From assembly GCF_030704535.1 (NCBI RefSeq), contig NC_081821.1, positions 1,255,001 to 1,319,000 of the forward strand: DNA of 64,000 nucleotides, written 5' to 3'. This document shows positions 1-64,000 of the stretch, piece by piece; positions within the stretch are counted from its first letter, which is position 1, and each line of letters starts with the position of its first letter. This DNA is from Vitis vinifera. Its lineage: Eukaryota > Streptophyta > Magnoliopsida > Vitales > Vitaceae. A program made the translations under genes and the position numbers. The notes beneath the pieces were generated by a model. The model worked only from the letters and a program-made list of their open reading frames with translations. It had not been told where the DNA came from and ran no database searches.

Positions 1-790
1 TGAAAAGTGTTTTTAAATTTTGAAAATTTGTATTTTGATAACTATTTAGAATTTGACATCAAATAGGTCCTTGTTTAAATTGGTTACTAACTTAAATATA
101 CTTTTCATAAATTTTCAATGAAAACAATTTTTTAAGAATGAATATGCTTTTTGTAAAATATTTTAAAAAACAATTAAAATGTAAAGAATATTTTAAAAAA
201 TACATATATATTATAAATAAATGAATAACATCTATGAGGAGAATAAGCCAAAAAAACTCAATATTTGATGTGGTTCAACAATTAATATGATTCTTACGTC
301 TATAAAGTTCAACCTTTATAAGCTGATCAAATAGACAACTCAATTTTTGACATTGTGAGGGAAGTATAATAAAACTGATTCAAGTTTCACAATCTAATTT
401 AAGGGTTCGAAAATATTATCATAATCTTACTATCAAATATTGAAATTTAAGGTATAATATTAATACTTGAGAATAAAAAGAAAACATAATTTAGATTTGA
501 TGGAGTCATTAATTACATATTTAGGGTCATACTTCTTACACCCATGAGTCAAACTGAGGTTTGGTCAAAACGTGATGAGTTTTAAGATTGTGGGTGACAC
601 CAATTGAAATCCTAGAGGATTGTACCCAACTACAAGACACTTTAATATCATGTCATTGTACCTTAGAGTTTAGAGTTAAATCTTAGGAGGCATTGAAAAA
701 AATGGCATGTGTCTTTTTACTTTGGAAAGCCAATAGTTTTTGTGGGTAAAGGCTGTCAAGAATGTGAAGGTGCAGTAAACTTTTCCAAGG
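1..790. other. AT-rich intergenic DNA
   Basis: No coding signal, RNA gene or clear repeat boundary is visible here. The sequence is strongly AT-rich with short open frames only. Confidence 0.6.
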
Positions 791-1086
791 ACATTTTGGG
801 TGGCCCATTTGCCTATATTTGCAATTTCCTTAGGGATGGTAGTGAGAATTAATTGATTAAAAACGACATTTTGAGCCACCCATTTGCCTATATTTGTAAT
901 TTCCAAAGGGATAGTAGTAACAATTAATTGATTAAAAGGACATTTTGAGTGGTCCATTTGCCTATATTTGCAAATTTTTAAAGGATAATAGTAAAAATTA
1001 ATCAATGAAAAGGACATTTTCAGTGGCCCATTTGCCTATATTTGCAATTTCCTAATAGAAAATAATAAGAATTATTTCATTAAAAG
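791..1086. repeat. 74-bp minisatellite, four copies
   Basis: Four head-to-tail copies start near 791, 865, 939 and 1012. Each opens with a GGACATTTTgagtgg-like core followed by ccatttgcctatatttg and a tail close to aattaattgattaaaa. Copies differ by scattered substitutions, so the array is not very recent. The small open frame on the minus strand across this array repeats the same peptide and is only a by-product of the array. Confidence 0.85.
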
Positions 1087-1207
1087 TGATGAAAAGTCTT
1101 TCATTCAATGATAGTTAGATGGCAATTTGTCACCCAAGCAAAATCTATCTTTTATTTTGAGACAATTGCAAACATGGTAATAGCCATGGGCTGTTGTAGC
1201 AGTGTTC

Positions 1208-1562
1208 TAGGCCCTTTTTGATAATTATTTTCAAAAATGGTTTTTGAACATTTTGTGGAACAAAAATTTGTTTGAGAACTTAAAATGTTTTTAATCTATT
1301 TTTAATATTTTTGAATAGGTTCTAAAAATAATTTATATATCAAATACTTTATTTTTAATCATTCTACGCACTTATATAATTATTTTTTAAAATAGTCCTT
1401 AAAAAAAAGAATAAAAATAACATAAAACAAAAAAAAAAATATTTTCTATAAACACCCGATTAAAAAATAGTTTTTGATTATTAAATGCACTTTTTTTTAA
1501 TTTATTTTTATATTTTGGAGAATAGAAAACTGTTCTTGAAAATAGTTATCAAACAAATCCCT
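1208..1562. mobile_element. MITE (family A, copy 1)
   Basis: About 350 bp, AT-rich and non-coding, bounded by inverted ends: the left begins ggccctttttgataatta and the reverse complement of the right begins gggatttgtttgataact. The terminal similarity extends about 30 bp (tttcaaaaatgg against tttcaagaacag). The same termini bound a second element at 3257-3484, which supports a real family. The superfamily is not assignable; the flanking duplication looks no longer than CTA. Confidence 0.65.
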
Positions 1563-1592
1563 AATTTATATATATCATTTTTCTTGTTTGGA

Positions 1593-1631
<39 letters not shown>

Positions 1632-2957
1632 ATTAAATATGTGGAATAGATTTTTGTTTTGTAATTTTTAGAGAGAAATTAAATTTGAAATAAAAGTTGT
1701 AATTTTCAAATATAATTAATTTTACTAACCTCTCAAGGTTTGAGCTAAATACACCTAATCATCGTTAATATGAAATTTTATTAAATATTTTCGCTTTTCT
1801 TCTCATCATTTGTTATTTTCAAAGAAGTAATGCTTATCATATTGAGTTATTTTAAAATGTAAATTCTTTTATCCTATGATTACCATTTGAAAAATAAGAA
1901 GAAAAATGTTAAGAAAAGAAAATAGAAAAAAAAAACCAAAGAAAAATGAAAAATAAATTAAAAATTAAAAAAAATATGTTAAGATAACATAGATAGTAAA
2001 GTACAAATTGAAGGGTGTAGATAAATACAATGGCAGAATTGGTACCTGCCCATATCAATTATCAAGATGAAGGTCCGAGTAATGAAGAAGAGGCAGGCAG
2101 TTGGAGAGTGAGTTACAAAAACAGTAACGAGCAATGGCATTAATCATTAAGTTTCATTGAATACAAAAAGTACTCCTACATTCATGAATTTTCACAGATG
2201 GGGAATCCCATGATTTAAATTCTTAACAACCAAACCGGACGCCACCCTGTCCTCCATTTAAGGCCCGACCTATATCTCTTATTTATTTATTTATTATTTA
2301 TTTTATGGAATAATGGAAGTGAGGAAATATGCTTATTATTATTATTATTATTATTATTATTTAGCATGAATGAAGGAAACTTTTGAAATTGCCTTTGATT
2401 GAATGCAACTGAGTCAATTGGGGCATCATTGATTTGCAACCCCTCAAGGCCTCAAAAATCCAAAAGAAAAATGGGGCATTGGAAAACCTTATCCAGAGAT
2501 ATTATTTTGGAGGGTTTTGATCAGAATCCAATAAATGCATGGAGATAAGACTCTACCCTTTGTTTTTCTCTTGCTTCTCCTTTGCTTTTGTTTGCCCATG
2601 AATGTTTGGACTTTAGTCATTGAATTTAATTGGGGGTGGGGGGGTACCAACACTTATATAATGCATTGTCCCCCCTCGTTAAAGAGCCTTAGGGGGATGC
2701 CCCCTCCACTGGGAATCACTCCATTCTGTTCAAATTTGCATTTTCCTTGAGAGAAAATGTGATGAAGAATAATAGCTTTAAAATTACTAAAATATATTTA
2801 TATGTTTCTTTCAAATTATTTTTTTTCTATTTTATATAAATATTAAACAATTTAAAAATGTATGTGTTTTTAGTTCATTTTATTTTTTATGTTTTCTATA
2901 GTAAATCAAATATGATAAAATCCTTATCCTTTGTTTTTTTTTATCCTTTTCTTTGTT
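1563..2957. other. Intergenic, microsatellites
   Basis: AT-rich DNA without a supported gene. It includes a (TA)n run at 1597-1629 and an (ATT)n run at about 2335-2362. A 71-codon open frame at 2535-2750 has a hydrophobic start but no recognisable homology or splice context, so I do not call it a gene. Confidence 0.5.
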
Positions 2958-3175
2958 TCCGGCCCAACCTAATTGTCTCTGCGCAAGAGACAATCCCATG
3001 AGCCCCACATCCCTGATGAGAGCTACTGATCCAACCCACAGCACATTTGGGCCGACATTGGGTGGCCATGGCCAGCCTCGTCCAGAAGGCCAAGGTTCAC
3101 ATGAGTCTGGCCTAAAACACACGCCAGGCCCATGTCGTCAGTCCACCGCTATCTCGTGGGCCCAAAAGAAGTGCG
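2958..3175. promoter_or_regulatory. GC-rich island with GGCCCA (site II-like) motifs
   Basis: A roughly 220-bp GC-rich patch within AT-rich DNA. It carries repeated GGCCCA/TGGGCC-type hexamers near 2961, 3048, 3126 and 3160, plus ggccatggcc and related palindromes. GGCCCA is the plant site II element bound by TCP factors in housekeeping promoters (established knowledge). No gene is recognisable immediately on either side, so this is either an orphan promoter or a relic; the function is inference. Confidence 0.35.
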
Positions 3176-3256
3176 TCCATGTATGACACTGCTATTGCAG
3201 ACTATCGGAAAGTCTTCAGTTTCTCACTAGTAGAATCAACAATTGATGAAGAAAAT

Positions 3257-3484
3257 TCGGGCTCCTTTGGCAATTATTTTCGAAAACAAGACTCAAAAAA
3301 TTGGATAACAGTTCTCAATTGTTTTTGCTTTCGGCAAAAAAACAAAAAAAAAGACCTTCTAGTTACAAAATGAAATATGAAAAACAATCTTCTTTCCTTA
3401 AAAATCTTCAAAAAACTATTTTCTATTAGAAGTCTACTAAAAATGTTTTCCATTTTCAAGAACAGCTACCAAACAAGCCCTTGA
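3257..3484. mobile_element. MITE (family A, copy 2)
   Basis: About 228 bp with inverted ends: the left begins gggctcctttggcaattatt and the reverse complement of the right begins gggcttgtttggtagctg. The inner parts of the ends (ttttcgaaaacaag and ttcttgaaaatgg) match the termini of the element at 1208-1562. The interior is non-coding. It lies just downstream of the NF-YC 3' end. Confidence 0.65.
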
Positions 3485-3980
3485 TGAACAAGCCAAATGT
3501 CCAGTCACCATAGACAATCCACCTACAACTACTTGAGATGACAAGCACCATTGAGAAAAGCTTAAAGAGGAATGGCAACTAAGAGAATAAAAATGAAGAT
3601 CTAGACACCTAATCTACATGTGGGCATATCATATCTAAGAGAGAGGATACATGAACTTAAAAAGAGTAGAGAAATATGTGACAAGTAATATGAGAATATA
3701 TTCAGATAACTAGAATCATTCAGTTAAAATGAAAAACATGGACCTTACATTTAGAACTGCACATAGGATTAGTTGAGTCATATCACTGCACTGGTCCAAA
3801 TCACGGTTTTTAACAAGTTTCTAATTGAAGCCATTACATTAAAAACCAACCAGTTTTCACAAATAATAACAGAGCAAGTGCTCCTATGATTCATAGCCAA
3901 GGAAAATCCAAGTTCTGTCCACGAGCTCGATAGTTTCCATCATGCTGGGAAGCACCACAACATCCACAATGGGCGTTTGC

Positions 3981-6900
3981 TTAACTGCAGAAAACATTAA
4001 GCAAACTTGTGTTAAGGCTCTCTTAGAGTTTAGACTCCTACCAACTACCTAAGCCAGTTACTGTAATTGTTTTTTTTTTTTGTTTGTTTGATAACCGAGG
4101 AACCTTCCATGACCAAGCCCTTAGGACTCTCCATGGGGATCCAAACCTCGGGGTGCTGACCGCCCCACAACAACCAGCACCGGGTAAATTTAGGGTATCA
4201 TCTGTGGCAAGATTCGAACCCAGGACCATGTGTCACTTAATGAGACCACACTTCCCAGTGTTCGTCCTGACCAACTGGGCTACCCTGACGGGTCAATTAT
4301 TGTAAATGTTGTAAATGAATGCAATTCATTATATCTAGAAACAGAGTCCCTGAATTTTCATCACTCAAAATTCATTTTATAGAGAAAATATCAAATCAAA
4401 TACAAGGGTAAAGTTGAAGTTGTTTTTCAACCTTACAATGTCAATATTCTTACAGGTGCTTGCAATTCTGGTACAACAGAGAGATGAAAACAACATCACC
4501 TGCAAATATTAAATTTTTAAAAAATTTAAGGAGGACCCTCACATAAGATATGAATTAAAATACAAGGATTCTAATTGTGTAACTCTAGCTGCAAATTTGG
4601 TATCTATGTTGTCACAGCCCAAATGGTCAATTAATAGTTTAATAGGGTGTTCCAAGGCCACCAAACTCAACAAAGGCTTAATTCCAATAATTTGAAGTTG
4701 CTTACCAACTTGAATTGTGGGGCAGGGTCCATGCCTACTAATTACCTGAGCCTACTAATGGAGGCCTTCTTAAAGATCACAGCTGTGCTGGATTCAATGG
4801 TGAAACGTTTCAAAGGAGGCTGGGAGCATTTTAGCTAACTTGTCTATGTATTTTGAGTCCATTTTTAGATTCCAGGTAAGCGACTGGAAAAGCTCAAGAG
4901 AGACTTGTGAGGGAAATCTGAAGAAGAATATATGCACCATCTAGTTAGTGGAATTCAATTAAACCCACACAGGTCAAAGAGTGGGAACTTAGGCAGTTTG
5001 AGGGGTTCAACAGGACTTTTCTAGGAAAATGGTTGGGTGGGTTTCTCCTTTTTGATAGGTGAACTAAAATTTCTTAAAAAGAACCTAATAAAGAGGAGAC
5101 TGTTCTCAAGTACACAGAGGGTATATAAAGGGTACTGAAAGGCACAAATAAAACTAAAGCACCAACAAATTACTAACAAGGTCCCAAACATTGACTAAAG
5201 AGTAACAAGGTTAAAATATTGACTCCCCACAACTTTTAAACCAAAGAAAAAGAGAATACAGAAAAGACTTCCAAAAATTGATCAGAGAACTTTAACTCGC
5301 CAAAAGTTCTTGAATCACATCTTACCATACAGGATTATTGTCCAACCTTTGTTCAGTTCTTCCTCGTCAAATTCTCATACCAACCAAATAAAACTTCATT
5401 CACTTGTTCAGAAAGAACCCATGAGAGGTAAAATATGAAGAACAAAACTCACCATAACTGTTATGGTGAGTTTTACCATAGTGTATCAGGACATGGCTGG
5501 CTCATTCACTATTGTTCTTGCACAATAACACTGGTTGCCTAACTTCCACCCCCTTTTCATCACCTGGCCTCAGGTCAAATCCTTCCTCACCAAACAAATA
5601 GACTATTATGGGGGGTGGGGGCAAGAACCCCACACTTATGATCATCATGTCCTCAATTGATGCCACCTCTAACTTCTAACTAATGAAATACACCTCCATT
5701 GATGCCACCTCAAGAAATACACTATCATGCCAAGAACCCCACAATGGTTGCCTAACTAATGACTTCTAACTGATGATTGATAGAAAGTGGGCACGGATGT
5801 ACTGTTATCATAGGCATGACAATGAAACACCGACTGAAGGAGACAGTTGATTGCAACCACCAACCTGCATCCTTTCATCTAAATGTTCAAATTCAATTTG
5901 TTGAAAAGCCTGAGGTTACAAGAATCCCAAAAACCAATCAAAAGATATGCATGGTTAAGGATAAAAAGAATAATTATACTACATACAATAGCAATACAAG
6001 CAATATAGAGGCGTGTTCGATTGGGTTTGGTTAGGGTTAGGCTGCTTAAGGATACTCAACCTTAGATATCTGAGTCATCAAATTGGGATTTCTAACCCAA
6101 GTCCAACACTGTGCCTCCAAACATTGGCAGTTCCTCACTCGCTAGTCAGGTTGCTTCAACCCTCAAACCTATCAAAGTCTAAATTTGTCAAAAAAGTCCT
6201 AAAGCCTCAACTCCACTAAAGACAACAAAAATCTAAAAGATAGAACCCCATTCCTACAACCATCAACCTGTCCTAATGTATTTGTGCCTGCACCGGACAT
6301 ATGGCATACCCATCAGGATTTGTGCATTTCCTTCAGATCAAATGAAAACTTTCCAATCTCTACCTTCTTGCATCCACAAATTCATGGTGAGAATTTGCAA
6401 AATGTAAGTGAAAAAAGTCCTAATTGTAAACTAGTTTGAAAGGAGGACTGAACTTAAAAGTCTAAGTTCCACTCTAGGTTGATCCACAACAAGAAGGCAT
6501 GCATATGCATAAAGATCTCGAACCCTATCTATTAGAATAAGGGACCAACCAATTACTGATACAGCACCTTGCTCTTCATATACTTCAAATACAACAAAGC
6601 ATAAAGGGATCTTCCAAAAAAAGTGCTTATGAGGACGTTAAATTAATCAAGTACTTGAATACATTGACAAGAAACATCGAGGCAATGCGTCTTCAACACC
6701 TAGCACCACTCTGACCAGCATTCACCAAACTGCTCCCAATATGCAATTCCTGTAAGTTTTCTGAATCATACTTGTGACATTTATGAGGACCCATCAATCT
6801 CCATTCCACATTATCCCATGTCTACCAATTAGTTGATGAACTTACTAGCAACAAGCATACAATCCAAAATCAAGACAAGAACATGTCTGTACAATTTGTT

Positions 6901-7884
6901 ATGAACAGAACAGTGCTAGGATTGCAGTCATGAACTTTGAATTTGGCTAGAAATTCCGAATTTAAGAATCAATCGGTCTTAACACCAAAAAAGGCCCTCA
7001 TAAGTGAACACTGATAATATAAAATTCTAACAAACATGTTGAAAAAAAGAAGGTATAATTTCAGAAGCCCCCAACAATCAAGAATCATTCACAACAATGC
7101 ACAAATCCAAAACCCAGCGAAAAAAAAAAATCACCCAATTATCACAAACCCTCAAAAACCCAGATCTGCAAAACCAAGAAAACCCTCCAAAACGATAAAC
7201 CAAACACCCCCATTTCAAAAAAATCTCAAAACCAACCCACTATTATACATACCCTTGGCCATCAAGATTCCCCTGTCCACTGCTCCCTCCGCTCCCGTAC
7301 GACCCATCCTCTGCCGTCTGCCACACCGACTGCCACGCCTGCGACGGCGGCTGCACGTACACCCCCGGATCCACCCCCGGAACCGCCGGCCTTCCCATCA
7401 TTACCCCCGGCGCGGGCTGCCCCATCGGCGGATAATAGTACGGCACCCCACTGGCCGTCGATCCTACCATCCCCAACCCCCCCTCGTCCTTGATCTCATC
7501 CCTCGGCACAATATCCACCAAAAAATCAAATATATCCGTCCTAGTAATCGCCGCGGCGATATCATTCTTCTGCAGCGTCCTCCTCTTGTTCTCCTCCGCG
7601 TGCAACCACGACCTTATCGTCAGCTCCAGAATGAAGAGCTCGCAGGCCTTGGCGAAGAGGATTGGGGCCTCCGCCGAGATCATCCGCACATCCTCATCCG
7701 CCTTCATAATCTTCTTGATGCGGGCCAGAGGCAGTTGGTGGTTCTTGAAGTCGTTCACCTGCTCGATCTCTTGGCGTTGGTAGGACCAAAACATCTGAAG
7801 CTGCTGCTGTTGCTGCTGCAGAAGATGGTGAAAGGGTTGCTGTGGTGGGTATGGGGAGGATTGGGCCTGCTGGTTGTTCTCCAT
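3981..7884 (-). CDS. NF-YC: NF-YC (CCAAT-binding factor subunit C), NF-YC1/4 type
   Basis: Histone-fold subunit of the trimeric NF-Y complex; it dimerises with NF-YB, recruits NF-YA or CONSTANS-like proteins and binds CCAAT boxes in the nucleus. Coding exon 1 is 7253-7884, starting at ATG 7884 ([10 protein letters not shown]). A Gln-rich N-terminus (residues 15-30) precedes the NF-YC histone fold (about 46-126), with [20 protein letters not shown] and [19 protein letters not shown] intact. A Gly/Pro/Tyr-rich tail ends GNLDGQG. After GGC CAA GG a strong donor (GTATGT) opens a 3,268-bp intron. The acceptor ctgcag at 3985 leads into T TAA, giving Gly-stop and a 211-residue protein, the usual C-terminus of this subgroup. 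If unspliced, the frame would instead end with YV at 7243. The 5' UTR carries a GA/CT repeat. Confidence 0.92.
4070..4296 (-). mobile_element. tRNA-derived SINE
   Basis: Read on the minus strand it starts gacccgtcagggtagcccag. It carries an A-box-like tagcccagttgg and a B-box-like ggttcgaatcttgcc spaced as in tRNA-type Pol III promoters, and ends in an A-rich tail (the T run at 4070-4080 on the plus strand). Imperfect flanking duplications TTACTGTAATTG (4058-4069) and TTATTGTAAATG (4297-4308) match at 10 of 12 positions. It lies in the long NF-YC intron in the same orientation as the gene. Confidence 0.85.
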
Positions 7885-7955
7885 TTCTTTGTAATTTGAT
7901 TCGAGGGAGGAGGGTGTCTCTGCTTGTTTTGGGATTTTTTTTTTGTTTTTGGGTC

Positions 7956-7976
7956 TGAGAGAGAGAGAGAGAGAGG
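7956..7976. repeat. GA/CT dinucleotide repeat in NF-YC 5' UTR
   Basis: About ten GA units lie 70-90 bp upstream of the NF-YC start codon (CT on the transcribed sense strand). Such repeats in 5' leaders of plant genes are binding sites for BPC/GAGA-type factors (established); a role here is inference. Confidence 0.7.
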
Positions 7977-8137
7977 ATAAGGCACACACCCTTGTATAGA
8001 TTCTTTGGTTATGAACTTATGATTAGTACAAGCTCTCCCTTTTTTTTTTCACTTTCACTATTGGGTGTGATGGATAATTTTTTCTTTTTTGAATGTGGAA
8101 CAAAAAAATCTAAGTTCCGCAAAGAAATTAATGTTCT

Positions 8138-8830
8138 GTGAGGATATTGTAGAGTTAACAAAATTTTAAAAAGGGTTTACATATTTTTATTTATTTATTT
8201 TTAATTTTTTTAATTTTATTTTGAATGAATATTATATATTTATATTGGATTGATTTTTATTGATTTTATGTATTTTTAGAAGTGTGTTATTTAAAAGGAC
8301 TTTCTTTTGTTAAGTTTAGAGATGAGGATACTGTGAATTTGACAAAAGAAGAAAAGGGTCTAAGCCCCTTTTGTTTACTTTATTTTTATGTATGAGCATT
8401 TTACGCTGATGGGGATATTTTTGTTGTGACGGATTCTTGTTGACTTTTTGTGGTTTTAAACGTGGGTTATTTGGATGGATTTTTTAATTTTTAAATTAAG
8501 CTTTAGAGGTGGGAATGTTGTGAAATTACCAATAAATGAAAAGGGTTTATGTTATTTTACTTATTTTATTATTTTGTTTGGTTTTTTTTCTTAGTGTATT
8601 TTTTTTCGGTTTTTTTAATTGATTTTATGTACTTATGTAACGTGGGTATTTTATTTAGATATTTTTTGTGATCAATTTTATTTATTTTTAAATATGGGTA
8701 AAAAAAAGGATTATTATTATTATTATTTTAGGTTTAGATGTGGGCATCGTGCAAAGGTACCAAAAAGGGTTTATATTCTTTCACTTAGTGAATTCTTTTT
8801 CACTTTTTCTTTTTTGGTTTGAGTTGTTTT
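8138..8830. repeat. Four diverged tandem copies, period about 180-225 bp
   Basis: Cores start near 8143, 8320, 8506 and 8736. Each has a ga(g/t)gtggg(a)at-type opening, a gtgaa..tt(a)acca segment and aaaagggttta, followed by a T-rich stretch. Interposed segments near 8256, 8437 and 8618 share ttgattttatgta/acgtgggttatt wording. Divergence is high, so the array is old. It occupies the region just upstream of the NF-YC promoter. Confidence 0.6.
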
Positions 8831-8851
8831 CTTATTTGCTTTCATAGAAAC

Positions 8852-11800
8852 TTAAGTTGAATTACTTGAGTATTTTTTTTCCCTTTGCCCATTGAAGGAA
8901 AGGAGGTTGTGCTAATTGCTATTTGAAGTACGTCATTTTACTCCACCATATGAGCGTTGCATACACTTATGTTCTTATGATAGTGATGACAATTTGTGAC
9001 TAGAAAATATAGCATTTTGCTGAGCATTCTGTTGTACAGGATTTAATACTAATTGTTCCCGCTTAATTCTTCTATATGTCCTACCACAAATTTATATCGT
9101 ATTTCGAATAACTTTACTGACTGAATACCTTTTGCATTTAGGGACTCTAAAGGCGCAAAATAAGTATTTTATTTTTTTTTACATTCTTCTATATGTCCTA
9201 CCATAAATTTATATAGTATTTCTAATAACTTTACTGACTGAATGCTCTTTGCATTTAGGGACTCTATAAATTTCTACCCATTTTCCATGTTTCTTAGGAC
9301 AACCTTTATGTGCTAATTGCTATTTGAACTACGTCATTTTACTCCACCATATGAGCGTTGCATACGCTTATGTTCTTATGACAGTGGTGACAATTTGTGA
9401 CTAGAAAATATAGTATTTTGATGAGCATTATGTTGTATAGGGTTTAATACTAATTGTTCCCGCTTCATTCTTCTATATGTCCTACCATAAATTTATATCA
9501 TATTTTCAATAACTTTACTGACTGAATGCTCTTTGCATTTAGGGACTCTATAAAGGAGCAAAATGAGTATTTTTTTTTTACATTCTTCTATATGTCCTAC
9601 CATAAATTTATATCGTATTTCCAATAACTTTATTGACTAAATGCTCTTTACATTTAGGGACTCTATAAATTTCTACCTCTTTTTCCATGTTTCTTAGGAC
9701 AGCCTTTATGTGCTAATTGCTATTTGAAGTACGTCATTTTACTCCACCATATGAGCGTTGCATACACTTATGTTCTTATGACAGTGATGGCAATTTGTGA
9801 CTAGAAAATATAGCATTTTGCTGAGCATTCTGTTTTACAGGGTTTAATACTAATTGTTCCTGCTTCATTCTTCTATATGTCCTACCATAAATTTATATCG
9901 TATTTCCAATAACTTTATTGATTGAATGCTCTTTGCATTTAGGGACTCTATAAATTTCTACCCCTTTTTCCATATTTCTTGGGATATCCTTTATGTACTA
10001 ATTGCTATTTGAAATACGTCATTTTACTCCACCATATGAGCGTTGCAGATGTTTATGTTCTTATGACAGTGGTGACAATTTGTGACTAGAAAATATAGCA
10101 TTTTACTGAGTATTCTGTTGTACAGGGTTTAATACTAATTGTTCCCGCTTCATTCTTCTATATGTCCTACCATAAATTTATATCATATTTCCAATAACTT
10201 TACTGACTGAATGCTCTTTGCATTTAGGAACTCTATAAAGGCGCAAAATGAGTATTTTTTTTTTTTACATTCTTCTATATGTCCTACCATAAATTTATAT
10301 CGTATTTCCAATAACTTTATTGACTAAATGCTCTTTGCATTTGGGGACTCTATAAATTTCTACCTCTTTTTCCATGTTTCTTAGGACAACCTTTATGTGC
10401 TAATTGCTATTTGAAGTACGTCATTTTACTCCACCATATGAGCGTTGCATACACTTATGTTCTTATGACAGTGATGGCAATTTGTGACTAGAAAATATAG
10501 CATTTTGCTTAGCATTCTATTGTACAGGGTTTAATACTAATTGTTCCCGCTTAATTCTTCTATATGTCCTACCATAAATTTATATCGTATTTCCAATAAC
10601 TTTACTGACTGAATACTTTTTGCATTTAGGGACTCTAAAGGCGCAAAATAAGCATTTTTTTTTTTTTACATTCTTCTATATGTCCTACCATAAATTTATA
10701 TAGTATTTCTAATAACTTTACTGACTGAATGCTCTTTGCATTTAGGGACTCTATAAATTTCTACCCATTTTTCCATGTTTCTTAGGACAACCTTTATGTG
10801 CTAATTGCTATTTGAACTACATCATTTTACTCCACCATATGAGCATTGCACACGCTTATGTTCTTATAACAGTGGTGACAATTTGTGACTAGAAAATATA
10901 GCATTTTGATGAGCATTATGTTGTATAGGGTTTAATACTAATTGTTCCCGCTTCATTCTTCTATATGTCCTACCATAAATTTATATCATATTTCCAATAA
11001 CTTTACTGACTAAATGCTCTTTGCATTTAGGGACTCTATAAAGGCGCAAAATGAGTATTTTTTTTTTACATTCTTCTATATGTCCTACCATAAATTTATA
11101 TCGTATTTCCAATAACTTTATTGACTAAATGCTCTTTGCATTTAGGGACTCTATAAATTTCTACCTCTTTTTCCATGTTTCTTAGGACAGCCTTTATGTG
11201 CTAATTGCTATTTGAAGTACGTCATTTTACTCCACCATATGAGCGTTGCATACACTTATGTTCTTATGACAGTGATGGCAATTTGTGACTAGAAAATATA
11301 GCATTTTGTTGAGCATTCTGTTTTACAGGGTTTAATACTAATTGTTCCTGCTTCATTCTTCTATATGTCCTACCATAAATTTATATCGTATTTCCAATAA
11401 CTTTATTGATTGAATGCTCTTTGCATTTAGGGACTCTATAAATTTCTACCCCTTTTTCCATATTTATTGGGATAACCTTTATGTACTAATTGCTATTTGA
11501 AATACGTCATTTTACTCCACCATATGAGCGTTGCAGATGTTTATGTTCTTATGACAGTGGTGACAATTTGTGACTAGAAAATATAGCATTTTACTGAGTA
11601 TTCTGTTATACAGGGTTTAATACTAATTGTTCCCGCTTCATTCTTCTATATGTCCTACCATAAATTTATATCGTATTTCCAATAACTTTACTGATTGAAT
11701 GCTCTTTTCATTTAGGGACTCTATAAATTTCTACCCTTTTTTTCATGTTTCTTAGGACAACCTTTATGTGCTAATTGCTATTTGAAGTATGTCATTTTAT

Positions 11801-12685
11801 TCCACCATATGAGCGTTGCATACGCTTATGTTCTTGTGACTAGAAAATATAGCATTTTGCTGAGCATTCTGTTGTACAGGGTTTAATACTAATTGTTCCC
11901 GCTTCATTCTTTTATGTCCTACCATAAATTTATATCGTATTTCCAATAACTTTACTGACTGAATGCTCTTTGCATTTAGGGACTCTATAAATTTCTACCC
12001 TTTTTTTCATGTTTCTTAGGACAACCTTTATGTGCTAATTGCTATTTGAAGTACGTCATTTTACTCCACCATATGAGCATTGCATACGCTTCTGTTCTTA
12101 TGACAGTGGTGGCAATTTGTGACTAGAAAATATAGCATTTTGCTGAGCATTCTGTTTTATAGGGTTTAATACTAATTGTTCTACTTCATTCTTCTATATG
12201 TCCCACCATAAATTTATATCGTATTTTCAATAACTTTACTAACTAAATGCTCTTTGTATTTAGGGACCCTATAAAGGCACAAAATGAGTTTTTTTTTTTT
12301 TTTTACATTCTTCTATATGTCCTACCATAAATTTATATCATATTTCTAATAACTTTACTGATTGAATGCTCTTTGCATTTAGGGACTTTATGAATTTCTA
12401 CCCATTTTTCCATGTTTCTTAGGACAACCTTTATGTGCTAATTGTTATTTGAAGCACGTCATTTTACTCCACCATATGAGCGTTGCATACGCTTATGTTC
12501 TTATGACAGCGGTGGCAATTTGCAATTAGAAAATATAGCATTTTGTTGAGCATTCTGTTGTACAGGGCTTAATACTAATTGTTGCCGCTTTATTCTTCTA
12601 TATGTCCTACCATAAATTTATATAGAAATTAAATTGAGTTCTTTGAGTATTATTTTTTTTCCCTTCGAAGGAAAGGAGGTTGTGG
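8852..12685. repeat. Tandem array with 1,488-bp higher-order period
   Basis: About eleven monomers each contain gtgctaattgctatttgaag and ttctatatgtcctaccataa. Monomer starts are near 8909, 9310, 9710, 9994, 10397, 10798, 11198, 11481, 11768, 12031 and 12435. Long units (about 400 bp) carry two copies of a roughly 117-bp sub-repeat separated by a T-run; short units (about 263-287 bp) carry one. The order long-long-short-long at 8909-10396 recurs from 10397 with matching private variants. Both edges of the array carry a similar 55-60-bp sequence ending gaaaggaggttgtg (about 8852-8910 and 12627-12680). No gene lies inside. Confidence 0.92.
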
Positions 12686-13976
12686 TAAGGAATATAAAGA
12701 TATGGGACATGTTATCTTAATGTTAGGCACCGTGTCTTGTTGTTGGGTATCAAAGAAACAAATCCCTAAACTTGATCTTGGAAAAACTACACATAGATAT
12801 TAACAAAATGTGTTGCAATCACCTCCAAAAACTTTCTTCCTATTTGAATCATCACTTGTCCTAGTAATAATTATTTGAAAATGTAACCTTTCAAGTATAC
12901 TCAATATCAATTTGATCCCCCACTTCCTTTTAAATGCATAATTTGAATGCACTAAAATCTTGATAAATGAATATTCAATAAATTAATAACTTTAAATAAT
13001 AAAATCTTCTAGTCTCAATTCAAACCAATGTATTAATTTAATAACTCTCTTAAATATACAAGATAATAATATTTTTAAAAATTCTTAGGGACTAAGAAAA
13101 TATAAATTAATAATTGATATATATATAACTTTTATTTTCTCAAGTTACTCCTTCTCGAAATTATTATGTATTTTTTTTTTATACCTTTTCATTTTTTAGG
13201 GTATCAAGTTTTGACCTCAATTTTTTTTTATTATCGTTAATAATTATTTTTTCTTTTTAAAAATCTTTTAGGTTTCATGTATTATTATTATTTTTTATCA
13301 CATCTAGTATTTTTAGACTTACGAAGTCATACATGTACAAGACGATATAAACATAATACTCTTTATAAATTAATAAATATTCATTTATCGATAAAATAAT
13401 AACCTTGTTAAAGATAATAATTTTTCATAATTTGGTATTATCTTATACGGTATGTCAATTGTCAAAGTCCTCATGACGACCTGGTTGAAATGAGAGTAGT
13501 TATATAGTAATATGAGTACATATAATTGGGTGAAACGAATCAAGCCCAAATCCAATTCAAGTTTTAAGCAAACTTGGACAAGTTCTCGTTCGTGTTACGT
13601 TAATTTCATATTAAAAAATTATTAATCTAACCTTAATTCAAGTTAACTGTACTATGATCATTTAGGTAGGTTTTGGTTGCACTGCAAATAAGATTGTAAA
13701 TTTGGCTCAAATCAAACTCAAGTCCGCATGAAAATTTTAGGCCAAAGTCTAGCCCAAACCTAGCTCGATCTCCTTAGCGACAAACTTTGATCCGACTCGA
13801 AAAATGGGATGGACCAAGCCCGACCCAAGCATTGTCCTCGATAAGGATATGATGTACTTTTGTATAATATGTCTCAAAATACGAAAAATTAAAATTAAAA
13901 TTCTTCTAAAAAGTGTTCGGTATTTTAAGTTAACAAGAGTTTGCAAAGAGGCCAATGTTTCTTCCATCCCTTATTC
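12686..13976. other. AT-rich intergenic DNA
   Basis: No supported gene. The segment at about 13,500-13,830 is less AT-rich and carries many 'aagcccaaa', 'gcccgaccc' and 'aactcaag' words, a composition common in old non-autonomous plant repeats, but no ends could be defined. It abuts the 3' end of the DUF3444 gene. Confidence 0.4.
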
Positions 13977-15260
13977 CTAGTCTAATTCAGCAGTCCTTAC
14001 GCTCTCTTCCTCCTCTGAAACTGTAATCACCTCAAGAAGCTCCAATGGCGTAGCCGCCGGGTCCAGCTCCCGGCAACCCTTGGGAGCATTTTCAGCTTCT
14101 CGGCCAGTAAGCACGACAGACGGCACCTGATGAGAGAATCGAAACAGCTCCTCTCTAGGAATCATCCTCACGGCGTTGGGGTCCAGGTGGCGATGAAACA
14201 CCGCCTTAAACCCCGAAACCTTCACCAACGGAATGACCGCCACCCCTCCATGACGATGATCCCACTCATAATCTTCCATAATCACTTCCACCACATCGTA
14301 TTTCTGAATCACTTCATCTGGGGTGAGCTCGTTCCAGTCTGGCGACCAGTTCCGGTAAACAGCCCAAACCTCCCCCTTTCTCGGGTATATTCGAATGGCT
14401 CCTCCCCCCACTTTTGTCCACTTGACCCTGTGTGAGAAAGAAATCAGAGAGTCGTAATCCACAAGCCTTCCCACCTGGAAATCCCCACTGGTTTTCATAA
14501 ATCCGGAGCAAACCCAGTTGACTGACGTCATTTCAGTGCTTCGGCTCTTAGTATTCAGCCAACTGATACGAATTCTGAAGGGTTCCAATGATTCCACGCT
14601 ATGAACGATAGCGTAACAGCGGGGCATCCCGTCGCCATTGTCGTAAGCAGCCCAAACTTGGTTTTCGCGGAAGCACTTCTCCGTCCGATGCTTGTCGAAA
14701 TCATGAATATCCGGCTCTGTAACGCTCATCGTCATGGCATAAAACCTTTTCCCGATCCTCCCATGGCCTAAAGCCATTGAAACAGTAGCTGTATCAGTGT
14801 AGTCCGAGCAGCCTGCGGCCCATTCTCTCATCTTCTTCGATATTTCTCTCCGAGACTTCTGCACAAGAATATTTCGAGCCTGAATCTCCGATAACTCCCT
14901 TGCAGAAAAGGAATCACAACAACCCATTTGAAATCGAGAAGGACCCATCTCCCATCTTCGCTCTGTATCCGATTTATGATCATGTACACGCTTTCTCTTC
15001 GTTCTCCCGGCTCTGGATACAGGAGAGGAGGGCGGTGACTCAAGTGCAACAAAAGCTTGACGGCAATGGACGCATATGAGGGTGTGTTTGAGGAATGTTT
15101 TGAGGTACTCATACTCCATCTTGCAGCCACTACACATCGCCCAAAACGTATCAGACCTTGACGGAAGAGGCCGGGATAGCGAAGCATGCGCAGGCCTCTG
15201 ATCGTCCTCTACCTTACTCATGAAGCCACCATGAACACAATCCGATCGCTTCTCAGGCAT
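13977..15260 (-). CDS. DUF3444 protein lacking a J-domain (tandem paralogue)
   Basis: Single-exon frame; the first true ATG is at 15260 (MPEKRSDCVH), giving 427 residues. It aligns collinearly with the J-protein at 19980-22640 but starts after that protein's J-domain and Asn/Thr/Gly repeats. The CxxC...CxxC zinc-ribbon-like segment (FWAMCSGCKMEYEYL, cysteines near 43, 46, 63 and 66) is retained. The roughly 300-residue central linker is cut to about 70, and DUF3444 (about residues 180-415, with TEPDIHDFDKHRTE, NQVWAAYD, RNWSPDW and FRFSHQVP) is whole. The frame is open and conserved, so it may be functional, but without a J-domain it cannot stimulate Hsp70. It could act as a decoy or be a decaying duplicate; expression is unknown. 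Function of DUF3444 itself is not established. Confidence 0.8.
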   Translation of the reverse strand: MPEKRSDCVHGGFMSKVEDDQRPAHASLSRPLPSRSDTFWAMCSGCKMEYEYLKTFLKHTLICVHCRQAFVALESPPSSPVSRAGRTKRKRVHDHKSDTERRWEMGPSRFQMGCCDSFSARELSEIQARNILVQKSRREISKKMREWAAGCSDYTDTATVSMALGHGRIGKRFYAMTMSVTEPDIHDFDKHRTEKCFRENQVWAAYDNGDGMPRCYAIVHSVESLEPFRIRISWLNTKSRSTEMTSVNWVCSGFMKTSGDFQVGRLVDYDSLISFSHRVKWTKVGGGAIRIYPRKGEVWAVYRNWSPDWNELTPDEVIQKYDVVEVIMEDYEWDHRHGGVAVIPLVKVSGFKAVFHRHLDPNAVRMIPREELFRFSHQVPSVVLTGREAENAPKGCRELDPAATPLELLEVITVSEEEESVRTAELD

Positions 15261-18200
15261 ATTGGAAGGCACCTCCAATGGCGGAAATTAACCCTAATTC
15301 ATCAACAGAATAAGAAGAATGAAAACAAATACTTAGTATATTTCTATAAAATCTCAATAAAATCCATTGAGATTTGGTTTTATACTAATAAAATTTTTTA
15401 TTTCTATATATTTTCGTTGGGAAAAATATTTTGAAAACCTTAACATTCCTTTTTCATTCTCCATATTCCAACTTTCAAGCTTGTCCCAAAGGCAGATGAT
15501 TGTACTTTAGAGTTTAGATCCTAAATTTAATAGGAAAATATGTGAAATATGTATTATATTTTGTATTTGTATTCTAATTATTTATATAACAAGGGATTTT
15601 GATTACAATATCTTACGTGTAAATGCAAATTTAAAATAATAAAATTTAAACCAAAATTATTGTTTCATTAATAAAGCCTTTTATTTAAAAAATAAATAAA
15701 TTCTAAATATTTATACGATGGATCACATATAAACAATTTACTATTATATTAAAACAAGACGATATTAAAATAAGAAGTTTTTCATGTCATATTCATAAGT
15801 TTTATCACTTTAAAAAAATGTAAATAAATTTAATAATCAATTTGTAAAAATATTATAAGTATTTATAACTTTTAATACTTATAATTGGGCACTTAAGTTT
15901 TCACTATTTAATTTTTAATTTTATCAAATATTAACTCCCTTATCATATACTTCAATGAATTAAAAAATAAAAATAAATAATTGCTCAAAATTTTAAATAA
16001 TTAAAGTTATGTTTGATTCCCAAAAATTTGAGAGAAAGAAAATAGAAAGGAAAGATGGAAGAAAAAAAACTATAAAGTAAAATAAAAAATAAATTCAAAG
16101 TAAATAATTTTTTTTTTATATATGTTTCTTCAATTTTATTTTACTTATTTTCCTCTATTATATAAAGATTAAATAATTTTAAAATCAATAAATTTCTAAC
16201 TAATTTTAATTTTATTTATTTATTTATTTTAATATTTATGATAGTAAAATCAAGTATGAGAAAATCATTTTTCTTAATATTTTTTTTTTTTTTAGTATTT
16301 TCCAAGAATCAATTATAGTCTAACTAAATAGCATCCAGTCAAACGTGTTCATCAACCATGGATTTATAGAAATTAAATTTTTACATGCTAAATATTCAAT
16401 AATTTTGACTAAATCTTTAGAAAACCCATCATTATTTTTAATATTTCACAATCTATGCCAAAATAATATCATAAATTATGTATTCTATATAAAGCACAAT
16501 CAAAAAGTAAATATATAGAAATTATATTTTATGCATTTTGTCATAACTTTTAAGTGATAATCTTTCTTTTTCTATTGGATTGACTTTGACTACATCAAAT
16601 CTAAGAAAATTATAACATTTTTTCCATCTATTTCACAATATATGAATTTTGAATTTAAATAATAAATATTAAATTCAAATAAGTATTAAGAGACATAAAA
16701 AAAATTACTAACTCAATTAAAAATTAAAATTGTTAGTAAAAGAAGATTTTCATTTAAGAATCAATTGGATAGTGTTTTCATTAGAATTACCTATTAAACG
16801 TTTATCCAAAAAAATATTATAACTAATTTTTTAACTTTTTAAAATTGTATTCTAAATTTTATTCATTTTTAAAAATTATTTTCTAAAAGCATTATCAAAG
16901 GACTCTAAATTATCATGGAATAAGGAATATATATTTATTTAATATTATTTTGGATGTGTTTGAAAAAAAAAAATGAGTATAAAAACATGGGAAGTGGTTA
17001 ATTTTGTTCCTTTATGTTGGATATGTAAGGGCGAATAAACACAACAAAAAATGACCCAACTTATCCTAATATTTGGATGGCCTTGGCCATGAATTAGGTT
17101 TTTTCAACTTGACCTTGACCTAGGTTAAGCTTGGGCCAAAGTTTGAACATGATTTAATGTTTTTATAATATTTATTATTCTATATAGTAATATTGATTTT
17201 CTTTTTAGATTTAAAAAATATTAAATTATATTATACATTGTATTTTTCTTTTTTTAGAAAATAAAAAAAATTATTTTTACTTTTTTTTTGCTATTTAAAA
17301 TTTTATCCTATTTACTATTTAATTTTTAATATAAATATATATAAAAAAAAAGCTTTTAAACAAACATTACATATATATTTTAAATTATGCAGGACTAACT
17401 AAGTCTAACTTAACTAATTTTAACTCAATCTATAGAAATGGGGTTAGGTTGGGTTTCAATTGAATATCTCTTACTAGAGGTTAAGTTAGGTTGAGTTAAA
17501 GTTAATTGTTTTTATATTTGAGTTGGACTTAGGTTAATTATCAATCTATCCAAAATTACAATTTTAGAAAAAATAGTAAAATTATGACTCATGTTTGGTT
17601 TATTATTTTTTATAGTGACTACATATATATTTTTTAACTTCCAAATTATTATTATTTTTAAAACTATTAAACTCATTAATAATTTCAATACAAAGTTTGT
17701 TTGATTTGAAATGCATTTCTCTAATGAAAAAAAAAAAGAGGAAAAATATGGTTTTATGCAAAGGAAAAATAATATAGTCATTTTACACAAATTTTTGTTT
17801 ATAAATTTATGATATTTATTGAGTCATTATTTGAGTTTTAAATTATTTAAAAAAATTATTAGACTCAATAACCAATTCAACTCATTTATGATTTGTTTAA
17901 TTTAAAGTTTATTCACTTAGTAAAAAAAATTATAAAATTATGATTCTATAGGGAAAATAAGAAAGTCATTAAAATGAAATTAGGTGCGTAAGTTACTATT
18001 ATTACTTTGATTGATTTTGAGTCATGACTTTATAATACTCATTGAATCGATTTTTAAGTTTTAAATTATTTTTAAAAATAAACTTTTTGTATTAATGTTG
18101 CTTGATTTGAAATCAATTTATTAAATAAAAAATTTAGAAAAGTTAAAAAAAAAATCATAAAAATACATATAATTTAAAGAAAAATCATATTTAAAGATTA

Positions 18201-19979
18201 TCGTAATTAAATGATGAAAAGACAATGAGAGATGAAAGATATGACACTCTACTTTATTTGTTTTTTAAGATTTTTATTTTATTTCTTATTTCTCTATATT
18301 TTTCCGACCAAAATAACTTCTATTTATTTTTTAAAAATTATTTTTTATTTTACTTTATTTTTAAAAAAACTATTTCTTGAGAATAATAATCAAATATTTC
18401 TATAAATTTTAATTTTTTATTTTTAAAAATAAAAAAATCATTTTTAAATCATTTTATCTGAGTATTCACATCAAAAACATTTTGATAGAAATAGCAATAA
18501 TACCCTCAATTATATTTACCTGTTCATGTACAATTCTTGTTATGTAATTACTGTGTACAGTGTCACAGGAAACTACACAGGACAGTGGCCTCATTCAGCT
18601 ACTGGGATGCTTGATATATATACCACATTTTGGCTCTTCTTTTTTTTTTTTTTTTTTCTATATTATTGTTTTTAAATAATATCAACTCTAAATTATGCCC
18701 AAATGTGTTACCCATCTGTTAGTTAGAATTTTTCCATAAAAAATAAATGAACAAGCTCACCAATCAGCTCGAGAATATTGACACAAAACAAGCTTACCAT
18801 ACTCTCAATCTTTAGCATAGAAAGCATATGAAACAATCTAGACCATTGATAAAAGTATAAATAATAAGATCAAGGTACAAAAAATGAAACTAGGAATAAA
18901 TAAATTAGACCAAGATACAAAACAACATATACAATGTAATAAGAGCTAAACATGCATATGACTGATATGACCTGATTGACCCCTTTTTTGAAATGTGCAT
19001 CTTTGATACTATGGTCAGACCCCATGTTTAGAAATATCCTAATTGAAAGACCTACTAGACATCTAGGTATAATTTAGAATTGATATTATTTTGAAAAATG
19101 ACTTTGGAAACAAAACTGAGAGCCAGGCTGAAGGGCAGGAGAGATTTTTAAGATTTGCCCTGAAGTAAAATGGGAAGGAAAAATGGACAAGCTGCTGTTT
19201 TTCATACTGTATTGATGATCAAGAACCAAGATTCAGACACTAAAAGGAAAATACAGTGTATGAATTTGAATTTATAAAGAAGACTATCCAAAGTTTCCAT
19301 ATGAGAACAAGAAATGAAGAAAGTATACAAAGGTAAGGTATGACAGAAAGAGCATCACAGCCCCTTTGGGTACACTAAGTTTTGTCTATCTGCTTACAAT
19401 TTGTCAGTTTGGAGGCTTTAAAAACAAAATGTACAGGTCTTCTAGGGCAGCCAAAAAGAAAACAAAAAGGACTCTGCAGTTTGAGCTATCACTCTTCCCC
19501 GTGTAAGCGAAGAAAGCTTACCTTCAAAACTGTGTTCAGAAGTCGCAAATTCAAGAGACTGTTCAAAAATTGCAGAAACAGGCAAGAGACAGACTGATCC
19601 GAAGTTGGAGGTACAGCTGAGAGACTTGAGGGCATGCTCAAGATTTTGACAAAAAACTGTTTGGTCTGAATATGATACTGTCAAACACAAACAAACAAAC
19701 AAACAAACAAACAACGAATGTTGGGTCAGTGTGGGAAAGCCTTCATTCCATTGGAGCTCTCTTTGGCTGCTAAGATGATAGAAGGAAAAATGACAATTAT
19801 GTTGGATCTTTTGAATATCAGAGGCTGAAATGGTTGTTGCAAGTTCCAGATTTTCTCTTTTCCTCTATCTCCTTGGCAACCAAATCCAGCATAACTGCAT
19901 AAATAAATTTCTATTTGGGTCAAGCCCATGATAATCCAAATGCAAAGCTACCTGTGACATTACTTCATTGTCATTTTGG
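15261..19979. other. Long AT-rich spacer between the DUF3444 paralogues
   Basis: About 4.7 kb, very AT-rich between 15.5 and 18.5 kb, with no supported gene. It includes the duplicated upstream segment at 16337-16530 (separate entry) and an (AAAC)n run near 19687-19712. The part from about 19,100 to 19,979 is less AT-rich and likely contains the 3' UTR of the J-protein gene; its exact end is not visible. Confidence 0.5.
16337..16530. repeat. Diverged copy of the J-protein gene's upstream region
   Basis: Aligns by eye with 23465-23660, sharing catcaaccatggat, acatgc, caatctatg, a tacaaagcacaa-like stretch and intervening spacing. It lies about 1.1 kb upstream of the truncated paralogue's start, while its partner lies about 0.8-1.0 kb upstream of the full-length gene. 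It therefore marks the duplicated block's upstream part. Confidence 0.7.
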
Positions 19980-22640
19980 TTATGTTTCCTCCACTTCTTC
20001 ATTCCCTTTTTCAGAAGCCACTGCCGTCTCTTCTTCCTTAAAATCTGTTATCACCTGAAGGAGTTCCACAGGTGTAGCTGCTGGGTCAAGCTCTAGGCAA
20101 CCCTTGGGAGCATTTTCAGCTTCTTGACCAGTGAGCAAGTACGATGGGACCTGATGAGAGAAACGAAACAGCTCTTCTCGAGGAATCATCCTGACTTTGT
20201 TTGGGTCCAAATGCTGGTGAAACACCGTCTTAAAACCAGAAACTTTAACTAGTGGCACAACGACCACTCCTTGATCCTCATTATAATCTTTGATTACTTC
20301 CACCATTTCATACTTGTGAATAACTTCATCTGGGGTAAGCTCATCCCAGTCTGGTGACCAGTTCCTATAAAGAGCCCAAACGTCTCCCTTTCTAGGATAT
20401 ATTTGGATTCTTCCCCTCACCCCTTTTGTCCACTTTACTTTGTGGGAGAAAGAATTGAGAGAGTCGTTGTCCATCTGTTTACCTATTCGAAACTCCCCAC
20501 TGGTCTTGGAAAAACCAGAAACAACCCAGTTGAGTGGAGCCAGTTCAGTGTTGCTTTTAGCATTTAGCCAACTAATGCGCAACTTGAATGGCTTCAATGA
20601 TATCACACTATGAATCATAGCATAATAACGAGGCATCCCATCATCATCATCATAAGCAGCCCAAACTTGGTTTTCACCAAATGAAAGTTCAGTACGGTCT
20701 TTGTCAAAATCATGAATATCAGGATCTGGAACGCTCATCGTCATGGGTTCAGTTTCGTTTTCATCAGCATCAGTAGGAAGGGTAGCAGACAATGTCTTGG
20801 GCCGGATTCTGTTAATGGTATCTGCAGACTCACTAGACTTGCTGGCATTACTTTTTCTACCACTCACCGTAGCTTTTGGCTTCTCTTTCTCTTTCTCTTT
20901 CTCCTGCTCCTCTTGAACCGAAGCCTTTGATTCAGCAGCTGAACTCCATTCACTCAGCTTCTTAACAAGTTCTCTCCTTGCCTTCTCCATAAGCATATTT
21001 CGGATTTCGAGCTGTGATGGCTCTCTTCTAATATCAAGCCTAGTACTTCTAGAAGCATTGATCCTCCCCATTTCAGAATTACAATTTTGAAAACCAGGTA
21101 GATTCCCGATCCCAGCTCCTCCATTTTCCATTCTCATTTGATTTGTTCCCTGACTTCTACTGTCATTTGGACTAAATTCATTTATGCGCCTTCTTTTAAC
21201 AGGGCTCTCTCCTTTGAATACAGAACTGGAACCAATATTAGAAGCTCCAGTAGCTAACCCACCACTTTTCTTAGAAACAGTAGTTTTCCTCGGAAGAGTC
21301 GGCTCTTTCATGGCTGTTGTTTTTGCCTCCTTATGTTCTCTCTCCAATTTCTCATATGTTGGCTGAAACCCATGAGTAGATTGAGCACATGAAGAAGCTG
21401 AAGCTGTAGTCCTGACACTGTCTGATTTAGAGTATGATCCTGATGCATTATTTGCAGCATTATTTGCATGGTTAAATGAGGCGACACCTGAAGAACATGC
21501 TGGTTCTGCATTTGGAGTAGAAGCAGGATCCTTTCCAGAGGAAACTGTGTTCTCCTTTGTTGTATGTAGACCTGTCTGCTGATTTGAACTCTGTTTCTGT
21601 TGGTAGGCAGTCCATGGAGTGTATGAGCCATGAGTGTAGGCAGGTGGGGGTGGTGTCTCAAAGGCAAGAAAAGGCTCATGGCAATTGGGGCAAAGAAGTG
21701 TATGGTTCAGATAAGTTCTAAGGTACTCATATTGCATTCTGCAGAGAGAACACAATGTCCAAAATGTATTAGGTTTTGATGAACTAGGAGGAGGCCGTGC
21801 AGGCTTGGGATTAGTGGTACGCTTATCATCCTTTGCCCTGTGGACACCATTATTACCAGCTGGTGCTGATTGATTCATCATTGTATTGTCACTGCTGGTA
21901 AAATTGTGTGCACCACTATTACTGACTGGTGCTGATCGATTCCTGTTGGTATTGTTACTTCTGGTAAAATTATGACCACCATTGTTACCAGTTGGTGGTG
22001 CTGATTGATTCCTGGTTGTATTGTTACTGGTAAAATTATGAGCACCATTGTTACTAGTCCGAGATGCTGATTGATTCCTAGTTGTATTGTTACTGCTGGT
22101 AAAACCACGACCACCATTGTTACCAGTTTGTGGTGCTGATCGATTCCTGGCTGTATTGTTACTACTGGTAAAACTATGACCACCATTGTTACCAGTTGCT
22201 GGTGCTGGCCGACTCCCACTAGGGACTTTCAGGTTTGCACCCCTTGGATTGCGCTTCAAATCATATGCAGTTCTCTTGGCTTTATCAGACAACAAACTCC
22301 AGGCTTCAGACAGAATTTTAAATGCCCCATCTGCCACTTCCAACTTGTTTTTGTCAGGGTGGAGAACTAGAGCCAGTTTCCTGTAATGCTTCCTTATGGT
22401 GTCATCATCAGCTGAGGGATCCACACCAAGAACTCCATACCAGTCAACTTCCCCGTTAACTTTTCTCTCAGAAGCAACATAGACATCAATGGTTGCAAGC
22501 AGCTGAGGAAGACCATCCAGCCCAGGATACAAGTTTTGGGCTTTCATAGCAAACTTTCTTGCTCCAGCCATGTCCTTTTCTGTCATCTTCCTCTCAGAAA
22601 TTCCTTTAGCCCTGATTGCCTCATCTTTATTACACTCCAT
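19980..22640 (-). CDS. J-domain (DnaJ class C) protein with DUF3444
   Basis: Single coding exon from ATG 22640 (MECNKDEAIR), 886 residues. The N-terminus has the usual MTEKDMAGARKFAMKAQ helix. A J-domain at about 66-129 has the catalytic HPD at about 94-96 (ALVLHPDKNK) and should stimulate Hsp70 ATPase. Residues about 148-268 are five imperfect copies of a 20-22-residue Asn/Thr/Ser/Gly repeat. A CxxC...CxxC segment follows (FWTLCSLCRMQYEYL, cysteines near 297, 300, 317 and 320), then a long Ser/Lys-rich linker with a KEKEKEKEK tract. DUF3444 lies at about 640-855 with PDPDIHDFDKDRTE, NQVWAAYD, RNWSPDW and FRFSHQVP. This is the plant family typified by Arabidopsis At2g25560/At5g53150; cellular role and client proteins are unknown. 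Length and domain order are normal. Confidence 0.92.
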   Translation of the reverse strand: MECNKDEAIRAKGISERKMTEKDMAGARKFAMKAQNLYPGLDGLPQLLATIDVYVASERKVNGEVDWYGVLGVDPSADDDTIRKHYRKLALVLHPDKNKLEVADGAFKILSEAWSLLSDKAKRTAYDLKRNPRGANLKVPSGSRPAPATGNNGGHSFTSSNNTARNRSAPQTGNNGGRGFTSSNNTTRNQSASRTSNNGAHNFTSNNTTRNQSAPPTGNNGGHNFTRSNNTNRNRSAPVSNSGAHNFTSSDNTMMNQSAPAGNNGVHRAKDDKRTTNPKPARPPPSSSKPNTFWTLCSLCRMQYEYLRTYLNHTLLCPNCHEPFLAFETPPPPAYTHGSYTPWTAYQQKQSSNQQTGLHTTKENTVSSGKDPASTPNAEPACSSGVASFNHANNAANNASGSYSKSDSVRTTASASSCAQSTHGFQPTYEKLEREHKEAKTTAMKEPTLPRKTTVSKKSGGLATGASNIGSSSVFKGESPVKRRRINEFSPNDSRSQGTNQMRMENGGAGIGNLPGFQNCNSEMGRINASRSTRLDIRREPSQLEIRNMLMEKARRELVKKLSEWSSAAESKASVQEEQEKEKEKEKPKATVSGRKSNASKSSESADTINRIRPKTLSATLPTDADENETEPMTMSVPDPDIHDFDKDRTELSFGENQVWAAYDDDDGMPRYYAMIHSVISLKPFKLRISWLNAKSNTELAPLNWVVSGFSKTSGEFRIGKQMDNDSLNSFSHKVKWTKGVRGRIQIYPRKGDVWALYRNWSPDWDELTPDEVIHKYEMVEVIKDYNEDQGVVVVPLVKVSGFKTVFHQHLDPNKVRMIPREELFRFSHQVPSYLLTGQEAENAPKGCLELDPAATPVELLQVITDFKEEETAVASEKGNEEVEET
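21837..22199 (-). repeat. In-frame coding repeat, five units of about 60-66 bp
   Basis: Each unit encodes a variant of N(N/S)G(G/A)H(N/S)FTSSNNT followed by RNQSAP. The array is in frame between the J-domain and the zinc-ribbon-like segment and is absent from the truncated paralogue. Units differ at several codons, and unit lengths vary by whole codons, as expected for slippage under frame constraint. Confidence 0.85.
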
Positions 22641-24952
22641 CCTCACAAATTTTGTCCCTCTCTGTTACTCACTGCTCTATTATTCCCTTCTTTACTTCCC
22701 TCTCTGTAACTATGGGTCAAACACGGTATCATGAAGGAAGGAACTAGGGTTGCGCAAGCACTGGTACACCAGAAGTAATTCACAAAGATCAAATAAAGCT
22801 GTGTGATTAGCATCAGTCAACAATATTAAGAGTAAGAAAAACCATAAGAAACTCAAAACCAATAATTGAATGCTACTACCAATTCATTAACTCTGGATAA
22901 ACCGAAAAGCATAATAATGAGTGCCTACTGCTAACACAGCTAAATCTGAAAACCTCACTAATAATTGAAACAAAACCCACATAAGTAATCATAAAATGCC
23001 CATGAAATTAATTGCAAAAAAAGCGCGCAAAAGGAATTTGAAAGAACTTCAAAAATTGCAGGACAGAATTGAGACAAGGGAGTGAAATGGGACACCATTC
23101 TGATGCCATCTACATTACTTGCATACCAGTCACAATGAACAGGGAACAAGGAACAAACCAACGGTTTGGTGATAACACAAAAGGCTCAGCAATCTGTTTG
23201 GCTGCTGAGAAAATGTAGGAAAAGCGATGAAGCTTGAGGACATAAAAATAGGTTGGGTTTGAGACGGCTGTTGCCCTCTTTCCTTTTCCTTTCATTTCTC
23301 AGTAACCAAAGGGACCTTAACTCTCTTCAATATTTTTTTAAAATATCTCATTGGTCAAATACTTGAAACGAACTGAACCAACCCACAAGCAAAAACCGTA
23401 AAGAAACATTGAAGAACACTGAAATTATAGACACCCATTAATTAAATTGACCAAAAAACACCAAATCAGACATGCCCATCAACCATGGATCTACAGAGGC
23501 TGAAACTTCACATGCAAAGTGTCCAAATTCAGTAGTTTTGCTAAAACCCTAGAATGGCATTATTATTTCCAGTAAACAATCTATGGCAAAGCAGTTACAA
23601 AAATCATATTCTTCCATACAAAGCACAACCGAAAACCACATATATATAAACATAAATGCACAAAAGATACGAAAAAATTTACCTATTACCAGAATGTGAA
23701 CCGCAGAAACCCAATTGAAAATTTCTGGGAATTTTGAATTTTGCCCTTTCTTTACCAACCCAGATCAGATAAAAAAAGCCCCAAATAGGGATTTTTTGAA
23801 AATCCTTCAAAACCTACCCAGACAATTTTCCCAAAGAAAATAAAAGTGAAATTTAAATACATAAAATGGTAATGGTTTTCTGTACTTAGATTATTATTTA
23901 GCCATTAAACAAACCATTTTATATTGGGTTAAAACCCTAACTAGGGTTAAATTTTAACTCTGGTTAACATGAATTGGTATTGCCAGTTGTTGCAATTTTC
24001 ATTTTAATTTGAGTGTACACTTCCTTAAAAAGCAATCATTAATTATTTACATTTTTTTAATATTTTCCATTTTAGTTAAAAATTAAATCATTATAGTACA
24101 AGGGTTAATTTCACTTTTACACTTATGGTTTATTATAAATACATTAAATCACGATTGGTATTAAATTTCATCTATCAATATCTTTATTGATATATTTCAT
24201 TTATAATTTTTTTAAAAAAATAAATTTATTTTGTAAATTATATTAAAAGTTTTTTTTAAAAAAAGGAAGATATATTTGATAATTAGAAAATAAAACAATT
24301 TTTTTTCTTAAAAACTATTAATTAAGTTATTTTTAGAGAACAATTTTAAATTGTTTTTATTTTTTTGAAGATTATTTTTAAAAATAATTATATAAATATG
24401 AAAAATGATTAAAAATAAAGGATAAAAGTCATTTAAAAATATAAAAATATATGTTAAAAATATTTTAAATTCTTAAATAAACTTTTATTTTATAAAATAT
24501 CATATAATAATTTTAAAAAACTGTTTTCAAAACCTATTTTTTAAATTGTTTTTGAATACTTCGAGGTAGTGTTTGGTTAGTAAGAACAGGAACGGAAACA
24601 GGACACTAATCATCAAAGGAAGTAAAGACAGAAAGAAAAGAAAAATAGAATTTGTTTCATTATTTTCCATATATAAGTCAAGTTGCAAATCAATATTACA
24701 ATACCATGACCATGCTCATCTTCTCCAGATGGCTGAACTGAACGCTTTGATAAAAAAAGGGACCAAAAAAAGAAGGAAAATCTATATTTTTAGGACATTG
24801 AAACTAAAGAATTTAATAGCCAAAAGAATGGAGGTCACTGCAATGAAGCTACATTCAAGGAAGAAGCCATTTATGGCTTCAATTTGAATTGAACCACCTT
24901 GTCTTTAGCCCTGCTTCCGAAGATGACGGAACTATGAAAATCATATAATTGC
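22641..24952. other. J-protein gene upstream region and convergent spacer
   Basis: 22,641 to about 23,830 is moderately AT-rich and likely holds the 5' leader of the J-protein gene, possibly with a leader intron; its 23465-23660 part has a diverged copy at 16337-16530. The stretch about 24,000-24,570 is extremely AT-rich and resembles degraded family A MITE sequence (runs such as ctgttttcaaaacc near 24,520). About 24,600-24,952 probably contains the 3' UTR of the MFS gene. No additional gene is supported. Confidence 0.45.
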
Positions 24953-27929
24953 TCATGCCTGAGATCTTCCATAGAGATTGGCATAAACACTTTTGGTCCT
25001 ATGAACGACAATCAAGCTCAGCACAACTGCAACAAGGCAGAGTCCTGACATGACGCCACAAGTGATGGAATAGCATATGTACCCTTCACAACTCAATGAT
25101 TCATCTTTTCCAAGAGGCAGACCAGCCATGGCTCCCAAGCTATGCTGCTTGAGGGCAGCTTGTTTCTCTGCGTAGTGGTCGTATATGCCACTGGCAATGA
25201 CCTCAGAGAATATGAGAGTACCAATAGAACTTGACAGTGTGAGGAAGTTGTATAATGCCCCGAAGCTTTTCAAACCAAAGAGCTCTGAGGCTGCTGCAGG
25301 GACAATTGCCCAGTGGGCACCGTAGCCTAGTCCTATTAGGACGCTCACGACGTATATCGCCCCAGGCCAGGCTAAGGCGTAGTAGAGCAGCCCAACTGAC
25401 ATGAGGACTTGAAACATTGCCATTGACACTGGTCTTGGGAAGGCGAAGTTTCTAGTAGAAGAACACAAATGAAAGAAAGCAGTTAGTAAGATGAGCAAAA
25501 AGAAGACAGCACTCAAGGATGGAGATTAGGCTTCACCTTACAATACTTTCAGAGAAGTAGCCGCCCCCAACCCGTCCCAGGAAGTTCCAAATGCTGATCA
25601 TGGAGACAAATACGCTCGTATCGCTGTACCCCAGAGACTCACACATCTGGCCCATGTTGTCAATAATCGTCAAGCCGGATCCAGCAGCTAGTAGAAGGGA
25701 TACGAAGATGAGCCAAAAATCAGCCTTTATTAGTGCCTGCATTAAGGTAAAATCCTCTCCTCTGCGCGGTCCTCGTTTCCTCTTCACCCTCACAGCTCCT
25801 TCTGCAGCTGCTTGGAAGAGCTTGGCTTGCAAATGGGCTATTCGCTTATGCCTTTCGGATGCTGGAAGTGAATCAACTTCCACCGGCTTCTCGTCTTCGA
25901 CCTCACTGAGAATGACCTCTTCCCCATCCTGCTCAGACTTGCCGGACTCTTGTTTCTGAGGCTCAGGTAGAAAGGCCTCCTCTGATGGAGCTATTGGTCC
26001 AGAGAAAAAGACTAATATGATGGGAATTGCAACTGGAAGCAATATTATAACGATCAGAAGAACAGTGAGCAATGTGACTAGAGCTTGGCTCAAACCAACT
26101 AGATCCTCAAGCAGCAAGACCCCCAGCAGATAAGCAGCCAGGATGAGGCAAAGACTGAAGGTAAATAAGAAGCTTGAACTATCAGAGGGCCTAAGTTGTT
26201 TGTGACCTCCCACAGGTCTAACTATAAACATCAGAGCAATGACTACCATAGATGGCCCGATTGCAACCATGAAAATAAGTGCGGCTGCATTAGGGGCATT
26301 GATCATAGTGTATATCTGAGTAATAATTGCGCCGCTCAACCCAGCAAAGCCCTTCAGTATGCCCACAACGGGACCCCGGTTTTTGGGGAAGTTCTGCACA
26401 CATGAAACCAGAGCTCCTGTATTGAAGTAGGTCTCACCATTTGTTCCAACAAATATACAAAGGCACAGCTGCAAGAAAGGAAAAAAAACCTGATTAAAGC
26501 TTAACCCCACCTTGAAATACTTGGAAACATCCCGGTTTCTTGGTCCATTAATGGACAAAGGCACGAACTGGCTGGATATTCCATAGTCTAATGATATTGA
26601 GAATTGATTCGATCATCAACAAACAGTCAAAAAGGAGAAAAGAAAAGAGAGATTGAGGTGTGCAGCCATGGTCTAATTCTACTTAGCCTAAAAATTACTT
26701 CCCCTTGAACAGCCCAGGGGAAGAGCTAGCTTCAGGGGAGACAGGTTTCAGGAAAAACCACCAGAGGAAGTCAATCATTCAAGTGGCTAAAGTATAATAA
26801 TAACTGATAGAAATGTAATCCAACTGAAGAAACTAGTTGCTCTGGATATGAATCAAATCATGTGGATCCAATCCTGCAAGAGGGTTCATTGATTCTGCAG
26901 CTCTAGCTTGTTTCCTGGAGAAAGGCAATTGCTATTTTTCAGGTTTGCCTTTTCAAATCAGAACCATATCAGGCATTCAATAGAATATTGTTCAGGACTT
27001 GGGAGAAAAATCCGATTCTATTATGACTAACTCACTGCTTTCATGTATCTATATCATTGAAACTGGCAACAATCAAAGTGTTAAACAACAAAGAAAACGA
27101 AAAGATATAGAACCCAGGTGTCATTGAGAAACTAAACTAACAGTTAAAAGGATGTTACATGTTTAAATGCTGAGAAAATTAAGGAAAAGGAAATAAAAAT
27201 AAAATAAAAATGTAAGTCATGTTTTCTATTGTTTTAATTCAGAAGGAAAATGGAAAACCCGCACAGACTAATCCAGTTGTCTCCAATAAAAACCATTCAG
27301 AAAGTAAGTTTTCTTCTTCAGTTTCAGAAAACCCAGATAACAAAAGCACAAAATCGTAACCACTTTCCTTTTCCCACCTTTTCTCAGCAACCAAACAGAC
27401 ACATCAAAACTCACCACCGACAGAGGCAAACAAGGCAGTTTCCGTGGGCAAACTAGGCACCCACCCACCCATCGACAGATAACAAAAACACAAAATTAAT
27501 CCTAACCGCTTTCCTTTTCCCATCTTTTTCTCAGAAACCAAACAGGAAACTTTTCAATGAAACCCGAGTCATCACATCAAAACTCACCACCCACAGAGGC
27601 AAACTGGGCAGTTTCTGAGTCACCACAAGCCAAACCACACCATACCCAACAAAGTTCTGCACCACCCCAATGAGCATAATTCCCCAGATTGGCAAAACCT
27701 CACATAAACTCCCTGCTACGAACCCAATACTATCCCCCAAATCCTTGGCCACACCCAACATAGCCACCTGCCTTTGATTATACCCCATTGCACTCTTTAT
27801 CACCGGCGAAATGCTCCCAAACAGGTACCCGATCCCGGCCCATGACTGCACCCACATTGCACACACAAACACCAGCCATCTGTTGTTGACGAAAGCCCTG
27901 ACTTTCTCCCGCAGATCAAGCATCACCAT
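24953..27929 (-). CDS. Nodulin-like (NFD4) major facilitator transporter
   Basis: Three exons: 27588-27929, 25537-26468 and 24953-25451, with intron phases 0 and 2, giving 590 residues. The first junction reads LPLWV/LCLCIFVGTNGETYF and the second SESIVR/NFAFPRPV, both typical of the family. The N-terminal NFD4 half shows WVQSWAGIGYLFGSISPVIK, GTNGETYFNTGALVSCVQ and FPKNRGPVVGILKGFAGLSG. An acidic loop follows, then the C-terminal MFS half with GLGYGAHWAIVPAAASELFG and FGALYNFLTLSS. Twelve hydrophobic segments are expected. It is an integral membrane protein (plasma membrane or tonoplast in relatives); the substrate is unknown. The start ATG at 27929 is preceded by a leader reaching about 28.1 kb. 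Intron 1 (1,119 bp) carries a duplicate of the exon 1 end. Confidence 0.92.
27345..27622. repeat. Direct duplication of the MFS exon 1/intron 1 junction
   Basis: Copy at about 27345-27444 matches about 27488-27622, sharing cacaaaat, cctttccttttccca, tttctcagaaaccaaacag and tcaaaactcaccacc plus flanks. The right copy contains the real end of exon 1 and its GTGAGT donor (27582-27587, minus strand). The left copy, inside intron 1, holds a second GTGAGT (27409-27414) preceded by a recognisable KLPCLPLSV peptide in place of KLPSLPLWV. The copies differ by about 26 bp in length. Confidence 0.85.
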
Positions 27930-30829
27930 CTCTGGAAAAACAGCTTCTTCTGATCAGTACTGTTGATGAATTTGCATCACAGATTCTGGAGATTCTGATA
28001 TGGGTGTTGTGAATTTATTCTTGGGTGGTTACCGAGTTGGTGGATTCTGCCAATAAAACTCATGGGAAGATTGAGATGTGTTGAATCTCTCGATACTGTT
28101 TCTGTGTTGAAATTTTTTCATCGTGTTACCAACCGTCATTTTAACTGCACCCGCCTTTTGTAACGGATAGTTGGATGGTTTCCAATAGCTAAAATCATTT
28201 GAGTCTTTAAAAAAACTAAAAAAAAAATCATTTCTATTTTCATAATGGTTTTGGAAAAATCATTTTTATGTCTTAATCAATTTAGACTTCATAGTATATT
28301 TTAAACTATTGAAATAAAATTTTGGATATTATATTATATCAATGACTTTTCTAATTAAGAAATTTAAAAAAGTTTTTGTAAGTTTTCTTCCAATCAAACA
28401 CTTTGAATTATTTATATAAAAAAATTGGTATCAGATCATATCAAATGACTTTTTCAATTAAAAAAATAATAATTTAATTTTTTAAAATTTCTCTTCCAAT
28501 AAGACATCATAGTCAATGTGACATGTGCCCCCACTAGTCTAAACCAACCCAAAAATCATCTAATTAATACAACCGATTTGAGATCAAAATATTTATTATC
28601 ATATGAATAAAATACTTAGAAAAATTCAAACATGGTGGTAATTGGAAATATTATAATAGCAATAACACCTAAGCCATTTTCATGAACATGGTCTTCTGCA
28701 TTTTTCCCTTCTTTTGTTTTTTCATTCATGTCTATCTAAAAACATGTGCATGATGCGATAGAAGACTTTACCCATGATTGTCAGTGAGTGGTGGAAATCC
28801 CATATTGAAACTGCATATGTTATCTGATTATATAAAGAGCCTTTCTACATGGAATGGATGTGCACGACACATATTTTAATTGTCAAGATATATAATCAAA
28901 TGATCTATCATATTATAGTTGCATTAGCTTGACATATCATAGGATTTACCATTACTTAAGGTTACATTTGGTTCCCCGATGTAGTGTCATAAGATATGAA
29001 ATAATATATTATATCTCATATTTAATTGAAAATAAAATAGTATAAGAGTTTAGGTGGTTTTTCCATTATCAAGATGAAACTTGGGTGAAACTAAGTAAAG
29101 ATCCAAACCGACTGATATTGAAGAATCAACGAATAAGTTGTAGTTAGGGGTGAAATGTTACTTGCACTCAAAGTTGGTTGATTAAACATTTAGGGATAAA
29201 GTACTCTTCTAGTGCGGCCACAAGAGTAGTATCAAATTAAGACAAACTCTGAAAACTAGATATGACCTTAAAAGGTTAAGGTTGGTTAATGAGACAATGA
29301 AGGATAAGTTTCATTTGTCAAGAGGGAAACAATCCGCACCGATTTTAGGAAACTCTTCTTAATTTTCAACACTTGAAAATTTTTATTAAAAAAATAGTTC
29401 TATAAGTTATGTTATCAATTATCATATCTCATCTTTAACCAAATATGAAATATATTATCTTTTTTATTATATACACCATGCATAAAATATATTTAAAAAA
29501 ATTATAAGGAAAACATTTTGACTTATTACTTATATTTTTATCTACTTATTACTAATTTTTTAAAATAATATAAAAAATCAAAATATTTAACTTTTACTTA
29601 ACACTAAAAATATCTTTTTGAAACAACTAAAACACAATATCAATATGATTCTCACCTTATTAATATTAATACTAAATAAGAATTAAATAATAAAAAACAA
29701 AACAACTTAATATTTAATACTATTAAGTTATATTTAAAGCTAAATTAAGTTTTGTTTAGATTTACGTAAAAAACCAAACATCACCTAATAGTAGTGCCCG
29801 ATAAATTAGGTTTAAAACCCGTTAGCCCGTTACTACGACTAAGGTTAATCATTTAGATCAATTGATAACAAAAATATAGCAAAACCAAAATGGGGGTTTG
29901 CAGAATCATGAGAAAAATTGGTTCACATTTGTTTGAAAGTCATATTGAATAAAAAATTACCCAACTGAGGACGTACACGCACAAGTGTTTGACTTGGTGT
30001 TACCTGGCTAAACACATTTTTATATCATTACAATGGGATTGCATTAAGAAGGATTAGCACGGAATCTGGCCATGTGGCCGATTGTATATCTCATGTTTTG
30101 ATAGCTTATAAGGCATAAGTCGAACACGCAATTTATTTAGAGAGAGAAAAAAAAAACAAAAAAACAAACAAACTTGGAAATTTAAAGTGTTAGGTTGAAT
30201 TTCTTGTCACTTCACAATTTTTTGTTCGAAAGCATGAAGGGCTTTTTGTAGGTAGCCCTATAATTTACTTGATGTGAGACAATTGACCATTATGGAAATA
30301 TCTACATGATGTTGCTTGCCAGTTCCACAATTCCCCGTTTTTCATGAAGGCTAGAACCACCGAGCTGCTCAGCTGGCTAAGGCTAATGGCGTGTTGTCAC
30401 GGGCCACTAGTCATGTGTTGGATTGACTTTGAAGAGCTAAAAATACACTTTACCCTTTCAACATTTAACGTATTTTGCATATTATCCCCTCGAGTTTAAT
30501 ATCGAACAAATTATTTTTCAAGCTTCTTAAATATTAGCACTATGCCTTTTTTTGTTAGACAGTATTGATTTGAATGAACAAAAATGTCATTTGTTGTGCA
30601 CTAACTTAGTAAGGACAAATTTATAAATTGAATCACCGAAATAGAATTGTTCCTTCTTCCATTTGTTCTTCCAACAATCCTTAAACACCCACAAGCCCAT
30701 TTCAATCCTCAAGTCATGGCTTTTTTCAAGTAAGCCTAGGTTTATTTTGCTTTTCATTTCTTTCCATGAAATTTCCATTATTTTTTTTTTTTACTCATTG
30801 GGAACCTTTTTTCTGGCTTGTTGATTAGG
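27930..30829. other. AT-rich intergenic DNA
   Basis: 27,930 to about 28,130 is the probable 5' leader and promoter of the MFS gene. The remainder is AT-rich with no supported gene, RNA or defined mobile element. Between 28,960 and 29,800 there are degenerate words (ggttacatttggtt, gatatgaaataatatatt) resembling those in the AT-rich insert of the CBS gene intron near 54.3-54.9 kb, but ends could not be fixed. Confidence 0.4.
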
Positions 30830-31725
30830 TTTTGTTTTCAAGCAAAAGGGTTTTCGTTTTTTATGCCTTTTTGCTCCATTTGATTTCTAGGAAGTTGAAG
30901 GAAAAGATAATGGATAAATGAAATCTTGTTATTTGTTTTTTTCATTGTTTTTTTTTTTGGAGAATTATCTTTTGGGGGTAGATGGGGCCCCAAATTAACA
31001 AAAGGTCCATATAACTCTTCAAATTGAGTTGAAGGATATGAAATAGTAATGGACAAATATACCCTTTAAGAACACATATAAAATGTTTTATAAAATTAAG
31101 TTAAATAATTTTTTTTCAATAATTTTTTTTTCAAAAATATTAAATTAAATAAAAGTAGTTTTCAAAAATATTAAATTAAATTAAATATTTTTTAAATATT
31201 AAATTAAATAAATTTATTTTTAAAAAATATTAAATTAAATAAATTTATTTTTAAAAAATATTAAATTAAATAAAAGTATTTTTAAAAAATATTATTTTTT
31301 TTTTCTCAAAATCAATAAAGGGCATTTTTTAAAATACTGAAGGATGATATCCTTCAATTTAATTTTCATACTTTCATTGGGTCTTGGGCTCAATTTGAAG
31401 AGTTACATGAACCTTTTGTTAATTTGGGGACCCATCTACCCCCAAAACATAATTCTCCCTTTTTTTTTTGGCAGTTTTATTTTCAAGTAAAGGGGGTGGT
31501 TTTCATTTTTTATGCCCTTCTACTCTATTTGGTTGCCAGGAACTGAAGGAAAAAAGAAAGGATAAATGAATATCTGTTATTTATCTTTTTCTAGGCGGTT
31601 TCGTTTCAGGGCAAAGGGATTTTCCTATTTTATGCTATAATGCTCTGTTTGGTTGCTGGGAAATTGAAGGAAAAAGGAAATGATGAAATCCTGTTATTTG
31701 TCTTTTCGATCATTTTCTGGGCATT
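30830..31725. repeat. Three tandem copies of a ~110-bp unit, split by a MITE
   Basis: Units at about 30,833-30,950, 31,478-31,590 and 31,593-31,712 share tttatgc..t..tgctc, tttggttgc(c/t)(a/g)gga, a(c/t)tgaaggaaaa and tgttattt(a/g)tctttt. The first two are now separated by the foldback element at 30957-31455, which inserted between them. Confidence 0.7.
30957..31455. mobile_element. Foldback MITE with ~100-bp terminal inverted repeats
   Basis: The left end starts ggagaattatcttttggggg and the reverse complement of the right end starts ggagaattatgttttggggg. They continue alike through gtagatggg.cccaaattaa, caaaaggt.cat.taactc and ttcaaattgag. The flanks are T-runs on both sides, so the target duplication cannot be sized, though nine or more T would fit a Mutator-type insertion. 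The interior (about 31,085-31,300) is an AT-rich minisatellite of roughly 37 bp built on aaatattaaattaaataaa. Non-coding. Confidence 0.8.
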
Positions 31726-33426
31726 CTCTATTAGGCATGAGACCAATTGTAAATCATGGTGAGACATAATTAGGTTAACAGGTTTTTAGTTTATCTAGAA
31801 TCATATAAGACAGAGTTATTCAAAAATCTAAGTAGGCATTAAAAAATAAAGAAAATCAATCAAAGCTTTGTAGTTAATATTCTTCAACTTTTAGTTTTCT
31901 TTTCATCGTTTTGTAGATTTTTAATTGTTTTGTAGATATGGTAGGTCTTTGAGGATTTAGAGTTTTAGGAAGAACGAGGAAATAAAAGAAGGAGAGTTTA
32001 CTTCTATTTTGGTGATTTAATTTACAAATTTATCTTTATTTATTAAATCATGCGCACAACACATGACATTTTCGTCCATTTGAACTAATATAACAAAAAA
32101 GGCATAGTATTGGTGTTTAATAAGCTGAGAGGGCAATTTGTTCGATTTTAAATCTAATGGGGTAATGTACAAAACACATCATAGGTTGAGGAAGTAAAGT
32201 GTATTAAACTCTAAAACTTAATAAACGTTGTTGTACTTGTTTGACTAATTTTGTCAAAAGACCTTATAATTAAGAAAATAAATTTTGAAAATAGTTTTTA
32301 AAAATGATTTTATGATGTTTTGTAAAACAATCATATGTTTGAAAACCTAAAATGTTTTTAATCTGTTTTTAATATTTTTAAATATATTTTAATGATAATT
32401 TTTATGTTAGTGTTTTATTTTTAATCATTCTATATATTTATATAATTATGTTTTAAAACAACCCTAAAAAAATAAGTTAAAATAAAAAATAAAAAATAAA
32501 AACAATTAAAAAAATATTCCCTAAAAATACCATATTTTATGTTTTTTAAGAACAAAAAATAGAAAATGGTTTTTAATCATGTGTTTTCCTATTTTTTTTG
32601 TTCTCGAAAATAGAAAAAATCTTAAAATAAATATTGCCTCTTATACAAGCTCGAACTTATAACTAAAAAGGAGTTTTAAGTCAAGAAAATACTACTTATC
32701 ATAGCTCTTTTGTTATGATACGTCTAATAAAAATTTTAGAATACTAATATTGTATTTTGAAAATTATGACATGGATTCCAACCACTAGTGAAAGCCAAAA
32801 ACAGAAAGCTATCTTGTGTGGATCATGATGTTGCAGCTACTTGATTGGAAGTGGTACCTACCTAGCTTCTAGAAATTGAAGAAACTACAAATAAAAAACA
32901 AACCTACTATTTATGGTGAAATAAAACAAATAAAGACATGAAGGTTTGAAGTAGACATGATTTGAAGGCCAAAATATCTGTAAAATTCCATGGGCCAATC
33001 CTCTAATCAACAACAAAAGGTAAGCTGAAAGCTAATTAACTCATCACTCATCCCATCAAAAATCAGATCGGTTTTCATTTCAAACCTACCTACACCCATA
33101 TTGGGAATCTACAACAACACTGATGATCTCATCTAGGTTGAAAAGAATGACAAAACTAAGAGGCAAAACACTTACTAATACTACTAACAGACACTTCTCT
33201 AAATTCTCTTCATTGGTTTGCAGGTATTGGTTTCATCACACAATGTGGATCATGCTTTCAACATACACATCAGTGAAAATCTAAGCATTCCTACTTCAGC
33301 CATGCCATGTGACATGTTAAGAGCATCGAGACTTTCACGAGAGCATGTCAGCGATCTATATGAGTTCACCAATTGTTTAATGTATCACGCCAAAGGAAGC
33401 TACAATGTAATCAATATATATATATA
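31726..33426. other. AT-rich intergenic DNA
   Basis: No supported gene. About 32,260-32,640 looks like a degraded family A MITE (tttgaaaatagtttttaaaa at one side, gttctcgaaaatagaaaa at the other). A 69-codon open frame at 33218-33427 follows an AG acceptor-like site and has coding-like composition, but I do not recognise it. Confidence 0.4.
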
Positions 33427-33435
33427 AACATTTAA
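33427..33435. repeat. Target site duplication, left copy
   Basis: AACATTTAA, identical to 39205-39213. A 9-bp duplication is the size made by Mutator-type transposases. Confidence 0.9.
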
Positions 33436-34145
33436 GGGAAAAATGCTCATACACCCCTTAAACTTTTAACTACCGGTCAAAAGACCCCCTTAACTTTTTT
33501 ATTGGCCAATTTACTCCTTAAACTATTCATAACTACCAAATTAATACTTCAATTAGTCACACGTTAAAACACTAACGGAATAAACACATGCCACTCACGT
33601 GGCTTTTAAATACAAACTGAAAAACACCCAAACATCCAAAACCCAATGGAAGAGAAGAGAACCAGTCCAGGTCCGGCAGAGAGAGAGAGAGAGAGAGAGA
33701 GACTGCACGCCGTTCATAGCCACTGCCAAGCTTCTCTCCGCCGTCTCGCCGCCCTTGTCTCGACGGCTCCTTGGTGGTTCCGCCGCACTGTTCAATCTGG
33801 GTATGTTTTTTTTTTTTTTTTTCTTCTTACGTCTTGCTATTTAAATTTTCAAAGAACTTTTATTTTTTTTTTAATCTCCATGTGCGAATTTTTATTGTAG
33901 AAATTCTTGTTTTGGTTTAATTTCTGGGTTGGGTCTCTATGAAATTCTTGGTTTTTTACTTTCTCCATGTGTCTTTCACCAACTGTTGCATTTGAGTATG
34001 CCATAGAGCTGTTTGATTAAATGCCTGAGAGAGATATGGCTACTGCTAAGGGGGTTTGGTTGCTTGGTTATCCAATTTTCCAAATATGCTGGCCTTCTAA
34101 GTTTCCCTTGCAACCCATTTGCAACAAAAACATATCAAACACGAA
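33436..34145 (+). repeat. MULE left terminal inverted repeat
   Basis: Reverse complement of about 38496-39204. The AT-rich outer half is followed by a GC-rich, exon-like stretch at about 33,650-33,800 with a GA repeat (33,680-33,702) and a GTATGT donor-like site at 33,801, then intron-like T-rich sequence. Similarity ends near atatcaaacac at 34,135-34,142. Confidence 0.88.
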
Positions 34146-34242
34146 TTATTATTTCTTCCCATTTGCACTTCAATTATTATTTCTTAATTTTCTCCTTCTT
34201 CATGTAGAAATCAACCCTAAATATTTCCCTTATTTGTTTCAG

Positions 34243-34375
34243 CAAATCAGATAATGTAATTTACAAGCTCAAAAAGATGGGAAAGATTGGGGAGAAAGAT
34301 ATATTGCTGATCTGCGATTACTTCAGTAAGCTTGATCGCAACAACTTTGGGAAGATAACACTACCAGATCTTTAG
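34243..34375 (+). pseudogene. Captured exon fragment of a two-pore K+ channel (TPK/KCO) gene
   Basis: After an intron-like tract ending tatttgtttcag, the sequence reads in frame as KSDNVIYKLKKMGKIGEKDI, then LLICDYFSKLDRNNFGKITLPDL and a stop, 44 codons in all. YKLKxMGKIxEKDI followed by a D-x-N-x-G-x-I EF-hand loop is the C-terminal calcium-binding tail of plant TPK channels (recalled family sequence, not searched). No pore or membrane segments are present, so it is only the last exon plus part of the preceding intron and possibly the 3' UTR. It sits between the element's left inverted repeat and its transposase, i.e. Pack-MULE-type cargo. The open strand points away from the left end, so the inverted repeat's promoter could transcribe it. 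Confidence 0.7.
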
Positions 34376-35183
34376 GAACCTTGTGACTGCAAGAATTATG
34401 AAATCTGTTTCTATTCTTTAGATGGAAGAAATGTATAGTTACATTTTTTTTCTTCTTCCATTGATACTTGTAAAGGTTTCAAGTCATATAGGAGCAATGA
34501 AAAATAGAAGCCAATGGGATATGTCCCCCTTCTGTTATAGGTTCTCTTACAGCCATTAAATTGAGAGGCTGCTATGGAGGGTTTGAGTTGTGTGATGTAG
34601 ATTTGACACTGTAATAATTCAAGTAGTCAACAAGGAAAGCAAACAATCTTGGGATGATCTTACTTCTTCTCTTTATTTTGATTCAAGTTGTATGAGTGAT
34701 TTGGTTGATGCGTACTTCTTCTCTTTATGCAATAACCACTAAAAATGAATGTGTCCCAATCTGCCATGAATTGAACTTTATGCAATAACTCTAAGAAAAT
34801 AAATCAATAATTACACTTTTCCGGCAATATTGAAAAACAAAAGTATACTGGCTCCATCAGTATTCTTAAAAGGATCTCAATATGCCATGAATTGAAATAT
34901 CAAATAAGTATTCACAAATGGTATATTGTTTGCCAAAAAAATAACACTCAATGAATCAATAATTACACTTTCCAAGCAATATTGAAAAACAAAAGTATAT
35001 TGGCTCCATCAATATTTTTAGAAGGCTGTGTATCACTAAACAAATTATTGAACTAAAAAATTATTTATCTTCTTGCTGCCACTAAACCTTAGCCTTTCCC
35101 TTATCCTTCTTGCTTCCACTAGTGTTGTCTTTTGTACGACTTTGACTTGACTGTTAAGTACCTATATTTGATTGCTGAGTACC

Positions 35184-37571
35184 TTATAAAAAGCCAAAAA
35201 ATTTGAAAAAGTTTAACAAAGTAGTACTTGAAATTTGGATGAAAAGTTCAACAAAGTAGTACTTGAAATTTACCAATAATTTTTTACTCCCTTTAGCTCC
35301 AGATGTAGATGATTGTTCTAATTGCCCTTTCTTTTTCTTTTTATAAGCCTTCTTGTTGGGGTTATCAGGAGCTTTACAAGTTCTTTGATTATGGCCCCAC
35401 CGGAAACAATTCCCACATTTCATGGCAGTTCCTTTCTTGCTCACCCTAAATGCATTAATAGGTTCTCCTGCCTCCCTCTTTCTTACCTTCTTATGCTTGC
35501 CTACTTTCTTTGTAAATTTTGGGGGCTTGATTAGGTCATAGGGTGTTTTTGGCCATTGTTCATGGCTTGGAAGTGGGCTTATCATCCATTGGTAACAACT
35601 TAAGAATGTCTCCTTAGTGTAAGCAATGTCTACATAAGTCTCAAGTTGCTCTCCATGCTCAATTATTGCAGCAGCAGCATGAAAACATGGGATTCCACTC
35701 AATCCCCATCTCCCACAACCACAAGTCCTCTCATTCAAGTCCACCACATATCTTCCACCATAAATATACTCCACCTCATATTTGGACTCTCCATTCCAAC
35801 GAGAAATGCAATGTCCAACCTCGTTTTTTATCCTCTCAAGCTTCTTATAGATTCTTGGACAAACCCTCCCTTCATACCTTCTCATATGATCTCTTTTGGT
35901 TTGCAACCTTTGCATCAACATCACTCTTATGATCTCTATCGTTGTCAACACTGGTTTATCCCTAGCCTCCAAAATCCAAGCATTGAAAGACTCTGCTATA
36001 TTGTTTACTAGAGTGTCACTCTTGCTTCTTGGATTAAAAGCATGTCTGCTCCATGTTCTCACATCTAACTTCACAAGCCACTCATATGCCTTCACATCTA
36101 GCTTCTTCAACTCATCCATGTGGAAGTCAAAAGAATGCTTTGTTGTTGCCCTAGCAGCACTCCACATTGCATCTTTGAGTACCTTCCCAGGAAAATCCTT
36201 CTTGAAATTTGCATGTAAATGCCTAACACAAAATCTGTGCTCTGCATTAGGCATCAAATCTTTAAAGGTCTCTACTAATCCCTGCCATAAAAAATACGCA
36301 AATATACATTAGTTATTCATATTCAGGTTATAGATCATGATATTTTTAAAAAATAAATAAATAATTCACATGCACATTAATTGTTTCTTGCCTTCTGTCG
36401 GTCTGAGATAAAGACCCATCCATTCTCATCCACATGTCCAATGTCATCCAACAAGAATTGTAGAAACCAAGTCCAAGAGCTTTTATTCTCAATTTCAACG
36501 ATAGCAAAAGCGATTGGGAAGATATTATCATTCCCATCCTTTCCAACAGCAACCAGCAACTGTCCACCTGTTGTCCCCTTCAAATGACAACCATCTATCC
36601 TAATAAGTGGCCTATAACTTGCTAAAAATCCCCTTTTGCAAGCATCAAGACAAATATACATTCTCTCAAACACATCATTCGTAGTTTGTATCTTCACTGT
36701 GCTACCCACATTCCACTTCCTAATAGCAGCTGCATAGTCCCAAAGTCTCTCATACTGCTTCTCCTCAACACCATGTATCATCTTGAATGCCATTCTCTTA
36801 GCCTTATAACATTGGTCCAAAGTCACATCAACTTCATGGTCCTTAAACACTGCACCTTTCAATGCATTTGTTGTCCAAGTATGATCATCTCTAAAGAATG
36901 GCAAATATTTATTGGCTAGCCACCTTGAAGAAATCTTACTATTCTTATGATCCTTGCCACACGTATGAATGCTTTTAAAACTTTTGATTTGAAAGGCATC
37001 TCCCATTTGTGTTTGGGATGCATGTATCTTCCAACCACATTTTTTTTTTACATACAGCTATCACTCTCCACTTATCATTGTGCTTATACTCAAAATCATG
37101 TTTTTCTTTAATACACCACTCCTTTAGTGCCTCCTTGAAGATGACATGTGATGCAAATTTTTTATCCTTCACTAGCTGTACATTCTCCATGCCAATGCGC
37201 TAGTTAAACTCAGGGAACCTAGGCCTTGAATTCCCTTCATCATCAGATGACCCTTCTGCACTCCTTAACTCATCACTATCCCCATGATCTGAATCTCCTT
37301 CACCATTCCAAACTCCCTCAAGCTGCTTGCCTCCAATTGCTCTATTGATTCCATCATCCTCCATACCAAAATCTTCAATTATATGATCATCATATTCAGA
37401 AAAATCACTCAAATTGTAATCTTCGTCATCCTCGTCATCCTCCACATCAATTGGAACATTAACAATTTCAGATTGGCCATCAGCCTCAATAAAATCATAT
37501 TGGGATTGAGGGGCTTGTACATTTGGCATAGAAGGTGAATTTCCAGGGAGTGACAGTGGACTTTCATCCAT
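35184..37571 (-). pseudogene. MULE transposase (MuDR family), nearly intact
   Basis: The reading starts at ATG 37571 with an acidic N-terminus. A MuDR DNA-binding region follows (DKKFASHVIFKEALKEW, KWRVIAVCKKKCGWKIHAS), then the MULE catalytic domain (RPLIRIDGCHLKGTTGGQLL, NIFPIAFAIVEIENKSSWTW, VFISDRQKGLVETF). A SWIM finger (CGCGRWGLSGIPCFHA) and a CCHC knuckle (CGNCFRWGHNQRTC) complete it. One intron (36282-36391, 110 bp) has a GC donor and rejoins DRQK/GLVETF in frame. Two lesions are visible: an in-frame TAG at 37200-37202 between acidic and DNA-binding parts, and a run of ten A where nine keep frame (near 37,040, minus strand). The rest is open for about 600 codons. The C-terminal end after SGAKGSKK may be further spliced. 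Confidence 0.88.
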
Positions 37572-38495
37572 GGCTACAATACAAAATTAACAAGAACATT
37601 AATAGAAGAGCTGGAGAAAACATAATTAAACAAAAAAAAAAACAATATAGAGAATAGTGAGAAAAAAAAATATAACAATTTGCTCATGCACATGTGCATG
37701 ATTGCTGCTAGTTCAATTCACATAATTCAAAATATTACAACATGCTAGCTTAGTCAGTAGACCATATGGCTGGAATCATTACACCGAGACCCAGTATCTT
37801 TAACACTAACCAAAAGCCATATCTTTAACAGTAAACTATATATTACATATTAATATTACTTAGCTGCACCCAGCATCTTTAGGGGAAAAAAAAAAAAGAT
37901 GCACCTAGCAACAGTAGAAAAATGTAAAAATTAATAATATTCTTTTGAATGGATCCATATTCCAAAGTATTTAGAAACCTTAAATCAGTTGAGTTACAAA
38001 GACATTCGGCGATCAAATTCCCTTTATCCTAACTAATGAATTAACATAAAAAATAAACTTATTTGGATCAAACGAGATAAAATCTTTAGTGACTTAATGC
38101 AAATTTTGAAACTATGCTTATGATTTTTCAGTATCAACTGCTTCGTCATTGCAAATGTTGCATAAGATGGTTGTTAAGACATTAAGATCGTAAGGCTTAC
38201 TTACAAAGTGACCTTGCCTGAACATATGGAAAAACTACATTATCTTCTCATAATAAAAAAGAAAAGTGCTACACTAATTCTATAGTGTAATTAGACATGG
38301 CAAGTTTGGACCAAACTGGAACACACTAAAAATACCAAGGGATTCATAAACAGGATTTTGGATGTTCATGATCAATCCTTATGTAGCTCTGCATTATTTC
38401 TTGGATGGATACAAGGCATATTTGCAAGTGACAAAATTAATGAAATTTCTCTAATTGAAGATTTAGTTATTGGCTTCTGGATCATTACAGAACCA
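37572..38495. other. MULE interior, 5' side of transposase
   Basis: Likely leader and promoter-proximal region of the transposase transcript between its ATG and the right inverted repeat. AT-rich; no captured gene fragment recognised. Confidence 0.5.
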
Positions 38496-39204
38496 ATTAT
38501 TGTGTTTGATATTTTTTTGTAGCAAATGGGTTGCAAGGGAAACTTGGAAGGCCAACATATTTGGAAAATTGGATAACCAAGCAACCAAACCCCCTTAGCA
38601 GTAGCCATATCTCTCTCAGGCATTTAATCAAACAGCTCTATGGCATCCTCAAATGCAACAGTTAGTGAAAGGCACATGGAGAAAGTAAAAAACCAAGAAT
38701 TTCATAGAGACCCAACCCAGAAATTAAACCAAAACAAGAATTTCTACAATAAAAATTCGCACATGGAGATTAAAAAAAAATAAAAGTTCTTAGAAGATTT
38801 AAATGGCAAGACGTAAGAAGAAGAAAAAAAAAAAAAAAAAAAGACATACCCAGATTGAACAGTGCGGCAGAACCACCAAGGCGCTGCCGGGACAAGGGCG
38901 GCGAGACGGCGAAGAAAAGCTTGGCAGTGGCTATGAACGGCGTGCAGTCTCTCTCTCTCTCTCTCGGACCTGGACTGGTTCTCTTCTCTTCCGTTGGGTT
39001 TTGGATGTTTGGGTTTTTTTTAGTTTGCATTTAAAAGCCACGTGAGTGGCATGTGTTTATTCCGTTAGTATTTTAACGTGTGACTAACTGAAGTATTAAT
39101 TTGGCAGTTGTGAATAGTTTAAGGAGTAAATTGGTCAATAAAAAAGTTAAGGGGGTCTTTTGACCAATAGTTAAAAGTTTAAGGGGTGTATGGGCATTTT
39201 TCCT
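38496..39204 (-). repeat. MULE right terminal inverted repeat
   Basis: Mirror of 33436-34145, including the GC-rich exon-like stretch (about 38,855-38,995), the GA repeat (shorter here) and the donor-like site. It faces the transposase, so it is the likely transposase promoter. Confidence 0.88.
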
Positions 39205-39213
39205 AACATTTAA
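39205..39213. repeat. Target site duplication, right copy
   Basis: AACATTTAA, identical to 33427-33435. Confidence 0.9.
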
Positions 39214-40360
39214 TGTGGTTTCGCCAACCATGCATACATTAAATAAAATAAATAGATGCAACTATTAAGTCTAGAAACATCTCTTGTTTCTCTACCTTCA
39301 CATTTTTTTATATATACACCCTGAACTACAAGTATCTACTCTTACGGATGTCTCCCATTTTTCTTCACATCTTTACCTACTCATATAATCTTTACAAACT
39401 CAACTTAGTCTCATAATTTTTTCTGCCGTGATATAAATTTGTCAACATACTCCCAACAACTTTCCTTAATATTTTATGCCAAATAAAAATATGAGAGAGA
39501 TTTGATCATGTTCTTCCTCTAGCATCACGAGCAGAACACTGCACTCAATTCTTCAACTTGCACATGAACAAACAGTCCCCACAACAAATTGGATATGAAT
39601 ATAAAATATTAGGTCTCAGACCAAGGTTTCTCAAATAGATGTGAGCGGGTCCAAACTCAGGACCACCCTTCTACTCAAGCTGATCACAGCAGGGAAGATG
39701 AATATCCAATTTTATTTTCCCCCTTTTATAATAAGAAAATGGAGCACAAGAGGAATTAGTTTCTTTGCATGCGTTGACTTCTTCTATAATGACAGACCAA
39801 CAACAGGGGCAGCAACTTCTATTTGCTTGGAAAATGTGGGGAAGACCAAGAAAAACACCTTTTCTACTTAATCTACTAATCTAGCATTGTGTTGAAATCA
39901 AAAGTTGTGATGACATGTAAGGTTAATATAATCACAGTTGCTTGTGATCCTAGGTTTGATATTTCAAACGCCCAACCAAGATGTTTCAATGTATGATTCG
40001 TTTTAAAGAATTGGTGTTTTGATAATTTCATCAATCATTTTCACTAAGTTCTTAAAATCCATAGGTCAAACAAGTAATTGGTTTTGATAGGTTTGTTTTC
40101 TCCCCTCCTATCCTGCTGCAATATGACCAACAAGAAATGGTTTTATAGAGCATGTTATCATCCAGAAACAGCTGAAGCAATAAGTGTAAGAAAAAAGAAA
40201 CCAAGAATTTGGACACATGGATGAACATTCAATACCATCCTTTTTTCTCTGCCATCAGATTCTTGATTATTAAGAATTAAAGAACATGATAATGAATAAT
40301 CATATCCGAAATTTAAGGTAAGTAATAATATATTTGTACAGGCAACATGAAATAACTAAT
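39214..40360. other. Intergenic DNA
   Basis: No supported gene. The stretch nearest 40,360 is probably the 3' UTR of the thylakoid lumen protein gene. Confidence 0.45.
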
Positions 40361-41509
40361 CTAATCCATAGAATCCAAACTTGGAGCATACCATCCCAAC
40401 AGGTCAATAATCTTCTTCATCCTTTCTTCTTGTCCTTTTGAATCTCCTAGAGCTGTGGTGAAGGGGTACACATATGTTACTTTTGTGGCCATGGTTCTAT
40501 AAGCAACCACATCTCCTTTCACCAAAAACTCCATTATGTCTCTGCCAAAACCTCCATCAACCTCAGCTCTCAGATATTGGCCTGGAAAAGAAAAAATCAC
40601 CAACAAATACCCCTTATCAATAGCAAAATTTCAGTAAGATTGCATATGCTCAAGCTCTGTTTGGTATCTGAGAAAGGTAAGAAAAAGGAAAAGACTGGTC
40701 AAAAGAAAAAGGGTATGATGCTATTTAGTTTCAAAGAAAACAAAAAGCCGGACTCTGGCAGTCAGAACATCCTACAAACACATAATTGAATTGGTTTTCA
40801 TTTCATCTTTTTTCAGTCCAATTACCATCTGGAGTGTCTTCAACCACCTGAATCTTTGCATTTCTCTGTGTTTTTAGGATTGTTTCTTGCAATTTCTGCA
40901 AAACAGGTCAGAAAAAAAAAATCCATCTTTCAATTCACCCAAAACCAAAAATTCAACTCAATATACAGAATGGCACAAGCATATGTGTCCAAAACCTGAA
41001 CGGCATTGTCTGAATACTTCTCAGGAATCGTCAATGGGAATGCAAATGATGAAGATTTCGGGTTTGTTGAAACACAACCCGGATTAATTGATGGACAGGG
41101 CCTGATTTTCCTGCAAAAATGCTACACTTTACCGAACCATTTACAATTAAGCCATAAAAAATTCAGCAAACAATTATACCATTATCAGCAAAAAAAATGC
41201 AAACCCATCAAACAAAAATAGAGTTAGGTCATACCCATTTTCTAACCCAACCTGCAAGTTCTTAGATTGTGAAAATGGAGTGGTGGGTGGGAGCAGAGAG
41301 GACTGAGAATTGATGGAAGGGAGTGCAAGAGAAAGTGGTGAGGAAGCTAGGCTGACAGTGAGGGCAAAGGAGAGCAGATTGGGTAGAAGAAAAGGTCTTG
41401 TGTTGGAATTCCGTGAAGTTTCTGTTGGGATTCGAAGGTGAAACGAAGCTTTGATTGTTGAGTGTGTGGAGAGTGGGGGGGATGGAGAGAGGAGACTACA
41501 CAAACACAT
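40361..41509 (-). CDS. Thylakoid lumen 17.9-kDa-type protein (DUF1499)
   Basis: Four exons: 41235-41509, 40996-41110, 40826-40895 and 40361-40581, with intron phases 2, 0 and 1; 226 residues from ATG 41509. Residues 1 to about 65 form a Ser/Thr-rich chloroplast transit peptide followed by a hydrophobic lumen-targeting stretch (LLSFALTVSLASSPLSLAL), leaving a mature protein close to 18 kDa. The mature part reads GKIRPCPSINPGCVSTNP, FAFPLTIPEKYSDNAVQ, KLQETILKTQRNAKIQVVE, FGRDIMEFLVKGDVVAYR and KVTYVYPFTTALGDSKGQEE. CPSxNPGCVST and the GRDIMEFLV region match DUF1499 and Arabidopsis At4g24930 as remembered. Biochemical role unknown; presumed soluble in the thylakoid lumen. Confidence 0.85.
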
Positions 41510-41964
41510 GCTTGCTATCCTTTCCTCCCTGCAAAATTTTCATTTTTGGTATTTTTGTTTTCCCTGGAAAATGCGCAGTAATTAATAATAATAATTCATT
41601 TAGTTTTTTTGGCGGACAAAAAAAAATAAAAAATAAAAATAGTATCCTATTCTTCAAAATAAAAACATTGAAAATATTTTTTTTTCACTTAAAAAATAAT
41701 TATGCAATTAAAAATAAGATATTATATATAAATTTTATTTTTAAAATATATCTAAAAATATAAAAATAAGTTAATAACATTCGAAGTTTTTAAATAGATT
41801 TTTTTCTTATAAAACATCATAAAATAATTTTTAAAAAATTATTCTTAAAAATTCTGTTTTTAGAATTATCATTCAAAATACTTCATAAAAAGAATCCTAG
41901 GTATCAAATGATCCAACAATCAAATATGTAATTCAAAAGAATTCTCACGACTTTAAAACACTCT
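41510..41964. other. Promoter region and AT-rich spacer
   Basis: Immediate upstream region of the lumen protein gene, then AT-rich sequence with words like a degraded family A MITE (41,640-41,890). No gene. Confidence 0.4.
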
Positions 41965-42350
41965 TTACATAATTAAACACATCGGTTCTAATACAATTTG
42001 TTAAAACTTGTACCCAATCATATAGATATTATCCGCTTTGAAGTCAAATAAATCTCAGCATCTATAAAGTTAAAAGGAGTTCATACTTATATAATGTTAG
42101 AAACTTTATTCTCTATCCAATGTGGGATATCACAACACCCTTATATAAATACAATTTCTTCGTTATGTTTCAATGAATTATGAGACCAAACAAATAAACA
42201 TTTCTTATGGGACTAAATAAACCTCCACACAGGGGTTGAGAATTAACTTTGATACAATTTATAACGACTCGTATCCAATCGTATAAATATTACCTGTTAA
42301 GGATCCTTTTGAGTTCAAAGTAAACAATATTTATACAGTTAGGTTTGGAT
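41965..42350 (-). mobile_element. Old LTR-type miniature element remnant (two related segments)
   Basis: Read on the minus strand, a segment with atcccacattgga, then gataatatct, gattgggtacaagttttaac and aaattgtattagaacc matches the wording of a widespread eudicot miniature LTR element (atcccacat..tgg ... ggtacgggtcgttac ... tggtatcagag). A related segment follows at about 42,160-42,350. It is a non-coding fossil, clearly old and degraded. Family assignment rests on memory of the consensus and is tentative. Confidence 0.45.
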
Positions 42351-43097
42351 CTCGTTATAATGATGAATTTTAATTTCTCCTTCAAAAACTAAAAATAAGT
42401 CATATAAATTATATAAAATTATAAATATGTACCATTAAAGTCAATATAACTAATTTTTTTTCAAATTTAGAGAGGAATATTTTCTCTTATAGGTCTTTGT
42501 AATCGTGTGCCAGAGTATGCTTTAAGATAGAAATATTTTAATAAAATTATAAATATTTATTCAAATTGCAAAATATTTATTAAAAATATAGATATTTGGA
42601 AATTTAAAAAATATATATCATATACAAATATCACCTAAAGAATGCTTATTTGCACCTCAATTTAAAGAATAAATGCGACAATATTTAAAAATAATAATAA
42701 TTAAAAATAAATTTATTTTCTTCATAATAAAATCATATAGGTTATAATATAAATTATATTTACTCAAAAAATGTCTGAAAACATATTATTATTTTTTCGA
42801 GCATAATAATGTATTTTAAAAAATGATACAATAATTAATATTCATTTATTTATTTTTTGCTTTCATTTTTATATTATCCAAATATTTGTTAGTAATATTT
42901 TTTCGTAATTTGGAAATCTAATTTCTTGGAGAAAAAAAACATTATTCCAGACTCTTTACTAATTCCTGATTTCCTTCTTAAATATGCTAATAAAATTACG
43001 CGCTCGAGTTCAGTTGGGCTTTGAAGGATTCAAAACGCTGCGTTTCATCGCCAGAGTGGTTCCTCGGCAATTTTCTCACGAGCCAAACAGAGCTTCC
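42351..43097. other. AT-rich spacer and MED30 promoter region
   Basis: No supported gene or defined repeat. The 100 bp before 43098 is likely leader sequence of MED30; an in-frame upstream ATG at 42984 would add 38 residues but lacks family support. Confidence 0.45.
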
Positions 43098-45102
43098 ATG
43101 GAAGATAAAGTTATGAAAGCAACGCAGGAGCTAGCATTGGAAGGGCAGAAGCATCTTGAAGAAACCATAGAATCAGCGTTCCAGATCCTGTCCTCCATGA
43201 ACGACGAGCTCTGCAACCCTACTCTTTGGTCAACTCCTCCGCCTCCGGCCACCGCCGCCAGTTCCCACTCCTCCGCATCCCTAAATGGGGACGCTTCGTC
43301 TGATTTCTCGCACCACATGGAGATTGCCGGTGGTGGAGCTCTCGACGACGCTCGCCTTCGCTACAAATCCTCCGTGGCTTCGCTGCGTGCTGTTCTCAAC
43401 GCAATCCAAAGTTCTCAAAAGGTGGATTCGGAACCCTAGATTTATGCAAATTTGGGCCTTCATGTTCCCACTTTGCAAATTCAAGGTTTATTTTTAATTT
43501 TCTTGGAATTTAGCGAAATTCAACGTGAAACTTTGGGTTTTGGTATGGTAGTTCGAAAATTCTCGACGAGTGACAGCTTCAAGCAATCACATTTCAAATT
43601 CCATGCTGCATTGAATTTTCATGTCCATTTTTCTGGAAATTTAAAATTTTCCTTCTAATGGAACTCTAATTTTTTATTTGATTGTAATGCATGATCATTA
43701 GGTCATTTTAATAACCATAATCTAACGAGTAATGTAGAATTGGTATGAGAAAATGGAACACAACTTGTCACGTTTGGATTGTTCATGAGATTTCAATCCC
43801 AATCATATATGCTCCTCTCTTATTTCTTCATACAACAAACACTTTAATTTAGGTTACTGAAAAAAAAAAAAAATAACAACAACAACAACAACCACCACCA
43901 CCACCATAGAAGCTACTCTTTGAAGTGGTCCGATAAGTTTTATTTCAGAAATGTGTTATAGTATCTTCACTGGTATTGCTAAAAGCATAATAGCAAAGAC
44001 TTGGCTTTTAGTAAATGAAGTTATTAGAAATGGGGAAGAATCTTGCAAGGCTAAGGACAACAAATCTTTAAAAGGAATAATAATAATAAAAAATCGAAAA
44101 CCAGGTGTAGAACATCAGTTCAATTCCCTGTACTTATATAGTATTACATGCTTGATGAGCAAGATAGCCTACTTCATTAATTTCTTGAGGGATCTTACAA
44201 TGTGGTACTCACCAAACTAACTCAACGAAGTCTTGGTGATGCTATTTAGAGAATAAACATGGAGGTTTATATAAAAAATTGAGTTGGGGAAAGCTCTTGA
44301 ATTCAAACTTTATAGTACTGGTAAGGTATATATAAAAAATGTTTGTGTGTGCGTACATCTGGAAAAGTTTGGATTCCTGTTTCCGAAACTGTGAGTGTTT
44401 TGTTGTTACCATATGACATATTTGGCTTCCTCTAATATTTTTGTGTCTGCAAAGAGAATTTGGAAAATTGGGTGATATTTTGGCAAATGTTGTTAAAATT
44501 TAAGACCATGTTTTTAGATGACATCTTTTGATTAAGTTAACATAGTGATTATGTGTCTTAAAATAGGCAAAAGCATTTGAAGCAAGTTCGGCAGCAAGTG
44601 GTTCAGCGTCTCAAGCGGATCAAGCTGAAATTGAGAAGTTAGAGGAGCGTGCCTCTAATTTAAGAAAGGTATTCATAATATGCAGTAAATTCATATCAGT
44701 GAATCTCCTAGTCTTTAGGTTTAGGTTTTCTTCCTTGTCTTGGATTGGTTGTTGAGGGATACTCTCATTGAGGGTTAAGGTTGGATTAAAAAAGGTGCAT
44801 GTTTCAAACTAATCCAATCTGGTTTACTAGGGGGAAAAGGGCGGACTCTATGTTTTCCTAGTAGAGGGTCCGAGTTTGCATGGGAAGCTTTGCGTCTTGT
44901 TTTAACATGCCTTAATTAATCTTAATTCTAAAGAACCCTGTTTCTTCTTTTATCTTACATATGCTGCTTAAGCTTCTTCTGATTGGTGATTCTTAAAATG
45001 TAGGAGCTTGCAGACAAGAACAAGTATCTCAAGCTTCTCATAGATCAGCTTCGAGATCTCATTACAGACATATCGACATGGCAAAGTCCGTGTTCTGTGT
45101 GA
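43098..45102 (+). CDS. MED30: Mediator of RNA polymerase II subunit 30
   Basis: Head-module-associated Mediator subunit that bridges transcription factors and RNA polymerase II in the nucleus. Three exons: 43098-43421, 44567-44668 and 45004-45102, all phase 0; 174 residues. I chose ATG 43098 ([20 protein letters not shown]) because the family begins just before [16 protein letters not shown]. The exon 1 core includes [17 protein letters not shown], a Pro/Ala/Ser linker and [18 protein letters not shown]. Exons 2-3 give [12 protein letters not shown], then a helical coiled-coil segment ([20 protein letters not shown]) and [20 protein letters not shown] at the C-terminus. Length and order are normal. 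Intron 1 (1,145 bp) contains a short ACA/ACC microsatellite. Confidence 0.92.
43876..43908. repeat. ACA/ACC microsatellite in MED30 intron 1
   Basis: Compound run: A tract, then (AAC)n, then (CAC)n. Simple sequence, no further meaning evident. Confidence 0.8.
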
Positions 45103-46733
45103 AGTTCAGAACACATGTGCTTGTCTCACTGAGTAGCTCCTGAGATTAGACCCTTGAGTCCAAGAATACTCCTGAGGTTATTGTTCTTTTGTCATTAGTG
45201 TTGGCAATGAAAAAGGAAAAGCAAAAAAATCATTCATTGGAGATGTTTCTTCAATCTGATTCAGGAATGTGATTTTTCCCAAACAGAAAATTTGATGTTT
45301 ATGGTGAAATGCTATATAAAAATAGAGCTTTGTGGCTCTTTAAATTTCCTAGTTTGTTAAATGCTGTAGACAAGGTAGTTGACAAATTGCAGAATGAAAA
45401 GTTTAATTCATTGTCTTATGGTCTTTAGTTCTACTAGTTCATTCCTTTGCTTTATTGATAGATGAGAGAAATGACTCAAAAAAATAAATAAATAAATAAA
45501 TAAAATAAAACAAAATAAAATAAAAGAAACCTCAATCTATGTAATGAGGTCCAAATCTCAGGAATTTGATCCCCACGGCTAGCTTGAGCAGGTTCTCGAG
45601 CTGTTCCTCAGGAACATGTTAGCTAAAACATGAGCATTAGCATGTTTACTTGATCAGCAAGTTGGGAATCTTTCTGGTTTTCCCAGTCCAAGTTTGATGA
45701 CCTAATGACACCGTATAGAGTAGATTTTGTGCAACAAGTTACTGCTTTTTAGCCAATTGTCCTGAGCTCATTTAGGCATTACTCTTGCTCGGTTAAGACC
45801 TACTTGAATTCTTGATGGTATATCTTGCTTCTGCATTGCCATTCCATATCACGTCACAGTAACAATGGTTGTCTTTAATGATTTCATTATATTGTGAATA
45901 ATTTTCTGTTTTCGAATTATATGCAGTAAAATCTTGTCACCTATGCTTCTTTTGTTTGGAGGAAAGAATGAAACCTTGGACAAGGAAGTATCTATATTGT
46001 CGGATATCTAAGAATCTGCAGAATGTGAGATAAACAGGACTATAGACAGCCAGCCCATTCGCCAATAAGGGACTCTCCTGACCCGAAATGATAATTATTG
46101 AAATAATTCCTGGCAGGAACTCCTTTTCACTGTTAGGGACGATTACAGAATTTATTCTTCACAAAGTATGTGAAACCCATGTGGATTCTTGCTCCTTTTT
46201 CTGCTTTCTGAAAGATGTCCTCCGAATACTAACTTTAACAGCTTTCCAGAATTTGTGAGACTCTACAGGGTTGGAAAATGTTCTCTCTCCCTGTTGTCTT
46301 GCTTTATTTATTTATTTAATTGTACCCTTGGAACACAGATTTTGGCTGCATGTTTCCTATCAGAGCAAGTTTACATCATTTGTTTTGGATTTTATCGAAC
46401 AAGGATTGTGAATATTTGTCTCACTAGCTGCTGACTTCCTGTCTTTTGATCTCATGAAATCCCATATATGGTTGGATGCCTAGTTGAAATTATGCCTTGC
46501 AGATTTGAATATTTTGATTGTAGAATTCAAAGGAGACAACCCGTGTACTTAGTTCAAAGCATTCAGGATTTTTCATGTGATTATGCATACTACCTACCAC
46601 CTGCTTTGTTGAAAAATGGCATTTGGGAGATCGAAAGGTTGATTAAGTCGATAATTAAATTCTCGGGTTAATCCTTTTCGGGCATATGAGAATGGGACAT
46701 AAATACTTCAATGCATTTTACACTAAAGCTTGT
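45103..46733. other. MED30 3' region and spacer
   Basis: The first few hundred bases are presumably the MED30 3' UTR. The rest is of normal intergenic composition with an AAAT/AAATA run near 45,480-45,525. Short open frames at 46,189-46,671 have no recognisable homology. Confidence 0.4.
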
Positions 46734-46739
46734 TTTATT
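46734..46739 (-). terminator. Candidate poly(A) signal AATAAA for the phospholipase C gene
   Basis: AATAAA on the minus strand about 50 bp downstream of the stop codon at 46785. Plant signals are degenerate, so the position is only a candidate. Confidence 0.4.
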
Positions 46740-46784
46740 ACAACTGTGTTGGATTCAATAAGAACGAGTCTATACAACGGCATA

Positions 46785-48557
46785 CTAATAGTGGACTGAA
46801 GGTTGAGTTGTGAGGGAGGACCTCATGTCTACAATGGCAGACTCGTCCGCCCCCATTATGAAGGCTTGTCTGCTCGCTGTTTTGAACCTTGCAACGGCTC
46901 CTATCACATAATCACGGCCTTCCTTCACCGTCATGTTCTTGAACAGCTCATCTGGGAAGCTGGTCAAGTGGTGATCGCCCTTAAGAACGGCTGCTAATTG
47001 GACTATTTCATTTTGAAACTCAGACAGTTGCCGGTCTTCATCTGCTTCTGTTTTCCTCAGAGGAGTCACTTCTGGGAGGGTCTCTGCAACAAAATCATAC
47101 ACAATTGCTTAGAACTAGAACTACATTTCTCTGATGAATTCATTCAAGAGTACTTGAAGGAAGGACAGGAAGGGTGGTTGCCTGGGCAGTCAGTTCGGGG
47201 AGAAGTTAACTCCCCAACGACAGACTCAAATGTGCCGGCCCAAGCATCTCTGTGAGTCAAGAAGTTCGATGGCAGGTTGTACATTTTCTTGATGGTGGCA
47301 GGGATGGAAGAGTGCTCGAATTCAGAGTTCTCAGCAGGCCCATTTGGGCGAGTCACAACTACAGAAACAGCCCAGAAACACAAAAATGCAGATCAACACA
47401 ATAGAATGGTCGATAAAATCATCAAAATGCTTGCAGATGCAGACTCAAATGGACTTACTAGTTCCTTTCTTGATCCAAGGAGAGACCATGATTGTAGGAA
47501 CCCGAACCCCGAGGCGATCGAACTTGAAGAAATCAGGAGCAGGGCCAGTGTTGCCATCAGGACTAGGGACATTGTCTACAGGGGTTTCAACATGATCATA
47601 GAATCCACCATGCTCATCATAAGTAATGATAAAAAGGGTCTCATTCCACTGAGGACTGGCCCTCAAGGTCTCGTACACCTGCTTCACAAGTTTCTGCCCA
47701 TTGGCAACATCATGAGAGGGGTGATCATCGTTTGCAGGCAATATCTTGATATCAAAGTACCTGGGCTCAATCACTGTTAGGCTGGGCAGCTTGCCCTTTT
47801 CAGCATCCTTCTTGAAGTGCAAATCATAGAGGCGGAACTTGGAGGAATACTTGAGCTGCCTCATATTCCTATAAAAAAATATTGTGGGGGCTTCTTGAAA
47901 GTATATGCCAAAGTCCTTACCATTCGCATGGAGTGAATCAAATATGGTTTTTTGTGGGAAACCTTTTATCAAGTTCTCCTTCACATGGCTTACAGCACCA
48001 TGGGAAGTTCCAGAGTAGACAAAGAGTCTGTTGGGTTGTGTTGGGCCAGGAAGTGCAGAGAACCATCTGTCAAAAACTGCAAACTCCTCCACCAGCTTGG
48101 CGTAAACTGGGACTGATTCTGGCTTGAAGCCTTTCATGACTGTCTCAGAGAGTTCTTTGGACATGGTGAGGGCTTGTTCGACAAAGCCAATCATTGAAGG
48201 AGTGGTGCCAGAGCCAAACACCTGCTGTTTCACTGCTACAAAGGAGTGACCTGGATCTGGATCCACATATTCTGCATCATCTTTGAAGCAGATTGTTTCT
48301 TCGGATGGATTCTTGGTAGAAACTGGGTTGCATTCTTTGCCTGTGACTCCATTGATTGCTGAGTTGGATCTCTTCATCCATCCAAGCATGTGATCGAAGG
48401 ACCTGTTCTCCATAACCAAGACCACAATGGTCTTGATGCGTTGGTCCTGTGCTGCAACCGCACCCAAATGGGCATCTTGGAAAACACTTGAAAGTGTGAG
48501 AAACAGAAAGAAAATGAAGGAAAAGGGAGGCCCTCTGGTACTGAAACCCTTCCCCAT
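46785..48557 (-). CDS. NPC: Non-specific phospholipase C (phosphoesterase family)
   Basis: Hydrolyses common phospholipids such as phosphatidylcholine to diacylglycerol, acting in lipid remodelling and signalling. Three exons: 47459-48557, 47182-47358 and 46785-47083; 524 residues from ATG 48557. An N-terminal hydrophobic signal (about 12-34, [14 protein letters not shown]) predicts entry to the secretory path. The phosphoesterase domain shows [54 protein letters not shown] and [16 protein letters not shown]. The C-terminal part has [33 protein letters not shown] and ends [13 protein letters not shown]. Closest in feel to the secreted NPC1/NPC2/NPC6 clade rather than NPC3-5, which lack a signal. 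Intron 2 uses a GC donor (CAG/GCAACC), the only way found to restore the conserved DCPETLPE. Confidence 0.92.
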
Positions 48558-49717
48558 CCTTGATTCTCAACTGAATCCTTCTCTTTGCCAAATGGGTTGA
48601 TAGTGTATAGCTTTATGTATCCTCTGTCTCTTATTAGATGTCCTCACCCATAATTAAGAGCGCAATCTCCACCATTTATGACTGTTGCACTTTATTGGAA
48701 AAACCACAAAGAAAGAGAAGTGCCGGCTTATGATGATCTCACCTTGCAAACTGATTTGAGATATGAAAAGGAAACCCAATTCCTTCTTCAATTTAGCATT
48801 CACACTCCCTTTCAATGCTGCTTTTTATTTTATTTTATTTTATTTGTGGGGATTTCCTCTTTTTTTTTATTTATTATTATTATTATTACATTTTTTCCTT
48901 AAATTCACTTTTCTATATAAAACTGATGTAATCTTTCATTGCAACCTCTATAAACTATCCACCCACATTCACAAGAGTCACAAGAATCCAACCCCCGCTA
49001 GGAAGTATCTCTTTCCATATTAACCACAGAGTCAAAACACAAAGATTTTGAGGATTTGATGTCCAAATGACTAGTGGGTTTTTGTCACAAAAAATGGATC
49101 TGATATTAACATTGAGGGAGATAATACTTGGCACAGTGTTCAATAAGTAAAAATTTCTCTCAAGAAAATCAGTCTTTGCTGGCCTTTCTGAACATTAATG
49201 GTGTTCCATCCATGGCCTCATTTGGAACCCAATTAAATATTTGATTAAAAAACAAATGTATTAAATGTTTGACTATGTTTCATTTAAGATAATGGTGTTT
49301 TCTAGAAAACTATTCTTGGGAAAATCCATGAAAAGACAAAACATAGAATGCAAAATCACATGCCATATGAAGGGGTGGTGGTGGTGGATACATCCACTGG
49401 ATTGGAGCCAGGTCTTCCTCTTGGTGGCTAGTGGCCGTGGCCACCACACATCACAGCCACAAATATAGACAAAATCACCACCATTACATGTATGCAGCTT
49501 TTTGAAAAGAATGGAATCATCTACTAACTTTAGTAGAAAAAATGCTTCTAAAAAGTGAAAATGTTTTTATATTAATATACCTAATAGTAAAATGGCATGC
49601 ATGTGAGGCAAGGGATTTTTCTTTTGAAAATTGGTATCATTTTTCTTTTCTTTTGAAAAAAAAATACTTAAATATTGGGTTTAAAGCCTTATAAGAGTGG
49701 ACTTTTTTACCCTTATT

Positions 49718-49750
<33 letters not shown>

Positions 49751-52448
49751 GATTTGAAGGGGAAACATAATATTTAAGGGTATTTAGATATAGCTTTTAG
49801 GTGGGGTTACTAACTTTTATTTTTGTTTTTAAGGTGGTATTAAAATTAGATTCATAATTGAAGAATTTTATTTATATTTTGAGTGGTGTTTAGTAGTGTT
49901 TCTATTCAAAATGGTTTTAATAGAAGTAATTTTTTATTAAATATATATATATATATTTAGAAGAATCATTTGTCAAGCATTTTTTTTTTTAAATATTATA
50001 AATAATTTTTTAAAATTTTAATAGTATTTTTAAAATTTTACCAAACATCTCATTTTTCTTTTAAAAACATTGTCAAGCAAACTCTTACTCATAAGCTAAT
50101 TATTTAAAAAAAATAGAAAAAAAAAATATAAAACAATCACAATATCTTCTTCAATCTTCACCTTTTTTATCAATCTTTAAATTCAAAGATAAATACATGA
50201 ATATAATAGAAGATAATAAAAAAAAATTGGGAAGGTAGGGAGAATATAGAATGTAACAAATTGGTAGAACGAAAGAGAAAGGAAGGTAAGGAAATGGAGA
50301 AGGAAGATAGAATATCGAAATAAATAGATGAAAAAATAAAATATTTTTAAAAATATGGAAATTATTTTATTTCAAAGTAATTTTTAGATACAATGAAAAT
50401 AGTTATTAAAAACTATCCTTAACCAACCACCTCTAAATGGAACACATTGATAGGCATGCCACCACCTTTTTTTCTTTTCAATTCTTTATCTGCACAACAT
50501 CATCATCAAGATTCAAGATGAGCAAATAAAAAGGAAAAGAAAGAAAGCATGGGTGAGGGAAAAGAGGAAGTGGAAGTGGTGGGCAAGAAGTCAAAAAAAA
50601 AAATAAAGAAGAAAGAAAGAAAGAAAGAAAGAAAAAAAGTAAATAAATAAAAGAAAGAAGAATTGACAGTCACTGTGTTAGGTTGGGTTGGGGCAGGTGG
50701 GCCGGGGGCCCCACACACCGACATGGGATGAGGCCTGGCGATATGGGCCGGGAGGCCCAGACACCAGCTGTAAATGAATGGATTTGTGTGTATCATTTAG
50801 TTGGGGATCATTGAAATGAAATTATATGATATTAGATTTAATTCACATTCTATAGTTGACCCATTCTTTTCCATCTCCCCATTTGGGATATGATAGAGGT
50901 GGGGTTGATGCAATCAGCTTTACATCAACCAATCCCAGATTTTTTTTTAGTAATATTTTATAAATATTTACAAAAAGCAGTGTGAATATTAGAAAGGATA
51001 TGTAATGTGCAACACTCTTACCATCTAAATGGACATATAGGTCGAAATCATCTTTTGAAAAGCTAAAAATGTCATTCCTCTCATCTAATAAGGATTAATC
51101 CATTCCTAATACTCACTCATTTCCATATACTACATGTAATGTCATCTCCATTTTCATTTTAAAACCCTAAATTTGCAGTACTCATCAATATCGTTGCGAC
51201 TATCACATTGAAAGATGGTGTTCGAACGAAGGTGAAGGTTTAAAGAATAGGTAGAATATGAGGAAGGATTGATTTTCTTGATTTAGTCAAATTAAGTTCA
51301 AACTTCAAAGTATGCATGTATTAAGTTGTTAATAAGATCATCCAAACCTAGAAAAATCCAAACAAACTTTTCTTTCACTCATGCAACAAAAAGTTGCAGT
51401 ATCTTTTAATGGTGAAGAGCCTAATCTAAGCTAGATGGCCGAGGATGACAATTTTGCTGAGTTGGAAGAGAACATCAACCTAAAGACTTGATATGTAAAA
51501 TTTTATGAAGGAAATAAGAATTTCTTGGCAAAGATTGAAGCAATTTGCTATTGTGTGTGATTGAAATGATGCATTTTCTTTGATGTTTTGATTTAGATTT
51601 TATTTTATTTTACTTTTTCTTTTCTTACTTTCTTCTCTCTATTTTGTCTCACATTTTTTTCTCAAAATTTTCAAAAATACTATTTTGTTCTCTTTTGAGA
51701 ACATGTTTTAGAAAACACTTAATTCAGACAAAACCAAGCAAGTCCTCCTGTCCATAATAGCTTTTGGTGGAGCCTTTTGAATGTGTATGAAAACCTAAAC
51801 CCCACGTTTTTCACAAACCAATGCAAAAACATATTTTTATCTCACTAAATATTTTTTAAATAATTTTAATAAAAACAATTTTAAAGTACAATTCCCAAGC
51901 ATCACACAATAATAACCCTTCAAACATAAAAAAACCAATCATACAAGTCACATCAACCCTAGTGGCTTTGGCTTCTTCCATAAAAGGCACTAGCTTTTGA
52001 CAACACCTAAAGAAACTAACCCAAAAGGCTCGATCAAAAACACACATTCCTTTTTGTCTCAAAATCAACGGTATATCCAGTGATGTTAAAGAGCATTGTA
52101 AATGAATTGGTAAATCTAGGAATTTGGGTGGGTATTGAGAAGCCCAGGTTTTTATTATAGACAACAAAGAACTCCCAGTGGTTCTGCTATCTGCAAAACC
52201 TTCTGTGAAAAGAATACACCGCAAGAAGCAACAGGCAACAGTCACATATTCAAAAACAATGCAACAGTAGCAGGCCCAGCACCAGATAAAAAAAATTATG
52301 ACTTTTTTCTCTCTTACTATCCCCCCTACAGAAAAACAGATATCGAGCCCGTGCTTGACCCCAAGAACCCCAATTCCGATTTGGCCCACTCATCTGCTTC
52401 TTTTTCGGCAAAATCATTGTATAAAACTTATAAAATATTTAACAATAA
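48558..52448. other. Long intergenic region
   Basis: No supported gene. It holds a (GA)n run at about 49,721-49,747, a (GAAA)n run near 50,608-50,633, AT-rich MITE-like sequence near 49,850-50,060 and 50,340-50,440, and a small GC-rich patch with GGCC palindromes at about 50,690-50,765. The 177-codon minus-strand frame ending at 51856 is hydrophobic-biased antisense noise over what is likely the CBS gene's 3' UTR and beyond. Confidence 0.45.
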
Positions 52449-54019
52449 TCAGTTACTGGATCTCTTCAGGTAGGCTAATAAGCCCATCCCAGCTACAAAT
52501 GCGGCGCCTGCTGCAACGGCACTGTATGCAGAAGCCCATGCTTCTCGCTGAGCATACTCCAAACCTCCAGTTCCAGAGTCCCTTCTAAGAGGGCGGGTCC
52601 CCGAGTAATCTAAATGTAGTCTTAAACCCTGTTGAAGGCCATTAACCAGATATCAGTCTTTGTTGAGCTACAGTAATAGTATACTTAACCTAATCTAGAA
52701 ATACAATGTCTGTTACAGCAGGTGGGTTAGCTTAAAACAGATGTTTCAGGGTACCCTTGTCATGGGATAGGCCCGATAGTGTGAATTTCTTCTGGGGTAA
52801 ACCGTCCAATTTTACTAGAACAGGTAGCATAAGGAATTAAGGGTTGGGTGATAAGTCCACCATACCTTCCAACCTGCTAACCTAGCATGCTCCATGGCTG
52901 CCACAAGATCATTATCTGATGCGAGTACTACTTTGTCATGGTCTTCATCTTCATACTATAGAATGTAGCCATTGATAGAATTAATGTTTGTAGGCATAAG
53001 GAGAAACTAAAAAACCAAACTGACAAAAAAAAGGATTTTAACACGTACCAGAATTTGCGGCAGGTTGTTGCGATCGATGTCATCACCCACTCTCTGAAGG
53101 ATTGAAGTTATGACATCTGTCAAACTCCGGGTATCTGAGCTCAAAAGCAGGAACCAAAAATCCCGTAAAAATCAACAATAATAAAATTTAGATGCCAGAA
53201 GTGAACCTGGCATTATTTAGCCTATCCTGAATCTATACCAAAGCCTGACCCAATGTGATACCATATTTAGTTTCTACACTAAAAACTAAAATCTAATAAA
53301 CAGCTGAGGACTGTGAGTTCAAAACATGGATCATCATCTAAAGGGTCAGTTTTTGGCATGAGTCAGCCACATGTAACGGTGGTGACATGATGGTCCAGTC
53401 TACAAGCTGCATAATGGGCAGCTAGCACTACAGAAGATCAGAAGATGACATAACATCCACATAATTGGTCCCTCAAAAATATGAGCAGGAAAAGTAGCAT
53501 ACCACAGGTAAACCTATGCATCCGTCCTCTTTTATCTTCAATTTTGAAAGCAAAGGTGTTATGCATGGCTGATGAAGTATAAGGAAGAGTTCTCCCTATT
53601 TCAGTTCCTTCAGAAGCCAATTTCAAGGAACCCTCACTGAGATGTTACCAATGAAGTGTAAGAAATAAAATCAGTATCAGATCACAAACATATCAGCATA
53701 ATAACATCAAAGTCAATAACCTCCGTGTTTCTTCGTCATCATCAGTTCCTAATGCCATGGCTGAGTCCCAGAACTTCTGCATCAGACTGCTTGCAGCCTC
53801 ATTATTAACTCCAGCATTGCCTCCCACCTGGTTAAGACAGAAAAATGAGTATTCTCCACAGTAAAAATATTACATAAATTCTGAAAAAAAATAAATAAAT
53901 AAATGGTAGCACATGTTTCTTGAGAAAGGAAATTTCACATCAGAATCTTCTGATAAAGATTCTAGGTAGGTCATTGGTATATATGCTTGATTTACTACCC
54001 AGTATGAATAATTGAATTT

Positions 54020-54059
<40 letters not shown>

Positions 54060-57000
54060 TGACAAATTTCTTGAAGATGTCAACCTCAAGTAGTTGGAAT
54101 ACTGCTTTACTTAGAGTTTGTCATAGAATCATAAGAACATCCCTTCTTTATTTTTAGCAGAGGCTAAGTTTTTCATATAAACTTATAGAATATGCAACAG
54201 TACAAGACTGACAAGTAACAGAAAAGTAAAGGAAAAACCACAGGAAATGGAAAGAAATGGGATAATCCTATCCCAAGTTTGGTTGGTGATGTAATAGAAT
54301 AAGTTATCTCATCACTTATCCTATTCTAAGTTCAACCAAACATGGGATAAGATAAGTAATGGGATATATCATCCACCTTTTTTTTATATCCCCTTTTACA
54401 TAGGTTATGTTAATCCTAAATTAAGATATAGGATATAATATAATATCTCATGTATCATATATTTATTTTTGATCAATTTTTTTTTTTTTATGCTACTTAT
54501 TTTGCAAAATATATTAGTTTTATATATTGAAGAACATAATATTATAAAGTTTAAATATTTTAATCATGAATATTATTAAATGTAAAAGAAATTTCATATT
54601 TGTTTTAAACAAAAAATATTGGAATGTAATATAAATTTTATTTTAAACATTGAAAAATAATATATATTTCATTTTACAAACTAAATATAAACATAACATG
54701 ACATATCCTATTAGATTTGCTACCTTAGGATATCATGTTCATTGGATATAATTTCCAAGGATATCATATCCAATTGGAAATGATATTCTAGGATATGTGA
54801 ATTCTATTTAATGGGATATGATATCCTAAGATATGCATATCCTATCAATTAAACATAACCTAAGAGAAGGTGAATAAGAACTTATATGTTAAAACCAAGG
54901 AAAAAGGGGAAGCAGTATACAAGATTAGTGGATGTTCCAAAACTATCCAGGACCGTATTTCACTGGGAGACAACAAAAGATGGCCAGCTGATGAATTGAT
55001 AAATTGTCTCCAGTCTCAAACTTTCAGGCAGTCCATAAGCAGGTCATATGGTTTTCAAAAGAGCATTGCTTTGGCTAACAAATAGTTTTTGAGTGTCCAT
55101 GAAAGTAAAAGTTTTGGCCTACTCTTACTCTTAGAAAGTGCAAGGCTCATCCAAATAGTTGTGGTTGATTATAGAGTGAAACTCAGCATCAAGTCATCAC
55201 TCAAGTTCTGTCTGCTGTTTAAGATGCCCCCATCTAAGAAACAGTTCAAAATAACTTCCAGGGAAGCCTCCTTGAGTTCAATTGATCCCAATTTCTGTAG
55301 TTTCTCAAGAACCATCTATGTTTTGTTTGCTATTCTCAAGTTTCTTCTTAAAAAATCCAGCTTGGAATCCATTTGGGAATTTACTTATCAGTGTATATAT
55401 ATAAATTTCAGAATTACGTTTTTTCTCCCAGAACTCAATAAAGACTCTTTCAACTTAAGCTTCCAGTTTCAGACCTGTGTCTTTTTTTTTTCTTTTTCTT
55501 TTTTTCTTTTGATAGGTAATCAGACCTGTGTCTTTTCTAATGGTTTGTTATCTTCTAGACCATATTTTCTGGATATGGTTTCTTGCTTATATATTTTTAC
55601 CTATAAAAAAAAAAAATCTTCTAGATATGGTTTCTACATCCTTCTGCTCATCACTTCTTTGCTGAGATGCTTTAATTTCCAAGTCAAAGGCTTAGCAGAA
55701 CAGCAGCTCAAGAAAAGAACTCTAGTAGCATGCTTCAAAAAACAACCAGAAATCCAATCTCCTCAGCATTCTGTAATTTCCAAAATGATGGATAAATATT
55801 ACATCTGCAATTACACATCTTCCAGACTGCTGCTTAGTACTGGTCCAACTTACCTGCATTCTGTCTATGAAGCATTGGAAGCAAGATAGCTCCTTTGCTG
55901 CCCGCTGCTGAGAGGAGCAACACTTGCTAAGGCACAATTTGACCTCTAAACAATCCCTGAATCAAATCTTGAAGAACAGCAGAGAACAGAGTCATCTGTA
56001 GCAATACACCTCAGGGGCCTTTGGGCCTTTCACGAGTAGAAACACATCTTGAGATCTTGCTTCTCCAGTTTCAATGGCTCATGAGATAAATGGTTGTGCA
56101 ATAGCACTTTGCTTTCAATTGGTTGACATAGAAATTGAGGAATAAAAGCATCTCAGATAACTATTCAATTATCCCTTTGAGTGTTAAATCTGTTCACGAA
56201 AAGTTTGTTTAAATGTATCTTCTTGGTTCCAAGTGACAGGATGCCACCATAACTTGTAAGATATTGGGATGCATTTCTGGCCACCACTTGGTATTGTGAT
56301 TATTTGTTTATTTCATAAGAGCTATCTCCCAAGGACTTCTCAAGTTTAATTTCAACATAAGTTTTTGGGAACCAAGGTCAATCCAATTTGGGTGCATCAT
56401 TCTAGTTCCATTTTTTCTTTTTTTAATAGGTAAAAACACAATAGTATATATATGAAGGGAAAAGGGTGCCCAAAGGACAACCCAAAACATACAGGAAGTA
56501 CACATCATGCACCTGACAGTGCATCACTTTAGTTCTGTTTAGTTCCATATAAGATCATGGATTAAGAATTACGTTCACTTTTCATAAAGTTCTTGGTGTA
56601 TGAGAAACTAATAAAGTCAATAAAAGAGCACTTCTATTTGGATTGAAGAAGCTTAAAAAAACTAAGTTTTCTCTAAACTTGTTGAGTGTAATCGCTCCAT
56701 CATCAATAACAGGTTAGAGAAGTGGCACAAGAAAAGTTTAAACATAGTTCCTTCATGCTGTCTAAAAAATTTAGGCTTACAATGCCACAGAAATCATGCA
56801 GGATTACTTTTGACTGTAACTGATTAGCCATATTAAAAATAGTGAAAGAAAAGTACGGACTTGACTTACTGTAGCCACAGCTGCATGAGTGATATGGATT
56901 ACATCAGCAACAGCAACTACACCACCATCTGCATCCAGCCATCCAAACATAAATAAACCAAGATGAGAAATCAAAAAATATAGGTATAAGTTTAGCTCTT

Positions 57001-60000
57001 AATATAAAGCATGTTACCTCTATCAATGACAGGAAGGTGTAAAAATTTCCCATCATGCATGGTATGTAGGGCATCAACAATGGGTGTATCAATTGTTGCA
57101 CATTCTGGATTTGGAGTCATGACCTGAACATGAAATAAAAAAAGTTATATTCAGAGTTAAATGTCATTATCCTTTTTGTTCATAAGAGAGTTTATCATGA
57201 AGAATTCACAGACAATAGGCGACACATTTATAATCATTTCTAGCAAAGTTTAAGGACACAACGAATTGGATTTTATTTTGACAGAAAGGCTGGAGACAAA
57301 TACCTTCTCCACTGGAGTGGATTCTGGATGAAGATTTTGTGCTATGACCCGCATCAGGATATCCTTTGAACTGACAAAAGTGTTAAATGGAGAGGATTCA
57401 TAATCTAAGTGAAATATAAGCTATAGAACTTTAACACAAATCTTCATTTCAAAGTAAAAGGAGAACTATCTCCATTTGAAAGTAAAAGGAGAACTGCAAT
57501 GTGCAATTTTATCGAAGAGAGACTCACGTTAGAATCCCCTTTGGTCTGTTTTCAACTGCTACGACTGCACAACTTAATTTAAGTTCAAGCATCTTCTTTG
57601 CTGCTGTTAGAACTGTGTCAGTTGGTGAGACTGTTACAACCCTGAAAGATTCCATGATATGTTAAATGAAAGTAATTGTATTATAGTTTGATAGTGAAAG
57701 CTATACAAAGGGCCATTTGAAAAACCAAATGAATAAATATAAATAAAGATATTCTGTAGCATAGTTTCATAGTAAAAGCTATAAATGGCCATATGAAAAA
57801 CCAAATGAATAAATATAAATAAAGATATTACCTACTTTGAATTCTCGGGGATGATCGTGGACAAAGCAGGCCTAAACATCCTCTCTCGAAGTGTCTCAAT
57901 GAATGTGCTAGGACCTGTACAAAACCAACAATTGCAGTAGGAAGTGAAACTCCTATCTCTCCAAAAAAAGGCCAGCTAAAATTTTCAGTTTTGTGGTCAG
58001 GAGCCAATACATAACTCAAGGATATCCAAGAAAAGATCTTTGAATGTCAAATAAATTAACATTATTTAACAATTTAAAATAAGAATGAATTCTTATAGAA
58101 TGCAAAACGAAAAAGAAAATGATGACAGATTGAATAGAGTTTTTTAAAGTATCGTTCTCCACCAACCAGAGAGAGATGTCCCCCAATTTTTTTCAACTCC
58201 TTCAACAGCAGCAGCAATGGCTTTTCCCTTTTCAGCTGCCCTCTCCATTCGAGCAATAGCATCATATAAACACTTTGCTATGTCTAGTAAAGCAATGACC
58301 TCCCCATTCTCTACAACAGGCAAATGTCTGAACTTTCCTGCAAAAAATCAGCACAGTGTTCAGTTGGCAAGTTGTAGAATAGCATGTTGGATGGAAAAAG
58401 TAAACATGGTTTTCAGGTTATCAGCAACCTTGCACCATCTTTTGCAGGGCTTCCACAGCAAGAGTATCAGAAAGAACAAAAATTGGGTTCCTTGTCATAA
58501 CTTTGGAGACTGGTGTTTCCTCAAGATTAAGTTCACGAGCAATGACTCTTGTTGCTATGTCCTTCAGCCACAAAAGGGAATGGTTTTGTGAAACAAGTAA
58601 AGCCATAAAAATCCAGGTAAATGTAGCATGCAAGTTTTTTTGGCTTGGCAGTATATCTCACTAGTAATTCAAGTCAAACCTTGTCTGTAAGGATTCCACA
58701 AAGTAACGCATTTGAATCAGTTAACAATAAGGCATCAACTCTACGAGCAGCCATACGGCGGCAAGCTTCATAAATACTTGTGGTGTCAGGAACTGTCAGG
58801 GCCCTTGACAGTCGCAATCTCTTCACTGTACGCTCTCCAGTCAGTCCCCTATTTCAAATACAAGTGATATTGGAAAATTTTGTTACTAAGATTTAAATAT
58901 ATGAACATTTTATCTTAATTTTAACCCTTTTTTTTTTCTTTTCTCTTTTTGGTTTATGGTGGAGACTGTAACACACATTAACATCTTGTGTTTGTGTCTT
59001 TAATTACGGTTTTTCAAATCAAGTTGCTACTATCCAAAGTCCAAAGCAAATAAAAAGGTTGAGGTTTTCAAATAAATAAAAAACAAGAAAAACAAATCTA
59101 TGGATAAGACAGTCCATACAAAATCGAAAAAGGTAAAGAGAACGCATAAGCACAAAGATATAGATAAATAAATTTAAAAAAAAAAAAAAAACAGTCAATG
59201 GCACATACTATTTGTGAATTCCGACTTAGAAAATGGGCAGAACATCCTGGGCATGGAGGAAGATGTAGTGCCACGCTAATATAACTTCCTAATTCAGATA
59301 AATTGTACTCACTATTATGCTAAGATAACCTCCATGCACATAACTAACCATCTATAAGGGAGAAGCCAACAGCAGTTGCGAATCTCAGTTCTCAAGTACA
59401 CTCCATGTCCCAATTATGGCAGGACTCAGTGTCCTTCCTAGTAAGAAAGGGTCTACATGGTATGTTTTCCAATGAAAGGACGCTATGAATGCCAATCCTA
59501 AGTACTCTAACAGTCATGTGAATTCATACATAGATAAACTTATAAGATAAAATATTCTTAAGTGCCTCAAAGCCATCAACTTTGGCTTCACCAATCCATC
59601 TGGATTCAACAATAGGCAAACTTCATGAGAATGATTCCTTTCCCATCAGCCCCAAAAGTGTGATATGATGACCCACCTGAAAATCCAATCAGCCCTATCT
59701 GTAAATCTTTTCCTCCCCCTTTAAACTAATACTCCATTTGATTGCTTGAAATCAAAGAATGTGTGACATAAAGACCTAAAAACAGGTTGTGGTTGCAGAA
59801 ACTATTCCAAAAATCCTTTTTTTTTTCCTCCCATTCCTTCTGGACAACCAAACAGAGCATTTTTTAACTTATGTTAAAAACAAAAAAAAATAAAAAATAG
59901 AAAATAGAAAAAAAAAAAAAACACTGAATTTATTTTCCCTATAACAGAATGATGGATAATTCTGTACAATCTCCAACAAGATGCGAGAATTGAACCAGTA

Positions 60001-60321
60001 ACAAGCTCACAAACCTCTGGCCTTAACTGAAAACAAGAACAATCAAACACCAAATATCGAAAATTGTCTAAGCCAACCACCATATGCACGAACGGGATAG
60101 CTACAAGATTTTCTCAACATCACAATAAAATTTATACGATTCAGTCAATAAAAGTCCACGGCATAGAATATCAATCAAAACCTAACTTACATGGAACGAG
60201 CAGAGGCAAGAGATTTTCGAGCGCTATCGGGGCCAGCTCCATTCTCAGAAGCTTTTTTCTTTCCCTGCGATGGCATGGACAAAGTCAAACTTTTCCTGGA
60301 TGAACCGCCGTGACTAGCCAT
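52449..60321 (-). CDS. CBSCBSPB: CBS-CBS-PB1 domain protein with C-terminal membrane anchor
   Basis: Fourteen coding exons: 60191-60321, 58680-58848, 58429-58561, 58167-58337, 57836-57914, 57528-57641, 57304-57370, 57018-57123, 56870-56928, 53721-53821, 53503-53636, 53049-53134, 52866-52955 and 52449-52628. All phases close, giving 539 residues. A Ser/Lys-rich N-terminus is followed by four CBS motifs (about 57-107, 119-170, 222-275 and 287-340; LTDKDIATRVIA, KFRHLPVVENGEVIALLDIA, LTSKDILMRVIAQNL, KFLHLPVIDRDGGVVAVADV). A PB1 domain lies at about 406-487 (AFKIEDKRGRMHRF, ILYEDEDHDKVVLASDNDLV). An Ala-rich hydrophobic segment lies at about 511-533. CBS pairs bind adenosyl nucleotides and PB1 mediates dimerisation (established); the plant family's role is unknown. 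A 5' UTR intron probably separates an upstream leader near 60.6-60.8 kb. Confidence 0.93.
55470..55536 (-). mobile_element. Tiny 5'-truncated LINE (L1) tail with target duplication
   Basis: Only about 35 bp of element: read on the minus strand it is attacctatcaaaagaaaaa followed by an A-rich tail. The 16-bp sequence CAGACCTGTGTCTTTT appears on both sides (55470-55485 and 55521-55536), the expected target duplication. ttacctatcaaaaa is the 3' terminus of an abundant plant L1 group (recalled). Confidence 0.8.
55549..55640 (+). mobile_element. Second short LINE tail (probable)
   Basis: The plus strand reads tatttttacctataaaaaaa, the same L1 terminus in the opposite orientation. tcttctaga...tatggtttct occurs on both sides, but the duplication is imperfect, so the event may be compound. 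Confidence 0.5.
56392..56540 (-). mobile_element. 5'-truncated LINE fragment with aged target duplication
   Basis: About 105 bp of element between two 22-bp near-repeats, gtgcatcattctagttcc... (56392-56413) and gtgcatcactttagttct... (56519-56540), with four mismatches. It opens with T-rich sequence then aataggtaaaaaca on the plus strand, i.e. a reversed L1 tail. Confidence 0.65.
57679..57835. repeat. Tandem duplication of ~78 bp in CBS intron 5
   Basis: Two copies share atagt(t)t(g/c)atagt.aaagct, ggccat.tgaaaaaccaaatg and aataaatataaataaagata. The second copy runs up to the exon 5 donor. Confidence 0.8.
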
Positions 60322-61823
60322 TTCCGCCGATGAACAAGACCAATCCTTCAAATCTCTGAAAACAAAACAAAATCATTCTCAGACAACGAAAAAGAATTCC
60401 AAAATTTCTACCACAGCTCCCGTCTGTTTTCTACAATAACTCTGGAAAACAATAGGTAAACAACTCAGGCCCCATATGTTCCATTTCTGTTTATCACGAA
60501 ATCAAAAGGTCAACTGAGCTAAGCTAATTTTGCCGTTTTTCAGGCAACCAAAGCCAAAACGAACAACAATTCAAATTTTCATTCCCTAGGTTTTCTCAGC
60601 AACCAAACAACCCAAAAAGAAACGCACCGACAAGGAATTTGAAAGGCGAGGAGATTCTCCGCGCCTGGGGATTGATGACTTGAAGGCGGGAAGGATTACG
60701 GGGGTGTTTAGAAGATAGGAAAATGGAACGATCGCGGTCGGGCTTTGGTCGGAAAATCTCAAGAGCTTTTCCGGGAAACGCACCGACCGGCGAAACGTTG
60801 AGGGGAAAGCAGAGATGAGAAACCCTAAGAAATGGGAGATTGAAATTGAATTCGATGAGGTGAAGACCAATAGAATCCCAACACGTCACCTCTTCTAACA
60901 GAAAATTCCTCCAATTCACAGAGGTTATCGTGAGGCCTCCATAATTTCTATCTTCATTTACGTTTCTACCCTTACAAAAACAAGAAAATTACCCCCTGGC
61001 CTCTGCTTCTCGTGCTTCTAAATGATGTACCTTTTGAGAGGGTTTGTCTCAAGTGTACAAGTTTGGATGCAAGAAGAAGTCTTCTACATGGGGAGAAGGA
61101 GGTTATCCACTGGTAGAGTTGAACAAGTGGAAGAACCTTTGCCGTCCATGTAGGTGTCAAGTGGGCAGAATTTTTTCTTTAAAAAAAAATTATTTTAAGA
61201 ACAATTTTTAAAACAAACCTTAGCATTTTAGTTAAATAACACTTTCTATATATATATATATATATATATAATCGACATTAATAGTATTTTTGAGTATCAA
61301 ATAAGATGTCTTGGTTAATAATAAAAAATAGTTATTAAAAGTATAAAAAATGTGATAAAAATTTAAAACACTGATGATTTGAAATTTATAATGAGAAAGA
61401 AATTTCATATGATATAATGGAACTATGTTAAAGGTGTAATATTTGAATTAATCATTAAATTAATTTTTTATTACCTATTTTATGAATAGTGAATATAAGG
61501 TGGAAAACCCATCTAAGCATAAAAAAAAACTCCAAGTAATTTATTGAGTGCTAAATAATCCATTAAATATAATAAAAATGTATATCGTTTATTCTTAATC
61601 AAAAGCACTCCTAAGATATCACTGTGATTTTTTTATTACTAAATAATCCATTAGATATGATAAAAATGTACACGGTTTTACCAAATCGGATACACACCTA
61701 AGGTCTTGGTCTTATACATGTTTCCAATGTAGCACACCCCCGTGCTCCTTGATGAATCCCTCAAAATTATTATCAGAGTTTTATGATAGGATCTCTAATT
61801 TTTGTTGTAATCAAAAGTTACTG
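60322..61823. other. CBS gene leader/promoter, then spacer
   Basis: About 60,340-60,900 likely holds the CBS gene's 5' UTR, with a leader intron whose donor may be GTGCGT near 60,625. A GC-richer unique segment at 60,970-61,170 is not recognised. A (TA)n run lies at about 61,246-61,271, followed by AT-rich sequence. No further gene. Confidence 0.4.
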
Positions 61824-62095
61824 TTGGCAGATCGGAGGGTTGGTCGCGTCTATCAACTCTCCTTGTGTTCGCCGTGGGCGCTTGGGTGAATGCACTATAA
61901 AGTTAGGGTATGCGTCTTTCCTAACAGCAATTGCTTTTATGAGAGTTGGTAGCGTCTGAGGTCCTAAAAGTGGTATCAGAGTCAAGGTCACAGGTTCGAA
62001 CCTCTAGGATGTTGCTGGGGGGATTATTGGTAGATTGGAGGGTTGGTCGCGTCCATCAACTTCCTTGTGTTCACCGTGGGCGCTTAAAAAGCAAG
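61824..62095 (+). mobile_element. TRIM-like LTR element remnant
   Basis: A repeat of about 145 bp starting tgttggcagatcggagggtt is followed by a primer-binding-site-like tggtatcagag (initiator Met tRNA type) at about 61,972. About 45 bp of internal sequence, a purine-rich gctgggggga and a partial second repeat starting tattggtagattggagggtt come next. No coding capacity: a miniature LTR fossil, incomplete at its right end, with moderate divergence between the repeats suggesting some age. Confidence 0.7.
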
Positions 62096-64000
62096 CCTGA
62101 GTTTACCAACTATGAATATGAACAAAATTGTCAACTAAATAAAGTACCTTAACAATAGTCATTATTTTATTTAATTCAAAAGGTTTAAACAAAATTAAAG
62201 TAATGAATGGTTTATAATTAAGTAGTGTTTGTTTTTTTACTTAGTTCTAAATAAAACTTTAATATTTAATAATATTAAATATTAGGTTGTTTATTTTTTT
62301 AATAATTTATTTATATTAAACATTAAAAGGTAAAAAAAAATCAATATTTATTTTTTCCATTTAAAAAAAGTTAAATATTTTGATTTTTTTTTATTTAACA
62401 AAAAAATTATAGTAAGTTATGAAAAAATGGAAAAATAAATTACTTAAAGTCTAAAAACAAATTATTTTCAATAAAAAGTTAAAAAAACAAATACCACCGT
62501 CTAAATCCATGTGGCTGAATACGAAAACTTTTGTCCCCAATAACCTTTCTTGGCAGCCAAACAAAATTAGAAGGGAATTTGAATTTTTCATTATTGGGTC
62601 AAAGGGTGTGAGCTATGATCTGAGATTTGTAAAGAATAGACTAATGGGCCATGCATACCACATGGGAATGCATTCAAGAATACATGTGTGAGCTATGATG
62701 TGGGATTGTAAAGAATAGACTAATGGATCAAGCATACCTCATGGGAATGCATTAAAGAATAGAGATGTAGATAATTTATAATAATAAAAGTCTTATTATA
62801 AAGGAATCACTTTAGAAATAATTTAATAAACCATCAATTTAAAATGAATTAGGGTTTATTAAAATTATATTTGGAATACAATATTTGAAATATTTTTAAA
62901 AAAAATTGGTCAATTTTTTATTTTTATTTTTAGTTCTTTTCTTTAACGGATTCCATGGAAACATTATGAGTAAAGCATGATGCTCATAGCTGGACTTATG
63001 GATTCATTGCTTCAATAAGGAGAAATGTTTAAATTCTTTTTTTTTTTTTAATATAAAGTTTGATTAAAAAAAATTTTAATTTAAACAAGGTAATAGCTTG
63101 TACATATTCTGTTGTAATTTGAGTTAATAATATGTAATTTCATAAAAATGATTTATTTATTTTAAATATAATTTTGGGAAAGTTGTGCTTTGGATCTAAT
63201 TGGGCAAAAAAATTGGCCTTAAGTCCATAAAACTTGTCTGTTTAGCAGAAGTATAAAAATTGAGAAGAATGATATAAAACTTTAATATTTTCTGAAATGT
63301 CCTTAATAATTGTGAAAAAATAACAAAAAAATCCAACCTAAAAATCATATTAAAAACTTAAAAATAATAATAATAAAATAAAAATAAAACTCTTCAAAAT
63401 AAAAATTGAAAATCTATTTTTTTAATAAAAGTAGAAAAAAAATTAGAATAAAGTTGAAAAGCAAAAAACATATTTTCTTTAATAAAATCCAATTTCCCTT
63501 TTTAATAAATTGAGTTTTTTCTTTTAATAAATTATTTTTTGTAAAATAAATATTTTTTTTTTAGAATTTGAAATCACATTTTTTTAAAAATTTTGAACTG
63601 TTTTTTTCTCTTATTTTTTATAATTAATTTAAAATATTTTTTTTAGGATAAACGGGGATAACTTTATAAAAATAAATAAATTGTAATGTTTTTCTAAATA
63701 AATTTGAGAGTTTTTTTTTAAACATAAATTATTATTATTATTTTATAAATATTTTTAAATTTAAATAGAAATTAGATTTTGTCAACAAAAAAAGATTGAA
63801 AGATATTTTTATCTCTTATAATTTCATATCCTTCGCGCCAATTATGCTACTTACATGTACTGAAGGTCAATTTCAAGGCCCAACCGGTCAAAGCACATTC
63901 TCCCAATAATTTTTATTTTTTATATTTTGTCATATTTTTTGTCCATTAAGATAAAAAGTGTGACAGAAATTATGGAATGTATAGCATTACTCTCAAATCT
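62096..64000. other. AT-rich intergenic DNA with a small tandem duplication
   Basis: Very AT-rich with no supported gene. At about 62,605-62,766 two copies of an ~80-bp unit occur, sharing tgtgagctatgat, ttgtaaagaatagactaatg and catgggaatgcatt. Confidence 0.5.

Follow-up and report, generated by a model that had tools for sequence, protein, structure and literature searches.

The window, by which we mean the whole analysed stretch of 64,000 nucleotides of Vitis vinifera DNA (C17:1255001-1319000), contains a complete MULE of 5.77 kb that carries, besides transposase sequence, the captured last exon of a two-pore potassium channel (TPK) gene. The element is recognizable as a MULE by its transposase domain, by long terminal inverted repeats (TIRs) in all seven genome copies and by 9-bp target-site duplications (TSDs). 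Its parts lie as follows.

33436..39204, no strand assigned: complete MULE, 5.77 kb, the C17 copy and one of seven in the genome
33427..33435, no strand assigned: left TSD, AACATTTAA, identical to the right one at 9 of 9 bases
39205..39213, no strand assigned: right TSD, AACATTTAA
33436..34156, plus strand: left TIR, starting GGGAAAAATGC
38489..39204, minus strand: right TIR
33646..33800, plus strand: stretch of the left TIR with an ATG, which a splice from GT at 33801 to AG at 34242 would join in frame to the exon below (95 residues)
34241..34242, plus strand: splice acceptor AG of the captured exon, present in 7 of 7 copies, at the same site as in host TPK genes
34243..34375, plus strand: last coding exon captured from a TPK gene of the C7 type; its closing TAG stands at the place of a Leu codon (TTG) in C7
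34376..34395, plus strand: possible extension of the cargo exon as far as the stop region of the donor, weak
34798..34873, plus strand: first copy of a 76-bp direct repeat, 89.5% identical to 34950-35025
34950..35025, plus strand: second copy of the 76-bp direct repeat, inside the element
35187..36281, minus strand: transposase second exon, SWIM zinc finger (PF04434, E 3e-7)
36282..36391, minus strand: transposase intron, inferred to be GC-AG, with a seeming GC donor (AAG/GCAAGA) and an AG acceptor
36392..37571, minus strand: transposase first exon, MULE domain (PF10551, E 1.2e-12), interrupted by a stop (TAG, 37200-37202) and a frame shift around 37040-37049
37574..38488, no strand assigned: region upstream of the transposase (leader), whose matches are restricted to the seven copies

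The two TIRs, about 715 bp long, are 92.8% identical over 727 aligned columns, and the element termini read GGGAAAAATGC and GCATTTTTCC(C/T). An Rfam scan of 33300-39400 returned no match at the gathering cut-off. An earlier note on this DNA had placed the plus-strand exon between the left TIR and the minus-strand transposase, which is indeed the arrangement found. The same note had called the MULE autonomous, a description that does not hold: the transposase of the window copy is broken by the in-frame TAG and by the one-base shift, which falls in a poly-A run, and by our reading of the frames the transposase is open to its last stop in none of the seven copies. In a single copy the first exon is open, and the second exon of that copy is interrupted by a stop in its C-terminal tail. 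Though disrupted, transposase sequence is kept in all seven copies. No relatives of this transposase were confirmed in viral and prokaryote contig collections, as expected of an element of the plant kind.

Searches of the host genome (495.6 Mb in 21 contigs) with the TIR, the cargo, the leader and the transposase, in which match counts are lower bounds, located at least seven copies of the element, on C17 (the window), C15, C18, C8 (two), C11 and C3, and no intermediate-age, partial or older ones. The TIR gave at least 16 matches, all within these seven elements, and the leader at least seven, at 97-100% identity; among the 150 of 631 transposase candidates that were scored, seven reached at least 95% and the next best 41%. 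Where they were aligned with the window element, the six other copies show about 97-98% identity to it, and the 601-bp stretch with the cargo (34100-34700) is 99-100% identical across all seven. The tip branches measure 0.009 neutral substitutions per site, equivalent to about 1.7 million years if the neutral rate is 5.4e-9 per site per year.

Every copy is flanked by a target duplication, perfect in three copies (9 of 9 bases) and with one mismatch in the other four (8 of 9). In three of these four (C15, C11 and C8:11.65M), the mismatched base is the one touching the left TIR, and the change is always a transition; methylation spreading out of the element could be its cause. The right TIR of the C15 copy consists of two pieces. 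In the C3 copy, an insert of about 3.1 kb (C3:4898497-4901635) splits the left TIR, and the flanking TIR pieces overlap by five bases, as expected from a 5-bp target duplication.

The captured frame reads SKSDNVIYKLKKMGKIGEKDILLICDYFSKLDRNNFGKITLPDL and then stops, its coding part ending at 34372 and the TAG occupying 34373-34375, so the 44-codon open stretch behind an AG acceptor that had been described is present. Its length alone is uninformative, since a six-frame scan of the window yields 497 stop-to-stop stretches of at least 44 codons, and the evidence therefore lies in similarity. The 44 residues match eight terminal exons in the host genome, on C7, C12 (two), C10 (two) and C19 (three), one extra match that is not a TPK (E 0.7) being excluded from this number. 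Identity to the peptide is 73% for C7 (E 8.8e-14), 68% for C12 (E 1.1e-10) and 64% for C10 (E 1.7e-10), and the exon begins at the same point and in the same phase as the host TPK terminal exons. A search with the pore exon found eight places in the genome, matching the eight terminal-exon loci, whereas no pore exon was found within any of the seven elements; in both the C7 and the C12 gene, the upstream (pore) exon contains two Ion_trans_2 stretches. Judged by this likeness, positions 34243-34375 are the terminal coding exon of a TPK gene. The claim that a MULE with a transposase had also captured a TPK exon is thus upheld, the start of the cargo coinciding with the host intron-exon boundary. 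Among the host loci, C12:799204-806752 combines a pore exon with a terminal exon (C12:806672) that is a partial match and contains a TAG, and is a probable decayed TPK gene.

The EF-hand loop that had been reported for the cargo survives as a resemblance, but not as a scored domain. Against the Pfam EF-hand profile the captured exon reaches 16.1 bits and the C7 exon 19.7, both below the cut-off of 25, and the loop serine of C7 is replaced at codon 36 by Phe in six copies and by Leu in one. The KK of YKLKKMGKI is confined to the window copy; six of the seven copies have KE, as do the TPK genes. The stretch is short, and its top matches among solved structures are weak EF-hand matches in calcium-dependent protein kinases (best E 0.075), as might befit a chance likeness or a general EF-hand. 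The host TPK exons, however, match far better within a single genome and have the same exon start, and the probability of such an origin is practically negligible. Downstream of the TAG, similarity is weak and mixed (P 0.032 against C7, 0.47 against C12 and 0.0005 against C10), and may extend to where the donor had its own stop.

C7 (C7:5378290-5381005) is the nearest of the eight host TPK loci found. The cargo has the same terminal exon start and phase as this gene and is 79% identical to it at the DNA level across the 138 bp between acceptor and stop region, whereas the match is confined to the exon and neither the intron nor the 3' flank can be aligned. The earlier note had looked to a match spanning the intron-exon boundary as proof of DNA-level capture and as the means of naming the donor; instead, the closest TPK match ends at the exon edge, and the intron side is at chance against C7, C12 and C10, 108 of 200 shuffles reaching the C7 score. 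For the 3' flank as a whole, the score against C7 is 31, one above the highest of 200 shuffles (30), and the 60 bp that follow the exon give a better score with C10 than with C7, so that a trace of a C7-like flank may remain. No closer donor was found among the eight pore exons and eight terminal exons in the genome.

Between cargo and C7, 16 of 25.7 synonymous sites and 12 of 106.3 nonsynonymous sites differ (dS about 1.3, dN 0.12), and 18 of the 28 differences are transitions, of which 11 have C or G in C7 and T or A in the cargo. Placing the cargo as sister to C7 is about 8 lnL units better than placing it with C10 or C12. In a small purpose-built codon model, omega on the cargo stem is 0.14, with a value of 1 disfavoured (LRT 10.3). 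When the model was extended to include the C19 genes, decay by neutral change alone was 5.5 lnL worse, and the best estimate of the neutral phase on the cargo side was 0, rising to about 0.1 at the 1.9-lnL limit. A single-rate clock with a constrained and a neutral phase is just 1.9 lnL worse, which leaves branch lengths loose; on the cargo side, the divergence from C7 amounts to about 0.3-0.56 neutral substitutions per site, compared with 0.31 and 0.66 for the tip branches of C10 and C12, which are old paralogs. These donor inferences rest on 44 codons, with about 26 synonymous sites near saturation. The codon-model results imply that the sequence acquired most of its divergence as a working gene, one that was not found in the genome.

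C7 is the closest host gene, and the simplest account would be a direct capture from present-day C7 followed by fast neutral decay. Neutral decay from C7 itself, however, is 5.9 lnL worse in the extended model, the excess of synonymous differences has a binomial P of 0.007, and at residues 19 and 21, which are Asn and Val in C7, the cargo has the Lys and Ile of C10 and C12. At such a divergence, moreover, the flanks should still be alignable: when C7 flanks were simulated with 0.22 substitutions per site, the intron was found again in 99 of 100 trials and the 3' flank in all 100, against 2 of 100 and 14 of 100 at 0.5 substitutions per site. We therefore regard direct capture from C7 as highly improbable.

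Within the family, nine codons of the exon vary among the seven copies, seven of them by nonsynonymous and two by synonymous changes, and each change occurs in one copy. The resulting omega of 1.04 gives no sign of purifying selection on the exon; under an omega of 0.19, seven or more nonsynonymous changes in nine would arise with a probability of 0.042. One copy, on C3, has lost the stop codon. At the level of these sequence comparisons the cargo exon looks neutral within the family, and most likely it does nothing as a protein and is an inert passenger.

A conserved chimeric gene, with a first exon from the TIR spliced to the TPK exon, was considered and rejected. Six copies could be compared, that on C3 being left out for its interrupted TIR, and the start ATG is present in the window copy alone, ACG standing in the others; the frame is kept in three of the six, its loss being due to variation in the length of an AG run. 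Across the seven copies, none of the 100 columns immediately before the acceptor (34143-34242) varies. We do not rely on this as a sign of extra constraint, as the segment is A+T-rich and free of CpG, and several segments were compared.

An old capture that the MULE kept as a useful coding part and lost only recently would accord with the low omega on the cargo stem, with the 95-residue chimeric frame of the window copy and with the convergent orientation of exon and transposase, which recalls the second gene of MuDR, an element described as having TIR promoters and convergent genes (PMC3310237); a parallel has also been suggested for Ulp1 domains in Vandal elements. We nevertheless consider such selected cargo improbable, given the neutral omega among the copies, the sporadic chimeric start and frame and the lost stop codon. 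The exon is also more variable (10 of 133 columns) than either transposase exon (48 of 1110 and 61 of 1173).

What probably happened is that a transposase-bearing MULE acquired the final exon of a TPK gene of the C7 type, a gene not found here, and that the exon has since been decaying as a passenger. An element with a transposase would have taken up genomic DNA comprising this exon with its acceptor site. Gap repair after excision is the usual proposal for gene capture by MULEs. Since the exon is present in all seven copies, we infer a single capture before the copies separated, and the DNA with its cargo would then have spread to seven places. That the fragment might be a standard part of all family members from another source, a possibility raised in the earlier note, is borne out in its first half, the exon being common to all copies, but the fragment is TPK-derived all the same. 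As dS far above dN and similarity limited to the exon suggest, the donor itself would be a TPK gene long separated from host C7 and under protein constraint during that time; it is not among the eight loci found. Once captured, the exon would have been free to decay, consistent with its ending in TAG, its lost loop residue and its neutral-looking changes. Transposition would need nothing but TIRs and a transposase, which for the window copy would come from another copy.

Where this donor resided can be accounted for in two ways. The MULE might have been built in another eudicot, from the ortholog of C7 there, and have reached the grapevine lineage by horizontal transfer before giving rise to seven copies, a reading that we put forward tentatively and at somewhat below an even chance. 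The small neutral phase implies that the donor still worked as a gene until just before the copies dispersed, yet no such gene was found in the host genome. The distance between cargo and C7 is on the order of that between the old paralogs on C10 and C12, no relics of intermediate age were found with transposase, leader or TIR, and a published proposal has MULEs passing horizontally from plant to plant (PMC6446971). The missing donor, the missing relics and the gene-family-scale distance to C7 would all follow from a foreign origin. A single low-copy lineage, however, could likewise leave no relics, the match counts are lower bounds, and the plant comparison covered the host genome. Alternatively, a second C7-type TPK gene of the Vitis lineage may have been captured and later lost from the genome, which is possible, though we would not give it an even chance. 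This requires no transfer between species, and TPK loss is seen in this genome in the TAG-containing terminal exon at C12:806672. Neither the terminal-exon nor the pore-exon search found a remnant of such a gene, though, and its long constrained retention would have had to be followed by complete loss inside the short neutral phase. A lost local paralog fits the cargo equally well as transfer, yet needs more steps. An origin in another plant lineage, from its own C7-type TPK gene, with a recent horizontal invasion of the grapevine lineage, is offered here as a tentative proposal.

As it stands, the element is another transposon carrying a pseudo-exon, and its value is that of a tracer: the exon fits no donor in its own genome, and a lost gene and a transfer between species are the alternatives. 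A host exon carried by a transposon has its place in the tree of a gene family, so that a donor lineage can be named, which transposon sequence alone does not allow. If a foreign origin were true, captured host exons would be generally usable for naming the source species of transferred transposons.

Of all the rows in Table 4 of a 2008 survey of grapevine transposons (Benjak et al., PMC2528002), that of Mutavine-7 (MuDR-7_VV) fits the element best. Mutavine-7 is given there as 5.8 kb long with a TIR of 710 and a TSD of 9, close to the 5.77 kb, about 715 bp and 9 bp found here, the other rows that state a TIR length ranging from 70 to 441 bp. The survey lists for Mutavine-7 five copies with most of the transposase, nine deleted copies, two copies with potentially functional ORFs and no ESTs (PMC2528002). 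We found seven copies, in contrast, with no deleted ones and none fully open. The parts of PMC2528002 available to us make no mention of a TPK cargo for this family.

That a transposase and host cargo should occur together had been considered unusual, but grapevine offers precedents: MULE families with transposase and Ulp1 sequences, and a Mutator family with exon and intron sequence of a cellulose synthase, were described in the 2008 survey (PMC2528002), so the architecture is already known. Like Pack-MULEs, the present element carries a captured gene fragment including an intron-exon boundary; unlike Pack-MULEs in the strict sense, which are defined as nonautonomous MULEs (PMC3310237) and are without a transposase, it has transposase sequence in all seven copies. 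It resembles the Ulp1-bearing MULEs (KI-MULE and KIU-carrying Vandal; PMC2528002, PMC13317346) in combining transposase and captured host sequence in one family, whereas those elements carry a whole protease domain with reported conservation and the cargo here is one 44-codon exon, unconstrained among copies. A literature search found no published report of a TPK cargo in a MULE or Pack-MULE. A transposase-bearing MULE with a gene fragment is accordingly known, and the TPK cargo is new as far as found in print.

Two further observations concern the TIR and the rest of the window. The left TIR at 33985-34045, together with its inverted copy in the right TIR, can be translated as AIELFD-stop-MPERDMA, which we take to resemble a pentatricopeptide repeat, so that a second capture may lie within the TIR; the TIR search gave no genomic match outside the seven elements. 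Away from the MULE, two minus-strand ORFs at 13977-15278 and 19980-22646 have a similar C-terminal region, the larger (19980-22646) with what is presumably a J-domain-like start, and the pair looks like a duplicated gene and its partial copy.
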